Part shown: piece after piece, positions 1-64,000 of the stretch | Layout of the letters: each line of letters begins with the position of its first letter | Numbering within the stretch: position 1 is the first letter of the stretch | From: Streptomyces sp. NBC_01775 | GTDB lineage: Bacteria > Actinomycetota > Actinomycetes > Streptomycetales > Streptomycetaceae | Length of the DNA stretch: 64,000 nt | NCBI RefSeq assembly: GCF_035917675.1 | Contig: NZ_CP109104.1 | Location: forward strand, 2,914,001 to 2,978,000 | Reading direction: 5' to 3' | Notes under the pieces: generated by a model | Seen by the model: only the letters and a program-made list of their open reading frames with translations | Told to the model about the DNA's origin: nothing | Databases searched by the model: none | Position numbers and translations under genes: made by a program

Positions 1-507
1 GGGCTCCGTGGCCTCACCGTCCGGCACGGCATGCGCGAGCTGACCGAGACGCCGGTGGAGCGCTTCGACGCCGCACAGGCACATCTCGCGCACGCCCTCG
101 CCATCGACTCCGGCACCAGCGGGCGCGGGCACCGGGTCCCCCAGCTCGACACCACCCGCGCCAACACCGGCAGCGCACGCGCCTACGCCGAGCTGCTCCA
201 GGCCCTGTGGACGCCCTCGGCGATCCACCCCGACGTGGCCGGGCGCGTACGCGAACTCATGGCGAACAACCTGCTGCGGCACCGGCTCACCCCGGACTTC
301 AGCTCCGACGCCACGACGTGGTCCTCCAAGACCGGCACGCTCCTCAACCTCCGCCACGAGATCGGCGTCGTCGAGCACTCCGACGGCCAGGCCTTCGCCG
401 TCGCCGTCCTCACGGAGTCGCTGGTTCCGGCCGGCATCCAGCCCGGCGCCGAAGCCCTCATGTCGCAGGTCGCCCGCACCCTGCGCGATCACCTCCGGCA
501 GCTGTGA
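1..507 (+). CDS. Class A beta-lactamase-like serine hydrolase, C-terminal part
   Basis: The frame is open from the first base, so the gene begins before the window and only about 168 C-terminal residues are present. The segment SSKTGTLLNLRHEIGVVE carries the KTG triad that lines the active site of class A beta-lactamases and related penicillin-binding serine hydrolases, followed by the usual beta-strand that ends in a short acidic turn. The preceding helical part (roughly residues 25-100) matches the alpha domain between the SDN-like and KTG motifs. The catalytic SxxK serine would lie upstream and cannot be seen. Whether it hydrolyses beta-lactams or is a non-resistance esterase-like relative cannot be decided from this part. 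Confidence 0.8.
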   Translation, partial: GLRGLTVRHGMRELTETPVERFDAAQAHLAHALAIDSGTSGRGHRVPQLDTTRANTGSARAYAELLQALWTPSAIHPDVAGRVRELMANNLLRHRLTPDFSSDATTWSSKTGTLLNLRHEIGVVEHSDGQAFAVAVLTESLVPAGIQPGAEALMSQVARTLRDHLRQL

Positions 508-603
508 CAGTCCGCGGCAGCTGACGGCCCGCGCGGGGCCTTGGCAGGGCGCTCGCGGGAAACCCCTTCGCCCCGGCGCCGTTCGGCTCCCTACCATCCC
601 GTC

Positions 604-1821
604 ATGGACCCGACCCCCCGGCAGCCCACGCGGCCCGAGCGCACGCCGTCCGAGCGCACGCCGCCCCCGTCACCCACGCCGCCCGGTCCGGACGAGCGGG
701 CGGACCTCCTGCTGGGCGGCCCGCTGGGGCGGCAGCTCCTGGGCGCTTTCGTCAGCCCCCTTCTGGAACACACGCTGTTCGAGTCCCTGGGGCTGGGCGA
801 TGTCCCGGGAACCGCGTTCTGGGCCACGAGTACCTCGGGCACGGGGCGGGCCTCCCTGGTGCGGCGGCGCAAGCGCCGCGAGTGGCACCAGGTACCGGCC
901 GCCGAGGTGCGCGGGGCCGTGCGAGCCGCGGTCTTTGAGGGCGAGTGGCACCGGATCGGCGAGCTGACCGAGTCCGATGCCTTGACCGAACTGGCCTCGG
1001 AATCCTCGACGTTCGGGTTCATGGGCAGCGACGAGGCGGTGTGGGGCCTGAGCGCGGTCGCGGCGGAGGAACTGCGGCCGGTCGCCACCGCGCTGGCCGG
1101 GTCGACGGCGGCCTCCCGCTGGTGGGAGCCGGTCCAGCGGGCGGACCAGCGTCAGCTCGTGTGGTCGGGGGACGGCCCGGAGCTGACCGGCATCGAGGAC
1201 GCCGTACGGCAGGACATGGCGCGGGAGCGGGCCGAGAACGCGCGGGGCCTCAAGCGCCGCCCCCGGAAGGGCGAGCGGAACATCGGGGCGATCTGGTGGT
1301 CGGCGCCGGACTTCGCCCAGAACACCTGGACAACGGGGCCGCGCGAGGATCTGCCGACCATCGAGCTCGGCCACTTCATCGACACCTTCGCTCCGTTCGG
1401 GGAGTCGACGGCGACGGTGGGCAGCATCGCGATCGGCGCACGGGCACGGGTGGCCGAGATCCACGGCCCGCTGGACTGGCAGGACCTCGTCGTCCGCTTT
1501 CCCCGCGACGTGACGGGCACCCACGACGGCGAGTGGCGCACATGGGCGGACGAGGACGGGCCCTGGTACCTGCCCGACTGGGAGGCCGTGGCGGAGCACT
1601 ACGACGGAGTGCATGTCACCGTCGGCGGCTACCTCGCCGCGTGCGGCCGGGCCAGCCCCGTCCTGGACGGCTGGACGGTGCTCGCCGGATGGGTGCCGGA
1701 CGCGACCCTCTGGCTCCACGACGTGGCGACCGCCGTCAGACGGCTCGGCCAGTGGCACGGCGACCTTGGGGACACCGGCGACTGGGACGACGTCCGCGCC
1801 GGCTGGAGCCCGGACCGCTAG
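604..1821 (+). CDS. Conserved hypothetical protein
   Basis: This 405-residue protein is not one I can assign to a family. The first 40 residues are rich in Pro, Arg and Thr and look disordered. The rest is a soluble, Trp-rich globular protein with no signal peptide or membrane segment. I chose the ATG at 604; the frame can be opened at a TTG at 541, but that stretch is low-complexity Arg/Pro. No clear ribosome site precedes either start. The stop codon shares a CTAG palindrome with the stop of the opposing TetR gene, so the two genes converge and overlap by four bases. Confidence 0.6.
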   Translation: MDPTPRQPTRPERTPSERTPPPSPTPPGPDERADLLLGGPLGRQLLGAFVSPLLEHTLFESLGLGDVPGTAFWATSTSGTGRASLVRRRKRREWHQVPAAEVRGAVRAAVFEGEWHRIGELTESDALTELASESSTFGFMGSDEAVWGLSAVAAEELRPVATALAGSTAASRWWEPVQRADQRQLVWSGDGPELTGIEDAVRQDMARERAENARGLKRRPRKGERNIGAIWWSAPDFAQNTWTTGPREDLPTIELGHFIDTFAPFGESTATVGSIAIGARARVAEIHGPLDWQDLVVRFPRDVTGTHDGEWRTWADEDGPWYLPDWEAVAEHYDGVHVTVGGYLAACGRASPVLDGWTVLAGWVPDATLWLHDVATAVRRLGQWHGDLGDTGDWDDVRAGWSPDR

Positions 1822-2531
1822 TGTCCGTCGCTTCCGGCAGCCGGATCCGAAGCCGGGGCCGGGGCCGGGGCTGGGGCCGGAGCCGGGGCCGGGGTCTGGC
1901 GACTCCCCCGGGCAGTGCTCCGATCGCGCGGATCGTGCCGTTCGCCGCGCAGGAACCGGCGCAGGATGAGGTGGAGGGTGGGAAGCTGCTCGGCCGGTTT
2001 GAACGACGAGTCGGTGGCCGCACTGGTGTAGAGCGAGGCGATCAAGGCCAGGACCCATGACGCGGTGCCGTCCGGATCCAGGTCGGGATCGATCTGGCCG
2101 GCCGCAGCCGCCTTCGTGAGCAGCGCGGCGATCGCGGCGTGCTCATCAGCGCTGTCCCGGCTCAGCAGCGCATCGAGCCCGGGGTCGCGATACGCCTGGA
2201 CCATCGCCTCCATGACGAGGTGCGGGGTCGGCGGCTCCATCGCCGGTGCGGCGAGGACATCCACGGTCTCCAGCAGGGCTGCCCACGGGTCGTCACCGGA
2301 TTGCGCCCGCGCCAGCCGTTCGGCCTTCTCGGCGTCCTCCTCGAAGACGGCGAGGAAGATCGCCCGCTTGTTGGGGAAGTAGTGAAAGAGGTTGCCCGCG
2401 CTGATACCGGCCGCCTTGCAGATCTCGGCGGTGGTGGTGCGCTCGAAGCCCTTCGTGGCGAACAGCCCTGTCGCGGCGTTCACGATGTGCTGCCGCCGCG
2501 CCCGGTGTTTGGCCGGATCGACCGTCCTCAT
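1818..2531 (-). CDS. TetR/AcrR family transcriptional regulator
   Basis: A 237-residue one-component repressor. Residues 12-60 form the TetR helix-turn-helix: the segment TTAEICKAAGISAGNLFHYF followed by PNKRAIFLAVFEED is the canonical recognition helix with its HYF motif. The C-terminal ligand domain continues to about residue 200. The last 25 residues are an Ala-Pro repeat encoded by GGGGCC-type hexamers, outside the conserved fold and probably a late addition. An inverted repeat about 70 bases upstream of the ATG is a candidate operator, which suggests autoregulation. The nearest divergent gene is the secreted protease at 2793, a possible target. The ligand is unknown. Confidence 0.85.
   Translation of the reverse strand: MRTVDPAKHRARRQHIVNAATGLFATKGFERTTTAEICKAAGISAGNLFHYFPNKRAIFLAVFEEDAEKAERLARAQSGDDPWAALLETVDVLAAPAMEPPTPHLVMEAMVQAYRDPGLDALLSRDSADEHAAIAALLTKAAAAGQIDPDLDPDGTASWVLALIASLYTSAATDSSFKPAEQLPTLHLILRRFLRGERHDPRDRSTARGSRQTPAPAPAPAPAPAPASDPAAGSDGH
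1855..1896. repeat. GGGGCC hexanucleotide repeat inside the TetR gene
   Basis: Seven consecutive hexamers occur, four exact GGGGCC and three single-base variants. On the minus strand they encode the Ala-Pro tail of the TetR regulator. The plus strand is G-rich enough to form G-quadruplexes, and the array could change length by slippage without breaking the frame. Confidence 0.75.
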
Positions 2532-2598
2532 GGCGCTCCCTTCCTGTCCGGCCTCGCGGACCGGGACGTCGTCCCGGGCATCATCTCAACCTGATAAA

Positions 2599-2612
2599 GA
2601 CCGAACACTCGG
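2599..2612. promoter_or_regulatory. Candidate TetR operator
   Basis: ACCGA-ACAC-TCGGT is a perfect five-base inverted repeat with a four-base spacer. It lies 68 bases upstream of the TetR start codon and about 180 bases upstream of the secreted protease. Sites of this shape close to a tetR gene are often its own operator; the assignment is inferred from position only. Confidence 0.4.
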
Positions 2613-2792
2613 TTCATAACCGGCCGTCGTATGACCTCCGGCACCGCCGTCTTACGCCGAGGGCGGGTCTCCAGCACAATGAGCGGCATCCGCACTCGGC
2701 CAGGGCCCCGGCCGCTGTCGTCTCCGGCCGCCCTCAGCGTTCAGCGCGTCGCCCGGTCACCGATGTCGCCCGTCGAACCCGCAGGAGCCGCC

Positions 2793-3509
2793 GTGAGCGC
2801 CGTACGTGAGATCCGTGTCGTCCGCACCGTTCTCCTCACCACCCTGTGCGCACTGGTGACCGGCGCCTTCGCGCTGCTGGGCGGTGTCGCGAACGCCGCC
2901 GCACCCGCCTCCCCCGACGGCCGGGCGGTCACGGCGGTGCGGGGCGGCGACTCCCTCTACACCGCGGACGGCCTCCCCTGCACCGTCGGCTTCAACGCGT
3001 CCGGAGGCGGCGAGTTCTACGGGATCCTGCCGGGGCACTGCGGCGGCCAGGAGGAAACCCAGTGGTTCGCCGATCCTCAGCGGCAGGTGCCGGCCGGCGT
3101 GACGGCCGCCTCGCACGGCCCGTCCGGATACTCGGTGATCCACTACACCAACCCGGATCTCAGCTACCCCAGCGAGGTCAGCACCGACAGCGGTCCGCTG
3201 CGCGTCGAGCGCGCGGCGGACCCTGCCGTCGGCATGCAGGTGTGCGGCGCGGGCCAGGCCAACGGCTGGCACTGCGGCACCGTCCTGGCCGTCGACATCT
3301 CGGTGAGCTTCCCCGAGGGCACCGTCGACGGCCTCTTCCAGACGGACCTGTGCGCCGAGCCCGGCGAGTCCGGGGGCCCGGCCGTCTCCGGGAACGCGGC
3401 CGTCGGGGTGCCGCTCGCCGCCGACGGGGACTGCGCGAGCGGCGGCACGTCCCTCTACATGCCCGTCACCACGGCACTGGCCGAACTCGGCCTGGAAATC
3501 GGCTACTGA
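2793..3509 (+). CDS. Secreted S1 (streptogrisin-like) serine protease, possibly catalytically altered
   Basis: The GTG at 2793 is preceded by AGGAG six bases away. It gives a 238-residue protein with a signal peptide: a basic start, a hydrophobic segment around residues 12-35 and an ANAAAP cleavage region. The mature part has the chymotrypsin fold signatures of streptogrisins: LPGHCGG holds the catalytic His with its disulfide Cys, and GESGGP holds the nucleophilic Ser. There is almost no propeptide, unlike classical streptogrisins. Where family members usually have an NDYxxV-type segment with the catalytic Asp, this protein reads SGYSVIHY, so the Asp appears to be replaced by Gly. It may be a weak protease or a non-catalytic relative. 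The TetR gene is divergent. Confidence 0.8.
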   Translation: MSAVREIRVVRTVLLTTLCALVTGAFALLGGVANAAAPASPDGRAVTAVRGGDSLYTADGLPCTVGFNASGGGEFYGILPGHCGGQEETQWFADPQRQVPAGVTAASHGPSGYSVIHYTNPDLSYPSEVSTDSGPLRVERAADPAVGMQVCGAGQANGWHCGTVLAVDISVSFPEGTVDGLFQTDLCAEPGESGGPAVSGNAAVGVPLAADGDCASGGTSLYMPVTTALAELGLEIGY

Positions 3510-3597
3510 GAGGCCGGCCGCTGCGGGGCCGGCTGCTGAGAGGCCGGGCCGGCGGCCGAAAAGGCCGACTGCCGAGCCGACGGCGGCAGATCCGGGG

Positions 3598-3924
3598 TCA
3601 GCGGCCGAGGGCGCGCTGCAACTGCCTCTTGTTCATCTGCGAGCGACCCTGGACGCCCCGCTGACGGGCCTCGTTGTAGAGCTGGTCGCGGGTGGGGCCG
3701 CCCTGTGATCCGGTGTGGGAGTGCTGGCCGCCACGCTTGGGGGCCGCCTTGTCGCGGACCGAGGTGCGGCTCGCGCGCTTGGCCTCCCCGGCCTGGGCCC
3801 GCTCCTTGTTCACCGTACGGGCCGCCATCTCCTTGGCCCGGCCGGTGGAAGCGCCCTGCTGCTGCGCACCCTTCTTGATGTGCTCGTACTGCCGCTCGCG
3901 CTTGGAGTTCGACCCAGCAGGCAT
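3598..3924 (-). CDS. Small basic protein with Rho N-terminal-like motif (plasmid stabilization protein family)
   Basis: The ATG at 3924 follows a GGAGG ribosome site and gives 108 residues. The N-terminal two thirds are highly charged and Lys/Arg/Gln-rich (PAGSNSKRERQYEHIKKG and following) and probably flexible. The C-terminal 30 residues contain TRDQLYNEARQRGVQGRS followed by MNKRQLQRAL, which fits the short helix-extended-loop-helix of Rho_N/SAP-like nucleic-acid-binding motifs. Streptomycetes carry many such proteins under the name plasmid stabilization protein, without a proven role in plasmid maintenance. It converges with the S1 protease gene across a short GC-rich gap of repeated GGCCGG blocks. 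Confidence 0.75.
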   Translation of the reverse strand: MPAGSNSKRERQYEHIKKGAQQQGASTGRAKEMAARTVNKERAQAGEAKRASRTSVRDKAAPKRGGQHSHTGSQGGPTRDQLYNEARQRGVQGRSQMNKRQLQRALGR

Positions 3925-4236
3925 GATTCCTCCACACTTCCATACGTCCGTTTTGATGCTCTCATCCATATTCGGGCCTTGCAGTCCGGACGGCGACCGC
4001 AGGAGTTCACGCCCACCGTGTGCCACCCGGCACAGGTGTTACACATGGCGGTCGACGGCCCACATCGACGGCCGGTCGTATACGCCACGCCACCTGCCGT
4101 GCCTCTCCGGCAGGTGCACCCGCCGCGCACCGGTGTGGAACCCCGGCCTGCCCTCGGACCGCCGGACCGCGGCTGTCGGTGTGGGGCGGTACCGTCCAGC
4201 AGTCATTGGCGATCACGAAGTTGGAAGCGCTGCCTG
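3925..4236. other. Intergenic region with one small hairpin
   Basis: No convincing gene lies in these 312 bases. The only clear structure is the perfect eight-base inverted repeat CACCTGCC / GGCAGGTG at 4091-4116 with a ten-base loop. No tRNA or known riboswitch motif is recognisable. The left edge is the promoter region of the Rho_N-like gene, which reads leftward. Confidence 0.5.
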
Positions 4237-4629
4237 ATGGTGGAACTGAATGAGTACGAGGCGGAATGGCGCAGGCTCTGCGACGACCTGGACGAGCACC
4301 CCGAGACCGAGGTGCTCCGCGAGGAGGAGCACGGAGCCGACGCCGACGGTGCCGGCCCGGGCATCGGTGTCGTACTCGCGCATCCACGTTATGCAGACCT
4401 GCCGCCTGCGACGGGCCCGGCGTTGCACCAGGCCAGACGGCGTTCAGTCCTCTCATCAGCGTCTCCGACGACACCTGCCGGGCCCGGCGACACCACCCCC
4501 CAGGTCATCGACTTCGACAGGGGGCAACAGTCACACCGGGCCCGGAGGCCAGCGGCCCCATTGCAGGACCGCGAAGAAGATAACGGGGGGAGCGGTTGTC
4601 ACGGCCGTGCTCCCCGTTGCTGGGGGTAA
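4237..4629 (+). CDS. Doubtful small hypothetical protein
   Basis: An ATG opens a 130-residue frame. The first 60 residues are acidic and look coding (EAEWRRLCDDLDEHPETEV), but the second half is low in order and rich in Arg and Pro. There is no good ribosome site. A short real gene may end in drifted sequence. I recognise no family. Confidence 0.3.
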   Translation: MVELNEYEAEWRRLCDDLDEHPETEVLREEEHGADADGAGPGIGVVLAHPRYADLPPATGPALHQARRRSVLSSASPTTPAGPGDTTPQVIDFDRGQQSHRARRPAAPLQDREEDNGGSGCHGRAPRCWG

Positions 4630-4729
4630 TCGTGGAGTCGGGTATTGGAACTGCCCGAATGCCCGCCATGCGGGCTCATATGTCACTCCGGAACTGGCAT
4701 CAGCCGCGTGCGAACCTGCGAGGGATCAG

Positions 4730-5458
4730 TCAGACCTGTTCGAAGTGGAACGCCTTGATGAAGCAGTCCCGAGGCTGAGCGACAGCGAAGAGGACGCACT
4801 CCACGAGCGACTGGGCAGTGAGGGCGTCCTTGGCCCCTCGGGGTGTGTTCTCCCACTCCTCGGAGAGCGGGTCGGTGTTGTCGAAGTCGGGCGGGTAGAG
4901 CGAGATCACCCGAACTCCTTGGGGCCGCAGACGCTTGGAGAGGATCTCGGCGAACCCTGCCTGGGCACTCTTGGCCGCATAGAAGGCGTCGTGCGCGTCC
5001 GAGCGCTGATGGCCGGCCGTCCCGCAGGCCGAGACCATGGTCACCACGTCCGGCTTGTCCGAGTTAAGCAGAAGAGGGAGGAAGTTCTTCACCGTCAGAA
5101 CGGTGCCGGTGGCGCCGGACGCGATGGTGTCGATGACATCGGAGTCGGAGGCTGACAGGAGGTCTGCCCCTTCGAGGTAGCGCGAGCCGTTGTTGACCAG
5201 CAAGTCGATGTGATCGGTATGCGAAGCGACGCCGGCGGCGAAGTCGCGGATCGAGGCGGAGTCCGTCAAGTCGCAGGCGAAGGCATGGACCTGATGATGC
5301 CCTCGGTCCCGAATCTCGTCGCGGACACGCTCTGCGGCAGCGATGCTGCGTGCGGAGAGAAAGATCTCCGCACCGAGGTCTGCGAGCTGGAGTGCCAGGG
5401 TTCGCCCGAAGTCGCGGCCGGCGGCGGTGATGACGACACGGTGGTTGTCGAATCTCAT
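4730..5458 (-). CDS. SDR family oxidoreductase with atypical active site
   Basis: The ATG at 5458 follows AGGAG and gives 242 residues, the usual length of a classical short-chain dehydrogenase. The Rossmann start reads ITAAGRDFGRTLA, where TGxxxGxG is usual: the first Gly is Ala and the second is Asp. NNGS replaces the NNAG motif. The catalytic region reads DAFYAAKSA: the Lys is in place, but the residue four before it is Phe and the Tyr is only three before it (YxxK instead of YxxxK). The Ser of the triad is present in MVSACG. The fold is clear, but coenzyme use and catalysis are uncertain. It lies directly downstream of integrase remnants on the same strand. Confidence 0.75.
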   Translation of the reverse strand: MRFDNHRVVITAAGRDFGRTLALQLADLGAEIFLSARSIAAAERVRDEIRDRGHHQVHAFACDLTDSASIRDFAAGVASHTDHIDLLVNNGSRYLEGADLLSASDSDVIDTIASGATGTVLTVKNFLPLLLNSDKPDVVTMVSACGTAGHQRSDAHDAFYAAKSAQAGFAEILSKRLRPQGVRVISLYPPDFDNTDPLSEEWENTPRGAKDALTAQSLVECVLFAVAQPRDCFIKAFHFEQV

Positions 5459-5817
5459 GTCGATGCTCCTGGTTCGTGGATGTGGACTGGATACGGTAAA
5501 GCGCGGCGGGTTCGCAGCTGCTTGCCGCACTCGGCGCAGACCGGCGCCGCGATCACCGAGGCGCCGGCTTTGCGGAGCTCGATGAGCAGATCACCGATGG
5601 CCCGGGGTGCCGGGGACCGGCCGTCGGTCAGGACGGCGGGCCGTATCGCCAGGGCCTTGGCCAGGTGTCGCGACTTCGCGTGGCCACCGACGACCGCAGT
5701 GACCACCACCTGGATCGTGTCAGTGTCGAGTGCCTTCTCGATGTCGACGACGAGGTCCGTGATCAGGCCGATCGGGTCCGCGACGGTGCGGTGGGGATGG
5801 TCAGCGGTGGTCGTGAC
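5455..5817 (-). pseudogene. Remnant of an integrase-associated recombinase-like gene (N-terminal part)
   Basis: Reading leftward, the frame runs through HRTVADPIGLITDLVVDIE, later DGRSPAPRAIGDLLIELRKA, and ends in a CxxC of VCAECGKQLRT. This order is familiar from the N-terminus of large actinobacterial proteins often annotated as site-specific integrases, which continue with further zinc-ribbon repeats. Here the similarity stops after LRT at about 5515 and an unrelated tail runs to a stop at 5455. The codon where translation would be expected to begin (5815-5817) is GTC, not a start; an internal GTG exists at 5709. The family link is from memory, without a search. Confidence 0.6.
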
Positions 5818-5896
5818 CTGCCCGCCAGCCCCTCAGCATCGCGTCGAACATCGCGCCCTCCGGACGCAGCTGGTCCACGCCGGAGACGAGTTCCAT
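5801..5896 (-). pseudogene. Remnant N-terminus of a tyrosine-recombinase-type integrase
   Basis: An ATG at 5896 opens only 31 residues, including DQLRPEGAMFDAMLRGWRA. This is the typical opening of streptomycete site-specific integrases, where the gene would continue for several hundred residues. After GWRA the frame ends at once, and the adjoining bases belong, in another frame, to the second integrase-associated remnant. The two gene starts appear fused by a deletion that removed the body of the first integrase. Confidence 0.55.
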
Positions 5897-5990
5897 GTGA
5901 GCCGACCCAGCCAGGGCCACCTTGCGCTGACGCAATTCCCGAGGGTTGGAACAGCGGCGCCCGGTACGGATAGCGGCGTGTGCTGCCCGC

Positions 5991-6734
5991 TCACCCCTCC
6001 CATCGCAGCCCCGGCACGGCCACCTCCACCGGGCCCTCATAGGCGGCGGACGCCGCAGCCGTCGCGACTTCCTCGTCCGTGCCGGGCCACAGGTGGGTGA
6101 GGAGCAGCCGGCCCACGCCGGCGCGGGTCGCGTACTGGCCGGCCAGTCGGGCACTGAGCAGGAAGTCCGCGTCGGCGCGCGGCACTTCGTGGGGGTACGT
6201 CGCCTCGGACAGCAGCAGGTCCGCGCCGCGGGCCAGCCGCTCGATGTCGCCGCTGGGGCCCGTGTCGCCGGTGTACGCCAGTACGGTGCCACCTGTCGTG
6301 AGCCGGATGCCCGCGTTGGGCACGAAGTGCGGCAGCAGCCACGTGTCGACGGTGAACGGGCCGATACCGAACCGCTGTCCCGGGCCGAACTCGTGCAGCT
6401 CATACGCCTCGGCCAGCATCCCGGCGCGGTCCAGCGCGAGGACGACGTCCAGCGAGCCGACCGGCGCGTAGACGGGCAGCGCCTCGCACCGGCGCTCGCC
6501 CAGCCCCCGGGCCCGCAGCAGCGGGCTGAGGTCGGCGCAGTGGTCGGGGTGGCCGTGGCTGACCAGCACGGCGTCGATGCCGTAGACCCCGTCCTCGCGC
6601 TCCCACAGCCGGGGCAGCGTCGCATAGCCGGGGTCCAGCAGCAGCCGGAAGCCGTCGCTTTCGACGACGTACCCGGAGCACCCTCGCTCGGCCGTCGGCC
6701 ACGCCCCGCACCCGCCCAGCACATCGAGCCTCAT
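5991..6734 (-). CDS. MBL-fold metallo-hydrolase
   Basis: A 247-residue cytoplasmic enzyme of the metallo-beta-lactamase superfamily. The metal-binding motif is VSHGHPDHCADL at about residues 58-69 (HxHxDH form), the second His is in WLLPHFVPNAG, the bridging Asp is in AYTGDTGPS, and a late His sits in LLLTHLWPG. The arrangement resembles the RNase Z/ElaC-like or phosphodiesterase-like branch of small MBL proteins more than true beta-lactamases. The start was placed at the ATG at 6734, which opens the conserved MRLDVLGGCGAW strand. The substrate is unknown. It reads in the same direction as the operon immediately upstream on the minus strand, seven bases away. Confidence 0.85.
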   Translation of the reverse strand: MRLDVLGGCGAWPTAERGCSGYVVESDGFRLLLDPGYATLPRLWEREDGVYGIDAVLVSHGHPDHCADLSPLLRARGLGERRCEALPVYAPVGSLDVVLALDRAGMLAEAYELHEFGPGQRFGIGPFTVDTWLLPHFVPNAGIRLTTGGTVLAYTGDTGPSGDIERLARGADLLLSEATYPHEVPRADADFLLSARLAGQYATRAGVGRLLLTHLWPGTDEEVATAAASAAYEGPVEVAVPGLRWEG

Positions 6735-6741
6735 AGGCACG

Positions 6742-7347
6742 TTATACGGGCAAGCTCCCGTGCGGACCATCGCTCTCACGGACGTATCGGCTGCTGAACT
6801 CGACAGGCTGCCCGAATTCCACCGCGACCCGGCCACCCTGGCCGCTCACGGGACTCCCAGCGCCCCGACTGCCCCGGCCGCCCCTCTCGTCCTGACCGTC
6901 CCAGTCGCTCACCTCGGCCCAGCCGTCGCCACGCTCCCCGCCGTCCCCGCGCTCCCCCAAGACCTCCGCCAGGAACCGGTATCCGGTCCGCACCGTCCCG
7001 GAGGAAGGCTTCGGTGAGCCGCCCGCCTCGCCGAACGACTCCTCGTCCAGAACGAGAAGCCCAGGACGGGGGCAGCTCCAGCGGAAGCGGGTGACGGTGT
7101 CGGCGCCCGCCGCGTTCTCCAGAGTGCTCCAGCCCGTGCCGTCCGGGCGGAGGACCAGCCCGCTGGTCTCCATCGCGCCGCCGTCGAAGGGGGCGCTCGA
7201 CCAGCTGCCGCACAGCCCCGGGTCCAGCCACCCAGCGGCGCCCGGCTCGGACTCGGGGACCGGCTCGGACTCGGGGACCGGCTCAGGCTCGGGGACCCGC
7301 TCGGGCTCCGGAACCCGCCCCGGCTCCAGATGCGGCACCCCGCTCAC
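6742..7347 (-). CDS. Hypothetical protein with Pro-Glu repeat N-terminus
   Basis: The GTG start overlaps the stop of the lysE-type gene in a GTGA, so translation is probably coupled. The 201-residue product begins with hexapeptide repeats of the type VPEPEP/VPESEP (about residues 8-35). A region with GLCGSWSS, LVLRPDGTGWSTLENA and GLLVLDEE follows, which looks like a small beta-barrel (lipocalin-like) fold, then a Gly/Arg-rich linker and a short C-terminal strand. I do not recognise the family. There is no signal peptide or membrane segment. Confidence 0.65.
   Translation of the reverse strand: MSGVPHLEPGRVPEPERVPEPEPVPESEPVPESEPGAAGWLDPGLCGSWSSAPFDGGAMETSGLVLRPDGTGWSTLENAAGADTVTRFRWSCPRPGLLVLDEESFGEAGGSPKPSSGTVRTGYRFLAEVLGERGDGGERGDGWAEVSDWDGQDERGGRGSRGAGSPVSGQGGRVAVEFGQPVEFSSRYVRESDGPHGSLPV
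7243..7314. repeat. 18-bp tandem repeat coding Pro-Glu hexapeptides
   Basis: Four 18-base units (the first two identical, the last two diverged) lie head to tail. In the minus-strand gene each encodes six residues of the VPESEP type. The repeat keeps the frame and could vary in copy number. Confidence 0.7.
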
Positions 7348-7985
7348 TCGCTCAGCGCGAGGTGGAGGCCGAAGCCGACGATGACGGTGCCGGTGACACG
7401 GTCGAGGAGCTGCCTGGCGGAGGGCTTGCGCAGCCAGCCGCGTACGGCCTTGGCGCAGGCGATCAGCAGCGTCGACCAGACGATGCCTATGGCTATGTGG
7501 ATGACCGTCAGCAGGAGTCCCGTCGCGAAGTGCGGCGCTCCCGCTGGGATGAACTGGGGCAGGACGGCGACGTAGAAGACGCCGATCTTGGGGTTCAGGA
7601 GGTTGGTGAGTGCGCCTTGCCGCCAGCCGCCCAGGAGGGTGTCGGGGCCCGCGCTCAGCTCCGGGGACGCGGCGGGCTCGCCCGCGCGCTTGCGGCGGAA
7701 GGTCTCGGCGAGCATCCGGGCCCCCATCCACAGCAGGTACGCCGCGCCCGCCCAGCGCAGGATCTCGTAGGCGAGCTGCGAGGCCGTCAGCACGGCGGTG
7801 ATCCCCGCGGAGGTGAGGGCGCCCCACAGCAGGATGCCGGACTGTATACCGAACGTCACGCCCCGGGCGCGGCGGCGCCGGCCGACCGCGGCCGTGCGCA
7901 GGATGAGCGCGGTATCCAGCCCGGGGGTGATGGTCAGCAGCCCCCCGACCAGCGCGAAGGACCACAAGGCGGTGCTCAGGTTCAT
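7344..7985 (-). CDS. LysE/RhtB family exporter
   Basis: A 213-residue membrane protein with about six hydrophobic segments. The N-terminal block GGLLTITPGLDTALILRTA is the LysE/RhtB signature (TPGPD-like motif near residues 18-24), followed by the GILLWGALTSAGI and AYEILRWAGAAYLLWMG helices that are standard in the family. The motif TNLLNPKIGVFYVAVLPQFI in the second half is also diagnostic. Such proteins export amino acids or homoserine lactone-like compounds. The ATG at 7985 starts at the first hydrophobic helix. The gene is coupled to the downstream hypothetical gene by a four-base overlap. Confidence 0.9.
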   Translation of the reverse strand: MNLSTALWSFALVGGLLTITPGLDTALILRTAAVGRRRRARGVTFGIQSGILLWGALTSAGITAVLTASQLAYEILRWAGAAYLLWMGARMLAETFRRKRAGEPAASPELSAGPDTLLGGWRQGALTNLLNPKIGVFYVAVLPQFIPAGAPHFATGLLLTVIHIAIGIVWSTLLIACAKAVRGWLRKPSARQLLDRVTGTVIVGFGLHLALSE

Positions 7986-8029
7986 GCACGCGAGCGTACG
8001 CGGGGCCGGTGACAGCGGTGCGCCCCGGT

Positions 8030-8524
8030 TCAGTCCGTGAAACGCATCTCGAACCACGTCGTCTTGCCGCGCGGCAGCAGGTCGACGCCCCAGCGGTCGG
8101 AGAGGGTGTCGACGAGGAAGAGACCCCGGCCACTGGTGTCCAGCTCGCCCACCGGCAGCAGACAGGGCAGACCGCGCGAGGGGTCGCGCACCTCGACGCG
8201 GATCCAGCCGGTGCGCCGCAGCATGCGGAGGCCGATGGTGTGCGCGCCGGTGTGGCGTACCGCGTTGCCGACCAGCTCGGAGACCAGCAGTACGGCGTGC
8301 TCGGTGAGGTGGGCCGGGAGGGCCCAGCGCAGTTGGAGGACGGAGCGGGTGAGGTGGCGGGACAGGCGCGCGGACTCGGGAAGGTTCGGCAGGGGGACCT
8401 CGCGCACGGTCGGATCGCCGGTCCGGTCGAGAAGCCGGGCCAACGGTTCACTTTCCGCCAACGGCTCCCCTGGGTCTTCCGGCACCCGTTCGGTCACGCT
8501 CGCCACATCTCCCTGACCCGCCAT
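8030..8524 (-). CDS. ATP-binding protein, anti-sigma-factor-like (HATPase_c_2)
   Basis: A 164-residue single-domain GHKL ATPase of the RsbW/SpoIIAB-like type that is abundant in streptomycetes. The N box is LLVSELVGNAVRHTGA, the G1 box is VEVRDPSRGLP, and the G2 region is GRGLFLVDTLSDRWG. The N-terminal 40 residues are acidic and variable. Proteins of this type bind anti-anti-sigma factors or act in serine-kinase partner switching; no partner gene is adjacent. An ATG at 8536 would add four residues; I prefer 8524. It lies 44 bases upstream of the lysE-type gene on the same strand. Confidence 0.85.
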   Translation of the reverse strand: MAGQGDVASVTERVPEDPGEPLAESEPLARLLDRTGDPTVREVPLPNLPESARLSRHLTRSVLQLRWALPAHLTEHAVLLVSELVGNAVRHTGAHTIGLRMLRRTGWIRVEVRDPSRGLPCLLPVGELDTSGRGLFLVDTLSDRWGVDLLPRGKTTWFEMRFTD

Positions 8525-8870
8525 GGCCCCCATCATGGCGGCAGGCGAAAGGCCCTGGGGACGGTTCCGCGGGATCGGGAGCGGGGGAAGTCCCCGCTCC
8601 GGGCGGTCACGAGGGCCGCCCGAAGCCTGCCCGGCGGGGCATGTGCGCCACCTGACCAGGCATAACATCGCGTACGCAAGTGATCACAACGCGCCACAAC
8701 CGTACTCGAATTGGGGAACGGACCGGCAGAAGCTCGGTCCCCCACTAGGCGGGGCGCAGAGCGGGAGCATGGCGCGCCACCCCCAGCCACCCCACCCATT
8801 CGGGCAGTTGTCCAGAAGATGCGTGGACTGCTGGGACCCTTCACCCCCTGATGGCGGGGCCGCCCGGTGG
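8525..8870. other. Intergenic region upstream of the ATP-binding protein
   Basis: These 346 bases hold no supportable gene. On the minus strand TTGTGA is followed 16 bases later by TGTTAT (about 8662-8689), an acceptable sigma-70-type promoter roughly 140 bases upstream of the ATP-binding gene. The right half is GC-rich and featureless up to the stop of the enoyl-CoA hydratase gene. Confidence 0.4.
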
Positions 8871-9701
8871 CTAGCGGAACCTCGCCTTGCCCGGACCCTC
8901 CTCCACGAAGCTGCGCATCCCGGTCTCGCGGTCCTCGGTCGCGAACAGGCCGGCGAACCAGTTCCGTTCGATCGCCAGGCCCGTTTCGATGTCCGTCTCC
9001 AGACCGAAGTCGACCGACTCCTTCGCGGCACGCAGCGCGAGCGCGGGGCCGCGCGCGAGACGGGCCGCCCACGCGTGTGCCTGCTCGTAGACCTCCGCGT
9101 CCGGGACGACCCGGTCCACCAGGCCGATCGTGTGCGCCTCGTCGGCGTCCACCTGGCGCCCGGTGAAGATCAGGTCCTTGGCCTTGGACGGGCCGACCAG
9201 CCGGGACAGCCGCTGGGTGCCGCCGGCGCCGGGGATCAGCCCGAGCAGGATCTCGGGCTGGCCCAACTTGGCGCCCCGGCCCGCGATCCGGAAGTCGGCG
9301 CACAGCGCCAGCTCGCAGCCCCCGCCCAGCGCGTAGCCGGTGACGGCGGCGACGACAGGCTTGGGAATGCGCGCGACGGCCGTGAACGCCTCCTGGAGGG
9401 CCCGGGAGCGCACGACCATCCCGGCGTGGTCCATCTCGCGCATCTCCTTGATGTCGGCCCCGGCGGCGAACACCTTCTCGCCGCCGTAGACGACCACGGC
9501 CCGTACGTCGTCGCGCCGCGTGGCCTCCTCGGCCAGTTCCCGCACCAGATCCTGGGTGGCGATGTCGAGGGCGTTCATCTTGGGGCGGTCCAGCCGGAGG
9601 GTGGCCACGCCGTCCGCGACCTCCAGACGTGCGGTCCTCGGGCTGTGCTCGTGCGCGTCCCGCGCGGCGGGGTCCGCGCCGTGTTCCGTGTCAGCAGTCA
9701 T
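8871..9701 (-). CDS. Enoyl-CoA hydratase/isomerase family protein
   Basis: A 276-residue crotonase-fold enzyme. The oxyanion-hole strand is FAAGADIKEM, and the segment GYALGGGCELALCADFRIAG carries the first catalytic Glu position. The second is in LGQPEILLGLIPGAGGTQRL, so both glutamates of true hydratases appear to be present. The first 25 residues are a variable tail. It would hydrate trans-2-enoyl-CoA in fatty acid beta-oxidation in the cytoplasm. No other beta-oxidation gene is next to it, so the exact acyl-CoA cannot be stated. The gene is separated from the upstream L,D-transpeptidase by a strong terminator. Confidence 0.92.
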   Translation of the reverse strand: MTADTEHGADPAARDAHEHSPRTARLEVADGVATLRLDRPKMNALDIATQDLVRELAEEATRRDDVRAVVVYGGEKVFAAGADIKEMREMDHAGMVVRSRALQEAFTAVARIPKPVVAAVTGYALGGGCELALCADFRIAGRGAKLGQPEILLGLIPGAGGTQRLSRLVGPSKAKDLIFTGRQVDADEAHTIGLVDRVVPDAEVYEQAHAWAARLARGPALALRAAKESVDFGLETDIETGLAIERNWFAGLFATEDRETGMRSFVEEGPGKARFR

Positions 9702-9729
9702 GAGGGGAAGGTTAACGGCCGTTACGCGG

Positions 9730-9768
9730 CGCGGGCCCGGTGCTGTTCCTCACAGCACCGGGCCCGCG
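9730..9768 (-). terminator. Strong intrinsic terminator of the L,D-transpeptidase gene
   Basis: A perfect 16-base-pair inverted repeat (CGCGGGCCCGGTGCTG and its complement) with a seven-base loop lies 40 bases beyond the L,D-transpeptidase stop. It has no U-tract, as is common in streptomycetes. Confidence 0.85.
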
Positions 9769-9808
9769 TCCGAACGTCCCTCCCGCTCTCAGCCGGGAGG
9801 GGGAGCGC

Positions 9809-11074
9809 CTACTGGGGCGCCTTCCACTTCGGCCAGTCCATGTTCCAGCCGTTGAGGCCGTTGTCGGGCTGGATGGTGGCGTCCTGGGAGTTCTTGACCT
9901 CGACCACGTCGCCGACCATCGAGTTGTTGAAGAACCACGCGCCGGGCGAGCCGTTGTTGCCGCCGCCGCGCAGGTCGAACAGGCCCACACAGCCGTGGCT
10001 TCCGTTGACCTGGCCGAACTGGGAGCGCGCCATCCAGTAGTTGCCGTGGATGAAGGTGCCCGAGGTGCTCAGCCGCATGGCGTGCGGCACATCCTTGATG
10101 TCGTACTCACCGCCGAAGCCGACCGTGTCGCCGTTCATCCGCGTCACCGGATGCTTCTCGCTGATGACCATCTTGCCGTTGTACGTGGGGTTCGACGGGC
10201 TGCCGGAGGTGATCGGAATCGTCTTGATCTTCTTGCCGTCACGGGTCACGGTCATCGTCTTCTTCTTCGCGTCGACGACGCTGACCTGCTGGCGCCCGAC
10301 GGTGAACTTCACCGTCTTGCGCTGCTTCCCGTACACCCCGTTGGCACCCTCGACGCCGCTCAGGTTGAGATCGACGGAGACCTTCGTGCCGGCCTTCCAG
10401 TACTCCTTGGGGCGGAAGTCCAGGCGCTGGGCGCCGAACCAGTGGCCCTCGACCTCCGCCTCGGGGTCGGCGGAGACGGATATCGCCTTCTCGACCTCCT
10501 CGCGGTGGGCGATCGGCCGGTTGAAGTTGATCGAGACGGGCATCCCGGCGCCGACCTTGTCGCCGTTCTCCGGCGTGAAGTAGCCGACGAAGGTGTCCTT
10601 GGGGACGAACGTGGTGAACGTCGCGTGCTTGGCGGACTCACGGCCTTCGGAGTCCTTCGCTATCGCGTCCACGGTGTACTTCGTGCCGGCCGCGAGGTGC
10701 GTGGCGGGCTTCCAGGCGGTGCCGCCATCGGTGATCCTGCCCTTGACCTCGGCGTCCTTGCTGTCCTTGACCTTCACTTCGGCGAGCTTGCCCTCGGCCG
10801 CCGAGACCCGCAGCGCACCGGAGGTGGCCACCTCGTCGGCACCGTCCTTGGGCGCGATCTTCACCACGGCCTTGGACGCCTCCTTGCCGGAGCCGCCGCC
10901 ACCGCCGCCCTTGCCGTTCGCGCGGGCGTCCGAGCCGCCACCCCCTCCCCCGCAGGTGGTCAGTACAAGCAGCAGCACGACCAGCAGGACCACCAGCCCG
11001 ACGGCCGAGCCGCCGATGATCTGGGCGCGGCTGTCCCCTCGGACAGCGTCCAGCTTCAGTTTGTCCTTGGCCAT
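9809..11074 (-). CDS. L,D-transpeptidase (Ig-like domains plus YkuD), lipoprotein-like
   Basis: A 421-residue cell-wall enzyme. A basic N-terminus is followed by a hydrophobic segment at about residues 20-40 ending in LTTC, a plausible lipobox, then a Gly/Lys-rich linker. Residues 60-260 form two Ig-like domains as in mycobacterial LdtMt2. The catalytic YkuD domain ends with the His motif FIHGNYW and the nucleophile motif NGSHGCVGL (Cys near 363). It makes 3-3 crosslinks between meso- or LL-diaminopimelate residues of peptidoglycan on the outer membrane face. A second paralogue lies directly upstream in the same orientation, but a promoter and 335 bases separate them. Confidence 0.93.
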   Translation of the reverse strand: MAKDKLKLDAVRGDSRAQIIGGSAVGLVVLLVVLLLVLTTCGGGGGGSDARANGKGGGGGGSGKEASKAVVKIAPKDGADEVATSGALRVSAAEGKLAEVKVKDSKDAEVKGRITDGGTAWKPATHLAAGTKYTVDAIAKDSEGRESAKHATFTTFVPKDTFVGYFTPENGDKVGAGMPVSINFNRPIAHREEVEKAISVSADPEAEVEGHWFGAQRLDFRPKEYWKAGTKVSVDLNLSGVEGANGVYGKQRKTVKFTVGRQQVSVVDAKKKTMTVTRDGKKIKTIPITSGSPSNPTYNGKMVISEKHPVTRMNGDTVGFGGEYDIKDVPHAMRLSTSGTFIHGNYWMARSQFGQVNGSHGCVGLFDLRGGGNNGSPGAWFFNNSMVGDVVEVKNSQDATIQPDNGLNGWNMDWPKWKAPQ

Positions 11075-11178
11075 GGTTTTCAGATCCAAGACGGCCCCAT
11101 CCCTCGTCCCCTCGCAAGGCCGCGCTTTTGCAGCGCCCCCGAACGCACACCGGTCCCTGGAATCGACACGCGTATGCC

Positions 11179-11206
11179 CTGTTAGATAACCACACCCCGG
11201 TGACAA
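11179..11206 (-). promoter_or_regulatory. Candidate promoter of the first L,D-transpeptidase
   Basis: Reading leftward, TTGTCA (11206-11201) and TAACAG (11184-11179) are spaced by 16 bases, about 105 bases before the start codon. This is a good match to the primary sigma factor pattern. The rest of the 335-base gap 11075-11409 shows nothing else recognisable. Confidence 0.5.
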
Positions 11207-11409
11207 CGAACTTCCTGCGCAGGTCACCGTTCGGTCGCAGTTTTGAGGAGGGAAAGAGGAGGTGGGACGGCCCTTTGGACGCGCCGCGGCAGACCGCCAG
11301 GAACAGACCGAACCGCGTGAAGACGGCGGAAGATCCTGAAACGGAAGGTACCGGGGATGTCCGAAGTCGCCCGCCAGTCCGAAGTTGCACACCGGACAGC
11401 CGGGAGTGA

Positions 11410-12774
11410 TCAGTTCAATGCGGAACCGGACCGCCACCGCTCCCACGTCATGTTCCAGCCGCCGAGGCCGTTACTGGCCGCGACGGTCTTGTCGTGCGAG
11501 CCACGCACGGTGACCAGGTCGCCGACGAGGGAGCGGCGGAAGAAGCGGCCCGCCGGGGAGCGGGCGCTGCCGCCGCGCTTGTCCTTCAGGCCGACACAGC
11601 CGTGGCTGGTGTTCTTCTTGCCGAAGACGCGCGACGAGGCCCAGTAGTTGCCGTGCAGGAAGGTGCCGCTGCGGGTCAGGCGCATCGCGTGCGGCACGTC
11701 GTCGATGTCGTACTCACCGCCGAAGCCCACGGTGTCGCCGTTCATCCGGGTCACCGGATACTTCTCGCTGATCACCATCTTGCCGTTGTACGTCGGGTTC
11801 TTGCGCGTCCCGGCCGTCACCGGCAGCCGCTGGGCGGCACGGCCCTTCCGGTGGACCGTCAGAGTGCGGCGCCCGACATCGACGACGCTGCGCTGGTCGC
11901 GGCCCACCCGGAACCACACCGTCTTGCGCTGGACCCCGTAGGCGCCCTTCCCGCCGCGTACGTCACGCAGCCGCAGGTCGAGGGTGACACGGGTGCCGGG
12001 GCGCCAGTAGTCGCGCGGCCGGAAGTCGAGCCGGGAGCGCCCGAACCAGTGTGCGGCGATGGGCACCTGGGGCTCGGCGGAGACCCGGACGGCGCGCTCG
12101 ACGGCGGCACGGTCCTCGATGGGCCGGTTGAACTCCAGGGAGACGATCATCGCCGTGCCGACGGTCTGGCGGTGCTCGGGCCGGAAGAAGCCGATGAAGC
12201 GGTGCGGCGGGGGCTTGGTGGTGAAGGTGGTGTGGCGGGCCGTCCTGCGCCCGTCGCTGTCGACGGCCACCGCGTCCACGGTGTACTTGGCGGCCAGTTC
12301 CAGGGCGGTGCCGGCGGCTGCTGCCGGGTGCCAGCTGCGCCTGTTGGCGGAGAACCTGCCCGGTACGGTGCGGACGGCGCCGTCGCCCCTGCGGACCATC
12401 CGGACGCTGCGCAGCGTGCCTTCGGCGACGGAGACCTCCACACCGCTGCGGACCGGGACCCCGCGGGAGCCGTCGTCGGGGGTGACCCGAATGGCGTCCT
12501 CGGGCGGCCTGCTGTCGTCCGGGACGCCGCATCCGGCGGCCACGACGGCGTACACCACCGCCATGAGCGACAGCACGGCACGCACGGCGAGGGTACGCGC
12601 GGCAAGGACGCGCGCGCCGGCCCGGGCGCGGGTCAGGGCGTGGGGACGGGCGCGGACCGCGCTGCGGGCGCCGGTCCGGGAAGCTGCCGCGCCCACGTCG
12701 GGGTCCCGTTCCGCCGCCGTTGCCCGTTCCTCCGCCGCTGCCGTCCCCGTGACAGCGTCCCTGTCCGATTCCAT
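11410..12774 (-). CDS. L,D-transpeptidase, paralogue of the downstream gene, lipoprotein
   Basis: A 454-residue protein whose ATG follows GGGAG. A long Arg/Ala-rich N-terminus (about 65 residues) precedes a hydrophobic helix ending in VVAAGCG, a clear lipobox. Ig-like domains follow, and then a YkuD catalytic domain with FLHGNYW and TSHGCVGL (Cys near 393). Long blocks such as NPTYNGKMVISEK and RMNGDTVGFGGEYDI are identical to the neighbouring enzyme, so the two arose by tandem duplication and then diverged in their N-terminal and Ig parts. It probably makes peptidoglycan 3-3 crosslinks. The unusually long cytoplasmic N-terminus could partly reflect a start chosen too far upstream. Confidence 0.92.
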   Translation of the reverse strand: MESDRDAVTGTAAAEERATAAERDPDVGAAASRTGARSAVRARPHALTRARAGARVLAARTLAVRAVLSLMAVVYAVVAAGCGVPDDSRPPEDAIRVTPDDGSRGVPVRSGVEVSVAEGTLRSVRMVRRGDGAVRTVPGRFSANRRSWHPAAAAGTALELAAKYTVDAVAVDSDGRRTARHTTFTTKPPPHRFIGFFRPEHRQTVGTAMIVSLEFNRPIEDRAAVERAVRVSAEPQVPIAAHWFGRSRLDFRPRDYWRPGTRVTLDLRLRDVRGGKGAYGVQRKTVWFRVGRDQRSVVDVGRRTLTVHRKGRAAQRLPVTAGTRKNPTYNGKMVISEKYPVTRMNGDTVGFGGEYDIDDVPHAMRLTRSGTFLHGNYWASSRVFGKKNTSHGCVGLKDKRGGSARSPAGRFFRRSLVGDLVTVRGSHDKTVAASNGLGGWNMTWERWRSGSALN

Positions 12775-13022
12775 CGTGCTCCCGCCCTCCGTCCGACCCG
12801 CTCCGGTGCCCGTCGGGGTGCGCGACGGCGCTGTCCGCGGCGGTGTGCGCTCCCCCGGATGAACGGCACAACGAACCGTGCGCGCAGGGGACACCTCGAT
12901 CACACGTGTGAGCCGGGTTTCCCATCCGGGAAGGATCCGGGGGAGGGCCGTCGCGCGGTACGGGCCGGGACGCCGCACGCCGCGCGGGCCCGACCGAGCC
13001 GCGAGCCGCTGGAGGCGGTCAC

Positions 13023-15446
<2,424 letters not shown>

Positions 15447-15519
15447 CACGGCAGGGCAGTCCGTCTCACATAGTGGAATTCCGGGCCCGGCGTGCACACC
15501 CTCGCCACACTCGACGGAC

Positions 15520-16836
15520 GTGACCCCTGCCCCCGCTCCAGCGGCCTCCTTGCGCTCACGCAACTTCATCCTCTTCTTCGCCGCCCGGGCCGTCGCCAAG
15601 CTCGGCGACGCCATGCTGCCCATCGCCCTGTCGGCCGGGCTGCTCCAGCAGGGGCACGGGCCCGGCGCGATCGGCGCGGCGCTCGCCTCGCTGACGATCT
15701 GTCTGGCGGGCTTCGTCATCTTCGGCGGGGTCTTCTGCGACCGGCTCAACACCCGGGCGCTGATGATCGGCGCCGACTTGGTGCGGGTGGTCACCCAGGC
15801 GGTGCTGGCCGGGCTGTTCGTGAGCGGGCACATCGTGCTGTGGCAGGTGTGCGCGATCGGCGCGCTCAACGGCATCGCGGCGGGCCTGTTCCAGCCGGGT
15901 GTCGCCAGCACCGTCCCCCGGGTCGCCACCGATGTGCAGGGCGCCAACGGGCTGATCCGTACGGCCGAGTCGCTCGCCATGCTGCTGGGTCCCGCGCTGG
16001 CCGGTCTGCTGGTGGCCGCGTTCTCGGCGGGCGGCGTCTTCGCGGCGCACTCCGGAACGTACGCGCTCAGCGCGCTGTGTCTGGCCCTGCTACGGCTGCC
16101 GGCACCCGCCGCGCCCGGTCACCGCACCGCGCGCGGCAGCTACCGCGCCGATCTGGCCGAGGGCTGGCGGGAGTTCAGGGCGCGGAACTGGATGTGGGGC
16201 GTCATCGTCGTCTGGATGGTCTACATGATCACCGTGGCCGGTCCGCAGGTGCCGCTGACGGCCTCCGAGATCATCCCGTCACGGGGCGCGGGTGTGTACG
16301 GACTGGTGAACTCGGCGCTCGGCGCGGGCACAGCGCTCGGCGGGCTGTGCGCGCTGCGCTACCGCCCCGTGCGGCAGCTGCGCGCCGGGGCCTTCGCGAT
16401 GCTGGGCTGCTGCTGCTTCCCGGCCGCCGTCGGCCTGGACCTGTCCACGGCGGCGATGATGGCGGGCGCCGCCGTCTCGGGCGCCGGTCTCGGCTTCTGG
16501 GGCGTCATGTGGGCGACCAGCGTGCAGACCCAGGTGCCGGGCCCGATCCTGAACCGTATCCACGCCTACGAGGTGGCCGGTTCGCTGGCCATGATGCCGG
16601 TGGGCCAGGCGCTGGCGGGCCCGGCGGCGCAGCTGCTCGGGGGCCGTACGGTGCTGCTCGTCGGGGGAGCCATGGCGATCGTCGTGAGCTGCGCGCTGCT
16701 GGGCGTGCCCGCCATCCGCGACCTGCGCGCCGTCCCGCCGCAGCCACGCGCCGACGGCGGTCCCAGGACGCGGCGCGAACCCGGCGCGGCGGGCCGCGGA
16801 GGGCGGGAAAAGCACGTGAGGGATGTCAGTCCCTGA
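15520..16836 (+). CDS. MFS transporter
   Basis: The GTG at 15520 gives 438 residues with about 12 hydrophobic segments. NFILFFAARAVAKLGDAMLP at residues 15-34 is the usual opening of the MFS_3/enterobactin-exporter-like group, and the loop CDRLNTRALMIGADLVRV is the motif A equivalent between helices 2 and 3. Such proteins are proton-driven drug or metabolite exporters. The C-terminal 40 residues are a basic cytoplasmic tail. It ends 17 bases before the ABC exporter gene and may be cotranscribed with it, and with glgX upstream (73-base gap). The substrate is unknown. Confidence 0.88.
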   Translation: MTPAPAPAASLRSRNFILFFAARAVAKLGDAMLPIALSAGLLQQGHGPGAIGAALASLTICLAGFVIFGGVFCDRLNTRALMIGADLVRVVTQAVLAGLFVSGHIVLWQVCAIGALNGIAAGLFQPGVASTVPRVATDVQGANGLIRTAESLAMLLGPALAGLLVAAFSAGGVFAAHSGTYALSALCLALLRLPAPAAPGHRTARGSYRADLAEGWREFRARNWMWGVIVVWMVYMITVAGPQVPLTASEIIPSRGAGVYGLVNSALGAGTALGGLCALRYRPVRQLRAGAFAMLGCCCFPAAVGLDLSTAAMMAGAAVSGAGLGFWGVMWATSVQTQVPGPILNRIHAYEVAGSLAMMPVGQALAGPAAQLLGGRTVLLVGGAMAIVVSCALLGVPAIRDLRAVPPQPRADGGPRTRREPGAAGRGGREKHVRDVSP

Positions 16837-16852
16837 CCGTACTCTCGCGCTG

Positions 16853-18748
16853 ATGACTCCCAACAGCGCCGCCCACGGCGAGCGTTCCGCCGTCCGCTCG
16901 CTCCTGCGGCTGTGGCCCTATGTGCGCCCGGTGCGGGTGCGGCTGTCCGCGGCGGCCTTCGTGGCGGTGCTCGCCTCATGCCTCGGGCTGGTCATCCCGC
17001 TGATCCTCAAGTGGATCGTGGACGGTCCCGTCGCGCACCGGGACACCGGCGGGGTCTGGCTGGGCGGCGCGCTGCTGCTGGCGGTCGGCCTGGCCGAGGC
17101 CGCGCTGTTCGGGCTGCGGCGCTGGCTGGTGGCGCGCCCGCTCGCGGGGGTGGAGGCGTCGATGCGCGGCGCGCTCTACGAGCGGCTGCAACGGCTCCCG
17201 GTCTCCTTCCACGACCGCTGGGCCAGCGGCCAGTTGCTCTCACGCGCGACGACCGACCTCCAGCTGCTGCGGCTCTTCCTCGCCTTCCCTCTGACGTTCC
17301 TCCTGGTCAACGGGACGACCATTGTGGTGGGCTGCGCCATCCTGCTGCTCCAGCAGTGGACGCTGGGGCTGGTGCTGCTGGCGCCGGTGATACCGCTGGT
17401 CCTGGTCTGCTCGCTCTTCGAGGCGCGGTACGCGCTGGCTGCCCGCACCGCGCAGGACCAGCTGGGCGACCTGACGACGGTCATCGAGGAGGCCGTCCTC
17501 GGCGTGCGCATCATCAAGGGCTTCGGCCGTAACCGCAGCCAGGCCCGCGCCTTCCGCGCCCTGTCGGGGCGGGTGCTGGACACCGAACTGCGCAAGGCGC
17601 GGCTGCTCGCGGGCATCTGGGCGCTGATCATGACGCTGCCCGAGCTGGCCATCGGGGCCGCGCTGGTGCTGGGGACGGTGCAGGTCGCGGACGGCGAGCT
17701 GTCGGCGGGCACGCTGGTGGCCTTCATCTCGCTGGCGCTGGCGCTGCGCTGGCCGGTGGAGTCGATCGGCTTCCTGCTGGCCATGAGCAACGAGGCGGCG
17801 ACGGCGACGGACCGCTTCTTCGACGTCATGGACGAGCCGGTGCCCCCGGACACCCACCGGGTGAAGGGCGGGGAACGGAGAAAGGACGAGGAGGGAGCGC
17901 GAGAGGAAGGCGGGGGCGCCGAAGGCGGGGGCGGGCTGCGCTTCGAGGGGGTCGTCTTCCGCTATCCGGACGCGCCCGAGGACGCGCAGCCCACGCTCGA
18001 CGGCGTGGACCTGCACATACGCGCGGGCGAGACGATGGCGCTGGTCGGCGCGACCGGCAGTGGCAAGACGACGCTGACCGCGCTGGTGCCCCGGCTGCAC
18101 GAGGTGACGGCGGGCCGCGTCCTGCTGGACGGCGCCGACACGGCGGCGCTGCCCCGCGCCGAGCTGCGCGCACGGGTGGCGGTGGCCTTCGAGGAGCCGA
18201 CACTGTTCTCGGCCTCGGTGCGCGAGAACGTCCTCATGGGACACCTCGGCTCTCCTGTGGGCGTCGACGGCGAACCGGGGGCGCTGGAGCGGGCGTTGCG
18301 GATCGCCCAGGCGGAGGACTTCGTCGCCGCGCTGCCGCACGGGGCCGAAACCCAGGTCGGCGAGCAGGGCCTCAGCCTCTCCGGCGGCCAGCGCCAGCGC
18401 CTCGCGCTGGCCCGCGCGGTCGTGGGCCGCCCCCGTTTCCTCGTGCTCGACGACCCGCTCTCGGCGCTCGACGTCCACACGGAGGCGGCCGTGGAGGCGG
18501 CGCTGCGCGAGGTGCTGGCCGGCACCACGGCGCTGGTCGTCGCGCACCGTCCCTCGACCGTGATGCTCGCCGACCGGGTCGCGCTGCTGTCCGACGGCCG
18601 CGTCACGGCCGTCGGCACCCACCACGAACTGCTCCACACCCACGCCGAGTACGCCGCCTTGATGTCGGGCGAGCCGGCGGAGCCCGGCACGTCGGGAGCG
18701 CCCGGACCGGAGTGCGGAGCGCCCGAGACAGAAGGGAGCAGACCATGA
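16853..18748 (+). CDS. ABC exporter half-transporter, degenerate ATP site subunit
   Basis: A 631-residue fused membrane domain (six helices, residues 15-310) and nucleotide-binding domain. Walker A is GATGSGKTT (about residue 400), the signature is LSGGQRQRL and the H-loop is VVAHRP. Walker B reads FLVLDDPLSALD, with Asp where catalytic Glu is usual, and the Q-loop Gln appears as Glu in VAFEEPTLF. These are marks of the degenerate-site half of heterodimeric exporters such as BmrCD or TM287/288. A charged Lys/Glu/Gly-rich linker lies between the domains. The stop overlaps the next half-transporter in an ATGA. An ATG at 16823 is possible, but it would overlap the MFS gene. Confidence 0.92.
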   Translation: MTPNSAAHGERSAVRSLLRLWPYVRPVRVRLSAAAFVAVLASCLGLVIPLILKWIVDGPVAHRDTGGVWLGGALLLAVGLAEAALFGLRRWLVARPLAGVEASMRGALYERLQRLPVSFHDRWASGQLLSRATTDLQLLRLFLAFPLTFLLVNGTTIVVGCAILLLQQWTLGLVLLAPVIPLVLVCSLFEARYALAARTAQDQLGDLTTVIEEAVLGVRIIKGFGRNRSQARAFRALSGRVLDTELRKARLLAGIWALIMTLPELAIGAALVLGTVQVADGELSAGTLVAFISLALALRWPVESIGFLLAMSNEAATATDRFFDVMDEPVPPDTHRVKGGERRKDEEGAREEGGGAEGGGGLRFEGVVFRYPDAPEDAQPTLDGVDLHIRAGETMALVGATGSGKTTLTALVPRLHEVTAGRVLLDGADTAALPRAELRARVAVAFEEPTLFSASVRENVLMGHLGSPVGVDGEPGALERALRIAQAEDFVAALPHGAETQVGEQGLSLSGGQRQRLALARAVVGRPRFLVLDDPLSALDVHTEAAVEAALREVLAGTTALVVAHRPSTVMLADRVALLSDGRVTAVGTHHELLHTHAEYAALMSGEPAEPGTSGAPGPECGAPETEGSRP

Positions 18749-20778
18749 CCTCGACCGTGCCCGGCAGGAGAGGCCCGGAAGAACCCGGCGAGACCGGGAC
18801 CCCCCAGGCCGGGGCCACGCCCAAGGCCGGGCCCACCCCTCAGACCGGGGTCACATCCCAGGCCGAGGGCCCGACACCCTCGCCCACCCGGGATGAGACG
18901 GACGAACCCGCCCCGGACGACGCCCCGTTCGGCCAGGACGACAACGACCCCTTGCCCCAGCACGGCGCCCCCTTCACCCCGGACGGCGACCCCTTCGACC
19001 GGGACGTCCTGCCCGCACCCAAGGCCGCCTCCCGCAAGCTGCTCGGCTCACTCCTGGCGCCGCACCGGCGCAGGGTCACCATCGCCGTCGTCCTGTTGCT
19101 GCTCCAGCAGGCGGCCGTCCAGGCGGGCCCGCTGCTCGTCGCGTTCGCCCTCGACTCCGCGCTGCCGGCGCTGCGCGACGAGCACGACTACGGGCCGCTG
19201 ATCGTCGTGGGCGCCGGCTATCTGGTGTGCTCCGTGGCCTCGGGCTGGCTCCAGCACGCGTTCATCATCGCCGCGGCCCGCGTCAACCAGCGGGTCCTCA
19301 AGGAGCTGCGGGAGCGCATCTACCGGCACGCGCAGGCCCTCAGCGTCGACTTCCACGACCGCTACACCTCCGGGCGGCTCATATCCCGCTCGACAACCGA
19401 TGTCGAGGCCCTGCGCGAGCTGCTGGACGAGGGGCTCCAGGAGCTGCTGGCCGTGCTGTTGTCGGTGGTCTACATCCTGATCACGCTGCTGTGGCTCGAC
19501 CCCGGTCTGGGTGGCGCGGCGCTGCTGTCGTTCGTTCCGCTGGCGCTGCTCGTACGCGACTTCCAGCGCCGCTCCCTCCGCGTCCACCGCGGCAGGTCGA
19601 CGGCGATCGCGCAGGTCATCGTGAAGTTCGCGGAGACCATGAACGGCATACGGCCCGTGCAGTCCTTCCGCCGCGAGCAGGCCAACGACGCCCGCTTCGC
19701 CGAGCTGAACGGCCGCCACCTGAAGGTCAACGGCGACTCCATCCTGGAGATGGCCCGCTATGTGGTGCTCTCCCGCACGGCGGCGAACGTGACGCTCGCG
19801 GCGCTCGTGCTCTGGGGCGCCTACCGGGTGGCCTCCGGCGGGCTCGCGCTGGGCGTGCTGGCCGCCTCGGCGCTGTATCTGCGCAGGCTCTACGATCCGA
19901 TCGACCGGCTGGGGATGTTCCTGAACTCCTACCAGTCGGCCGCCGCCTCGCTGGAGAAGATCGCCGGGCTGCTCGCGCAGGTCCCCTCCGTGCCCGAGCC
20001 GGATCATCCGAAGCCGCTGCCGCCCCGGCGGGAGGGGCTGCCGGGGCGCGAAGTCGTCTTCGAGGGGGTGAACTTCGCCTACCGTACGGGCGGCGAGGTG
20101 CTTCCCCGCTTCGCCCTGACGCTGCCCGCCGGGCAGACCGTCGCGGTGGTCGGTGCCACGGGCGCAGGGAAGTCCACGCTGGCCAAGCTGGTCGCCCGCT
20201 TCTACGACCCGACCACCGGGCGGGTGCTGCTGGACGGCACCGATCTGCGTGACCTGGAGACGGCCGAGCTGCGGCGGGGCGTCGTCATGGTCACGCAGGA
20301 GGCGTTCCTGTTCTCGGGCACGGTCGCGGAGAACATCGCGATCGGCCGCCCCGAGGCGACCCGTGCGGAGATCGAGCACGCCGCCAAGGCCATCGGTGCC
20401 CATGACTTCATCGCGGCGCTGCCCGACGGCTACGACACGGACGTGCGCAAGCGCGGTGGCCGCATCTCCGCGGGCCAGCGCCAGTTGGTGTCCTTCGCGC
20501 GGGCGCTGCTGGCCGACCCCTCCGTGCTGATCCTGGACGAGGCCACCTCCTCGCTGGACGTCCCGGGCGAGCGGGCCGTGCAGCACGCGATGGGCACGGT
20601 GCTGCGGGGCCGTACGGCGGTGGTCATCGCGCACCGCCTCTCGACCGTGGAGATCGCGGACCGGGTGCTGGTGATGGCCGACGGACACATCGTCGAGGAC
20701 GGCACCCCCGCCGAACTCATCGCGGGCACCGGCCGCTTCGCCGCCCTCCACAGCGCCTGGCGGGACAGCCTGGCCTAG
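18745..20778 (+). CDS. ABC exporter half-transporter, canonical subunit
   Basis: A 677-residue partner of the preceding gene; its ATG lies in the upstream stop overlap and is preceded by GGGAG. The first 105 residues are a Pro/Thr/Asp-rich hydrophilic extension without known function. Six helices follow, then a nucleotide-binding domain with GATGAGKST, Q-loop VMVTQEAFLFSG, signature ISAGQRQLV, Walker B LILDEATSSLD with catalytic Glu, and H-loop VIAHRLS. Paired with the degenerate half it should form a heterodimeric multidrug or lipid exporter. The signature differs slightly from LSGGQ, which is common in actinobacterial exporters. The substrate is unknown. Confidence 0.93.
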   Translation: MTSTVPGRRGPEEPGETGTPQAGATPKAGPTPQTGVTSQAEGPTPSPTRDETDEPAPDDAPFGQDDNDPLPQHGAPFTPDGDPFDRDVLPAPKAASRKLLGSLLAPHRRRVTIAVVLLLLQQAAVQAGPLLVAFALDSALPALRDEHDYGPLIVVGAGYLVCSVASGWLQHAFIIAAARVNQRVLKELRERIYRHAQALSVDFHDRYTSGRLISRSTTDVEALRELLDEGLQELLAVLLSVVYILITLLWLDPGLGGAALLSFVPLALLVRDFQRRSLRVHRGRSTAIAQVIVKFAETMNGIRPVQSFRREQANDARFAELNGRHLKVNGDSILEMARYVVLSRTAANVTLAALVLWGAYRVASGGLALGVLAASALYLRRLYDPIDRLGMFLNSYQSAAASLEKIAGLLAQVPSVPEPDHPKPLPPRREGLPGREVVFEGVNFAYRTGGEVLPRFALTLPAGQTVAVVGATGAGKSTLAKLVARFYDPTTGRVLLDGTDLRDLETAELRRGVVMVTQEAFLFSGTVAENIAIGRPEATRAEIEHAAKAIGAHDFIAALPDGYDTDVRKRGGRISAGQRQLVSFARALLADPSVLILDEATSSLDVPGERAVQHAMGTVLRGRTAVVIAHRLSTVEIADRVLVMADGHIVEDGTPAELIAGTGRFAALHSAWRDSLA

Positions 20779-20909
20779 GTGTATTGGTTGTAGGGTTCGC
20801 GGCTCGATGCGCGATGTCGACACTGGATGCGCAGTGAATACGCAACTCCGGGGTTCCGCGCGCACTTACTCCGGACCGTTACTGCCGAGTCCCGATCTCT
20901 TGTGATCTT

Positions 20910-21440
20910 TCAAAGCGGTGGGACGAGGCGACCTCGGCTCCCCTGGACTGGCTCGTCGGCCGCCGCCTCGACGTCCAGGCCCGGTGGACCGGGCGCGATG
21001 GGCCAGGCGCAGCGGTCAGAGGGCCAGGTGCGCCAGCCCCGGGTGATCTCCTCACGGACGGCGTCCACCTGCGTCGGCTCGTGCTGCGGGCTCCCCTGCG
21101 AGGTGAGCAGGCCCACGCCCACACGTCGGCGGCCGGACCGACGCGCTCCTCACCGAACTGTTCCGGCGCCATGTACGTCAGGGTCCCCGGTCCGGCGCCG
21201 GTGCGGGTGAGCCTGGTGCCGTCGACCAGGTCCGCGATGCCGAAGTCGAGCAGGCGCGGGCCGGCCGTGGTCAGCATGATGTTGGCGGGCTTGAGGTCGC
21301 GGTGGACCAGGACAGGGTCCACGCCATCGCCGCGGAACAGCGTGGCCGCGAACGCCAGCACCATCAGTCCGGCGCAGACGTAGCTGGAGACCTCAAGCCC
21401 GCTGGTCATCGCCTCGCGTGCGGCGTCCGCTGTCGCTGCC
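20910..21440 (-). pseudogene. Decayed Ser/Thr kinase fragment joined to a transporter-like tail
   Basis: Reading leftward from about 21440, the frame first gives a hydrophobic stretch like the last helix of an MFS drug exporter (REAMTSGLEVSSYVCAGLMV). It then runs without a break into the middle of a eukaryotic-type Ser/Thr kinase: VLVHRDLKPANIML, RLLDFGIAD, GTLTYMAPEQFGEE, AADVWAWA. The kinase N-lobe with the ATP-binding Gly loop and Lys is missing. The frame shifts near 21110, and a second open stretch (QVDAVREEITRGWRTWPSD) continues to 20910 without known similarity. No start codon or ribosome site fits, so this is a relic made of pieces of at least two genes. Confidence 0.7.
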
Positions 21441-21504
21441 GTCCGCGAGTCGGCCGCGAGCGCCGGAGGTAGGGTGACCCGGCCCGCCGAGAGGAGACGA
21501 GCGC

Positions 21505-22101
21505 GTGAATCCGGACCGCCGTGACCGTCTGCGGGACGCCGCCGTCGAGGTGCTGGCCGAGGCGGGCGGTCGGGGGCTGACGCACCGTGCCGTGGACGCG
21601 GCGGCCGGGGTGCCGCCGGGAACGGCGAAGAACTACTTCCCCACCCGCGACGCGCTGCTGCACGGGGTGGCCCAGCGGTGCGTGGAGGAGTACCGGGCGA
21701 CCGGCGAGCGCCTGGCGGCGGCCGGACCGCCGCCGTCCGAACGGGCGGGCCTGGAGGCGCTGTTGGCCGCGCTGCTGGCGAACGTCGCGGGCCCCGGCAG
21801 ATCCCGGCTGCTGGCGTATCTGGAGCTTCAGGCCGAGGCGGCACGCAGGCCCTGGCTCTCGGAGGTGCTCGATCCGATCGGCGCCTCGGACTTCCCCGTG
21901 TTCGAGGCGGCGCAGCGCGCCGCCGGGCTCGCGGTGACGCCGGAGCGCGCGGCGGTGGTCACGCTCGCCCTGCACGCGGCGATCCCGCATCTGCTGGCGA
22001 AGGGGCCGGACACGCTGCGCGCCGCGGGACTGGAGGATCCGGCGCGGTTCGTCAGGACTCTGCTGGATGTCGTGTATCCGCCGGACCTGTCACGTCCGTA
22101 A
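21505..22101 (+). CDS. TetR family transcriptional regulator
   Basis: A GTG start preceded by GAGGAG gives 198 residues. The helix-turn-helix is at residues 8-50 (LTHRAVDAAAGVPPGTAKNYFPTRDAL cut into helix, turn and recognition helix), with NYFPTR in place of the common YHFPSK. The rest is the all-helical ligand-binding domain of the TetR_C type. The divergent side carries only the decayed kinase/transporter remnant. Its former target may have been that lost exporter, but this is speculation. Confidence 0.85.
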   Translation: MNPDRRDRLRDAAVEVLAEAGGRGLTHRAVDAAAGVPPGTAKNYFPTRDALLHGVAQRCVEEYRATGERLAAAGPPPSERAGLEALLAALLANVAGPGRSRLLAYLELQAEAARRPWLSEVLDPIGASDFPVFEAAQRAAGLAVTPERAAVVTLALHAAIPHLLAKGPDTLRAAGLEDPARFVRTLLDVVYPPDLSRP

Positions 22102-22333
22102 TGCGTGCGCGAAGTTCGTACTAACGAACAGAATCTGGCCAACCTGCGGGCGGAGCCCGGCATTCCCGATGACATGCCCACAGCGAAAGTGGCAGTCTTC
22201 CCAGCGCACGGAGCGGGAGATCCGTACGGCAACTTACGCCAGTCGTACGCCCGCGCAGTGCACCGCACTTCAGTTCTGCCCGGACGGCTACCCACCCATG
22301 CCGCCCGGTCCCCACGGCAGAGGAGCCACCGAA

Positions 22334-23935
22334 GTGAGCACCCTTACCACCAAGCACCGGATATCCGCCCTCGCCGCCACGGCGGCACTCGTAGCGGCGG
22401 GTGTCACCGCGGGTACGGCAGGCGCGGCCCCCGGCGGAGAGAACTCCGCGAGCGGCGCGCTGCCCGCGAAGCTGACCGCGGCCCAGCACACCAAGCTGGT
22501 CAAGGCCGCGGACTCCGAGGCGGCGAAGGCCGCCGACGCCCGTGCCCTGGGCCTCGGCGCGAAGGAAGAACTCCACGTCAAGGACGTGATCAAGAACAAG
22601 AACGGCGCCACCCACACCCGCTACGAGCGCACCTACGACGGACTGCCCGTCCTCGGCGGCGACCTGGTCGTCCACAAGACCGCCGAGGGCAAGCGCACCG
22701 GCACCACCAAGGCCAGCACCGCGAAGCTCGACCTCAGCACGCAGGCACCGGCGGCCCACAAGCCCGCCACCGCCGAGGCCAAGGGCAGCAAGGCACCCCG
22801 CAAGGTCGTCTGGGCCGCGAAGGGCAAGGCCCAGCTCGCCTGGGAGACGGTGACCGGCGGCGTCCAGAAGAGCGGCGCGCCCAACCAGCTGCACGTCATC
22901 ACCGACGCCAAGACCGGCAAGAAGCTCTTCGAGTTCCAGGGCATCAAGGAAGGCACCGGCAAGAGCCAGTACAGCGGCGAGGTGGAGATCGGCACTTCCG
23001 GCTCCGGCAGCAAATTCTCGATGCTCGACGAGGGCCGCGGCGGCAACAAGACCACGAACCTCAAGAACGGCGAGAGCGGCGACGGCGAGCTGTTCACCGA
23101 CGAGGACGACAAGTGGGGCGACGGCTCCGTCAACGACCCGGCGACCGCGGGCGTCGACGCGCACTACGGCGCCGGACAGACCTGGGACTACTACAAGGAC
23201 GTCCACGGCCGTGAGGGCATCGCGGGCGACGGCAAGGGCGCGGTCAGCCGGGTCCACTACGGCGACAGCTATGTCAACGCCTTCTGGGACGACTCCTGCT
23301 TCTGCATGACCTACGGTGACGGCGAGGGCAACAAGAACCCGCTCACCTCGCTGGACGTCGCGGCGCACGAGATGTCGCACGGCGTCACCTCGACCACCGC
23401 GAACCTGGAGTACGCGGGCGAGTCGGGCGGTCTGAACGAGGCCACCTCCGACATCTTCGCCGCCGCGGTCGAGTTCAAGGCCAACAGCCCGGAGGACGTG
23501 CCGGACTACCTCGTCGGCGAGAAGATCGACATCAACGGCGACGGCACCCCGCTGCGCTACATGGACGAGCCCAGCAAGGACGGCCAGTCGCTGGACTTCT
23601 GGGACACCAATGCCGGTGACGTGGACGTCCACTACTCCTCCGGCATCGCCAACCACTTCTTCTTCCTGCTGTCCGTGGGCAGCGGGGAGCGCGAGGTCAA
23701 CGGCGTGAAGTACAACTCGCCCACCAAGGACGACTCGAAGCTGGAGGGCATCGGCATCGAGAAGGCCGAGAAGATCTGGTTCAAGGCCCTCACCGAGCAG
23801 ATGACCTCCACCACCGACTACGCCGACGCGCGCCGCGCCACGCTCGCGGCGGCAACCGACCTGTACGGCAAGGACAGTGCCGAGGTCAAGGCGGTCGGCG
23901 CCGCCTGGACCGGGGTCAACGTCACCGGCAGCTGA
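22334..23935 (+). CDS. Secreted M4 family neutral metalloprotease
   Basis: The GTG follows AGGAG by eight bases; the product has 533 residues. A signal peptide with an ATAALVAAGVTAGTAGAA core is followed by an FTP/PepSY propeptide (to about residue 210; THTRYERTYDGLPVLGGDLV is typical). The thermolysin-like domain has the zinc and catalytic motif AHEMSH (His345, Glu346, His349), the third ligand in GGLNEATSD and the late catalytic His in DVHYSSGIANHFFFL. It is exported, matures by autoprocessing and degrades proteins outside the cell. Two hairpins close the unit downstream. Confidence 0.95.
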   Translation: MSTLTTKHRISALAATAALVAAGVTAGTAGAAPGGENSASGALPAKLTAAQHTKLVKAADSEAAKAADARALGLGAKEELHVKDVIKNKNGATHTRYERTYDGLPVLGGDLVVHKTAEGKRTGTTKASTAKLDLSTQAPAAHKPATAEAKGSKAPRKVVWAAKGKAQLAWETVTGGVQKSGAPNQLHVITDAKTGKKLFEFQGIKEGTGKSQYSGEVEIGTSGSGSKFSMLDEGRGGNKTTNLKNGESGDGELFTDEDDKWGDGSVNDPATAGVDAHYGAGQTWDYYKDVHGREGIAGDGKGAVSRVHYGDSYVNAFWDDSCFCMTYGDGEGNKNPLTSLDVAAHEMSHGVTSTTANLEYAGESGGLNEATSDIFAAAVEFKANSPEDVPDYLVGEKIDINGDGTPLRYMDEPSKDGQSLDFWDTNAGDVDVHYSSGIANHFFFLLSVGSGEREVNGVKYNSPTKDDSKLEGIGIEKAEKIWFKALTEQMTSTTDYADARRATLAAATDLYGKDSAEVKAVGAAWTGVNVTGS

Positions 23936-23960
23936 CGACCGGCAGAACGGACGTTCCGGC

Positions 23961-24043
23961 CGGGGCGGCGCCCCCTCCCGCCGCCCCGCCCCGCACGCCG
24001 AAGGGCCCCGCCCGCTGGAGTTCGCCTCCAGGGGGCGGGGCCC
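23961..24043. terminator. Double hairpin, bidirectional terminator
   Basis: Two inverted repeats lie between convergent genes. CGGGGCGGCG pairs with its complement at 23961-23988. A 19-base stem with one mismatch (AGGGCCCCGCCC...CTGGAG) and a five-base loop spans 24002-24043. They can serve the metalloprotease and the phosphorylase genes. Confidence 0.85.
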
Positions 24044-24063
24044 TGTGCCGTACGGGCCGCCGG

Positions 24064-26628
24064 TCACCGCATGAGCACCCCGCCCGTCTCCTCGGGGGCC
24101 GCCCCGGCGCTCTCCGGCGGAACGGCGACGAGCCCCATCTCCGCGCCGGCGGCCAGCAGCCGGTGCGTGGGCAGGATGCGCACGGTGTAGCCGTAGGCCC
24201 CGGTCCGCTCCAGCGCCAGCGGGCCCTCGTACCGCCACTTGCCCTCCAGGTCGGGCCCGCCCCTCGGCTTGAGCGGGGTGCGCACCGCGTCGGCACCCTC
24301 GATGCGGTCCGCGCCGTCCACCCGCCCGGCGACCGCCTGGACCTCCACGTCGTCGGGGGCCAGGCCGCCCAGCGCCACACGTACCCGCAGCGTGAGGCAG
24401 GAGCCGACCTCCAGGGCCTCGCCGCCGCCCGAGTCCCCCGCCGTCTCCACATGATCGACGGCGACCCCCGGCCAGGCGCCGCGCACCCGCGCCTTCCACT
24501 CCGCCAGCGAGGCCGCGGCGCCGGGCTCCAGCTCGCGGTGGGCCAGCGCGGCCGGTGCGTACAGCGACTCGACGTACGCGCGCAGCATCCGCTCGGCCAG
24601 CACCTTGGGGCCCAGCCGGGTGAGGGTCTGGCGGACCATCTCCACCCAGCGGCCCGGGATTCCGCCGGGCGTCCGGTCGTAGAAGCAGGGGGCGATGTGG
24701 TCCTCGACCAGGCCGTAGAGCGCGGCGGCCTCGATGTCGTCGCGCCGCTCCTCGTCGTCGGCCGCCGCGCCGTCCGCGCTGGGGACGGCCCAGCCGAAGT
24801 CCGGCTCGTACCACTCGTCCCACCAGCCGTCGAGCACCGACAGGTTGAGGCACCCGTTGAGCGCGGCCTTCATGCCGCTGGTGCCGCACGCCTCCAGGGG
24901 GCGCAGGGGGTTGTTGAGCCATACGTCGCAGCCGGGGTAGAGCCTGCGGGCCATCGTCATCCCGTAGTCGGGCAGGAAGACGATCCGGTGGCGCACGCGC
25001 GGGTCGTCCGCGAAGCGCACCAGTTCCTGGATGAGCCGCTTGCCGCCGTCGTCGGCGGGGTGTGCCTTGCCCGCGACGATGATCTGGACGGGGCGTTGGG
25101 GGTGCAGCAGCAGGGCGCGCAGCCGCTCGGGGTCGCGCAGCATCAGCGTGAGCCGCTTGTAGGAGGGCACGCGCCGGGCGAAGCCGATGGTGAGCACATC
25201 GGGGTCCAGGACGGTGTCGATCCAGCCGAGTTCGGCCTGTGCGGCGCCGCGCTCCCGCCACGAGGCGCGCAGCCGGGCGCGCACCTCGTGGACCAGCTCC
25301 TCGCGCAGCGTACGGCGCATCTCCCACAGCTCGGCGTCCTTGGCGGCGCCCGGGTCGGCGGGCACGGCGCGCGCCGTCCAGGTGGGCGCGTGGACGCCGT
25401 TGGTGAGGGAGCCGATGGGCACCTCGGCGGCGTCGAAGCCGGGCCACAGTGCGGCGAACATGCCCCGGCTGACCTCGCCGTGCAGGGTGCTGACGCCGTT
25501 GGCACGCTGGGCCAGGCGCAGGCCCATCACGGCCATGTTGAAGCGGCGGTCGTCCTCCGAGCCCAGTCGCAGCACCTCTTCGGCGTCCAGCCCCGGCAGC
25601 TCGCCGTCGTCGCCGAAGTGCCGGGCGACCAGTTCGCGGTCGAAGCGGTCGATCCCGGCGGGGACGGGGGTGTGAGTGGTGAAGACGGTGCCGGCCCGGA
25701 CCGTCTCCAGCGCGGCGTCGAAGCCGAGTCCGGCCGCGCGCAGCTCGCGGATGCGCTCGAGGCCGAGGAAGCCGGCGTGGCCCTCGTTGGTGTGGAAGAC
25801 CTCGGGCTCGGGGTGGTTCGTCACACGGCAGTAGGCGCGTACGGCGCGTACGCCGCCGATGCCCAGCAGCATCTCCTGAAGGAGGCGGTGCTCGCTGCCG
25901 CCGCCGTACAGCCGGTCGGTGACATCGCGCTCGCCGGGCGCGTTCTCCTCGACGTCCGAGTCCAGGAGCAGCAGGGGCACCCGGCCGACCTGGGCCTGCC
26001 AGATGTGGGCGCGCAGCGCGTGCCCGCCGGGCAGCCGCAGCTCCACCTGGACGGGGGTGTGTCCCTCGGGTTCTCTGAGGACGTTCAGGGGCAGCTCGTT
26101 GGGGTCGAAGACGGGATAGTGCTCCTGCTGCCAGCCGTCGGCGGTCAGCGACTGCCGGAAGTAGCCGTGCCGGTAGAGCAGGCCGACGCCGATGAGCGGG
26201 ACGCCCAGATCGCTGCCGGCCTTCAGATGGTCGCCCGCGAGGATGCCGAGACCGCCCGAGTACTGCGGCAGGGCTCCGGTGATGCCGAACTCGGGGGAGA
26301 AATAGGCCACGCCCGAGGGCAGTGACTCGCCCGCCTGCTGATACCAGCGGGGCTCGCCCAGGTAGTCCTGGAGGTCGCCGGCGGCCACGGCCAGCCGCCG
26401 CAGGAAACCCCGGTCCCCGGCCAGCCGCTCCAGCCGCTCGGGCGAGGCGGCGCCCAGCAGTCTCACGGGGTTGCCGCCCGCGCGCTCCCAGCCTTCGGGG
26501 TCGGCGGAGCGGAACAGGTCGCGGGTCTCGCGGTGCCAGGACCAGCGCAGGTTGCGGGCCAGCTCGTTGAGCGGCCGGAGGGGTTCGGGAAGGACGGGGC
26601 GTACAGAGAAACGTCGAATGGCCTTCAC
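24064..26628 (-). CDS. glgP: Alpha-glucan (glycogen) phosphorylase GlgP
   Basis: An 854-residue enzyme starting with GTG. An N-terminal DUF3417-type domain (PLNELARNLRWSWH) is followed by the GT35 phosphorylase fold. YFSPEFGITGALPQYSGGLG and HTNEGHAGFLGLERIR are family signatures, and CGTSGMKAALNG holds the pyridoxal-phosphate Lys near residue 583. It releases glucose-1-phosphate from alpha-1,4-glucan with phosphate. The type is the short actinobacterial/thermophile alpha-glucan phosphorylase rather than the animal form. The gene is separated from the rest of the GlgE-pathway genes by the two pectin lyase genes and reads away from them. Confidence 0.95.
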   Translation of the reverse strand: MKAIRRFSVRPVLPEPLRPLNELARNLRWSWHRETRDLFRSADPEGWERAGGNPVRLLGAASPERLERLAGDRGFLRRLAVAAGDLQDYLGEPRWYQQAGESLPSGVAYFSPEFGITGALPQYSGGLGILAGDHLKAGSDLGVPLIGVGLLYRHGYFRQSLTADGWQQEHYPVFDPNELPLNVLREPEGHTPVQVELRLPGGHALRAHIWQAQVGRVPLLLLDSDVEENAPGERDVTDRLYGGGSEHRLLQEMLLGIGGVRAVRAYCRVTNHPEPEVFHTNEGHAGFLGLERIRELRAAGLGFDAALETVRAGTVFTTHTPVPAGIDRFDRELVARHFGDDGELPGLDAEEVLRLGSEDDRRFNMAVMGLRLAQRANGVSTLHGEVSRGMFAALWPGFDAAEVPIGSLTNGVHAPTWTARAVPADPGAAKDAELWEMRRTLREELVHEVRARLRASWRERGAAQAELGWIDTVLDPDVLTIGFARRVPSYKRLTLMLRDPERLRALLLHPQRPVQIIVAGKAHPADDGGKRLIQELVRFADDPRVRHRIVFLPDYGMTMARRLYPGCDVWLNNPLRPLEACGTSGMKAALNGCLNLSVLDGWWDEWYEPDFGWAVPSADGAAADDEERRDDIEAAALYGLVEDHIAPCFYDRTPGGIPGRWVEMVRQTLTRLGPKVLAERMLRAYVESLYAPAALAHRELEPGAAASLAEWKARVRGAWPGVAVDHVETAGDSGGGEALEVGSCLTLRVRVALGGLAPDDVEVQAVAGRVDGADRIEGADAVRTPLKPRGGPDLEGKWRYEGPLALERTGAYGYTVRILPTHRLLAAGAEMGLVAVPPESAGAAPEETGGVLMR

Positions 26629-26753
26629 ATCCCGACCGTATCCGTCTCAAGGCGGCGGCAACCTTTCGGCGCACGGTGGCGACTGGTGGATGACAGCGCA
26701 GGGCGGCGCTGCTCCTTCCCTGTTTCCTATCCCGCCCGTTCCGAGGAGTGCGC

Positions 26754-28643
26754 ATGACCTCCCCCCACAGCAGACAACGAAGACTCGGCCGCTCCCGGCT
26801 CCTGACCGGGGCCGTCGCGGGCGCCGTGGTCGCCGGCGGACTGACCGCGATCTCCAACGCGGCCGAGGACGGCGGCTCGGGCTCCGCGGCGGACGGCCGG
26901 GCCCGCGCGGGCCTGGCCGCACAGGTCGAGGCGCTCGGCCGCGGGGCCGTGAGCGTGCCCACGGGCGAGGGCAACCTGGTCAGTTGGCGGCTACTCGGCA
27001 CCGACCCGGACGCCGTGGCCTTCAACGTCTACCGCGGCGGCACCAAGCTGACCGAGCAGCCCGTCGAGGACTCGACCAACTTCCTCGACAAGGGCGCCGA
27101 GTCCGGCGCCGAGTACACCGTGGCCGCCGTCGTGGACGGCAAGGAGCAGGACCCCTCCAAGCCCGCGAAGCGGTTCACGGGCGAGGGCGGATCGCTGGAG
27201 GTGCCCATCAAGGCGCCGAAGGGCGGCGACGGCTACACCTACGAGGCGAACGACGCCTCCGTCGGCGACCTGGACGGCGACGGCGACCTCGACCTCGTCT
27301 TGAAGTGGCAGCCGACCAACGCGAAGGACAACTCCCAATCCGGGGTCACGGGCAGCACTGTGGTGGACGCCTACACCCTGGAGGGCGACCAGCTCTGGCG
27401 GATCGACCTGGGCCGCAACATCCGCTCGGGAGCGCACTACACCCAGTTCCAGGTGTACGACTACGACGGCGACGGCCGGGCCGAGGTCGCCATGAAGACC
27501 GCCGACGGCACCAAGGACGGCGCCGGCAAGGTCATCGGGGACGCCGGCGCGGACCACCGCGACTCCGGCGGGTACGTCCTCGAAGGGCCCGAATTCCTGA
27601 CCATGTTCAACGGGAAGACGGGCTCGGCCCTCGACACCGTGGACTACGTCCCCGGGCGCGGCAAGGTCGGCGACTGGGGCGACGACTACGGCAACCGCGT
27701 GGACCGTTTCCTCGCGGGCACCGCCTATCTGGACGGCGAGAAGCCGTCGCTGATCATGTCGCGCGGCATGTACACCCGGTCCGTCGTCGCCGCCTGGGAC
27801 TTCGACGGCACGTCGCTCAAGCAGCGCTGGGTCTTCGACAGCGACAAGCACAAGGGCTACGGCGGCCAGGGCTCGCACAGCCTGTCCATCGCGGACGCCG
27901 ACCAGGACGGCAAGGACGAGGTCGTCTTCGGCTCGATGGCCGTGGACGACGACGGCTCGGGGCTGTGGTCGGCGGGTACGGGTCACGGCGACGCGCAGCA
28001 CATCGGCGACCTCGACCCGCGGCACGAGGGCCTGGAGTACTTCAAGGTCTCCGAGGACTCCAGCCGGCCCGGCTCGCTCTATCTCGACCCGGCCAACGGC
28101 GAGAAGCTCTGGGACACCCCTGCCGGCTCCGACAACGGCCGCGGGGTCGCCGCCGACATCACCGCCGACAACCCGGGCCCCGAGATGTGGTCGGCGGCCG
28201 ACGGCTCCATGCGGGATGCCGCGGGGGACGCGGCGGGCGACAAGCCGGGCAGCATCAACTTCCTGTCCTGGTGGGACGGCGACCCCACCCGCGAGTTGCT
28301 GGACGGCACGCGCATCGACAAGTACGGCGACGGCCGGCTGCTGACAGCGCAGGGCACGCACTCCAACAACGGCTCCAAGGCCAACCCGTCGCTGTCCGGC
28401 GACATCCTCGGCGACTGGCGCGAGGAGCTGGCCTTGCCGACCGCGGACAACACCGCGCTGCGGATCTACTCCACGCCGCACAAGACCGACCAGCGGATCA
28501 CCACGCTGCTGCACGACCCGATGTACCGCACGGGTCTCGCCTGGCAGAACACCGGCTACAACCAGCCGCCGCACACCAGCTTCTTCCTCGGCGACGGCAT
28601 GAAGAAGGCGCCGAGGCCGAAGATCACCACCCCCCACAAGTGA
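26754..28643 (+). CDS. Secreted rhamnogalacturonan lyase, PL11 family
   Basis: The ATG follows GAGGAG; the product has 629 residues. The signal peptide has a twin-arginine-like RRLGRSR start, a hydrophobic core and an ISNAAE region. A fibronectin-like N-terminal part (GEGNLVSWRLLGTDPDAVAF) precedes an eight-bladed propeller with repeated Asp-rich calcium loops (DLDGDGDLDLV, DYDGDGRAEV, DADQDGKDEV). This is the pattern of YesW/YesX-type rhamnogalacturonan lyases, including the MYTRSVVAAWDFDG and GHGDAQHIGDLDP segments. It cleaves the pectin rhamnogalacturonan-I backbone outside the cell. The pectate lyase gene follows 32 bases downstream. Confidence 0.93.
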   Translation: MTSPHSRQRRLGRSRLLTGAVAGAVVAGGLTAISNAAEDGGSGSAADGRARAGLAAQVEALGRGAVSVPTGEGNLVSWRLLGTDPDAVAFNVYRGGTKLTEQPVEDSTNFLDKGAESGAEYTVAAVVDGKEQDPSKPAKRFTGEGGSLEVPIKAPKGGDGYTYEANDASVGDLDGDGDLDLVLKWQPTNAKDNSQSGVTGSTVVDAYTLEGDQLWRIDLGRNIRSGAHYTQFQVYDYDGDGRAEVAMKTADGTKDGAGKVIGDAGADHRDSGGYVLEGPEFLTMFNGKTGSALDTVDYVPGRGKVGDWGDDYGNRVDRFLAGTAYLDGEKPSLIMSRGMYTRSVVAAWDFDGTSLKQRWVFDSDKHKGYGGQGSHSLSIADADQDGKDEVVFGSMAVDDDGSGLWSAGTGHGDAQHIGDLDPRHEGLEYFKVSEDSSRPGSLYLDPANGEKLWDTPAGSDNGRGVAADITADNPGPEMWSAADGSMRDAAGDAAGDKPGSINFLSWWDGDPTRELLDGTRIDKYGDGRLLTAQGTHSNNGSKANPSLSGDILGDWREELALPTADNTALRIYSTPHKTDQRITTLLHDPMYRTGLAWQNTGYNQPPHTSFFLGDGMKKAPRPKITTPHK

Positions 28644-28675
28644 CCGTCCATTCCCCACGAAATGGAATCGCGAAA

Positions 28676-29485
28676 ATGGCCAAGAACCACCGCAGGAAGT
28701 TCTTCACCAAGCGCAAGACGATCGTCGGCAGCCTCAGCGCCGGAGTCCTTGTCGCCGGTGCCCTCACCAGCACCTCGCTGATGTCCACCGCCTCGGCCGC
28801 CGAGTGGCCCACCCCCAGCGGCGACAAGGGCGTCAGCCAGACGCAGGAGCTCAGCGGCGAGGTCGACGGCAAGATGGTCCGGTACTTCGGTGAGGGTGAC
28901 CTCGGCGGCGGCGGCCAGGGTGAGGGCCAGGACCCGATCCTGAAGCTGGCCGACGGCACCACGCTCAAGAACGTCATCATCGGCTCCCCCGCCGCCGACG
29001 GCATCCACTGCGAGGGCTCCTGCACCCTGGAGAACGTGTGGTGGGAGGACGTCGGCGAGGACGCCGCCACCTTCCGGGGCGGCGACAACGCCACGTACAA
29101 CATCAACGGTGGCGGCGCCCGGGGCGCGGACGACAAGGTGCTTCAGTTCAACGGCGGCGGCACGCTCAAGGTCAACGACTTCGCGGTCAAGGACTTCGGC
29201 AAGCTCGTCCGCTCCTGCGGCAACTGCTCCGACCAGACCGACCGCCACGTCGAGCTGAACAACATCGAGGTGACGGCGCCCGGCAAGTCACTGGTCGGCG
29301 TGAACGAGAACTACGGCGACACCGCGAAGCTCAGCAGGATCCGGATCCTCGGCGACGAGGACCAGAAGATCAAGCCCTGCGTCCGCTACCAGGGCAACGA
29401 CTCGGGCGACGAGCCCGAGGAGACGGGCGAGGGCCCCGACGGCAAGACCTGTCTCTACAAGGAGAGCGACATCTCCTACGAGTGA
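28676..29485 (+). CDS. Secreted pectate lyase, PL3 family
   Basis: A 269-residue protein with a basic start (KNHRRKFFTKRK), a hydrophobic core and an STASAAEWP cleavage region. The mature part is a short parallel beta-helix enzyme: PILKLADGTTLKNVIIG, GIHCEGSCTLENVWWEDVGEDAATF and the Cys-rich SCGNCSDQTDRHVEL are typical PL3 landmarks. It cleaves unsubstituted polygalacturonate by calcium-dependent beta-elimination. It forms an apparent operon with the PL11 lyase. The ribosome site is weak, so translation may depend partly on the upstream gene. Confidence 0.92.
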   Translation: MAKNHRRKFFTKRKTIVGSLSAGVLVAGALTSTSLMSTASAAEWPTPSGDKGVSQTQELSGEVDGKMVRYFGEGDLGGGGQGEGQDPILKLADGTTLKNVIIGSPAADGIHCEGSCTLENVWWEDVGEDAATFRGGDNATYNINGGGARGADDKVLQFNGGGTLKVNDFAVKDFGKLVRSCGNCSDQTDRHVELNNIEVTAPGKSLVGVNENYGDTAKLSRIRILGDEDQKIKPCVRYQGNDSGDEPEETGEGPDGKTCLYKESDISYE

Positions 29486-29537
29486 CCTGAACGGTCCGGA
29501 CCGGCCCGGGTGACCTGGCCGGTGCCGGCGTCCAAAC

Positions 29538-29579
29538 GCGCGGGCGGCCGTGGTGTTCCGGCACCACGGCCGCCCGCGC
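29538..29579 (+). terminator. Intrinsic terminator after the pectin lyase operon
   Basis: A perfect 18-base-pair inverted repeat (GCGCGGGCGGCCGTGGTG and its complement) has a six-base loop, 53 bases after the PL3 stop. The remaining 245 bases up to glgE are the glgE leader; I see no gene or other defined element there. Confidence 0.9.
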
Positions 29580-29824
29580 CGCTGTGCGTACCGTCTCGCG
29601 TCGCCATGCGGTCGGCGCGAACTCCCCTTCCCTGTGCGAGGCCCCTCCACGCCCCTTGCGGGACGGGCTCCTTCCCGTACCGTCGAACGGACAGGGCAGC
29701 GACGGACCCTCCACCCGGGTGAACGCGCGCAGGAAGCGTCACGCCCACGGCCCGGAAGCCGTCCGCAGAGCGGATACAAAGTACGGACATCCCGTCATCT
29801 CCCGCTATACCCCCAGGTGAGCCC

Positions 29825-31873
29825 ATGATCGGTCGCATTCCCGTGCTCGATGTCCAGCCGCTCGTCGAGTGCGGTACCCGTCCAGCCAAAGCCGTGACAG
29901 GCGAGACCTTCCAGGTCTCGGCCACCGTCTTCAGGGAGGGCCACGAGAGCCTCGGCGCGAACGTGGTGCTGCGCGGGCCCGCGGGGCGCGCGGGGCCATG
30001 GACCCCGATGCGCGAACTCGCGCCCGGGACCGACCGCTGGGGCGCCGAGGTCACCCCGGACGCGGAGGGCCGCTGGACGTACTCGGTCGAGGCCTGGAGC
30101 GATCCCATGAGCACCTGGCGCGAGCACGCGAAGATCAAGATTCCGGCGGGGATCGACACCGAACTCACCCTGGAGGAAGGGGCCGTGCTGCACGAGCGCG
30201 CGGCGGCGCGGGTGCCCAAGCGCGAGGGCAGAGCGGTCGTGCTGGAGGCGGCCGACGCGCTGCGCGACGCCGCGCGGCCGGTCGCGGCGCGGCTCGCCGC
30301 CGCCCTCAACCCCGAGGTCACCGCGGTCCTGGAGCGCCATCCGCTGCGCGAGCTGGTCTCCTCCTCGCGCCCCCTGGCGCTCCAAGTGGAGCGCAGGCGC
30401 GCGCTGTTCGGGTCCTGGTACGAGCTGTTCCCGCGCTCGGAGGGCGCGGTGGTCCGCGCGGGAAAGCCGCCGGTGAGCGGCACGCTGCGCACGGCGGCCG
30501 AGCGGCTGGACGCGGTGGCGGCCATGGGCTTCGACGTGGTGTACCTGCCGCCGGTCCACCCCATCGGGGACGCCTACCGCAAGGGCCCGGACAACGCGCT
30601 GTCCGCCTCGGCGCACGACGTCGGCTCCCCCTGGGCGATCGGCTCGGCCGCCGGGGGCCACGACACGATCCACCCCGACCTGGGCACGTTCGAGGACTTC
30701 GACCGCTTCGTGGCCCGCGCCCGCGAACTGCGGATGGAGGTGGCGCTGGACTTCGCGCTCCAGTGCTCCCCCGACCATCCGTGGGTCAAGGAGCACCCCG
30801 AGTGGTTCCGCAAGCGTGCCGACGGCACGATCGCCCACGCGGAGAACCCGCCGAAGAAGTACCAGGACATCTACCCCCTCGACTTCGACGCCGGCCCGGC
30901 CGCCTACCGGGGCATCGTCGAGGAGACGCTGCGGGTGCTGCGGCTGTGGATGGACCACGGAGTGCGGATCTTCCGGGTGGACAACCCGCACACCAAGCCG
31001 GTGGCGTTCTGGGAGCGGGTCATCTCCGAGATCAACCGCACCGATCCGGACGTCCTCTTCCTCGCCGAGGCGTTCACCCGCCCGGCGATGCTGCACACGC
31101 TGGCGCGGACCGGCTTCCAGCAGTCGTACACCTACTTCACCTGGTACAACTCCAAGCAGGAGCTGACGGAGTACCTGGGCGAACTGACGGGCGAGGCCGC
31201 CGCGTACCTGCGGCCGAACTTCTTCGTGAACACCCCGGACATCCTGCACGCCTACCTCCAGGACGGCGGGCGCCCCGCCTTCGAGATCCGGGCGGTGCTG
31301 GCGGCCACGCTGTCGCCCTCGTGGGGGATGTACGCGGGCTACGAGCTGTGCGAGAACGCCCCGCTGCACCCGGGCAGCGAGGAATACCTCTCCTCCGAGA
31401 AGTACGAACTGCGGCCCAGGGACTGGACGGCGGCCGACCGTGCGGGCCGCTCCCTCACTCCCCTGATCACGGCGCTCAACCGGCTGCGGCGCCGCCACCC
31501 CTCGCTCCAGCAGCTTCGTGACCTGCGCTTCCATCACACCGACAACGAGAACGTGCTGGCTTATTCGAAGCACTGCGCGCACCCTCACGCCGACACTGTT
31601 CTCGTCGTGGTCAACCTCGATCCGCACCACACCCACGAGGCGACGGTGTCGTTGGACATGGCGCAATTCGAAGCATCCGGACTGAGTGCCGCTCAGATGA
31701 GCGGTGCGGAGTCCTTCCCGGTGTGCGATCAGCTCACCGGAGAGACCTATCACTGGGGCAGGGACAACTATGTGCGCCTGGTGCCCGGGGGTGATTCCCC
31801 GGCCCCTGCGCACATCTGCACCCTGCGACCGTCCTCACCGACCGGAGGGTCACCCACTCATGACCGTCAATGA
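29825..31873 (+). CDS. glgE: Maltose-1-phosphate maltosyltransferase GlgE
   Basis: A 682-residue cytoplasmic GH13_3 enzyme that transfers maltosyl units from alpha-maltose-1-phosphate to the end of alpha-1,4-glucans. The N-terminal domain (residues 1-100) and a helical insert (about 110-190) precede the barrel. Conserved features are [33 protein letters not shown], the nucleophile in [11 protein letters not shown] (Asp386) and the general acid in [10 protein letters not shown] (Glu415). The start is close to AGGTGA. Its 3' end overlaps the treS start by 14 bases, so the genes are cotranscribed and probably coupled. Confidence 0.96.
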
Positions 31874-33569
31874 GCCCGTCCCCGACACCTTCGAGGACAC
31901 ACCCGTCAAGGACCGCGACCCGGAGTGGTTCAAGCGCGCGGTCTTCTACGAAGTGCTCGTCCGCTCCTTCCAGGACAGCGACGGCGACGGCATCGGAGAC
32001 CTCAGAGGGCTCACCGCGAAGCTCGACTATCTGCAGTGGCTGGGCGTCGACTGCCTGTGGCTTCCGCCGTTCTTCAAGTCGCCGCTGAAGGACGGGGGCT
32101 ATGACGTCTCCGACTACACGGCGGTGCTCCCCGAGTTCGGCGACATCGCGGACTTCGTCGAGTTCGTGGACGCCGCGCACCAGCGGGGCATGCGGGTCAT
32201 CATCGACGTGGTCATGAACCACACCAGCGACCAGCATCCGTGGTTCCAGGAGTCCAGGCGCGATCCGGAAGGACCGTACGGCGACTACTACGTCTGGGCG
32301 GACGACGACAAGCAGTACCAGGACGCGCGCATCATCTTCGTGGACACCGAGGTGTCCAACTGGACTTTCGATCCCGTACGCAAGCAGTACTACTGGCACC
32401 GCTTCTTCTCGCACCAGCCGGACCTCAACTACGAGAACCCGGTCGTCCAGGACGAGATGATCTCCGCGCTGCGTTTCTGGCTGGATCTGGGAATCGACGG
32501 ATTCCGCCTGGACGCCGTCCCCTATCTCTACGCCGAAGAGGGGACGAACTGCGAGAACCTGCCCCGCTCGCACGAATTCCTCAAGCGGGTGCGCAGCGAG
32601 ATCGACGCGAACTACCCGGACACCGTGCTGCTGGCCGAGGCGAACCAGTGGCCCGAAGACGTGGTCGACTATTTCGGCGACTACACCAAGGGCGGGGACG
32701 AGTGCCACATGGCGTTCCACTTCCCCGTGATGCCACGGATCTTCATGGCGGTGCGCCGCGAATCCCGCTATCCGGTCTCGGAAATCCTCGCCAAGACCCC
32801 GCAGATTCCCTCCGGCTGCCAGTGGGGCATCTTCCTGCGCAACCACGACGAGCTGACCTTGGAAATGGTCACCGACGAGGAGCGCGACTACATGTACGCG
32901 GAGTACGCCAAGGACCCGCGGATGCGCGCCAACATCGGCATCCGCCGCCGGCTCGCCCCGCTGCTGGACAACGACCGCAAGCAGATCGAACTGTTCACGG
33001 CACTGCTGCTGTCCCTGCCCGGCTCGCCGATCCTGTACTACGGCGACGAGATCGGGATGGGCGACAACATCTGGCTCGGCGACCGGGACGCGGTGCGCAC
33101 CCCGATGCAATGGACGCCGGACCGCAACGCGGGCTTCTCCTCCTGCGACCCGGGGCGGCTGTTCCTGCCGACCATCATGGATCCGGTGCACGGCTACCAG
33201 GTGACCAATGTCGAGGCGGCGATGAGTTCACCCAGCTCGCTGCTGCACTGGACGCGGCGGATGATTGAGATCCGTAAGCAGAATCCCGCATTCGGCCTCG
33301 GCAGTTATGAGGAGCTGTCCTCCTCGAACCCCTCGGTGCTGGCATTCCTGCGCGAATCGCGGCTCCCGGACGGGGGTGATGACCTGGTGATGTGCGTGCA
33401 CAACTTCTCGCGTTTCCCGCAGCCGACCGAACTTGATCTGCGCGCGTGGGAGGGCCGGATCCCCGTCGAACTGATCGGCGGCGTCCGCTTTCCCGCCATC
33501 GGCGAACTGCCGTATCTCCTGACCCTGGCGGGTCATGGTTTCTACTGGTTCCGATTGAGGAAGTCGTAG
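31860..33569 (+). CDS. treS: Trehalose synthase TreS
   Basis: A 569-residue GH13_16 enzyme that interconverts trehalose and maltose. Its ATG lies inside the end of glgE, with GGAGGG upstream. Conserved regions are [25 protein letters not shown] (nucleophile Asp218), [12 protein letters not shown] (Glu260) and [12 protein letters not shown]. The domain ends without a fused maltokinase, which here is the next gene. The length is normal for the single-domain enzyme. In the cluster it supplies maltose, made from trehalose, to the maltokinase; the reverse reaction makes trehalose. Confidence 0.96.
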
Positions 33570-33705
33570 GGGGCCGCTGCCCCGGCCGGAGGCCGGTGAG
33601 GGACAGGGACAGAAAAACGCTCGACACGGCACAGCACACCCGGACAACAGACCTCGCAATCCGGGACACTCTGCGTACCTTTCGTGTGCCCGGGGAAAGG
33701 ACGCC

Positions 33706-35349
33706 ATGTCGGACAGCTCCTTGCCCCTCGCCGCGACCCCGGCGACCGGCGCACACGGCGACCCCGGCGGCACAGCGGTGCTGCGCTCCCTGTCCCCGCC
33801 ACTGCTGGAGTGGCTGCCTCGGCAGCGCTGGTTCGCGGGGAAGGGACGCCCGCTGACCGGGTTCTCGCTGGTGGCAGCGGCCGAAATGCTGCCGTGCCGC
33901 TCCGGCGGCGCCACCCCGGGCCTGCTCCATCTCCTCGTACGCGCCCAGCAGTCGGCGCAGCCCTTCAGCCGGCCCCACGCACGCGGCGGCGGGGACTGCT
34001 ATCAGCTGCTGCTCGGGGTACGGGACGTGCTGCCCCCGGAGCTGGCGCCCGCCCTCATCGGACGGCCCTCGACCGGGCCGCTGCGCGGGCGCGCCGTCTA
34101 CGAGGCGCTCCAGGACCCCCGGCTGACCACGCTGCTGCTGGAGCGGCTGCGGGTGCCCGGCAGCCTGGGCCCGCTGCGGTTCTCGCGGGAGCCGGACGCG
34201 GTGATCCCCGCCGGGCCGACCCCGCGCCCGCTGGGCACCGAGCAGTCCAACTCCTCGGTCGTCTACGGCGACTCCGTCATCCTCAAGCTCTTCCGCCGCG
34301 TCGAGCCCGGCGTCAACCCCGATCTGGAGCTGCCGCTGGCGCTGGCCCGGCACGGCTGCCCGCATGTGCCCGCGCCCACGGCCTGGTTCGAGGCGACGGC
34401 GCCGCCGTCGCGCCCGGCCCCGCCGTCGCCGAGCCCGGAGAGCGGAGGCGCGGAGAGCGGGGGGAAGGAGAGCGGGGGCGCGGGGAGCCGGGGCGCGGAG
34501 GGGCGCGAGCACTCCCGTTCGATGACTCTGGGCGTGCTCCAGCCGTATCTGTCCGGCACGTGCGACGGGTGGCAGCTCGCGCTGCGGGCCCTGGCCGCAC
34601 GCCGGGACTTCACCGGCCCCGCACACGCGCTGGGCCGCACCACCGCGCGGGTGCACGCCGTGCTGGCCGAGGCGCTGCCCACCTCAACCCTCCGGGGCAC
34701 GCAGCTGGAGCGGCAGGCCGACCGGATGGCGTCCCGGCTGGAGGCCGCGAGCGCGGCGGTGCCCGCGCTGCGTCCCTACCGCGACGGGCTGCTGGACGCC
34801 TACCGCGACCTGGCCGACCTCGGCACCGTGGGCGGCTCCCGGCCCGCCCAGCGCGTGCACGGCGATCTGCACCTGGGGCAGGCGCTGGGCGCCGACGGCG
34901 GTGGGGACGGCGGCCAGGAGGGAAGCCAGGGCAGGGGCCAGGGCGGGGAGGGCAGCCAGGGCGGCGAGGGGGGCGGCGGGTGGACCCTCATCGACTTCGA
35001 GGGCGAGCCCGCCAGGCCGCTGGCCGAGCGCCGCGCCCACCAGCCCGTCGTCCGGGACATCGCCGGGATGCTGCGCTCCTTCGACTACGCGGCCTGCCAG
35101 CACGGCGCGGGCCCGGACGACGCCTGGTCGAGCGCGTGGGCGCGGACCAACAGGGCCGCCTACTGCGCGGGTTACGCCGAGGGCGGCGGCGCGGACCCGC
35201 GCGAGGACGCGGTGCTGCTGCGGGCCTACGAGACGGACAAGGCCGTCTACGAGGTGCTGTACGAGGCGCGCAACAGGCCCGCGTGGCTGGGCATTCCGAT
35301 GGCGGCGATCCGGCGGCTGGCCGCGCCCGGCACCCCCTGGAGCGGCTGA
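33706..35349 (+). CDS. mak: Maltokinase (Mak/Pep2) with low-complexity inserts
   Basis: A 547-residue maltokinase that makes maltose-1-phosphate from maltose and ATP for GlgE. The N-terminal cap domain contains WLPRQRWFAGKGRP. The kinase-like part has LGTEQSNSSVVYGDSVILKLFRR split around the ATP-binding Lys, the catalytic VHGDLHLGQ (His385, Asp387) and the metal-binding DFEGEP (Asp430). Two inserts are unusual: a Ser/Gly/Glu stretch near residues 240-270, and a Gly/Gln-rich stretch of about 25 residues between HGDLHLGQ and DFEGEP, inside the catalytic core. It lies 136 bases downstream of treS. Confidence 0.94.
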   Translation: MSDSSLPLAATPATGAHGDPGGTAVLRSLSPPLLEWLPRQRWFAGKGRPLTGFSLVAAAEMLPCRSGGATPGLLHLLVRAQQSAQPFSRPHARGGGDCYQLLLGVRDVLPPELAPALIGRPSTGPLRGRAVYEALQDPRLTTLLLERLRVPGSLGPLRFSREPDAVIPAGPTPRPLGTEQSNSSVVYGDSVILKLFRRVEPGVNPDLELPLALARHGCPHVPAPTAWFEATAPPSRPAPPSPSPESGGAESGGKESGGAGSRGAEGREHSRSMTLGVLQPYLSGTCDGWQLALRALAARRDFTGPAHALGRTTARVHAVLAEALPTSTLRGTQLERQADRMASRLEAASAAVPALRPYRDGLLDAYRDLADLGTVGGSRPAQRVHGDLHLGQALGADGGGDGGQEGSQGRGQGGEGSQGGEGGGGWTLIDFEGEPARPLAERRAHQPVVRDIAGMLRSFDYAACQHGAGPDDAWSSAWARTNRAAYCAGYAEGGGADPREDAVLLRAYETDKAVYEVLYEARNRPAWLGIPMAAIRRLAAPGTPWSG

Positions 35350-35439
35350 ACCATTCTTCGTCCGGACGCCTGACGCCCGGACGCTCCCCACCCGACCCAC
35401 TCCCACCACCCCCGACGCACCGACCTGGAGGCGCACACC

Positions 35440-37860
35440 GTGACTCCCGACCAGCCCCCGGCCACGATCCCCGCCACGTTCCTGCGCGGGACCGGCGACC
35501 GGACCGGCGGCCCCCCGTCCGCCGAGCCCCGTCCCGCCGAGCCCTGTCCGGACGGCGCGGACGTGCCCGGCCACACGGCGGCCGGCGAGCCCGTGCCCGA
35601 GGCGCGTAGGCCGGCGGCCCGGCGGGCTCGGAACGGCGCCGGGCGCGGGACGCGTCCCGCGCAGCCACTGGCGGAGGCGGACCGCGAGCGGCTGCTGGCC
35701 GGCACCCACCACGACCCCCACGCGCTGCTGGGCGCCCACCCGGTGCGCGGCGGGGTCCGCTTCCGCACGCTGCGCCCCTACGCCCGTGCCGTGACCGTCG
35801 TCGCCAAGGGCCTGCGGGCCGAACTGACCGACGAGGGCGACGGGTTCTTCGGCGGAGTGCTCCCGCTCGCACCGGCTTCGGTACCCGAGTACGAGCTGCT
35901 GATCCGCTACGGCGCCGAGCCCGGCCTCGACGACGTACGCACCGGCGACCCGTACCGCTTCCTCCCCGCGCTGGGCGAGCTGGATCTGCACCTGATCGCC
36001 GAGGGCAGGCACGAGGAGCTGTGGCGGGCGCTGGGCGCGCACCCCATGACGCACGAGGGCGTGGCGGGCACCCGCTTCACCCTGTGGGCGCCCAACGCGC
36101 GCGGGGTGCGGATCGCCGGGGACTTCAACTACTGGGACGGCACCGCCGCGCCGATGCGGTCGCTGGGCGCCTCGGGGGTGTGGGAGCTGTTCCTGCCCGG
36201 CGTCGGGGAGGGCGCGCTCTACAAGTTCGACCTCGCGCGCCCCGACGGCAGCCACACGCTGCGGGCGGACCCGATGGCGCGGCGCACCGAGTGCCCGCCC
36301 GCGACCGCCTCCGTGGTGGAGGTCTCCGGCTACGAGTGGGGCGACGCCGACTGGCTGGAGCGCCGCGCCAAAGCCACCCCGCACCGTGAACCGCTGTCCG
36401 TCTACGAGGTGCATCTGCCCTCCTGGCGCCCCGGGCTGAGCTACCGCGAGCTGGCCCAGCAGCTCCCGGCGTACGTCAGGGACCTGGGCTTCACCCACGT
36501 GGAACTGATGCCGGTGGCCGAGCACCCGTTCGGGGGCTCGTGGGGCTACCAGGTGACCGGCTTCTACGCGCCCACGGCCCGGCTGGGCGGCCCCGACGAC
36601 TTCCGGCACCTGGTCGACGCGCTGCACCGGGCCGGGATCGGGGTGCTCATGGACTGGGTGCCGGCGCACTTCCCCAAGGACGAGTGGGCGCTTGCGGCGT
36701 TCGACGGGACGCCGCTGTACGAGCACGCGGATCCGCAGCGCGCCGAGCACCCGGACTGGGGAACCCTGGAGTTCGACTTCGGGCGGCGCGAGGTGCGCAA
36801 CTTCCTGGTGGCGAACGCCGTGTACTGGTGCGAGGAGTTCCACATCGACGGCCTGCGGGTCGACGCGGTGGCCTCGATGCTCTACCTCGACTACTCGCGC
36901 GAGGAGGGCCAGTGGTCGCCCAACGTCCACGGGGGGCGGGAGAACCTGGACGCGGTCGCCTTGCTCCAGGAGATGAACGCCACCGTCTACCGCCGCTGCC
37001 CCGGCGTGATCACCGCCGCCGAGGAGTCCACCGCCTGGTCGGGGGTCACCCGTGCCACCCACCATGTGGGAGAGGGCGGCTTCGGCGGGCTCGGCTTCGG
37101 ATTCAAGTGGAACATGGGCTGGATGCACGACTCGCTCGTCTACGCCGGCAAGGAGCCGGTGCACCGAAAGCACCACCACGGCGACATGACCTTCTCCATG
37201 GTCTATGCCTACTCCGAGAACTACATCCTGCCGATCTCGCACGACGAGGTCGTGCACGGCAAGCGCTCCCTGGTCTCCAAGATGCCCGGCGACTGGTGGC
37301 AGCAGCGGGCCACGCACCGCGCCTACCTGGCCTTCATGTGGGCGCACCCCGGCAAGCAACTGCTGTTCATGGGGCAGGAGTTCGCCCAGGGTGCCGAGTG
37401 GGCCGAGGGGCACGGGCCCGACTGGTGGCTGCTGGACCCGTCCTACAGCGCCGAGCCCGACCACCGCGGGGTGCGGGACCTGGTGCGGGACCTGAACACC
37501 GAGTACCGGGCGGCGGCGGCCCTGTGGGAGCGCGACACGGAGCCCTCGGGCTTCTCCTGGATCGTGGACGACGCGGCCGAGGACAACGTGTTCGCCTTCC
37601 TCCGGTTCGCGGCCGACGGGAGCCCGCTGGTGGCGGTCGGCAACTTCTCGCCCGTCGTCCGCCGCTCCTACCGGCTCGACGTCCCCGAGGGGTGGGCCTC
37701 CTGGTGCGAGGCGCTGAACACCGACGCGGCCCGCTACGGCGGTGGCGGGGTCGTCAATCCCGGCACGCTCACCGTCGACGACACCGCCGCGTACGGCCGC
37801 AGCCGCTCGGTCGCGCCCACCCTGCCGCCGCTGGGCACGGTGTGGCTGCGCCCCTGCTAG
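35440..37860 (+). CDS. glgB: 1,4-alpha-glucan branching enzyme GlgB
   Basis: The GTG start follows GGAGG; the product has 806 residues. After a disordered, Pro/Arg-rich tail of about 75 residues come two CBM48-type domains ([11 protein letters not shown] and [20 protein letters not shown]), then a GH13 barrel. Landmarks are [27 protein letters not shown] (nucleophile Asp475), [10 protein letters not shown] (Glu528) and [13 protein letters not shown]. It introduces alpha-1,6 branches into the linear glucan made by GlgE. It is the last enzyme gene of the glgE-treS-mak-glgB cluster. Confidence 0.96.
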
Positions 37861-37900
37861 CCTCTGCCCCTTGCACGTAAGTTCGGGCCTGGGGGGTGCT

Positions 37901-40303
37901 GTGCGGGGGCGGGTGCTGAGCGGGCGGTACGAGCTGGTGGACAAGCTCGGCGCCGGAGGCATGGGCGAGGTCTGGCGGGCCCGCGACGGTGACCTGGGGC
38001 GCGAGGTCGCCCTCAAGCTGTTCTCCCCGCCCCAGGACGTCCAGGGCGAAGAACGCACGGAACTGCTGGGCCGCTTCCGCCGTGAGGCCCGCGCGGCGGC
38101 GGCCCTCGACAGCCCGCACATCGCCACCATCCACGACCACGGCGCGCACGACGGCACCCCGTACCTCGTGATGGAGCTGATCGAGGGCCGCTCGCTGGAG
38201 CAGGTGCTGCGCGACGACGGCCGCGTGCCCGTGCGGCAGGCCCTCGACTGGGCCGCACAGATCTGCCGGGGCCTGGGCACCGCGCACGCGGCGGGCGTCG
38301 TCCACCGCGACATCAAGCCCGCCAACATCATGGTGCGCCCGGACGGCACGGCCGTCGTCCTCGACTTCGGCATCGCCAAGTTCCAGGAGGCCGTCGAGGC
38401 GGAGTCGAAGCTGACCCGCACGGGACACATGCCGCTGGGCAGCGTGCTCTACATGGCGCCGGAGCGGTTCCGCATGGAGCCGGGTGACGGGCGCGAGGAC
38501 CTGTACGCGCTGGGCTGCGTGCTCTACGAACTCCTCATCGGGCGCCCGCCGTACGTCGGCCCCGCGGCCGGGGTGATGTACAACCACCTCAACGACGTGC
38601 CGCTGCGCCCGAGCAGGGCACGCGCCGAACTCTCCGTCCACGTCGACCGGTTGATCCTGGACCTGATGGCCAAGCGGGCCGACGACCGACCGGCTGACGC
38701 GCAGGAGGCACGGGCGCGGCTCGTGGCGCTCCGGGCGGATATACAGGAGCCGGAAGAGGACGAGGAGGCAGTGGAACCGGAGGAGGCGGAGGCGGCCGAG
38801 GACTCCAGGGGGAACGAGGAAGCGGAGGGCGAGGCCGAGAACGCCGAGGGCGAGGCCGGGCCGGAAGCCGCCTCGGAGGCAGCGTCGGAGACAGCGGGGA
38901 AGGCCGCGGCGGAAGCAGAGGCAGAGGGGACGGCTGCGGCGGAGGCACCTGATGAGGTGCGTTCCGGCCCCGCACGCGGGAACAAGCCGGGCGCCGATCC
39001 CGCGCCCCGGCCCACCGCCACACCGAAGCTGAAGTCCTCGACGCCCGAGCTGAAGTCGTCCCCCGTCTCGCCCCGCAAGCCCGTACGCGCGCTCGTCGGC
39101 ATCTCACTCGGCGTGGTCCTGCTCGCGGGAGTGGGCGTCGCCATGGGGGTCGACGACGACTCGAAGGCTGACAAGGGCGAGGCCGATCCCCTGGCGCCGA
39201 CGGCGGCGCCGCGCGCCAGTTTCGACACGGACCCACCGGCGCCCGACCCGGAGGCCGAGTCCACGCCGGGCAGCGACGGGCCGGGCGAACACACCGTCGT
39301 CTACACCAGCCCGTCCGCGACCGGAGAGGACAGCGCCGCGCCGGTCAGGAAAGCTTTCGACCAGGCCCGGAAGTCCCTCGGGCTCAAGGCCGACGTCGAC
39401 GTGGTCGCCGTGGACAGCGACGCCATGGGCCTCGACGACATCGAGAAGCGGTATCCCGATGTCCTGGCCGTCATCGGAGAAACCTCCGGCACCTCCGCCG
39501 GTTCCGGTCCCGACGACTACGCCGGCCCCGACGGTGACGGGGAGACGCCGCCGGTCACGATCAGCACATGTGGCGAGCCCGGCGAGGACGAGGACCTGGA
39601 CACGGCCGGGAAGTACTCGTTCCGGCTCCAGCCCTCTCCCGGCCGCGTGGCCGCGCAGCTCGTCTCCTACCTGCGGCAGACCTACGGCGCGCGCAACCCG
39701 CTGGTCGGCGACTACGGACTGAGTGAGCAGTTCACCGAGCAGCTCCGCGAGGAGGCGTCCCGGAGCGGAGGGAAGGCCTCGGTCTTCCTCGACGACTCGG
39801 GCACCGATGACAACGGCCCGTCCCTCAACTCCCGGGTCAAGAAGGAGCACGCGGACGCCGTGCTGCTTCCGCAGTTCTCCTACAGCGGGGCGTTCGCGAC
39901 GGCGGACCTGCTGCGCTCGGAGTTCCGGGGCCCGGTGCTCGTTCCGCTCCCCGCGGCGGCGAACTGTGACCCCGATCTGGCCGACGTGCAGACCGAGGAG
40001 CCGGAGGGCCCGGAGGCGAAGGGCCTGCGCCGCTACCGTTCCTCGCCCCTCGGGTCGAAGGCGGCCAGGGCCCTCGAACACGACGCCGCGCTCGCCGTGG
40101 CCGCCGCGCTCGCCCGGCAGCAGAAGACCTCCTCGGGCGAGACGCGGCGCACGTCGCTGGCGGAGAACCTCAAGAAGGTCAAGGCCAAGGGCGAGCTCGG
40201 CACCGTCGCCTTCGACGCGCGCGGCTTCGCGAAGGACCGCCCGCTCTGGATCGACCGCTTCGACGGCAAGCGATGGCACGAGGAGCGACGGCTCGCCCCT
40301 TGA
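37901..40303 (+). CDS. Membrane Ser/Thr protein kinase fused to an extracellular solute-binding-like domain
   Basis: The GTG at 37901 sits behind a G-rich site 40 bases after glgB; the product has 800 residues. Residues 10-275 are a complete eukaryotic-type kinase: Gly loop GAGGMGEVW, ATP-binding Lys in VALKLF, catalytic VVHRDIKPANIM (Asp137), DFG in LDFGIAK and APE in MAPERF. A Glu/Ala-rich linker of about 110 residues leads to one membrane helix (about 397-417). The outer 380 residues resemble branched-chain amino acid ABC-type binding proteins (RLQPSPGRVAAQLVSYL and following). The architecture suggests ligand-sensing outside and phosphorylation inside. The position after glgB suggests, but does not prove, a link to glucan metabolism. 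Confidence 0.88.
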   Translation: MRGRVLSGRYELVDKLGAGGMGEVWRARDGDLGREVALKLFSPPQDVQGEERTELLGRFRREARAAAALDSPHIATIHDHGAHDGTPYLVMELIEGRSLEQVLRDDGRVPVRQALDWAAQICRGLGTAHAAGVVHRDIKPANIMVRPDGTAVVLDFGIAKFQEAVEAESKLTRTGHMPLGSVLYMAPERFRMEPGDGREDLYALGCVLYELLIGRPPYVGPAAGVMYNHLNDVPLRPSRARAELSVHVDRLILDLMAKRADDRPADAQEARARLVALRADIQEPEEDEEAVEPEEAEAAEDSRGNEEAEGEAENAEGEAGPEAASEAASETAGKAAAEAEAEGTAAAEAPDEVRSGPARGNKPGADPAPRPTATPKLKSSTPELKSSPVSPRKPVRALVGISLGVVLLAGVGVAMGVDDDSKADKGEADPLAPTAAPRASFDTDPPAPDPEAESTPGSDGPGEHTVVYTSPSATGEDSAAPVRKAFDQARKSLGLKADVDVVAVDSDAMGLDDIEKRYPDVLAVIGETSGTSAGSGPDDYAGPDGDGETPPVTISTCGEPGEDEDLDTAGKYSFRLQPSPGRVAAQLVSYLRQTYGARNPLVGDYGLSEQFTEQLREEASRSGGKASVFLDDSGTDDNGPSLNSRVKKEHADAVLLPQFSYSGAFATADLLRSEFRGPVLVPLPAAANCDPDLADVQTEEPEGPEAKGLRRYRSSPLGSKAARALEHDAALAVAAALARQQKTSSGETRRTSLAENLKKVKAKGELGTVAFDARGFAKDRPLWIDRFDGKRWHEERRLAP

Positions 40304-40321
40304 CGACGTCCCCGACGTACT

Positions 40322-40365
40322 CCGGCCGGGTAGGCGGCCCCGGTCGGGGCCGCCTGCCCGGCCGG
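40322..40365. terminator. Bidirectional intrinsic terminator
   Basis: A 20-base-pair inverted repeat with one mismatch (CCGGCCGGGTAGGCGGCCCC against its near complement) and a GGTC loop lies between the convergent kinase and dctA genes. Confidence 0.88.
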
Positions 40366-40378
40366 GCAGAGGCAGTCG

Positions 40379-41833
40379 TCAGGCCTTGACCTTGCCGGCC
40401 TTGACGGTGCTGACGGGCGCCGGGCCGGAGTCCGGCGCGGGCACCGGGGCTTCCCCGGACTGGCCGGGGCCCACCGGGTCGTGGCTCGGCGCCGGACCGT
40501 ATTCGGTGTCCAGGGTCCGCTCGTCGAACGGCACCCGTCCGGCCAGCACCTCCGCGACCCGGGCCTTGTCGATCTCCTTGGTCCAGGTGCCGATCAGCAC
40601 GGTGGCCACGGCGTTGCCCGCGAAGTTGGTCAGCGCACGGGCCTCGCTCATGAAGCGGTCGATGCCGACGATCAGGCCGACCCCGTCGACCAGCTCGGGC
40701 CGGTGCGACTGGAGGCCGCCCGCGAGGGTGGCCAGGCCCGCGCCGGTGACGCCGGCCGCGCCCTTGGAGGCGATGAACATGAAGATGAGCAGCGGGATCT
40801 GCTCGCCGATGGACAGCGGATCACCGGTGGCCTCGGCGACGAAGATCGAGGCCATCGTCAGGTAGATCATCGTGCCGTCGAGGTTGAAGGAGTAACCGGT
40901 CGGAACGGTGATGCCGACGACCGGCTTGCTGACGCCCAGGTGCTCCATCTTCGCGATCAGCCGGGGCAGCGCCGACTCCGAGGAGGAGGTCGACAAGATC
41001 AGCAGGAACTCCCGGCCGAGGTACTTCAGCAGCGAGAAGAGGTTGATGCCGGTGAAGAGCCGCAGGATCGTTCCGAGCACGATGAAGACGAACAGGAAAC
41101 AGGTGATGTAGAAGCCGATCATGATGACCGCGAGGGACTTCAGCGCGTCCACACCGGTCTCCCCGACCACCGCCGCCATCGCGCCGAAGGCGCCGACCGG
41201 CGCGACCCACATGACCATCGCGAGCACCCGGAAGACCAGCTTCTGGATGTGCCCGATACCCCGCAGCACCGGCTCGCCCGCCGAGCCCATGCCCTGGAGG
41301 GCGAAGCCGACGAGCAGCGCGATCAGCAGCGTCTGGAGAACCGAGTCCCCGGTGAAGGCGGAGACCATGGTGGTGGGGATCATGCCCATCAGGAAGTCGG
41401 TCAGGCCCTCACCGCCCTTGGCCTGCGAGGCGCCCGCGTCCCGTGCCGCCTCGGTCAGGTGCAGCCCCTGACCGGGCTCCAGGATGTTGCCGACGACCAG
41501 CCCGATCGCCAGCGCGACCAGCGACATCAGCATGAAGTAGCCGAGCGCGAGCCCGCCGACCGCGCCGACCTTGGCGGCCTTGCGGACCGAGCCGATGCCC
41601 AGCACGATCGTGCAGAAGATGATCGGCGAGATCATCATCTTGATGAGGTTGACGAATCCCTCGCCCAGGGGCTTCAGCTCGGTTGCCACCCCTGGCGCGA
41701 CCAGGCCGAGTGTCACGCCGAGCACCACGGCGGCGATCACCGCGATGTAGAGGTAGTGGGTGCGATCCTTTCGCGCCTTCGGTGCGGCCGGCGCTGTGTC
41801 TGCGGCGGCCTGCGGCGGTGTCTTCTTCGACAC
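40379..41833 (-). CDS. dctA: C4-dicarboxylate/proton or sodium symporter DctA
   Basis: A GTG start gives 484 residues of the DAACS glutamate/dicarboxylate symporter family. The first 25 residues are a polar tail. Helical segments follow, including VNLIKMMISPIIFCTIVLGI, the Ser-rich re-entrant loop LSTSSSESALPRL and the substrate/ion site VPTGYSFNLDGTMIYLTMA. A Pro-rich cytoplasmic tail ends the protein. It imports succinate, fumarate, malate or aspartate. The gene is divergent from a CitA/CitB-type two-component system 166 bases away, the usual control partner for such transporters. Confidence 0.93.
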   Translation of the reverse strand: MSKKTPPQAAADTAPAAPKARKDRTHYLYIAVIAAVVLGVTLGLVAPGVATELKPLGEGFVNLIKMMISPIIFCTIVLGIGSVRKAAKVGAVGGLALGYFMLMSLVALAIGLVVGNILEPGQGLHLTEAARDAGASQAKGGEGLTDFLMGMIPTTMVSAFTGDSVLQTLLIALLVGFALQGMGSAGEPVLRGIGHIQKLVFRVLAMVMWVAPVGAFGAMAAVVGETGVDALKSLAVIMIGFYITCFLFVFIVLGTILRLFTGINLFSLLKYLGREFLLILSTSSSESALPRLIAKMEHLGVSKPVVGITVPTGYSFNLDGTMIYLTMASIFVAEATGDPLSIGEQIPLLIFMFIASKGAAGVTGAGLATLAGGLQSHRPELVDGVGLIVGIDRFMSEARALTNFAGNAVATVLIGTWTKEIDKARVAEVLAGRVPFDERTLDTEYGPAPSHDPVGPGQSGEAPVPAPDSGPAPVSTVKAGKVKA

Positions 41834-41954
41834 GTCGGCGGCTCCTCGTCAGTGGGTCGGTTCCGCCCGGTCGCCCGTTTACGGGGCGGCAATCGCGGAT
41901 GCGGATCGTGTTAATTCCCGGTGACTATGCAGCAAGGTGCGACCGGCGTCACCC

Positions 41955-41972
41955 TTACGTGCATTACGTGCA
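41955..41972. promoter_or_regulatory. Tandem TTACGTGCA repeats, candidate response-regulator site
   Basis: Two directly adjacent copies of the nine-base word TTACGTGCA lie 28 bases upstream of the sensor kinase start, in the region shared with divergent dctA. Direct repeats are a common binding pattern for response regulators, so this may be where the adjacent regulator acts. The link is inferred from position. Confidence 0.4.
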
Positions 41973-41999
41973 CGTGAACCGGAGCGGCAGACTGAAACC

Positions 42000-43637
42000 A
42001 TGCGTGTCCCCCGTCCCCGCACCCCCGCGCGATCCCGCCCCCGCAGCCTGGCGGGACAGCTGTTCGCCATGCAGGTGGTGCTGGTCGCGGCCGTCGTCGC
42101 GGGGTGCGCGGTCTTCACGTACCTCTCCGCCCGGTCGCAGGCCCGGGACGCGGCCACCCACCAGGCGCGGGCGACCACCCAGGCCGTGGCCGACTCACCC
42201 TCCGTGCACGAGGCGATCCGCTCCCCGGACCCCAGCGCGCGGCTCCAGCCGTACGCGGAGCGGGTACGGCGGGATACCGGAGTCACCTTCGTGACGATCA
42301 TGGACACCGACCGCACCCGCTGGACCCACCCCGACAAGCGGCGCATCGGCGAGCGCTTCGTCGGCCACATCGGGCCCGCGCTCAAGGGCCGCATCTTCGA
42401 CGAGACCTACACCGGCACCCTCGGCCCCTCCGTGCGGGTCGTCACCCCCGTCCGGGAGGCCGGGCCCGGCGGCCGGATCGTCGGCCTGGTCAGCGCGGGC
42501 ATCGCCGTGGACACCATCGGCAAGCGGGTCAGCGACCAGCTCACCGTGCTGCTCGCGGTCGCGGGGGGAGCACTGGCGCTCGGCGGCCTGGGCACATACG
42601 TGATCAACGCCCGGCTGCGCCGCCACACCCACGGCATGAACGCGGCCGAGCTGAGCCGGATGCACGACTACCACCACGCGACGCTGCACGCGGTACGCGA
42701 GGGGCTGCTGATGCTGGACGGACAGCGCAGGGTCGCGCTCGTCAACGACGGCGCACGCGAGCTGCTCGGCCTCAGCGGCCAGGGCGAGCTGGTGGGCCGC
42801 GACGTGGCGGGCCTCGGCCTGCCGAAGCAGCTGACCGGCGCGCTGCTGGCGTCCGAGCCGCGGGTGGACGAGGTCCACCTGACCGGGCAGCGCGTGGTCG
42901 TCGTCAACACCTCGCCGGTCGACGGCGGCGAGCGTCGCGGCACGGTCGTCACCCTGCGCGACCACACCGAGCTCCAGGCGCTCACGGGCGAGCTGGACTC
43001 GGTACGCGGCTTCACCGAAGCGCTCCGCTCCCAGGCCCACGAGGCCGCCAACCGCCTCCACACCGTCGTCTCCCTGATCGAGCTGGGCCGCGTGGAGGAA
43101 GCGGTGCACTTCGCCACGGAAGAGCTGGAGCTGGCGCAGGCGCTGACGGATCAGGTCGTCACGGCGGTGGGCGAGCCGGTGCTGGCCGCGCTTTTGCTGG
43201 GGAAGGCGGCCCAGGCGAACGAGCGGGGGGTCGAGTTGGCGCTCACCCCCGACTCGCACGTCGACGACGTGGCCGGGCTGCCCGCCCGGGAGCTGGTGAC
43301 GGTCCTGGGCAACCTCATCGACAACGCGGTCGAGGCAGCGTCGAGCGTCCCCCAGCCCCGCCCGTTCCTCCGGGGCCCCCGGGTCACCGTCACCATCCAG
43401 CGCACCCCGGCCCCCGAGCTCCTGATCAAGGTCGCGGACAATGGGCCGGGGCTCCCTCCGGGCGCGGGTGACACCCTCTTCGAGCGTGGCTGGTCCACCA
43501 AGCCGGGCGGCGGTATCGGGCTGGCGCTCGTCCGGCAGACCGCGCGTCGGCACGGCGGGGACGTCACCGCGAGTCAACGACCGGACGGCGGCGCGGAGTT
43601 CATCGTCCGGCTGCCGCTCCCCGGGGAGGGAACATGA
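42000..43637 (+). CDS. Sensor histidine kinase, CitA/DcuS type
   Basis: A 545-residue membrane sensor. A first helix (about residues 20-42) and a second (about 177-200) enclose an extracellular PDC/sCache domain with the DTDRTRWTHPDKRRIGERF segment typical of citrate and dicarboxylate sensors. A PAS domain follows. The phosphoacceptor region is SQAHEAANRLHTVVSLIELG, the diagnostic form of the CitA/DcuS group. The ATPase has NLIDNAVEA, DNGPGLP and GGIGLALVRQ. It probably senses an external C4-dicarboxylate or citrate and signals to the regulator encoded next, whose ATG overlaps its stop. Confidence 0.93.
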   Translation: MRVPRPRTPARSRPRSLAGQLFAMQVVLVAAVVAGCAVFTYLSARSQARDAATHQARATTQAVADSPSVHEAIRSPDPSARLQPYAERVRRDTGVTFVTIMDTDRTRWTHPDKRRIGERFVGHIGPALKGRIFDETYTGTLGPSVRVVTPVREAGPGGRIVGLVSAGIAVDTIGKRVSDQLTVLLAVAGGALALGGLGTYVINARLRRHTHGMNAAELSRMHDYHHATLHAVREGLLMLDGQRRVALVNDGARELLGLSGQGELVGRDVAGLGLPKQLTGALLASEPRVDEVHLTGQRVVVVNTSPVDGGERRGTVVTLRDHTELQALTGELDSVRGFTEALRSQAHEAANRLHTVVSLIELGRVEEAVHFATEELELAQALTDQVVTAVGEPVLAALLLGKAAQANERGVELALTPDSHVDDVAGLPARELVTVLGNLIDNAVEAASSVPQPRPFLRGPRVTVTIQRTPAPELLIKVADNGPGLPPGAGDTLFERGWSTKPGGGIGLALVRQTARRHGGDVTASQRPDGGAEFIVRLPLPGEGT

Positions 43638-44347
43638 CCCTGCGCGTCCTCGTCGTCGAAGACGACCCCGTCGCGGCGGACGCCCACGCGCTGTACGTCA
43701 CGCGCGTGCCCGGCTTCAAGGTCGCGGCGGTGGCGCACACGCGCGCGGAGGCCGTCCGGGCGCTGGAGGAACAAGGGCCGGTGGACCTGATCCTGCTGGA
43801 TCTGTATCTGCCCGACGGCAGCGGGCTGGAGCTGCTGCGTTCGCTGCGCACGGCCGGGCACGGGGCCGACGTGTTCGCGGTGACCTCGGCACGGGATCTG
43901 ACGGTGATCCGGGAGGGCGTCTCGCTCGGCGTGGTACAGCACGTGCTGAAGCCGTTCACGTTCCGGTCGCTGAGCGACCGCCTGCTGCGCTACGCGGACT
44001 TCCGTACGACCGCCGAGGCGAGCAGCGAGGCATCCAGCCAGGACGAGGTGGACCACGCGCTCTCGGTGCTGCGCGCGGCACCCGCGTCCTCCGCGCTGCC
44101 CAAGGGGCTGAGCTCGGGCACGCTCGCCAGGGTGACGACCGAGCTGCGCGACTCGGCGCGGGAGGGGCTGACGGCGAGTGAGGCGGCCGTGCGGATCGGC
44201 ATGAACAGGATCACCGCGCGCCGCTATCTCGAACACCTCGTCGCCACGGGGCACGCGGACCGCCGGCAGCGGTACGGGCTGGTGGGGCGGCCCGAGCACC
44301 ACTATGTGTGGCGCTCCGGCACGGCGAGTGACAGTAAAGCTCCCTGA
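43634..44347 (+). CDS. Response regulator, CitB/DcuR type
   Basis: A 237-residue regulator with an ATGA overlap to its kinase. The receiver domain has the acidic pair in VVEDDP, the phosphorylated Asp56 in LLDLYLPDGSG, Thr in AVTSARD and Lys in VLKPFTF. The C-terminal part (about residues 150-225) is a helix-turn-helix of the CitB/DcuR kind (GLTASEAAVRIGMNRITARRYLEHL in two helices), not the common LuxR or OmpR type. It is expected to control the divergent dctA, possibly through the TTACGTGCA repeats. Confidence 0.92.
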   Translation: MTLRVLVVEDDPVAADAHALYVTRVPGFKVAAVAHTRAEAVRALEEQGPVDLILLDLYLPDGSGLELLRSLRTAGHGADVFAVTSARDLTVIREGVSLGVVQHVLKPFTFRSLSDRLLRYADFRTTAEASSEASSQDEVDHALSVLRAAPASSALPKGLSSGTLARVTTELRDSAREGLTASEAAVRIGMNRITARRYLEHLVATGHADRRQRYGLVGRPEHHYVWRSGTASDSKAP

Positions 44348-44363
44348 CGTTTCTGTCCGCTCC

Positions 44364-44379
44364 TATTGTCTATACCAAT
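44364..44379. promoter_or_regulatory. DasR-responsive-element-like site upstream of chitinase
   Basis: TATTGTCTATACCAAT matches the GntR-type DasR consensus ACTGGTCTAGACCAGT at 11 of 16 positions, including most of the central TGGTCTAGACCA. It lies 55 bases upstream of the secreted chitinase start. DasR binds such sites before chitin and N-acetylglucosamine genes in streptomycetes. Confidence 0.55.
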
Positions 44380-44433
44380 ACTTCCTCGCTAGCGTGCGGC
44401 GGCACCAACCGGTCTTCCGACAGGGAGAGTCAC

Positions 44434-45474
44434 GTGTCCCCCCACACCACCCCCCACCGCCGCAGCAAGGCCCGCCGCAGACTCACCATAGGTCTGGGAG
44501 CGGGAGTCGCCGCCGTCATCGCCGCCTCGGCGCCGGCGGTGAACGCCCAGGCCTCACCCGAAGGCCCGGACGACGCCAAGGCCGCGACGCCCAGCGGCAT
44601 GAACGGCCCCTACCTCTACCTGGGTTGGGGCAACCCGCCGGACCCGGTCTCTTTCCTGAAGGAGACCGGCACCAAGCAGCTGACCATGGCCTTCATCCTC
44701 TCGGACGGCGGCTGCTCCCCCGCCTGGGACGGACAGCGTCCGCTCGGCGGCGGCCAGGACGAGCAGGCCATCAAGGCGATCCAGCAGGCGGGCGGCGATG
44801 TGACGCCGTCCATCGGCGGCTGGAGCGGCAACAAGCTGGGCGAGGCGTGCTCCAGCGCGCAGGACCTGGCGGGCGCCTACCAGAAGGTCATCGACGCCTA
44901 CGGGCTCAAGTCGATCGACATCGACATCGAGTCGAGCGAGGTCGAGAACGCCGAGGTGCGGCAGCGGGTCATCGACGCGCTGAAGATCGTCAAGGACAAG
45001 AACGCGGGCATCAAGGTCTATGTGACCTTCGGTACCACCACCAAGGGCCCGAACGAGAACGGCAAGGACCTGATCAACAAGGGTGCGGCGGCCAAGCTCG
45101 ACGTCGACGCCTGGACGGTCATGCCCTTCGACTTCGGCGACGGCACCACTGACATCGCGGGCGCCACCAAGTCCGCCGTCGACGGCCTCAAGGACCAGGT
45201 GAAGGCGGCCTACGGGCTCTCCGACGAGGAGGCGTACAAGAAGTCGGGCCTCTCCTCGATGAACGGCAAGACCGATGTCGAGGGCGAGTCGGTCTCCCCC
45301 GGTGACTTCCAGCAGATCGTGGACTACGCCAAGTCCAAGAATCTGTCCCGGGTGAGCTTCTGGTCCGTCAACCGCGACCGTCCCTGCGCGGGCGGCGGCG
45401 CGAGCGACTCGTGCAGCGGGATCGACCAACAGCAGTGGGAGTTCTCCAAGATCCTGGCCGGCTACGGGGGCTGA
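44434..45474 (+). CDS. Secreted GH18 chitinase-like protein
   Basis: The GTG follows AGGGAG; the product has 346 residues. The signal peptide starts with an Arg-rich, twin-arginine-like stretch and ends around AVNAQAS. The catalytic GH18 barrel motif reads KSIDIDIESSE, keeping Asp162, Asp164 and the acid Glu166 of DxxDxDxE. GGDVTPSIGGWSGN is the SxGG strand. There is no chitin-binding domain. This short form resembles the chitinase C-like or endo-beta-N-acetylglucosaminidase-like branch. A DasR-like site lies upstream. Activity on chitin is likely but not certain. Confidence 0.87.
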   Translation: MSPHTTPHRRSKARRRLTIGLGAGVAAVIAASAPAVNAQASPEGPDDAKAATPSGMNGPYLYLGWGNPPDPVSFLKETGTKQLTMAFILSDGGCSPAWDGQRPLGGGQDEQAIKAIQQAGGDVTPSIGGWSGNKLGEACSSAQDLAGAYQKVIDAYGLKSIDIDIESSEVENAEVRQRVIDALKIVKDKNAGIKVYVTFGTTTKGPNENGKDLINKGAAAKLDVDAWTVMPFDFGDGTTDIAGATKSAVDGLKDQVKAAYGLSDEEAYKKSGLSSMNGKTDVEGESVSPGDFQQIVDYAKSKNLSRVSFWSVNRDRPCAGGGASDSCSGIDQQQWEFSKILAGYGG

Positions 45475-45651
45475 CCGGACAACGACGAGGGGCGGCGCCG
45501 CCGATGGCAGCGCCGCCCCTCACCCGTTCCCCCGTCGGCGCCCGGTCCCCCGTCGCCCGCATCGCGCACCGATCAGCCGGCTCCGCCGTATTGACCTCGT
45601 GCCCGGGCAGCGTCACCGTACGGACACCAGCCTGGCCGAGGAGGTTGTGCC

Positions 45652-47031
45652 GTGCGCCGCCCCACCGCTCCGCGAACCAGAGTTCTCCTGCTGACCACCG
45701 CGCTCACCACGCTCGCCGCGAGCACGCTCGCCGCCTGCGGCGGGGGCGGTGGCGCCGGGGACAAGAACACCGTCCGGATCGCCTTCCACAAGGAGACCGA
45801 CAACAAGGTCACCTTCCGCGACGACTACCTCAAGTTCGTCGCGAAGAAGTTCGAGAAGCAGAACAAGGGCAAAAAGGTCGAGCTGGTGCCCATTCAGGCG
45901 CCGCAACAGGACTACTACACAAAGATCCAGCAGATGATGCGGTCTCCCAAGACCGCTCCGGACCTGGTCTACGAGGACACCTTCCTCATCAACTCCGACA
46001 TCAAGAGCGGCTATCTGCGGCCCCTGGACGACTATCTGGCCGACTGGAAGGACTGGAACCAGTTCGAGCCGGCGGCCAAGCGGGCGGCGAGCGCGGCGGA
46101 CGGCAAGACCTACGGCGTGCCCGACGGCACGGACACCCGCGGCCTGTGGTTCAACAAGAAGCTGTTCAAGAAGGCGGGGCTGCCCACCGACTGGGAGCCG
46201 AAGACCTGGGACGAGGTGCTGGATACCGCCCGCACCCTGAAGAAGAAGCTGCCCGGCGTCGTCCCGCTCAACGTCTTCGCGGGCAAGGGCGCCGGCGAGG
46301 CCACCGCCATGCAGGGCTTCGAGATGCTGCTCTACGGCACCGGCAAGAACCCCCTCTACGACCCGAAGGCCAAGAAGTGGGTCAAGGGCGGCAAGGGCTT
46401 CAAGGACAGCCTGGGCTTCCTCGACACCCTCTACGGCGAGAAGCTGGGCCCCTCGGCGGACCAGGCCGTCGATCCCAACGTCACCTCCGACGTGGCCACC
46501 GAGCTGCTGCCCAAGGGGAAGCTGGCGATCGCGCTGGACGGCTCCTGGCTCAGCCAGTTCTGGATCAAGACGGGCGGCAAGCCGTGGCCCGAGTGGAAGG
46601 AGACGATGGGCCTGACGCCGATGCCCACGCAAGGCGGCGCGGCGCCGGGCGAGGTCAGCATGTCGGGCGGGTGGACCTGGTCCATCCCGCAGAAGTCCCG
46701 CAACCCCGAGCTGGCCTGGAAGATGATCCGCACGATGCAGACCAAGCAGAAGGCGGTCGAGTGGTGCATCCGCGGCTCCCAGGTGGCCGTTCGCCAGGAC
46801 GTGGCCAAGGACCCGCGCTATCTGAAGTCGATGCCCGGCATCAAGTTCTTCACCGACCGGGTCGCCAACACCCACTACCGCCCGGCCCTGCCCGTCTATC
46901 CGCAGGTCTCCACGGCCATCACGGAGGCGACGGAGTCGGTGGCCACCGGTGACTCCTCGCCCGGGGAGGCCGCCAAGTCCTACGACGAGCAGCTCGACGG
47001 CATCGCCGACGGCGCCGTCATCGGCAAATGA
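45652..47031 (+). CDS. Sugar ABC transporter solute-binding lipoprotein (CUT1)
   Basis: A GTG with an AGGAGG site gives 459 residues. The signal peptide ends in a lipobox, STLAACGGG. The mature part is a family 1 extracellular solute-binding protein: PDLVYEDTFLINSDIKSGYL, YGVPDGTDTRGLWFNKKLF and ALDGSWLSQFW are typical. It captures an oligosaccharide and passes it to the two permeases encoded downstream. The stop overlaps the first permease in an ATGA. The substrate is unknown. As usual in streptomycetes no ATPase gene is present; a shared MsiK-type ATPase elsewhere is expected. Confidence 0.93.
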   Translation: MRRPTAPRTRVLLLTTALTTLAASTLAACGGGGGAGDKNTVRIAFHKETDNKVTFRDDYLKFVAKKFEKQNKGKKVELVPIQAPQQDYYTKIQQMMRSPKTAPDLVYEDTFLINSDIKSGYLRPLDDYLADWKDWNQFEPAAKRAASAADGKTYGVPDGTDTRGLWFNKKLFKKAGLPTDWEPKTWDEVLDTARTLKKKLPGVVPLNVFAGKGAGEATAMQGFEMLLYGTGKNPLYDPKAKKWVKGGKGFKDSLGFLDTLYGEKLGPSADQAVDPNVTSDVATELLPKGKLAIALDGSWLSQFWIKTGGKPWPEWKETMGLTPMPTQGGAAPGEVSMSGGWTWSIPQKSRNPELAWKMIRTMQTKQKAVEWCIRGSQVAVRQDVAKDPRYLKSMPGIKFFTDRVANTHYRPALPVYPQVSTAITEATESVATGDSSPGEAAKSYDEQLDGIADGAVIGK

Positions 47032-47951
47032 GCCTGTCCCAGACCACGCCCACCCGGCACCCCGCGCGCGTTCCCCCTCCCGGGGGCGGCGGGCGCCCCC
47101 GGCACGGCTGGCGCTGGCTGCCGATCGCCCCGGCCACCGTCGTCCTGCTGCTCTTCCTGGCAGGGCCGATCCTCTACTGCGTCGCGATCGCCTTCACCGA
47201 CATGCGGCTGACGGGACAGGAGTCGGCCTCTTTCGTCGGGTTCGACAACTTCACCCGGGCCTTCGGGGACGAGCACTTCCGCAACTCGGTTGTCCTGACG
47301 CTGGTGTTCACCCTTCTGTCCTCGATCGTGGGCCAGAACACCCTCGGCCTGGCCCTGGCCTCGCTGATGCGGCGTGCCTCCAGGGTGGTGCGCGCGGTGA
47401 CGGGCGCGATCGTGATCAGCGCGTGGGTGCTGCCGGAGATCGTGGCGGGCTTCTTGCTCTACACGTTTTTCCACAAGGAGGGCCAGCTCAACGCGGTGTT
47501 GGAGTGGCTCCAGCTGCCGTCGCAGAACTGGATGTTCACGCTGCCGATCCTCGCGGTCTCCTTCGCCAACGTGTGGCGCGGCACCGCGTTCTCCATGCTC
47601 GTCTACTCCGCCGCGCTCTCGGAGATCCCCCAGGAGGTCACCGAGTCGGCGGAGGTGGACGGGGCCGGCGGCCTCAAGCGGCTGTGGCACATCACGCTGC
47701 CGATGATCCGCCGCTCGATCGGCACCAATCTGATGCTCAACACGCTCCAGACGCTGTCGGTCTTCGGCCTGATCTGGGCGATGACCAAGGGCGGCCCGGC
47801 CCACCGCAGCGAGACGCTGCCGGTGTTCATGTACGACCAGGCCTTCACCAAGTCGCTGATCGGCTACGGCACGGCCGTGGCGCTGCTGCTGCTCGTGGTC
47901 GGCGCGCTGTTCTCCGTGGTGTACCTGCGGCTGATGCGCGAGGAGGTGTAG
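47028..47951 (+). CDS. Sugar ABC transporter permease 1 (MalF-like)
   Basis: A 307-residue inner-membrane permease with about six helices. The EAA loop reads EIPQEVTESAEVDGAGGLKRLWHITLP when joined across two blocks, which is the site contacting the ATPase. It is coupled to the binding protein by an ATGA overlap. Its last codons GAG GAG GTG TAG also form a ribosome site, and an ATG follows immediately, as expected for a coupled second permease, but the frame there is broken after about 40 codons. Confidence 0.93.
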   Translation: MSLSQTTPTRHPARVPPPGGGGRPRHGWRWLPIAPATVVLLLFLAGPILYCVAIAFTDMRLTGQESASFVGFDNFTRAFGDEHFRNSVVLTLVFTLLSSIVGQNTLGLALASLMRRASRVVRAVTGAIVISAWVLPEIVAGFLLYTFFHKEGQLNAVLEWLQLPSQNWMFTLPILAVSFANVWRGTAFSMLVYSAALSEIPQEVTESAEVDGAGGLKRLWHITLPMIRRSIGTNLMLNTLQTLSVFGLIWAMTKGGPAHRSETLPVFMYDQAFTKSLIGYGTAVALLLLVVGALFSVVYLRLMREEV

Positions 47952-48075
47952 ATGCCGTCCGCCACGATGCACCCGGCCACGAAACCGCCCCCGACGCAGT
48001 GTGCCCGGCGGCCGGGTGGGGCGGGCCGCCGGGCGGTGGTGCTGGTGGTGCTGGTCGTACTGTGCGGGGCTGAAC
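47952..48075 (+). pseudogene. Truncated N-terminus of a possible second permease
   Basis: Directly after permease 1 an ATG opens a frame that reads a polar start, then RRPGGAGRRAVVLVVLVVL, the usual beginning of a MalG-like permease (basic patch followed by the first helix). The hydrophobic run then stops and the frame continues only as the antisense of the LAETG gene. A complete second permease with its own first helix begins at 48896. The fragment looks like the stump left when the reversed gene was inserted, but it is short and chance cannot be excluded. Confidence 0.4.
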
Positions 48076-48092
48076 GGGGGGTCAGCCCCGGA

Positions 48093-48731
48093 TCAGCCCT
48101 GTGTCGAGCGGCGCTTGCGCGCGAAGACGACGAGTCCGCCGCCGACGACGACCACGGCGGCAGCGATGCCGGCGATCATCGGGGTGTTGCTGGACGAACC
48201 GGTCTCAGCCAGGTTCTCGCCACCGCCCTGGGGGTTGGACGCGGGAGCGGTGGTGCTGGACTCCGGCGCGGTGGGCTGCGGCTTCTCCGTCTGCGAAGGA
48301 GTGCTGCTCGGCGCGGGCTTGGTGGGCGCCGGCTTGGTGGGCTCCTCGGTGGGAGTCGGCTTCGGGGGCTTGGTGGCGCAGACCGGGGAGGTCTTGGTCT
48401 CCGGGCCCCAGGAGTACTTGTCGTCGTCCCCGGCCTTGACCTGTGCCGTCACGGTCAGCGGCTTGGTGTGCTTGGGGAGATCGACCTTCTTGTGGAACTG
48501 ACCCTTGAAGGTCTCGGTCAGCAGCGTCTTGTCGCCGGCCTTCAGCGTGACGGTGTTGTCCTTGTCCTGGGCGTAGCTCGTCAAGTCGATCTGGACCGAG
48601 TAACAGTCCACGGACCACTTGGGAGTGTGTGCCTGGGCCGGCGCCGCAGCTATCGCGGTGCCGAGGAATGCCGCGGCACCCGTCGCCGCGATGGCGACCG
48701 ACCGCTGCCATCTGAGGCGCAGTGCTGTCAT
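48093..48731 (-). CDS. LAETG-motif sortase-dependent surface protein
   Basis: The ATG follows GGAAGGA; the product has 212 residues. The signal peptide (to about residue 34, AAAPAQAHTP) is followed by a small beta-rich domain of about 85 residues and a Thr/Pro/Lys stalk. The wall-sorting signal is NLAETG near residues 173-178, a hydrophobic helix and the ARKRRSTQG tail. LAXTG is the motif used by class E sortases of streptomycetes. The protein is predicted to be covalently linked to peptidoglycan. It is transcribed against the sugar transporter genes that flank it on both sides. Its function is unknown. Confidence 0.9.
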   Translation of the reverse strand: MTALRLRWQRSVAIAATGAAAFLGTAIAAAPAQAHTPKWSVDCYSVQIDLTSYAQDKDNTVTLKAGDKTLLTETFKGQFHKKVDLPKHTKPLTVTAQVKAGDDDKYSWGPETKTSPVCATKPPKPTPTEEPTKPAPTKPAPSSTPSQTEKPQPTAPESSTTAPASNPQGGGENLAETGSSSNTPMIAGIAAAVVVVGGGLVVFARKRRSTQG

Positions 48732-48895
48732 GTTTGTCCTTCCGGTAGAACCACGCCGCGCGAAGAGCGGACGGCGGGTGACAGCACGGTACTCCCGTCG
48801 GCCACGCGGGACACAACGACCCCGGTAATTCCAACTCTTCCACACGGAGGGACAGTTCGTGACCAGGAAGTGTTCACGATGAGGAGGACCGGACA

Positions 48896-49720
48896 GTGAC
48901 GCGCGGCACACGGCGGCGCCTGGCATCCGACGCCGGACTCGTGGTCGTCGCGGCGGCGTTCGTCGTCCCGCTGGCGTGGCTCGTGTTCGCCTCGCTCGAC
49001 GCGGAGGCCACCCTCCGGGTGAGGCCGCCCGGCTCGCCGACCCTGGAGAACTTCTCGGCGGTGCTGACCGACGAGATCACCTTCACGCCGATGCGCAACA
49101 GCCTGGTGCTGTGCGGCGGCGCGACCGCGCTGACGGTGGTGTGCGCCGCGCTCGCCGCCTATCCCCTCTCCCGCTTCAGATCCCGCTTCGCCCGGCCCTA
49201 TCTGCTGGGCATCCTGTTCACCACCTGCCTGCCGGTGACGGCGGTGATGGTGCCGGTCTACGGGCTGTTCGTGCAGACCAACCTCATCGACACCATGTAC
49301 GGCACGGCGCTGTTCCTGGCCGCCTCACAACTGCCCTTCGCCGTCTGGCTGATGAAGAACTTCATGGACGGGGTGCCCGAGGTCCTGGAGGAGGCCGCCT
49401 GGACCGACGGCGCCTCCTGGGGGCAGTCGCTGCTGCGGGTCATCCTGCCGCTGATGGGTCCCGGCGTCTCGGTGGTGGCGATCTACAGCTTCGTGATGAT
49501 GTGGGGCAACTTCTTCGTCCCGTTCATGCTGATCCTCAGCCCCGACCAGATGCCCGCCTCGGTCAGCATCTTCACCTTCTTCGGCAACTACGGCGCCGTC
49601 GTCTACGGGCAGCTGGCCGCCTTCTCCATCCTCTACTCGACGCCGGTGATCCTGCTCTACGTCCTCATCTCCCGCCGCCTGGGCGGCGGATTCCTGCTGG
49701 GCGGCGCGGTCAAGGGCTGA
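48896..49720 (+). CDS. Sugar ABC transporter permease 2 (MalG-like)
   Basis: A GTG with GAGGAGG upstream gives 274 residues with six helices. The EAA loop is GVPEVLEEAAWTDGASWGQS, and the membrane parts LPFAVWLMKNFMDG and SFVMMWGNFFVPFML are typical. It should pair with permease 1. In a standard operon the gene would start right after permease 1; here 944 bases including a reversed gene lie between. It has its own ribosome site, and read-through across the reversed gene or a separate promoter would be needed. The 3' end overlaps the convergent lysR gene by 11 bases. Confidence 0.92.
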   Translation: MTRGTRRRLASDAGLVVVAAAFVVPLAWLVFASLDAEATLRVRPPGSPTLENFSAVLTDEITFTPMRNSLVLCGGATALTVVCAALAAYPLSRFRSRFARPYLLGILFTTCLPVTAVMVPVYGLFVQTNLIDTMYGTALFLAASQLPFAVWLMKNFMDGVPEVLEEAAWTDGASWGQSLLRVILPLMGPGVSVVAIYSFVMMWGNFFVPFMLILSPDQMPASVSIFTFFGNYGAVVYGQLAAFSILYSTPVILLYVLISRRLGGGFLLGGAVKG

Positions 49721-50672
49721 GCACGCCCGCCGCGGGCTCCTCCGCCGGGTCGCCGACCGCCCGCGCGAAGGCGCGCAGCGTTGCCGTGTCCGCGCCCCTG
49801 GCGTGCACCAGGCCCAGCTCCGAGGGCGGCAGCCCGGTGACGGGCACGAAGGCCACGTCGGCGCGCGCATGGGTCTCGGCCGTCGGACGGCACAACAGCA
49901 TGGCGCCGCGCCCGGCGGCGGCGGTCGCCAGCCCCTCCTGGAGCGTGATGACGGCGGGCCCCCGCGGCACGGGCAGCCCGCCCGGTGTGTACGGGGGCGC
50001 CTGGTGGTCGCGCCAGTAGGCGGGCGCGGGCGGGCCGGCGGCGATGAGCGGGGTCGACGCCAACTCCTCGACGTCCAGCGCCGCGCGGCCCGCGAGGGGG
50101 TGGTTGGCGGCGACGGCGAGGGTCCAGGGCTGCCGCTCGAAGCACGGCCCCAGCACCAGGTCCGGCTCCCGCACAGGCAGCAACACGATCGCGGCATCCA
50201 CCTCGCCGCGCCGCACGGGCCCGAAGGGGTCGGCCATGGTGACCTCCACGACGCTCGTCTCCACCCGGGGATGGCGCGCGTGGAAGAGGCCCAGAGCCGC
50301 TGTCATCCGGTGGTTGGCGCTGCCCAGGAACCCCAGGCGCATGCGACCCGCCACACAGCGGGCCGCCGACCGCGCTTCGTCCACGACGTCGGCCAGCTGC
50401 CCGTAGGCGGGGCGCAGCCGGGTTACGAAGCGTTCGCCGAGCGGGGTCAGCGCCACCCTGCGGCTCGTACGCTCCACCAGGCGGGCGCCGACGCGGCTCT
50501 CCAGCGAGCGCAGCAGCTGGCTGACCCTGCTCTGCGACACGTACAGCCGCTCGCCCGCGCGGCCGAAGTGCAGCTCCTCGGCCAGCACCAGAAAGCACTC
50601 CAGCTCCCTGATCTCCAGCGAGTGGATCTCCGTGCCGCCCGTGCCCGTCACCCTGCCCGTTCGCGCGTCCAC
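49710..50672 (-). CDS. LysR family transcriptional regulator
   Basis: The GTG at 50672 follows AGGAG; the product has 320 residues. The helix-turn-helix (residues 20-80) reads LECFLVLAEELHFGRAGERL and YVSQSRVSQLLRSLE, a classical LysR start. The effector domain follows (PFGPVRRGEVDAAIVLLPV). The divergent gene is an MFS exporter, the likely target, and a 14-base perfect palindrome lies between them. The inducer is unknown. Confidence 0.93.
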   Translation of the reverse strand: MDARTGRVTGTGGTEIHSLEIRELECFLVLAEELHFGRAGERLYVSQSRVSQLLRSLESRVGARLVERTSRRVALTPLGERFVTRLRPAYGQLADVVDEARSAARCVAGRMRLGFLGSANHRMTAALGLFHARHPRVETSVVEVTMADPFGPVRRGEVDAAIVLLPVREPDLVLGPCFERQPWTLAVAANHPLAGRAALDVEELASTPLIAAGPPAPAYWRDHQAPPYTPGGLPVPRGPAVITLQEGLATAAAGRGAMLLCRPTAETHARADVAFVPVTGLPPSELGLVHARGADTATLRAFARAVGDPAEEPAAGVLSP

Positions 50673-50699
50673 GCCCGCTCCTCTCCATCGACACCGATG

Positions 50700-50713
50700 G
50701 CTCATCGATGAGC
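50700..50713. promoter_or_regulatory. Perfect palindrome, candidate LysR operator
   Basis: GCTCATCGATGAGC is a perfect 14-base palindrome, 28 bases upstream of the lysR start and 66 bases upstream of the divergent MFS start. The half-sequences GCTCAT and GATGAG recur just to its right, consistent with a recognition site plus activation site for a LysR-type regulator. Confidence 0.5.
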
Positions 50714-50778
50714 CCCGCTCATGGAAGGATGAGAAGTCCGCCGTTGTTCCCGCAGGTCACGCGGCGTTGGCTGGATCC

Positions 50779-51984
50779 ATGACCGAATCCGTCACCACGC
50801 CCGTCCCGCGGCGAACGACGCCCCGGGCACCGCTCAGCTCCTGGCTCGCCGTCCTCTCCCTCACCGGCGCCACGTTCTCCATCACCGCGACCGAGATGCT
50901 GCCGGTCGGCCTGCTCACCCCGATGAGTGGCGAACTGGGCGTCTCCGAGGGCTCGACGGGGCTCACCGTCACCCTCATGGGCCTGACCGCGGCCGTCGCG
51001 GCCCCCACTCTGCCGCTGCTCGCGGGCCGCCTGGACCGGCGGATCCTCCTGGCGGCGCTGATGACCGCGATGGCAGCCGCCAACCTGCTGTCGGCACTCG
51101 CCCCCTCGCTCACCGTGCTGCTGCTCGCCCGGGTCGCGGCGGGGGTGGCGCACGGCGGGGTGTGGGCGCTGGCGGCAAGCCTCGCGGTACGCCTCGTGCC
51201 AGCCGCGCGGGTAGGCCGGGCGCTGTCCACCGTGTTCGCCGGGATCGGCATCGCCTCGGTGCTCGCCGTCCCGGCCGGCACCATGCTCGGGCAGACCCTC
51301 GGCTGGCGGGCCGCGTTCTTCGCCGCGGCCGGCCTCACCGCGCTCGTCGCCCTGGCCCTGACCCTGACCCTGCCCGCGCTGCCCGCCGAGCGCGCGGTAC
51401 GCCCCCGCGAACTAGCCGGGCTCGCCGGGAACGTCCCGCTGCGCACCGGCATGCTCTTCCTGACCCTGCTGGTGATCGGCCAATTCGCCGCCTACACCTA
51501 CGTCCGCCCCTTCCTGGAACAGGTCTCCGGGGTCGCCCCCGGCCTGATCGGCGTGCTGCTCCTGGGCTACGGCGCGGCGGGCGTCGCCGGCAACTTCACG
51601 GCCGGCACGGCGGCCTCACGTACCCCGCGCCGGGTTCTGTTGGTGCTCAGCACCGGCATGGGCGCGACGATGGCGCTGCTGGCCGTGCTGGGCGGGCACG
51701 CCCCTTCGGCGATCGGCGTCCTGCTGCTGTGGGGCGTGTTCTACGGCGGGGTATCGGTCAGCAGCCAGGCCTACGTGCTGGCGACGGCGTCGGAGACCCG
51801 GGAGGCGGCGGGCGCGCTGTTCGCCTCGGTCTTCAACGCCTCGATCGCCCTGGGCGCCTTCATCGGAGGCCGCGTCGTGGACACCACTCCCCTACGCACG
51901 GTCCTGCTACTGGGCGCGGCCTTGTGCGCCGCGGCCCTGAGCGTGCTGGCTACCGCCAAGAGCCCGGCGGGCGGAAAGGGCTGA
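50779..51984 (+). CDS. MFS transporter, drug:proton antiporter type
   Basis: A 401-residue, 12-helix protein of the DHA1 group. SITATEMLPVGLLTPMSGELG at the first helix, the motif A equivalent LLAGRLDRRILLAALM, and ARVAAGVAHGGVWALAASLA are close to AraJ/CmlR-like exporters. It probably pumps out a toxic compound or sugar. It is divergent from the LysR gene, which is likely to control it. The start is the ATG at 50779; no strong ribosome site is visible. Confidence 0.9.
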   Translation: MTESVTTPVPRRTTPRAPLSSWLAVLSLTGATFSITATEMLPVGLLTPMSGELGVSEGSTGLTVTLMGLTAAVAAPTLPLLAGRLDRRILLAALMTAMAAANLLSALAPSLTVLLLARVAAGVAHGGVWALAASLAVRLVPAARVGRALSTVFAGIGIASVLAVPAGTMLGQTLGWRAAFFAAAGLTALVALALTLTLPALPAERAVRPRELAGLAGNVPLRTGMLFLTLLVIGQFAAYTYVRPFLEQVSGVAPGLIGVLLLGYGAAGVAGNFTAGTAASRTPRRVLLVLSTGMGATMALLAVLGGHAPSAIGVLLLWGVFYGGVSVSSQAYVLATASETREAAGALFASVFNASIALGAFIGGRVVDTTPLRTVLLLGAALCAAALSVLATAKSPAGGKG

Positions 51985-52175
51985 CCGTGTCAGGGGTTGG
52001 AGGCCGAGTAAGGCTCCGCTCGACGATCCGGACGCCAATGGCGGTCCGGGCATCACGTCCCCGCCTCTCGACCGGCCCGCACCTCGCACGAGCGCTCGAG
52101 GTTCCGCCGACCTCCCTCCTACCCGAGGGATGATCTTGCCCTTCCGCGACGGGAGAAGCGCGGGCGGGCAGGGCG

Positions 52176-52523
52176 CTATCGGGGTGGGTCCGGGCAGCGT
52201 TCGCCGGGCCGCGGGCACACCAGCGCGACCCGTACAACGAACTGGCCCCGGGAGTAGTATCCCGCGTAGGCGTCCGCGTGCCGGTCCACACTGGCCCGCA
52301 GGTAGTCCAGCTTCCCGTCGAGAGCGCTCGGTGGCGCCTCGCGCACTTCCTGGTCCAGCCACGCGAACACCTCCTCCGGATCCGTGAAGGTGCCCGCGCG
52401 CATGTGCTGAGGCTTGCGGAACCACTGCGAGATCGTGTTCGGCGGCGTCGCGGACTGGGGATCCCGGGCCTCCCTGTCCGGCGGTACCTGCCCACCGGTG
52501 TACGTATACGCGTGCCAGTGCAT
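52176..52523 (-). CDS. Hypothetical protein
   Basis: A 115-residue acidic soluble protein starting MHWHAYTYTGG. The middle (TFTDPEEVFAWLDQEVREA) is helical and looks genuinely coding. The end is Cys/Pro-rich. I recognise no family. It is the last minus-strand gene of the accessory segment that includes the mini-ORF chain, separated from it by a hairpin at 52546-52574. Confidence 0.6.
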   Translation of the reverse strand: MHWHAYTYTGGQVPPDREARDPQSATPPNTISQWFRKPQHMRAGTFTDPEEVFAWLDQEVREAPPSALDGKLDYLRASVDRHADAYAGYYSRGQFVVRVALVCPRPGERCPDPPR

Positions 52524-52545
52524 CCCCCGCGTCCTTCCGCGTAGG

Positions 52546-52574
52546 GCCCGGCGCCCGTTGACCGGACGCCGGGC
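52546..52574 (-). terminator. Hairpin after the 34-residue peptide gene
   Basis: An eight-base inverted repeat (GCCCGGCG / CGCCGGGC) with a 13-base loop lies just beyond the stop of the small peptide gene. It could end or attenuate transcription of the mini-ORF region. Confidence 0.5.
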
Positions 52575-52585
52575 GGTTGGCGCTG

Positions 52586-52690
52586 CTATCGGTCGCCGCC
52601 GCAGCCGGTACCGTCGCCGCAGTCGGGCTCGTCAGCGGGTTGGGTAGGCTCGTCGTCCTCGGGATCGACGTGGAGAACCAGTGCGTGCAT
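52586..52690 (-). CDS. 34-residue acidic peptide with Cys/Gly C-terminus
   Basis: An ATG with a very strong AGGAGGAG site five bases away opens a 34-codon frame. The N-terminal half begins MHALVLHVDPEDDEP and the C-terminal part has two Cys residues in a Gly/Thr/Asp context (DCGDGTGCGG). It is too short to be found as a standard ORF. An acidic leader-like half and a Cys-containing core-like half resemble ribosomally made peptide precursors, but no modification enzyme is nearby. I recognise no family. Confidence 0.5.
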   Translation of the reverse strand: MHALVLHVDPEDDEPTQPADEPDCGDGTGCGGDR

Positions 52691-52792
52691 CGTGCTCCTC
52701 CTCTGTTCGGTTTTCTCGGGGACCCGCCTCGGTGCCGCGGCTGTCACGCGATGGAGTGGAAGCCGGTGCGTGCGGCCCGCCCGGGGCGGGGG

Positions 52793-52933
52793 TCAGTTGT
52801 CCTGCCGGCTGTCAGAGGCGTCGGGGCCCACGGGACGGGGGCAGACGCCCCGGCCGGCCAGTTGGCCGGCTGCGGCGAACCTTGGGGACATCGGGCGAGC
52901 GAGCCGCTCCGCGCCGGTGTCCACGTGGTTCAC
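52793..52933 (-). CDS. 46-residue hypothetical peptide, last of the overlapping chain
   Basis: A GTG overlaps the stop of the 28-residue membrane peptide (GTGA). The frame gives MNHVDTGAERLARPMSPRF, then a Gly/Pro/Asp-rich end. There is no membrane segment. The support is the overlap and its place in the chain; the family is unknown. Confidence 0.45.
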   Translation of the reverse strand: MNHVDTGAERLARPMSPRFAAAGQLAGRGVCPRPVGPDASDSRQDN

Positions 52934-53016
52934 CGGCCTGTGATGCCGTAGGTGAGTGCCAGCACCAGGGCCGTGAGGGCGAGGATGTAGAGAGCCTCGC
53001 GACGACGGTGGCTCAT
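52930..53016 (-). CDS. 28-residue single-helix membrane peptide
   Basis: An ATG lies in an ATGA overlap with the upstream 65-residue gene. The peptide is MSHRRREALYILALTALVLA plus eight residues: a basic start and one hydrophobic helix, so it is probably a small inner-membrane protein. It is the fifth member of the chain of four-base overlaps. Confidence 0.5.
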   Translation of the reverse strand: MSHRRREALYILALTALVLALTYGITGR

Positions 53017-53210
53017 GACCGAGCCGAGTTGGTGGGGTGCTTGGCGTCGAGGTGGAGGGCCATGCCGCGTATGAGGATTCGCGCGAGGTCGGTCTCGTCG
53101 CGTCCTTCGGCTGCGCGGATCATGTGCCCGTACTGGTCGCACATCTCGCAGGGGCCCCGGCCACCCTCGTCCCTGCCTGCGCCTGGCTCGGTAGTGACCA
53201 GGCGCATCAC
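53013..53210 (-). CDS. 65-residue hypothetical protein with CxxC
   Basis: A GTG overlaps the stop of the preceding 23-residue frame. The product has a CEMCDQYGHM motif and a helical C-terminal half (DETDLARILIRGMALHLDAKH). The paired Cys and following His could bind a metal. It looks genuinely coding and is the best supported of the tiny genes here. The family is unknown. Confidence 0.6.
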   Translation of the reverse strand: MMRLVTTEPGAGRDEGGRGPCEMCDQYGHMIRAAEGRDETDLARILIRGMALHLDAKHPTNSARS

Positions 53211-53278
53211 AGGGCCGCCGGCCAGCAGCGGGCGGCCACCAGTTCCGGGGCGCGGTGCGGGTCATAGCCAGCGGTCAT
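53207..53278 (-). CDS. 23-residue peptide in the overlapping chain
   Basis: An ATG overlapping the stop of the 112-residue gene (ATGA), with GAGAGGGG upstream, opens MTAGYDPHRAPELVAARCWP plus three residues. Its stop again overlaps the next start. It could be a translated coupling peptide or a functional micropeptide. Confidence 0.4.
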   Translation of the reverse strand: MTAGYDPHRAPELVAARCWPAAL

Positions 53279-53613
53279 GTCCGGCCCCTCTCGACGGCGG
53301 ACGGGCAAGCGCACCGGCCGGTGACGACCACCCACGGCGCTGTCTTGGGCTGCGGCTCCTCACGCCCGGAGACGCGGGGGGTTTGGCCGCATCGTCGGCA
53401 GCGGCCCGCCGCCGCGCGCGCCGCCCGTACGAACACTCCGACATCACGCGGCATCGCGGTCACCCCCTGGGCACAGCGGGGACATTCACACGGCGGGTAC
53501 TCCAGCGGACGGCTGAGAGGCTGGGGCGCCTTGTCCTCGCCCTCCCGGACGGTGCGCCGTCGGCCCCAGGTGCAGTCGGAATCGCGGGATACGCGGATGG
53601 TCATTGTGGTCAC
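53275..53613 (-). CDS. Small Cys-rich, probably zinc-binding protein
   Basis: A GTG inside the stop overlap of the 27-residue frame gives 112 residues (an ATG three codons later is also possible). The protein has Cys clusters PCECPRCAQG, GRCRRCGQTP and GRCACPS, a zinc-ribbon-like arrangement, in an Arg-rich background suited to nucleic acid binding. I do not recognise the family. Confidence 0.55.
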   Translation of the reverse strand: MTTMTIRVSRDSDCTWGRRRTVREGEDKAPQPLSRPLEYPPCECPRCAQGVTAMPRDVGVFVRAARAAAGRCRRCGQTPRVSGREEPQPKTAPWVVVTGRCACPSAVERGRT

Positions 53614-53693
53614 GGCCGCAACCCCGGCACAGGGCGGCTGCGCGCGGCGGCGTAGGCGGCTCCCTCGCCGGAGCCGGTCGTCAGTGTCTGCAT
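53610..53693 (-). CDS. 27-residue peptide, first of the overlapping chain
   Basis: An ATG with GAGGA eight bases upstream opens MQTLTTGSGEGAAYAAARSR plus seven residues (ending PGLRP). It starts 150 bases downstream of the XRE-TPR regulator gene on the same strand and is the first of six frames joined by four-base overlaps. The short length and position allow the idea of a leader or signalling peptide, without direct evidence. Confidence 0.45.
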   Translation of the reverse strand: MQTLTTGSGEGAAYAAARSRPVPGLRP

Positions 53694-53697
53694 GGAG

Positions 53698-53766
53698 CTG
53701 TCCTCACTGGGATGAGCGGCACCGGATCCTGAGGGGATGACCGAAGCCGCCGGTCGGTGAGGACAG
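53698..53766. promoter_or_regulatory. Inverted repeat in the leader of the mini-ORF chain
   Basis: CTGTCCTCAC at 53698-53707 and GTGAGGACAG at 53757-53766 are exact complements ten bases long, 49 bases apart. One arm overlaps the ribosome site of the first mini-ORF, so the repeat could control its translation as RNA or bind the adjacent regulator as DNA. Confidence 0.4.
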
Positions 53767-53842
53767 TAGGAGTGCGGAACCTTCCGCCCCAGGGACGGCC
53801 CGCCCTATTTCGCAGCCTCGCTGGGACGCCTTGTCCTAGCTG

Positions 53843-55069
53843 TCAGCCGTCCAGGTGAAGCCTGTTGGCCAACTCCGTGACGGGACTGCGCCGACGGCGC
53901 TCCCTCGACCGAAGCTCCGCGACCAGGCGCCGCGAGGTGCCGTGGTAACGCATCCATTCCGGCGCGTCGTCCTCGGCCTTCAACAACGCCACCGCGGCCC
54001 GGCCGTCCTGGCCGATGTCCGCATGGGCCTGCGCCCGGTCCACTTGAAAGCGCGCCCGCCAGGTCGGTGGCAGCGTCTCCAGACGCGGAACCGTGCGGGC
54101 TGCCTCGATCGCCTCCGCGCTCTTGCCCATCTCCACCAGGAAGTTCACGCGCGCCACGCCCGCGTTGGCCGGCCCGAAGGGAGTCGCGTAATCGAGCCGG
54201 TCCGTGCCGAGACCGGCTGCCGCGGCCGAGGCCATCCGCAACAGCTCTTCGACGCGGTCGTACTGGGCCTCGCCCTGACGGACGGTCGCTGTCGCCGCGC
54301 GGAGCATCAGGATCCCCCAGAGGGAGAGGGCAAGCGGCGGGGAGCGGAAGCCGGGTTCGGCGGACTCAGCGGTGGCGAGTGCCACGCGCGCCGCGTCCTG
54401 CAACCGCCCCTGCTTGGTGAGAATCCAGGCGAGAGTGGACGCGCCGACGGTCTCCAGATGAGGATCGTCCGAGGACCGGGCCGCCACGGTGGCGCGCTCT
54501 ATCGCCGTGAATGCGGCATCTTCCTTGCCCAACGCTGTCAAAGTGGTCGCCGCGACCTGATATGCCTCCGCGAGCACCGCGTTGGCCGCTGCTTGGTCCG
54601 CCCCGCTGTGATGGCGTACGGCAGCACGGGCATCGCGGATAAGTTGCGGGAGGACAGCGCCGACCTGCCCGACGCGGCCTTCCCGCCGAATGTGTTCCGT
54701 TGAACGCAACGCGGCCCGCAGTGCCCCGATGGTGGGCGGCGGATCCTCCGGGTCGTCGTCCTCCGCCAGCAGATCGGAGACGGGCGAAACCGCCTGCCGC
54801 AGGAGCAGGAGACTGGGCTCTTCCCGCCCTTCGGGAGACGGTTCGAAGACAGCCGGTGCTCCGACGAGTACGGAAACCTCGACGTCGAGGGCCTGCGCCA
54901 GAGCGTTCAGCGTGGCCATCCGCGCGGTGAGGCGCCGGTTCTGCTCCAGCTTCCTGACAACATCGACCGATACACCCGCCCGAGCGGCCATCTGCTCCTG
55001 CGTCAGGCCACGCTGCTCTCGGAGCCGTCCGATCCGATCGCCGATCGTGGTCCCGAACATGTGCGTCAT
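53843..55069 (-). CDS. XRE family regulator with TPR-like C-terminal domain
   Basis: A 408-residue cytoplasmic protein. Residues 10-65 are an XRE helix-turn-helix (IGDRIGRLREQRGLTQEQMA and ARAGVSVDVVRKLEQNRR). The remaining 330 residues are all-helical, with repeated Ala/Leu patterns of tetratricopeptide type (HLETVGASTLAWILTKQGRL, RARFQVDRAQAHADIGQDG). This architecture is shared with RRNPP-like peptide-responsive regulators and with many streptomycete regulators of unknown ligand. I chose the ATG at 55069; 55060 is possible. The mini-ORF chain follows on the same strand, and a broken methyltransferase gene is divergent. Confidence 0.85.
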   Translation of the reverse strand: MTHMFGTTIGDRIGRLREQRGLTQEQMAARAGVSVDVVRKLEQNRRLTARMATLNALAQALDVEVSVLVGAPAVFEPSPEGREEPSLLLLRQAVSPVSDLLAEDDDPEDPPPTIGALRAALRSTEHIRREGRVGQVGAVLPQLIRDARAAVRHHSGADQAAANAVLAEAYQVAATTLTALGKEDAAFTAIERATVAARSSDDPHLETVGASTLAWILTKQGRLQDAARVALATAESAEPGFRSPPLALSLWGILMLRAATATVRQGEAQYDRVEELLRMASAAAAGLGTDRLDYATPFGPANAGVARVNFLVEMGKSAEAIEAARTVPRLETLPPTWRARFQVDRAQAHADIGQDGRAAVALLKAEDDAPEWMRYHGTSRRLVAELRSRERRRRSPVTELANRLHLDG

Positions 55070-55176
55070 GACTACCCCCGCCAGGTGGATACCCGCCATC
55101 CACGTTACGCCGGTTCGCCGGAGCCTGTCAGATACGGGCTGACGTGATCCGACCACTGGTCGGCAGAATGCTCCGC

Positions 55177-55976
55177 ATGGACATCGCACCCGAGGTCATG
55201 GCCTTCTACGCGTCCACCATCGACGAGTCCCAGCGCCTGACGATGTCGGCCGACGGCGCACTTGAGCTGCTTCGCACGCAAGAGCTGCTGCGCCGCTACC
55301 TCCCGCCCGCGTCCTGGATGTCGGTGGCGGCCCCGGTGCGCATGCCAGGTGGCTGATCGAGGACGGCTACGCCGTGCACGTCGTGGACCCGGTGCCCCGG
55401 CATGTCGATGCCGCGCGACGCGTCGCGACCTCGGCCGAGGTGGGCGATGCCCGCGATCTGAACCTCAGCGACGGTGACTTCGACGTGGTACTGGTCCTCG
55501 GCCCGCTCTACCACCTGCTGGAGCGTGCCGAGCGGGACCGGGCGCTCGCCGAGGCATACCGGGTGGTGCGGCCGGGGGGCCTGGTGGCCGCGGCGGGCAT
55601 CAACCGGTACGCGTCCCTGTTCGAGCACACGGCGTTCGCGCACCTCTACAAGGACAGCGTCCGGGAGAGCATCGAGGGCATCCTGCGCAGCCAGGTCCAC
55701 GACGGGAAGAAGTCGTTCACCGCGGCGTACTTCCACAGCGGTGCCGAGCTGCGCGACGAGGTGGCCGAGGCCGGGTTCGAGGATGCGGAGGTCTTTGGAA
55801 TCGAGGGGCCGGCATGGGGGATGCTCAAGGCGACCGAGCAGTACACGAAGGGGTCGGTTGCGGGATCCGATCTGTTCGAGTCCGCGCTGACGGCCGCCCG
55901 GCTGGCCGAGCCGTACCCGGAACTGCTCGCCGCCAGCTCACACATGCTCGCCGTCGGCTGGCGCCCGGAGGCATGA
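55177..55976 (+). pseudogene. Class I SAM-dependent methyltransferase, frameshifted
   Basis: The ATG at 55177 starts a normal N-terminus (GALELLRTQELLRRYLPPA). At about 55305 the frame shifts. The bases that follow read, in the other frame, VLDVGGGPGAHARWLIEDG, exactly the SAM-binding motif I that should come next, and continue with VVDPVPRHV, FDVVLVLGPLYHLL and YRVVRPGGLVAAAGINR to a stop at 55976. In the first frame translation ends after the shift, at PGG. Loss of one (or four) bases explains this. Joined together the protein would be about 266 residues. A sequencing error cannot be excluded. Confidence 0.85.
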
Positions 55977-56006
55977 CGAAAGAGCCCCCGCCCCAGTCCC
56001 GTCAAG

Positions 56007-56062
56007 GCGTCAGGCGTCAGGCGTCAGGCAGCGGGCAGCGGGCAGCGGGCAGCGGGCAGCGG
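56007..56062. repeat. Heptanucleotide tandem repeats
   Basis: Three exact copies of GCGTCAG are followed without a gap by five exact copies of GCAGCGG, then a degenerate copy. The repeats lie between the methyltransferase and the SLOG-like gene, about 110 bases before the latter's start, and are probably unstable in length. Confidence 0.85.
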
Positions 56063-56172
56063 GCAACCCGCAGCACACAGCGTCCGCACGGGTCCCAGAG
56101 CGGCTCGGAGAGCTGTACCCCCTAAGTGAGCTGTACTCCATATACCGTCCGACAGAGCAGAAGGGCACCGCG

Positions 56173-56664
56173 ATGACCACCCTCGCCGTCACCGGGCACA
56201 TGGATCTCACCGACGAAACCGTCCCGCTCGTCCAAGCGGCACTCGACGGGCTCCTCGATGGCTATGCGCCCACCGACTTGGTGGGGGTGTCGTGCATCGC
56301 GAAGGGCTCGGACATCTTGTTCGCCGAAGCCATCGTGGAAACGGGCGGCCGGCTCGTCGTGGTGCCGCCGTCCCGGGACTACCGGGACGCGAAGGTGAAG
56401 CCCGATCACGCTCCGGCCTTCGACCGCCTCCACGCAGCGGCGGGCGAGGTGCTGGTGATGCCGCACGACACGGCGAACCGGAGTGCATACGAGACCGCGA
56501 ACACTGTGCTGCTGGAACGCGCCGACCGGCTCGTCGCCGTGTGGAACGGGCAGCCTCCGGGCGGCAAGGGCGGCGGCACTGCCGACGTGGTGGAGGAGGC
56601 ACGTGCGGCCGGCATCCCGGTCGACGTCATCCGGCCGGACGGCGCTGCTCGCCGAGACGGGTAG
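56173..56664 (+). CDS. SLOG/DprA-like Rossmann nucleotide-binding protein
   Basis: A 163-residue single-domain protein. VTGHMDLTDETVP is followed by LVGVSCIAKGSDILFAEAIV and later ADRLVAVWNGQPPGGKGGGTADVV. The pattern (Rossmann strand, GS-containing loop, Gly-rich terminal loop) fits the SLOG superfamily, whose members bind nucleotide-derived ligands in stress and defence systems. AGAAGGG precedes the ATG. No effector gene such as a membrane or nuclease partner is adjacent, so a defence role is not supported by context. Confidence 0.7.
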   Translation: MTTLAVTGHMDLTDETVPLVQAALDGLLDGYAPTDLVGVSCIAKGSDILFAEAIVETGGRLVVVPPSRDYRDAKVKPDHAPAFDRLHAAAGEVLVMPHDTANRSAYETANTVLLERADRLVAVWNGQPPGGKGGGTADVVEEARAAGIPVDVIRPDGAARRDG

Positions 56665-56934
56665 GCGTGCCGGGGACACGGCCAACAGCCCCGCCGTCCC
56701 GGAGGAGGCGCTGTGGTCAATTCGGGCCGGGCGTGACATCGGGCTCCGAGACCTGGTTGTGGTCTTGGAGCCCGACATTGTCGTGCCGGAGCGGGTGCCG
56801 TGTCGTTGCAGCCGAGGGTGTCGGGTGAGATTCCGCCGCCTCGCGCGCCCCTGGAGAAGCGCCGCCGAGCCTGAGATGAGAGCTGCGTCCGACCAGGGCA
56901 AGGGCCCGGGATACCCAGTGTCTAGGGTGAGCTT

Positions 56935-57384
56935 GTGCAGCATTTCGAGGTGGTGACAGCCGTCGCCGCACCCCCGGACCAGGTGTTCGCGGTATGCCTG
57001 GACGTGGAGGCGCATGCCCGCTCGATGGCCGATTCGTCGGAGCGCGCGGTTGGCGGCAAGACCCGGGGAGAGCTGACGCTCGGTGACACGGTGACCTTCC
57101 AGGCTCACCATCTCGGCCTGACCTGGCGGCTCAAGGCCCGCATCACCTCCTACGACCGGCCCCGATGTTTCGTGGACGAGCAGGAGTCCGGACCCTTCAA
57201 GCGATGGCGTCACGCCCACCACTTCGAGCCGGACGGCGCCGGCGGCACCACCATGAGAGACGTCATCGACTTCGCCTCACCGCTGGGGCCTGTCGGGCGC
57301 ATCGTCGACAGACTCTTCCTGAGCCGGTACATGCCCCACCTCATCAAAATCCGCAACGCCTACCTGGCCGGCACTTTCGACTGA
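56935..57384 (+). CDS. SRPBCC (polyketide cyclase/START-like) family protein
   Basis: A GTG start gives 149 residues. HFEVVTAVAAPPDQVFAVCL is the first strand and helix of the SRPBCC fold, RPRCFVDEQESGPFKRWRHA forms the central strands, and a long C-terminal helix ends it. Proteins of this fold bind hydrophobic ligands; the function is unknown. It stands alone. The 270 bases upstream hold nothing I can identify. Confidence 0.85.
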   Translation: MQHFEVVTAVAAPPDQVFAVCLDVEAHARSMADSSERAVGGKTRGELTLGDTVTFQAHHLGLTWRLKARITSYDRPRCFVDEQESGPFKRWRHAHHFEPDGAGGTTMRDVIDFASPLGPVGRIVDRLFLSRYMPHLIKIRNAYLAGTFD

Positions 57385-57614
57385 GTGGCGGGCCAGGCAC
57401 CCCGCTCCACCGCAAACAGCCCCGCGCCGCCGGTGGATCGGGGCGGACGCGATGCGCCTCTGTCCAGCAGAGCAACCCGACGGGACGGGACGGAGCACCA
57501 GCCCTCGCCGTCCCGGAGGATGGCGAGGGCTCGGTCAACTGGCCGTGCGGTCACCAACGTTTGCGGGCGCGGGGCGGGGCCCAGCGGGGCAGGGGTCAAG
57601 AGGGAGGCGCGGCC

Positions 57615-58640
57615 TCAGAAAACCGCCTCGGTCTCGTCCATGCGGTCCTGCGGAACGTGCTTGAGCTCGGTGACGGCGTCGGCCAGCGGGGCCATGACGA
57701 TCTCCGTGCCGCGCAGGGCCGTCATGTGGCCGAAGTCGCCCCGGTGGACGGCCTCGACGGCGTGCCAGCCGAAGCGCGTGGCGAGGACCCGGTCGTAGGC
57801 GGTGGGGGTGCCGCCGCGCTGGATGTGGCCGAGGATGACCGGCTTGGCCTCCTTGCCGAGGCGGTGCTCCAGCTCGATCGCGAGGCGGTTGCCGATGCCG
57901 GCGAAGCGCTCGTGGCCGTACTGGTCGATCATGCCCTTCTCGTAGGGCATGGAGCCCTCGGCGGGGTGCGCGCCTTCGGCGACGCAGATGATCGCGAACT
58001 TCTTGTCGCGCGCGAAGCGTTCCTCGACCATCTTCGCGAGGTCGTCGACCTCGAAGTTCCGCTCGGGGATGCAGATGGCGTGCGCGCCGGCGGCCATGCC
58101 GGCCTCCAGCGCGATCCAGCCCGCGTGCCGTCCCATGACCTCCACGACCATGACGCGCTGGTGCGACTCGGCAGTGGTCTTGAGACGGTCCATGGCCTCG
58201 GTGGCCACGCCGACGGCGGTGTCGAAGCCGAAGGTACGGTCGGTGGCGGAGATGTCGTTGTCGATGGTCTTGGGGACGCCGACCACCGGCAGGCCCGTCT
58301 CGGCGAGCATGCGGGACGCGGTGAGCGTGCCCTCGCCGCCGATGGGGATGAGCGCGTCCAGGCCGAGGCGCTCTATCAGCTCCTCGGAGTTGTTGCACGC
58401 CTCGCGCAGCCGGTCCCGCTCCAGGCGCGCCGAGCCGAGGATGGTGCCGCCCCGGGCGAGGATGCCGCTGACGGAGTTGATGTCGAGCGGGCGGTGGCGG
58501 CCGTCGAGCAGGCCCTTGAACCCGTCCTCGAAGCCGATGACCTCGTCGCCCCGGTCGGCCACGGCACGGTGGACGATGGACCGGATCACGGCGTTGAGGC
58601 CGGGGCAGTCTCCGCCGGCGGTGAGGACTCCGATGCGCAT
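57615..58640 (-). CDS. pfkA: 6-phosphofructokinase PfkA
   Basis: A 341-residue glycolytic enzyme. GGDCPGLNAVIRSIV is the N-terminal phosphate loop, PIGGEGTL and PKTIDNDI flank the active site, and EVMGRHAGWIAL and GHIQRGGTP are family signatures. Gly in GGEGTL at the position that selects the donor points to ATP, while the Lys in PKTIDND is shared with diphosphate-using enzymes. This mix is known for actinobacterial ATP-dependent PFKs. It is divergent from pta across 383 bases. Confidence 0.95.
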   Translation of the reverse strand: MRIGVLTAGGDCPGLNAVIRSIVHRAVADRGDEVIGFEDGFKGLLDGRHRPLDINSVSGILARGGTILGSARLERDRLREACNNSEELIERLGLDALIPIGGEGTLTASRMLAETGLPVVGVPKTIDNDISATDRTFGFDTAVGVATEAMDRLKTTAESHQRVMVVEVMGRHAGWIALEAGMAAGAHAICIPERNFEVDDLAKMVEERFARDKKFAIICVAEGAHPAEGSMPYEKGMIDQYGHERFAGIGNRLAIELEHRLGKEAKPVILGHIQRGGTPTAYDRVLATRFGWHAVEAVHRGDFGHMTALRGTEIVMAPLADAVTELKHVPQDRMDETEAVF

Positions 58641-59023
58641 GGGGTTCGCTTCTCCTGCTCGGTGAAATGCCCGCGTGGGGACGGGCCGCTTGGGGCACGG
58701 TCGCGGACCTCACTGTCCGGGTGCCGCTGATCCATGTGTGAGCCGGTGCGATTGTTTCACGTCTTGAATACGGGAGCATGGGTGCGGTTCGCCATGCGGA
58801 CGCACCCCCTCCGCTCCAGCCGGCCGGCCAGGGCCTGCCCGTCTCTTGCCTGACGCGCGACCTAACCAGAAGCGCAGGTATTGTCAAGGGTATAGCCATA
58901 TCTTTATGGGCGCTTTGTGATGAAAGACCTCAAGGCGGTCTCGACAGGCGTCTCCGTCGCGGCCGGACCCCGAGCAATCCGACAGGCGACCCGACAGTCG
59001 CCTCGACCCGGAGGAGACAGCGC
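58641..59023. other. Divergent promoter region between pfkA and pta
   Basis: These 383 bases contain no gene that I can support. The stretch 58740-58920 is markedly less GC-rich than its surroundings, as expected for promoters. The pta-side promoter candidate is listed separately. No riboswitch or clear operator was recognised. Confidence 0.5.
58881..58909 (+). promoter_or_regulatory. Candidate pta promoter
   Basis: TTGTCA (58881-58886) and TTATGG (58904-58909) are spaced by 17 bases, 115 bases upstream of the pta GTG. The -35 box is a near-perfect match to the primary sigma pattern; the -10 box is weaker. Confidence 0.45.
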
Positions 59024-61159
59024 GTGACGCGCAGCGTGTACGTGACCGGCATCGGACGCAGCGACGGCCGGCAGGTGGTCGAGCTGGGGGTCATGGAGTT
59101 GCTGACCCGCCAGGTGGACCGCGTGGGGGTCTTCCGCCCGCTGGTGCACGACGGCCCGGACCGGCTCTATGACCTGCTGCGCAGCCGCTACCGCCTCTCG
59201 CAGCCCGCCTCCTCCGTGTTCGGGATGAGCTACGAGGAGGCTGCCGCACTCCAGGCCGACCAGGGCACGGACGAGCTGATATCCCGGCTCGTGGAGCGCT
59301 TCCACGAGGTGGCCGCGGACTACGAGGCCGTCCTGGTACTGGGCACCGACTTCGCCGAGACCGGGCTGCCCGCCGAGCTGGCGCTCAACGCCCGCCTCGC
59401 GAACGAGTTCGGCGCCGCCGTCCTCCCCGTCGTCGCCGCCCGCGACCAGAGCCCCGAGGCCGTGGTCGCCGAGGTGCGCAACGCGCACCACGCCTACGCC
59501 TCGCTGGGCGCCGACCTGATCGCGATGGTGGCGAACAGGGTGGGCGACCCCGAGGCGGCGCAGGCCGTGCTGGGCCTGGCCGAACGGCTGCCCGAGCCGG
59601 TCTTCGTCCTGCCCGAGGAGCCCGCGCTGGCGGCCCCCACGATCGCGCAGGTCAAGGAGGCCACGGACGCCGAGGTGCTGCTGGGCGACCACGCGGGGCT
59701 CTCGCGTGACGTACGCCACCTCGTCTTCGGCGGGGCCCATCTGCCCGCCTTCTTGCCCGCTCTGACCGAGGGCTGCCTGGTGATCACCCCTGGTGACCGC
59801 TCGGACCTGATCATCGGCGCCCTGGCCGCGCACTCCTCCGGCTCCCCCGCCATCGCCGGCATCCTGCTCACCCTCGGTGAACACCCCGGCGAGCAGACCC
59901 TCGCGCTCGCCTCGCGGCTCGCGCCGGGCACCCCGGTGCTGGTCGTACCCGACGGGTCCATCCAGGCCGCCGACGCGCTGCTGTCGCTGGAGGGCAAGCT
60001 GACCGCAGCGACCCCGCGCAAGGCGGAGATCGCGCTCGGCCTGTTCGAAACCCATGTGGACACCGGGCAGTTGACCGCGCGCCTCTCCGTGGAGCGCAGC
60101 GAGCGGGTCACCCCGATGATGTTCGAGCACGAGCTGGTGGAGCGCTCGCGCGCCGCGCGGCGGCACATCGTGCTGCCCGAGGGCACCGAGGAGCGGGTGC
60201 TGCGCGCCGCCGAGGTGCTGCTGCGCCGCAACATCTGCGACCTGACGCTGCTGGGCGAGCCCGCGCTGGTGCGCAAGCGCGCCGCCGAGCTGAGCATCGG
60301 CCTGAAGCTGCTGGCCGACGACGAGCCGCCGCTGGCCACCGGCGGGGCCACGGCGCGCATCGTGGACCCGCAGCGCTCGCCGCTCAGGGAGCGCTTCGCG
60401 GAGCGCTACGCCAAGCTGCGCGCCCACAAGGGCGTCGACTACGAGCTCGCCTACGACATGGTCGCGGACGTGTCGTACTTCGGCACGCTGATGGTCGGCG
60501 AGGGCCTGGCCGACGGGATGGTCTCGGGCGCCGTGCACTCCACGGCGGCCACGGTCCGGCCCGCCTTCGAGATCATCAGGACCAAGCCGGACGCCTCCAT
60601 CGTCTCCTCGGTCTTCTTCATGTGCCTGGCCGACCGCGTTCTGGTCTACGGCGACTGCGCCGTGGTACCCGATCCGGACGCCGAGCAGCTCGCGGACATC
60701 GCGATCCAGTCGGCCACCACCGCGGCCCGGTTCGGGGTCGAGCCGCGGATCGCCATGCTGTCGTACTCCACGGGCACCTCGGGCTCCGGCGCCGATGTGG
60801 ACAAGGTGCGGCGGGCCACCGAGCTGGTGCGCTCCCGGCGCCCCGACCTGCTGACGGAGGGACCCATTCAGTACGACGCCGCCGTGGAGCCCTCGGTGGC
60901 CGCGACCAAGCTTCCCGACTCCCAGGTCGCCGGCCAGGCCACCGTGCTGATCTTCCCCGACCTGAACACCGGCAACAACACCTACAAGGCCGTGCAGCGC
61001 TCGGCCGGCGCCGTAGCCGTCGGGCCCGTGCTCCAGGGCCTGCGCAAGCCCGTGAACGACCTGTCCAGGGGCGCCCTGGTGCAGGACATCGTCAACACCG
61101 TCGCCATCACCGCCGTCCAGGCGCAGGACGAGCCGGCCACCGGCAGCCCCGACGCCTGA
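59024..61159 (+). CDS. pta: Phosphate acetyltransferase Pta (long form)
   Basis: A GTG with GGAGGAG upstream gives 711 residues. The N-terminal 370 residues contain an AAA/BioD-like domain and a DRTGG domain (QVKEATDAEVLLGDHAGLSR), typical of the long regulated form. The C-terminal catalytic domain has HIVLPEGTEERVLRAAEVLL and MVGEGLADGMVSGAVHST. It converts acetyl-CoA and phosphate to acetyl phosphate. It is followed after 70 bases by ackA. Confidence 0.96.
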   Translation: MTRSVYVTGIGRSDGRQVVELGVMELLTRQVDRVGVFRPLVHDGPDRLYDLLRSRYRLSQPASSVFGMSYEEAAALQADQGTDELISRLVERFHEVAADYEAVLVLGTDFAETGLPAELALNARLANEFGAAVLPVVAARDQSPEAVVAEVRNAHHAYASLGADLIAMVANRVGDPEAAQAVLGLAERLPEPVFVLPEEPALAAPTIAQVKEATDAEVLLGDHAGLSRDVRHLVFGGAHLPAFLPALTEGCLVITPGDRSDLIIGALAAHSSGSPAIAGILLTLGEHPGEQTLALASRLAPGTPVLVVPDGSIQAADALLSLEGKLTAATPRKAEIALGLFETHVDTGQLTARLSVERSERVTPMMFEHELVERSRAARRHIVLPEGTEERVLRAAEVLLRRNICDLTLLGEPALVRKRAAELSIGLKLLADDEPPLATGGATARIVDPQRSPLRERFAERYAKLRAHKGVDYELAYDMVADVSYFGTLMVGEGLADGMVSGAVHSTAATVRPAFEIIRTKPDASIVSSVFFMCLADRVLVYGDCAVVPDPDAEQLADIAIQSATTAARFGVEPRIAMLSYSTGTSGSGADVDKVRRATELVRSRRPDLLTEGPIQYDAAVEPSVAATKLPDSQVAGQATVLIFPDLNTGNNTYKAVQRSAGAVAVGPVLQGLRKPVNDLSRGALVQDIVNTVAITAVQAQDEPATGSPDA

Positions 61160-61229
61160 CCCCGGGCCCACCGGACACGCCGGGCCCCTGGAAGAACGCC
61201 CCGCCCCCTCGCAGAAAGCGCCGCACGCT

Positions 61230-62438
61230 GTGACAGCCACCCGGATTCTCGTCCTCAACTCCGGCTCCTCGTCGGTGAAATACCAGCTCATCGACATGGC
61301 CGACCACTCCCGGCTGGCCGCGGGGCTCGCCGAGCGGATCGGCGAGGACACCTCCACGCTCACCCACCGGCGGCTGGGCACCGGCGGCGACAAGCGCGAG
61401 CGCCGGGGGCGGCTGGCCGACCACGACGCGGCGCTGAAGGCCGTCGCGGAGGAGCTGGACGCGGACGGCCTGGGCCTGGGCTCCGGCGAACTGGCCGCGA
61501 TCGGCCACCGGGTGGTGCACGGCGGGCTGAAGTTCACCGAGCCGACGCTGATCGACGACGCGGTGCTCAAGGAGATCGAGCGCCTCGTGCCCGTCGCGCC
61601 CCTGCACAACCCCGCCAACATCACCGGCATCAGGACCGCCCAGCGGCTGCGCCCCGACCTGCCGCAGATCGCGGTCTTCGACACGGCCTTCCACTCCACC
61701 ATGCCGGAGCACGCGGCCCGCTACGCCATCGACGTGAAGACCGCCGACGAGCACCGCGTACGGCGCTACGGCTTCCACGGCACCTCGCACGCCTACGTCT
61801 CCCGCAAGGCGGCCGGGCTGCTGGGCAAGGACCCGGCCGACACCAACCTGATCGTGCTGCACCTGGGCAACGGTGCCTCGGCCTCGGCGGTGCGCGGCGG
61901 GCGTTGCGCGGACACCTCCATGGGACTGACCCCCTTGGAAGGCCTCGTGATGGGCACCCGCTCCGGCGACATCGACCCGGCCGTGGTCTTCCACCTGGGC
62001 AGGGTGGCGGGGATGGGCATGGACGAGGTGGACGAGCTGCTCAACAAGCGCAGTGGCCTGGCGGGCCTGTGCGGCGAGAACGACATGCGCGAGATCCGCC
62101 GCCGCGTCGAGGAGGGGGACGCGGCGGCGAAGCTGGCCTTCGAGATCTACATCCACCGCCTGAAGAAGTACATCGGCGCCTACTACGCCGTGCTCGGCAC
62201 GGTGGACGCCGTGGTCTTCACCGCGGGTGTCGGCGAGAACGCCGCACCCGTGCGGGAAGCCGCCGTCGCCGGTCTGGAGGGACTGGGGCTGGCCGTCGAC
62301 GGGGAGCTGAACGCCGCGAGCGGACAGGAGCCGCGGCTGATCTCGCCCGAGGACGCACGGGTGAAGGTCGCCGTCGTACCGACCGACGAGGAGCTGGAGA
62401 TCGCAGAGCAGACCTACGCGCTGGTCACGGGCCGGTGA
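61230..62438 (+). CDS. ackA: Acetate kinase AckA
   Basis: A 402-residue enzyme with a GTG start. ILVLNSGSSSVKYQLIDM is the N-terminal phosphate-binding signature and FHGTSHAYVSRKAA is the second signature. IAVFDTAFHSTMP carries the catalytic Asp, and VVFTAGVGENAAPVREA is the C-terminal phosphate loop. It makes ATP and acetate from acetyl phosphate and ADP. It forms a two-gene unit with pta. Confidence 0.97.
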   Translation: MTATRILVLNSGSSSVKYQLIDMADHSRLAAGLAERIGEDTSTLTHRRLGTGGDKRERRGRLADHDAALKAVAEELDADGLGLGSGELAAIGHRVVHGGLKFTEPTLIDDAVLKEIERLVPVAPLHNPANITGIRTAQRLRPDLPQIAVFDTAFHSTMPEHAARYAIDVKTADEHRVRRYGFHGTSHAYVSRKAAGLLGKDPADTNLIVLHLGNGASASAVRGGRCADTSMGLTPLEGLVMGTRSGDIDPAVVFHLGRVAGMGMDEVDELLNKRSGLAGLCGENDMREIRRRVEEGDAAAKLAFEIYIHRLKKYIGAYYAVLGTVDAVVFTAGVGENAAPVREAAVAGLEGLGLAVDGELNAASGQEPRLISPEDARVKVAVVPTDEELEIAEQTYALVTGR

Positions 62439-62518
62439 GCGGGCCCGGGCCCGGCACGGCGCCGCAGCGCCGCCACCCACATCGTTCAGTACCTAAACAA
62501 AACGATAGGATCGCCCCC

Positions 62519-63949
62519 ATGCGCCGTTCCAAAATCGTCTGCACCCTGGGCCCCGCCGTCGACTCCTACGAACAGCTCAAGACGCTGATCGAAGCGGGTA
62601 TGAACGTGGCCCGGTTCAACATGAGCCACGGGTCCCACTCCGAGCACGAGGAGCGGTATCACCGCGTCCGCAAGGCCTCCGAGGAGACCGGCCGCGCCAT
62701 CGGCGTGCTCGCCGACCTCCAGGGCCCCAAGATCCGGCTGGAGACCTTCGCCGAGGGACCCGTCGAGCTGGTCCGCGGTGAGGAGTTCACCATCACCACC
62801 GAGGACGTCGCCGGCGACAAGACCATCTGCGGCACCACCTACAAGGGCCTGCCCGCCGACGTGTCCAAGGGCGACCCGGTACTGATCAACGACGGCAACG
62901 TCGCCCTCCAGGTCACCGAGGTCGCCGGCTCCCGCGTGCGCACCATCGTGATCGAGGGCGGGGTCATCTCCGACCACAAGGGCATCAACCTCCCCGGCGC
63001 CGCGGTGAACGTGCCCGCGCTGTCCGAGAAGGACATCGACGACCTGAAGTTCGCGCTGCGCATGGGCTGCGACATGGTGGCGCTCTCCTTCGTGCGGGAC
63101 GCCTCGGACGTGCGCGACGTGCACCGGGTCATGGACGAGGTCGGGCGCCGGGTGCCGGTGATCGCCAAGGTGGAGAAGCCGCAGGCGGTCGCCAACATGG
63201 AGGACGTCGTCATGGCCTTCGACGGGGTCATGGTGGCGCGCGGCGACCTGGCGGTGGAATATCCGCTGGAGAAGGTCCCGATGGTGCAGAAGCGCCTGGT
63301 CGAGATGTGCCGCAGGAACGCCAAGCCGGTGATCGTGGCGACCCAGATGATGGAGTCCATGATCACCAACTCCCGGCCCACCCGCGCCGAGGCCAGCGAC
63401 GTGGCCAACGCGGTGCTGGACGGGGCCGACGCGGTGATGCTCTCGGCGGAGTCCTCGGTCGGGCAGTACCCGATCGAGACCGTCAAGACGATGTCGAAGA
63501 TCGTCCAGGCCGCCGAGGTGGAGCTGCTCAGCCGCGGCCTCCAGCCGCTGGTGCCCGGCAAGAAGCCGCGCACCCAGGGCGGCTCGGTGGCCCGCGCGGC
63601 CTGCGAGATGGCCGACTTCCTCGACGGCAAGGCCCTGGTGGCCTTCACCAAGTCCGGCGACACGGCCCGCAGGCTCTCCCGCTACCGCGTGGCCCAGCCG
63701 ATCCTCGCCTTCACCACTGAGCCGGCCACACGGAATCAGCTCACGCTGAGCTGGGGCGTGGAGACGTACGTGGTCAAGCACGTCGACCACACGGACGAGA
63801 TGGTCGAGCTGGTCGACGCGGAGCTGCTGAAGCTCCAGCGGTACGAGACGGGCGACACGATGCTCATCACGGCGGGTTCGCCGCCCGGGGTTCCTGGCAC
63901 CACGAACATGGTCCGCGTCCACCATCTGGGCAACGCCCAGGCGGAGTGA
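62519..63949 (+). CDS. pyk: Pyruvate kinase
   Basis: A 476-residue glycolytic enzyme starting at the ATG at 62519, with AGGA eight bases upstream. MRRSKIVCTLGPA and MNVARFNMSHGSHSEHE are the N-terminal signatures. VIAKVEKPQAVANME carries the catalytic Lys, VARGDLAVE the metal ligands, and ATQMMESMITNSRPTRAEASD the K-type loop. It converts phosphoenolpyruvate and ADP to pyruvate and ATP. The 80-base gap after ackA includes an AT-richer stretch (ACCTAAACAAAACGATAGGA) that may hold its own promoter. Confidence 0.96.
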   Translation: MRRSKIVCTLGPAVDSYEQLKTLIEAGMNVARFNMSHGSHSEHEERYHRVRKASEETGRAIGVLADLQGPKIRLETFAEGPVELVRGEEFTITTEDVAGDKTICGTTYKGLPADVSKGDPVLINDGNVALQVTEVAGSRVRTIVIEGGVISDHKGINLPGAAVNVPALSEKDIDDLKFALRMGCDMVALSFVRDASDVRDVHRVMDEVGRRVPVIAKVEKPQAVANMEDVVMAFDGVMVARGDLAVEYPLEKVPMVQKRLVEMCRRNAKPVIVATQMMESMITNSRPTRAEASDVANAVLDGADAVMLSAESSVGQYPIETVKTMSKIVQAAEVELLSRGLQPLVPGKKPRTQGGSVARAACEMADFLDGKALVAFTKSGDTARRLSRYRVAQPILAFTTEPATRNQLTLSWGVETYVVKHVDHTDEMVELVDAELLKLQRYETGDTMLITAGSPPGVPGTTNMVRVHHLGNAQAE

Positions 63950-64000
63950 GGCCCGGCCCGGTGGGCCCCTTCCCGTCCGAGCGAGCGCGCTGGGGGCACC

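Follow-up and report, generated by a model that had tools for sequence, protein, structure and literature searches.

A probable reduced copy of a regulator-linked operon of very small proteins in Streptomyces sp. NBC_01775

Does a run of six minute, overlapping frames in a Streptomyces genome represent a genuine operon and, if so, to what kind of system does it belong? The question is raised by positions 52,586 to 53,693 of a 64,000-nucleotide stretch of Streptomyces sp. NBC_01775 (NZ_CP109104.1, positions 2,914,001 to 2,978,000; hereafter the window), in which a first-pass annotation had described six frames joined by five successive four-base overlaps and a trailing 34-aa frame. All of them are present exactly as described. 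On the minus strand, frames of 27 aa (53610-53693), 112 aa (53275-53613, hereafter B112), 23 aa (53207-53278), 65 aa (53013-53210), 28 aa (52930-53016) and 46 aa (52793-52933) follow one another with the overlaps GTGA, ATGA, GTGA, ATGA and GTGA, and the frame of the 34-aa peptide GAGGAGGAG (52586-52690) lies 3' of this chain on the same strand. Two further minus-strand features had been overlooked: an XRE-type HTH regulator upstream of the chain (53843-55189, 448 aa as called), from which an intergenic stretch (53694-53842) leads to the operon, and a 115-aa frame, which we name protein I (52176-52523), the partner gene of the 34-mer.

An important point is whether the overlaps themselves constitute evidence. 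The earlier view that five in a row are unlikely by chance fails: with a chain defined as six or more frames, each 20 aa or longer, linked by ATGA or GTGA, both strands counted, chains were present in 62 of 100 first-order Markov windows of like composition (mean 1.14 per window) and in 77 of 100 second-order windows (mean 1.9), and the real window holds one. When TTG starts were allowed, the mean number of chains per window was 2.3 (first order) and 8.9 (third order) in 60 random windows each. For the exact 1108-bp stretch on one strand the chain frequency was 0.001 in 3000 samples, a figure that refers to a place picked after the fact. Because such chains commonly arise in random windows, the overlaps alone prove nothing, and four-base overlap chains in GC-rich DNA are in general weak evidence on their own. 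The recurrence of the overlap junctions at homologous places, both in paralogues and in other species, is stronger evidence than the chance count.

Where, then, do similar sets of frames occur? The fullest operon order found is XRE, A, B1 (CxCxxC), B2 (zinc-ribbon-like), C, D, E (CxxC...H..KH), F (one helix), G and H. The genome itself (9.3 Mb, two contigs) holds five further copies or part-copies of the operon: the 65-aa E has four more matches at E < 1e-4, one of them on the second contig, and the fifth further copy, L034 (loci carry L numbers), was reached via a search with C. In L034, A to C are run together and no convincing E or F is seen; E of L016 lacks any in-frame start codon (ATG, GTG, TTG or CTG) ahead of its match; and F of L014 is cut short. 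In the genus, alignment searches (own genome included) placed A at 15 sites in 4 of 199 genomes (threshold 1e-6) and B in 51 of the 199 (threshold 1e-5), many of the B matches being to B1 only and some crossing stops; C was detected in 5 of 392 genomes at 1e-3, with an alignment (A4) whose window row is misaligned at its end. A further alignment, A2, has an N-terminal overhang in its L014 row. Single-sequence searches with E found it in 5 of 100 relatives (threshold 0.01) and in 4 of 295 (threshold 0.001), own genome included; by such searches the chain looked almost absent, and alignments reached further. A DNA search of 391 other genomes of the genus revealed nothing close to a copy of the entire locus; the matches at L009, L010, L012, L017, L018 and L019 are short (up to 66 bp), those of L012, L017 and L019 lying inside E. 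In a large protein set B112 had no match and C had four, itself included, one with the UniRef name 'DUF3349 domain-containing protein'. The A profile selected 40 proteins (own included) among 7993 candidates scored, the named ones being 'hypothetical protein' or 'uncharacterized protein' of Streptomyces species with no Pfam domains; A had no match in phage or plasmid records.

In all seven named loci A overlaps B1 by GTGA or ATGA; C comes after A/B1 in six of them (in L113 as a 22-residue piece) and E is present in five. The order A-B1-B2-C-E was found in S. sp. AA1529 (L114), S. qinglanensis (L117, L119) and S. spirodelae (L118). In S. diacarni L116 the run is A, B1, B2 and E, A overlapping B1 and B2 overlapping E; H comes further along, and no C or D was found there. 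The window has the A-B1-B2-C-E order with stop/start overlaps as well, A and C being stubs and B1-B2 being fused. The claim of an operon of very small overlapping frames is thus upheld on other grounds than those first given, with similar sets, in the same order and with overlapping starts and stops, in other Streptomyces.

The reading of the six frames as six genes has to be revised, since the 27-mer and the 23-mer are remnants of A and C and the 112-mer is two genes fused. The window holds a stub of A, a B1-B2 fusion, a stub of C, no D, a whole E (the 65-aa frame) and F (the 28-aa frame), and a diverged G (the 46-aa frame); A and C are full length elsewhere. The 27-mer is A without its first ~68 codons and with the last ~19 retained, and the blastn match begins at window 53670, against codon ~68 of L015 A. 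Its likeness to L014 A, over 17 residues, was equalled by 0 of 500 shuffles, and the protein match to L015 A was not significant (186 of 500 as good). In B112, B1 (CxCxxC, MTIRVSRD...TW) is joined in frame to the zinc-ribbon-like B2. The two are separate, overlapping genes in L014, L015 and S. diacarni L116, and the fusion is also seen in L037, whose protein has seven Cys in common with B112. The structure model of B112 was unusable (pLDDT 48.9). The 23-mer is protein C minus ~90 middle codons. Window 53670-53248 matches L015 3521-3935 and window 53246-53203 matches L015 4210-4253, so that matches abutting in the window (53248/53246) are 275 bp apart in L015, with the gap within gene C. The second match is 44 bp long (E 7e-4 against L015 and 1.6e-5 against L013), and the N-terminal protein match of the 23-mer was equalled by 0 of 500 shuffles. 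The length of C is 109-134 aa in five other-genome loci and 77 aa in S. axinellae. The next DNA match, window 53143 to L015 4665, skips D.

The Cys-rich zinc-ribbon-like protein, the CxxC protein and the one-helix peptide proposed from the letters alone are borne out. E contains CxxC ... H(x4)H, and its PC..C, Y, MIR, H and AKH are retained in L013, L014 and L015; the match to S. diacarni E was equalled by 0 of 2000 shuffles. The E model (pLDDT block means 95-98 for residues 21-50, no PDB match at E <= 0.001) predicts a helical hairpin in which the CxxC and H/KH ends could meet at a putative metal site; the motifs are described here as a probable one. F consists of one hydrophobic helix with a basic N-terminus. 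It was found at five own-genome places (E <= 0.05) and was absent at the same threshold from the other 198 genus genomes searched; an isolated F-like frame, L107, is among the finds of the F search. The F tail ALTYGI.GR is retained in the window, L015 and L016 and missing in L014, and in the plasmid copy an F-like segment is the end of a 159-aa protein. G is the diverged equivalent of a ~50-aa frame after F in L015, with a protein match equalled by 9 of 500 shuffles; the DNA match, which extends from G through the following leader, was equalled by 0 of 300 shuffles. Ribosome sites were recognized by eye upstream of the A start (GAGGA) and of the C start (GAGAGGGG); none was seen at F, and E is less clearly without one. 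Lacking such sites, E and F probably depend on translational coupling, which works best at short distance (PMC12548453).

Another key question is whether the products are still made or whether the operon copy is dead and decaying, its mini-frames being productless leftovers with a constraint inherited from before its death. Such decay would account for the cut A and C, the missing D and the lost B1-B2 stop; the copies L034, L016 and L014 are visibly broken, and the frequency of long chance chains in such DNA points the same way. The state of the remaining frames argues for retention: apart from the B1-B2 fusion, B, E and F are without stop or frameshift, and the seven Cys that B112 has in common with L037 persist, as do the F helix and, in E, the CxxC and H/KH motifs. 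The dN/dS comparison proposed in the first-pass annotation placed all 12 window pairs below 1 (0.25-0.72). Against paralogues, the window values were 0.41-0.42 for B1 (two pairs), 0.32-0.46 for B2 (four pairs) and 0.50-0.72 for E (three pairs), and for F they were 0.25-0.27 to L014/L015 and 0.59 to L016; since each pairwise value combines both branches and synonymous sites are nearly saturated, a recent loss in the window could be masked in these figures. Likewise, pN/pS was below 1 in 12 of 12 window pairs of B1, B2, E and F; its bootstrap interval stayed below 1 in eight of them (B2 4/4, B1 1/2, E 1/3, F 2/3) and reached above 1 in the other four. Non-window pairs were often weaker, F of L015/L016 and L016/L014 being above 1. 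In the close pair L096/L038, the mismatches by codon position were 0,0,5 for A, 13,3,17 for C, 4,3,7 for E and 1,5,2 for B2, the last without third-position excess. The constraint on the small proteins thus appears moderate and uneven, and the purifying selection in the pairs compared suggests that the B, E and F proteins are probably made. A dead copy is made slightly less likely still by the conservation of the 34-mer discussed below, and we consider it quite unlikely.

Is the upstream regulator part of the operon? The gene at 53843-55189 matches PF13560 (E 1.5e-10) and HTH_3 (PF01381, E 2.4e-10), both above cut-off, and its true start probably lies inside the called 448-aa frame. A TPR_8 match (E 0.039) stays below the cut-off (14.6 bits vs 25.7), and Pfam gave no DUF5753 match. 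Along most of its length the protein is homologous (27-31%) to the regulators that precede L014, L015, L034 and the plasmid locus L020, identities across the set being 25-45%, and the XRE-to-A spacing in the window, L014, L015 and L034 is only ~100-180 bp. An XRE gene lies upstream of A on the same strand at 10 of the 15 places, none having been found upstream on that strand at five; for the seven named loci, whose genomes are partly the same, the figures are three with and four without. At 53822-53838, between the regulator and the 27-mer, lies TAGGACAAGGCGTCCCA, a weak operator candidate: at up to one mismatch the pattern has one own-genome occurrence, as does the reversed control pattern. 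Five promoter pairs were tested, and for L015/L034 and L014/L096, those with the most similar regulators, 0 of 1000 shuffles were as good in each case. The window promoter had no match to L015 (349 of 1000 as good) or L020 (755 of 1000) and a weak one to L097 (52 of 1000). This tracking of promoter likeness with regulator likeness fits control by the adjacent regulator. The surroundings of some copies are also alike: directly before the XRE gene at L014 and L096, which belong to different genomes, there is a similar gene that we take to be HAD-phosphatase-like, and the L038 and L096 copies both adjoin what is presumably an argininosuccinate synthase gene, perhaps a shared insertion place.

The reading that we favour, with a probability of about 0.7, is that the locus represents a reduced, probably still translated copy of a multi-copy, regulator-linked Streptomyces operon. 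An XRE-type regulator stands before a run of the small proteins A, B1, B2, C, D and E, together with small peptides of membrane or acidic type, and the chain would be translated as a coupled series through its stop/start overlaps; in the window lineage, A and C have lost most of their length and become in-frame stubs, B1 and B2 have fused and D has been lost. The data show the homology, the gene order, the overlaps, the deletions and a constraint on average; the statements on translation of the stubs and on regulation that follow go beyond them. It is rather likely that the regulator controls the operon, and the odds are about even that the A and C stubs are translated and pass ribosomes on. 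More tentatively, the small proteins might modulate the output or targets of the regulator, by analogy with the partner proteins of other Streptomyces XRE modules.

What is the 34-residue peptide that follows the chain? It is acidic, has a strong ribosome site and ends in CGDGTGCGG. By tblastn it matched L042 (5e-9) and L043 (7e-7), and a DNA search gave short matches within its coding part in two other genomes. The matching peptides end in CGRGDGCGRS and CGGGSGCQR, and each is followed by a relative of protein I; for the I relatives of L042 and L043, 0 of 500 shuffles were as good. A search built on four aligned I proteins found relatives in 75 of 199 genus genomes (own included); for I itself, neither Pfam nor NCBIfam gave a match at E <= 1. 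In 14 of 30 fetched loci the 450 bp before I encode an acidic peptide with a CGxGxGC tail, a count that includes the window (L121) and the search-building loci L120 and L122, leaving 11 independent ones, and that uses a tail pattern fixed after the peptides had been seen. No tailed peptide occurred among the 30 in any of four controls (450-bp antisense; 510 bp before, both strands; the stretch after), and a looser pattern gave 15 loci, one of which (L123) is apparently spurious. The codon test was modest: with a median of 0.73, pN/pS fell below 1 in 79 of the 90 pairs for which it was defined, and among window pairs in 11 of 13. The separate 34-residue peptide postulated in the first-pass annotation is accordingly a conserved gene and a member of a widespread, unnamed peptide family. 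Its own genome holds no paralogue. We also considered it as a remnant of H and rejected this: the match to H was not significant (96 of 500 shuffles as good), and peptides sharing its tail precede relatives of I in other loci.

The 34-mer and I form a second conserved unit, which elsewhere also lies beside B1-type peptides and XRE regulators. Among 31 genomes holding both B1 and I (69 B1 places outside the own genome, 121 I places), 11 have a pair within 5 kb, on the same strand, B1 first and 393-595 bp apart; L138 and L139 have B1, the peptide and I one after another, just as the window does. Eleven of the 30 I loci, the window among them, have an XRE or DUF5753 regulator upstream in the same orientation, and one more has it on the opposite strand. 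L042 has the order HTH-DUF5753 regulator, 69-aa CxxC protein, 60-aa B1-like protein (with a four-base overlap onto the CxxC protein), peptide and I. Near the unit in L042, L138, L139 and L143 there is a ~175-aa protein (RRARIVSEP...GE.VRWLPR) that we take to be DUF6879-like, and near that of L139 a frame that is presumably DUF397-like. The leader before the 34-mer (window 52687-52795) is 78% identical over 111 bp to L041 (G272) 1501-1611, where it leads to a different frame, of 33 aa, that has a close relative of I after it.

Two bolder readings go beyond the favoured one, and jointly we regard them as rather unlikely. In the first, the 34-mer and I may represent a widespread peptide-plus-partner system with a CGxGDGCGR-type tail under an XRE regulator, the peptide being metal-binding, modified or signalling, I being its partner, and both being teamed here with the zinc-type proteins B1, B2 and E. 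Inspection of seven loci by eye revealed no modifying enzyme next to the peptide, so a modified peptide is without a supporting enzyme. A peptide with a fixed Cys tail is a small, clear target that deserves its own study. In the second, the 27- and 23-codon stubs would have been retained as ribosome relays. Frame continuity has been kept in the window A and C cuts, the window D loss, the L014 loss of C and D, L015 without the 87-aa gene and the short C of P0004, and has not been kept in L016 E, the 3' part of L034 and L014 F. Copies at several stages of shrinkage offer a testbed for short leftover frames as translational couplers.

Does the operon resemble any known system? The seven small window frames had no Pfam or NCBIfam match at E <= 1, the relatives of A, B1, B2, C, D and H had only sub-threshold matches to other families and none to DUF397, and the small proteins tested had no PHROGs match. 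The sub-threshold matches of the small proteins included DUF3752 (0.05), DUF7792 (0.033), Phage_gene29 (0.0054), a Cas3-extension model (0.001, L039 C), Antimicrobial25 (0.0038) and MoaE (0.0048). The claim that nothing here resembles a known system holds to the extent that no curated family searched was matched. Nearest in layout are the XRE-DUF397 pairs and the whiJ/bldB/abaA clusters. The former (Scr1/Scr2 and relatives) likewise have an XRE regulator followed by small proteins and are multi-copy in Streptomyces (PMC10364602, PMC6262351), whereas the window frames or relatives scanned are without DUF397 and the window has zinc-type-motif proteins with overlaps. The latter, compared by layout and description, are paralogous regulator-plus-small-protein sets (PMC10294661); the plasmid copy of our operon has an HATPase_c_2 protein and relatives of the 34-mer lie near HTH-DUF5753 regulators, but in the window, L014, L015 and L034 there is no room for a further gene between XRE and A, and the window regulator had no DUF5753 match. 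In PMC8939145, HTH-DUF5753 and histidine-kinase-like ATPase genes are linked to ATP-grasp peptide loci of actinobacteria. Among the matches listed, the open-licence literature contained no account of the operon or the peptide. The operon family is probably an undescribed one, in which an XRE regulator precedes tiny Streptomyces proteins that probably bind zinc; the libraries searched have no curated model for it or for the Cys-tailed peptide family beside it.

Could the locus instead be a toxin-antitoxin or defence module carried on mobile elements, with F or a zinc protein as the toxin? Some copies are on plasmids, L016 lies downstream of a phage-integrase gene and its F is immediately followed by an OrfB_IS605 piece (L005 602-1015 and 1700-1918), and the regulator HTH resembles the HTH parts of several PADLOC models. 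Seven other proteins, however, had no match in the PADLOC scan, which covered the set other than F, G and the peptides and lends a defence module no support; several copies have lost single components; and tests of fourteen XRE-DUF397 pairs described in PMC10364602 showed no toxin-antitoxin behaviour. We therefore regard such a module as very improbable. Least probable of all is RRNPP-like signalling with the HTH regulator as receptor and F (basic start, hydrophobic core, TYGI.GR tail) or the 34-mer as pro-peptide: short peptides do lie downstream of an HTH protein and the F tail is retained in three copies, but F occurs in 1 of 199 genomes, the own one, as against 4 of 199 for A with XRE beside A in 10 of 15 places, which leaves F as a pheromone without support, its tail is missing in L014 and its plasmid counterpart ends a larger protein, the TPR match is sub-threshold only, and the 34-mer has no hydrophobic export segment by eye.

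Unnamed sets on plasmids of three other Streptomyces strains are also among the closest known relatives of the operon. That of NBC_01187 has B2 (unannotated), C, D and E in the same order, that of NBC_01186 has D and E accessions in common with it, and that of NBC_01795 has C and E matches only; they differ in a full-length C and D, an extra 87-aa gene and the 159-aa protein in place of F. One plasmid carries E four times, as two genes each in inverted duplicate, and the B1-type peptide (MTIRVSRD..TW...PPC.CPRC) lies unannotated at two plasmid places, NZ_CP109380.1 and NZ_CP108819.1. In L013, on the second contig of the own genome (presumably a plasmid), C, D and E translate as on the NBC_01187 plasmid (L020, NZ_CP108583.1), an identity that suggests recent transfer.
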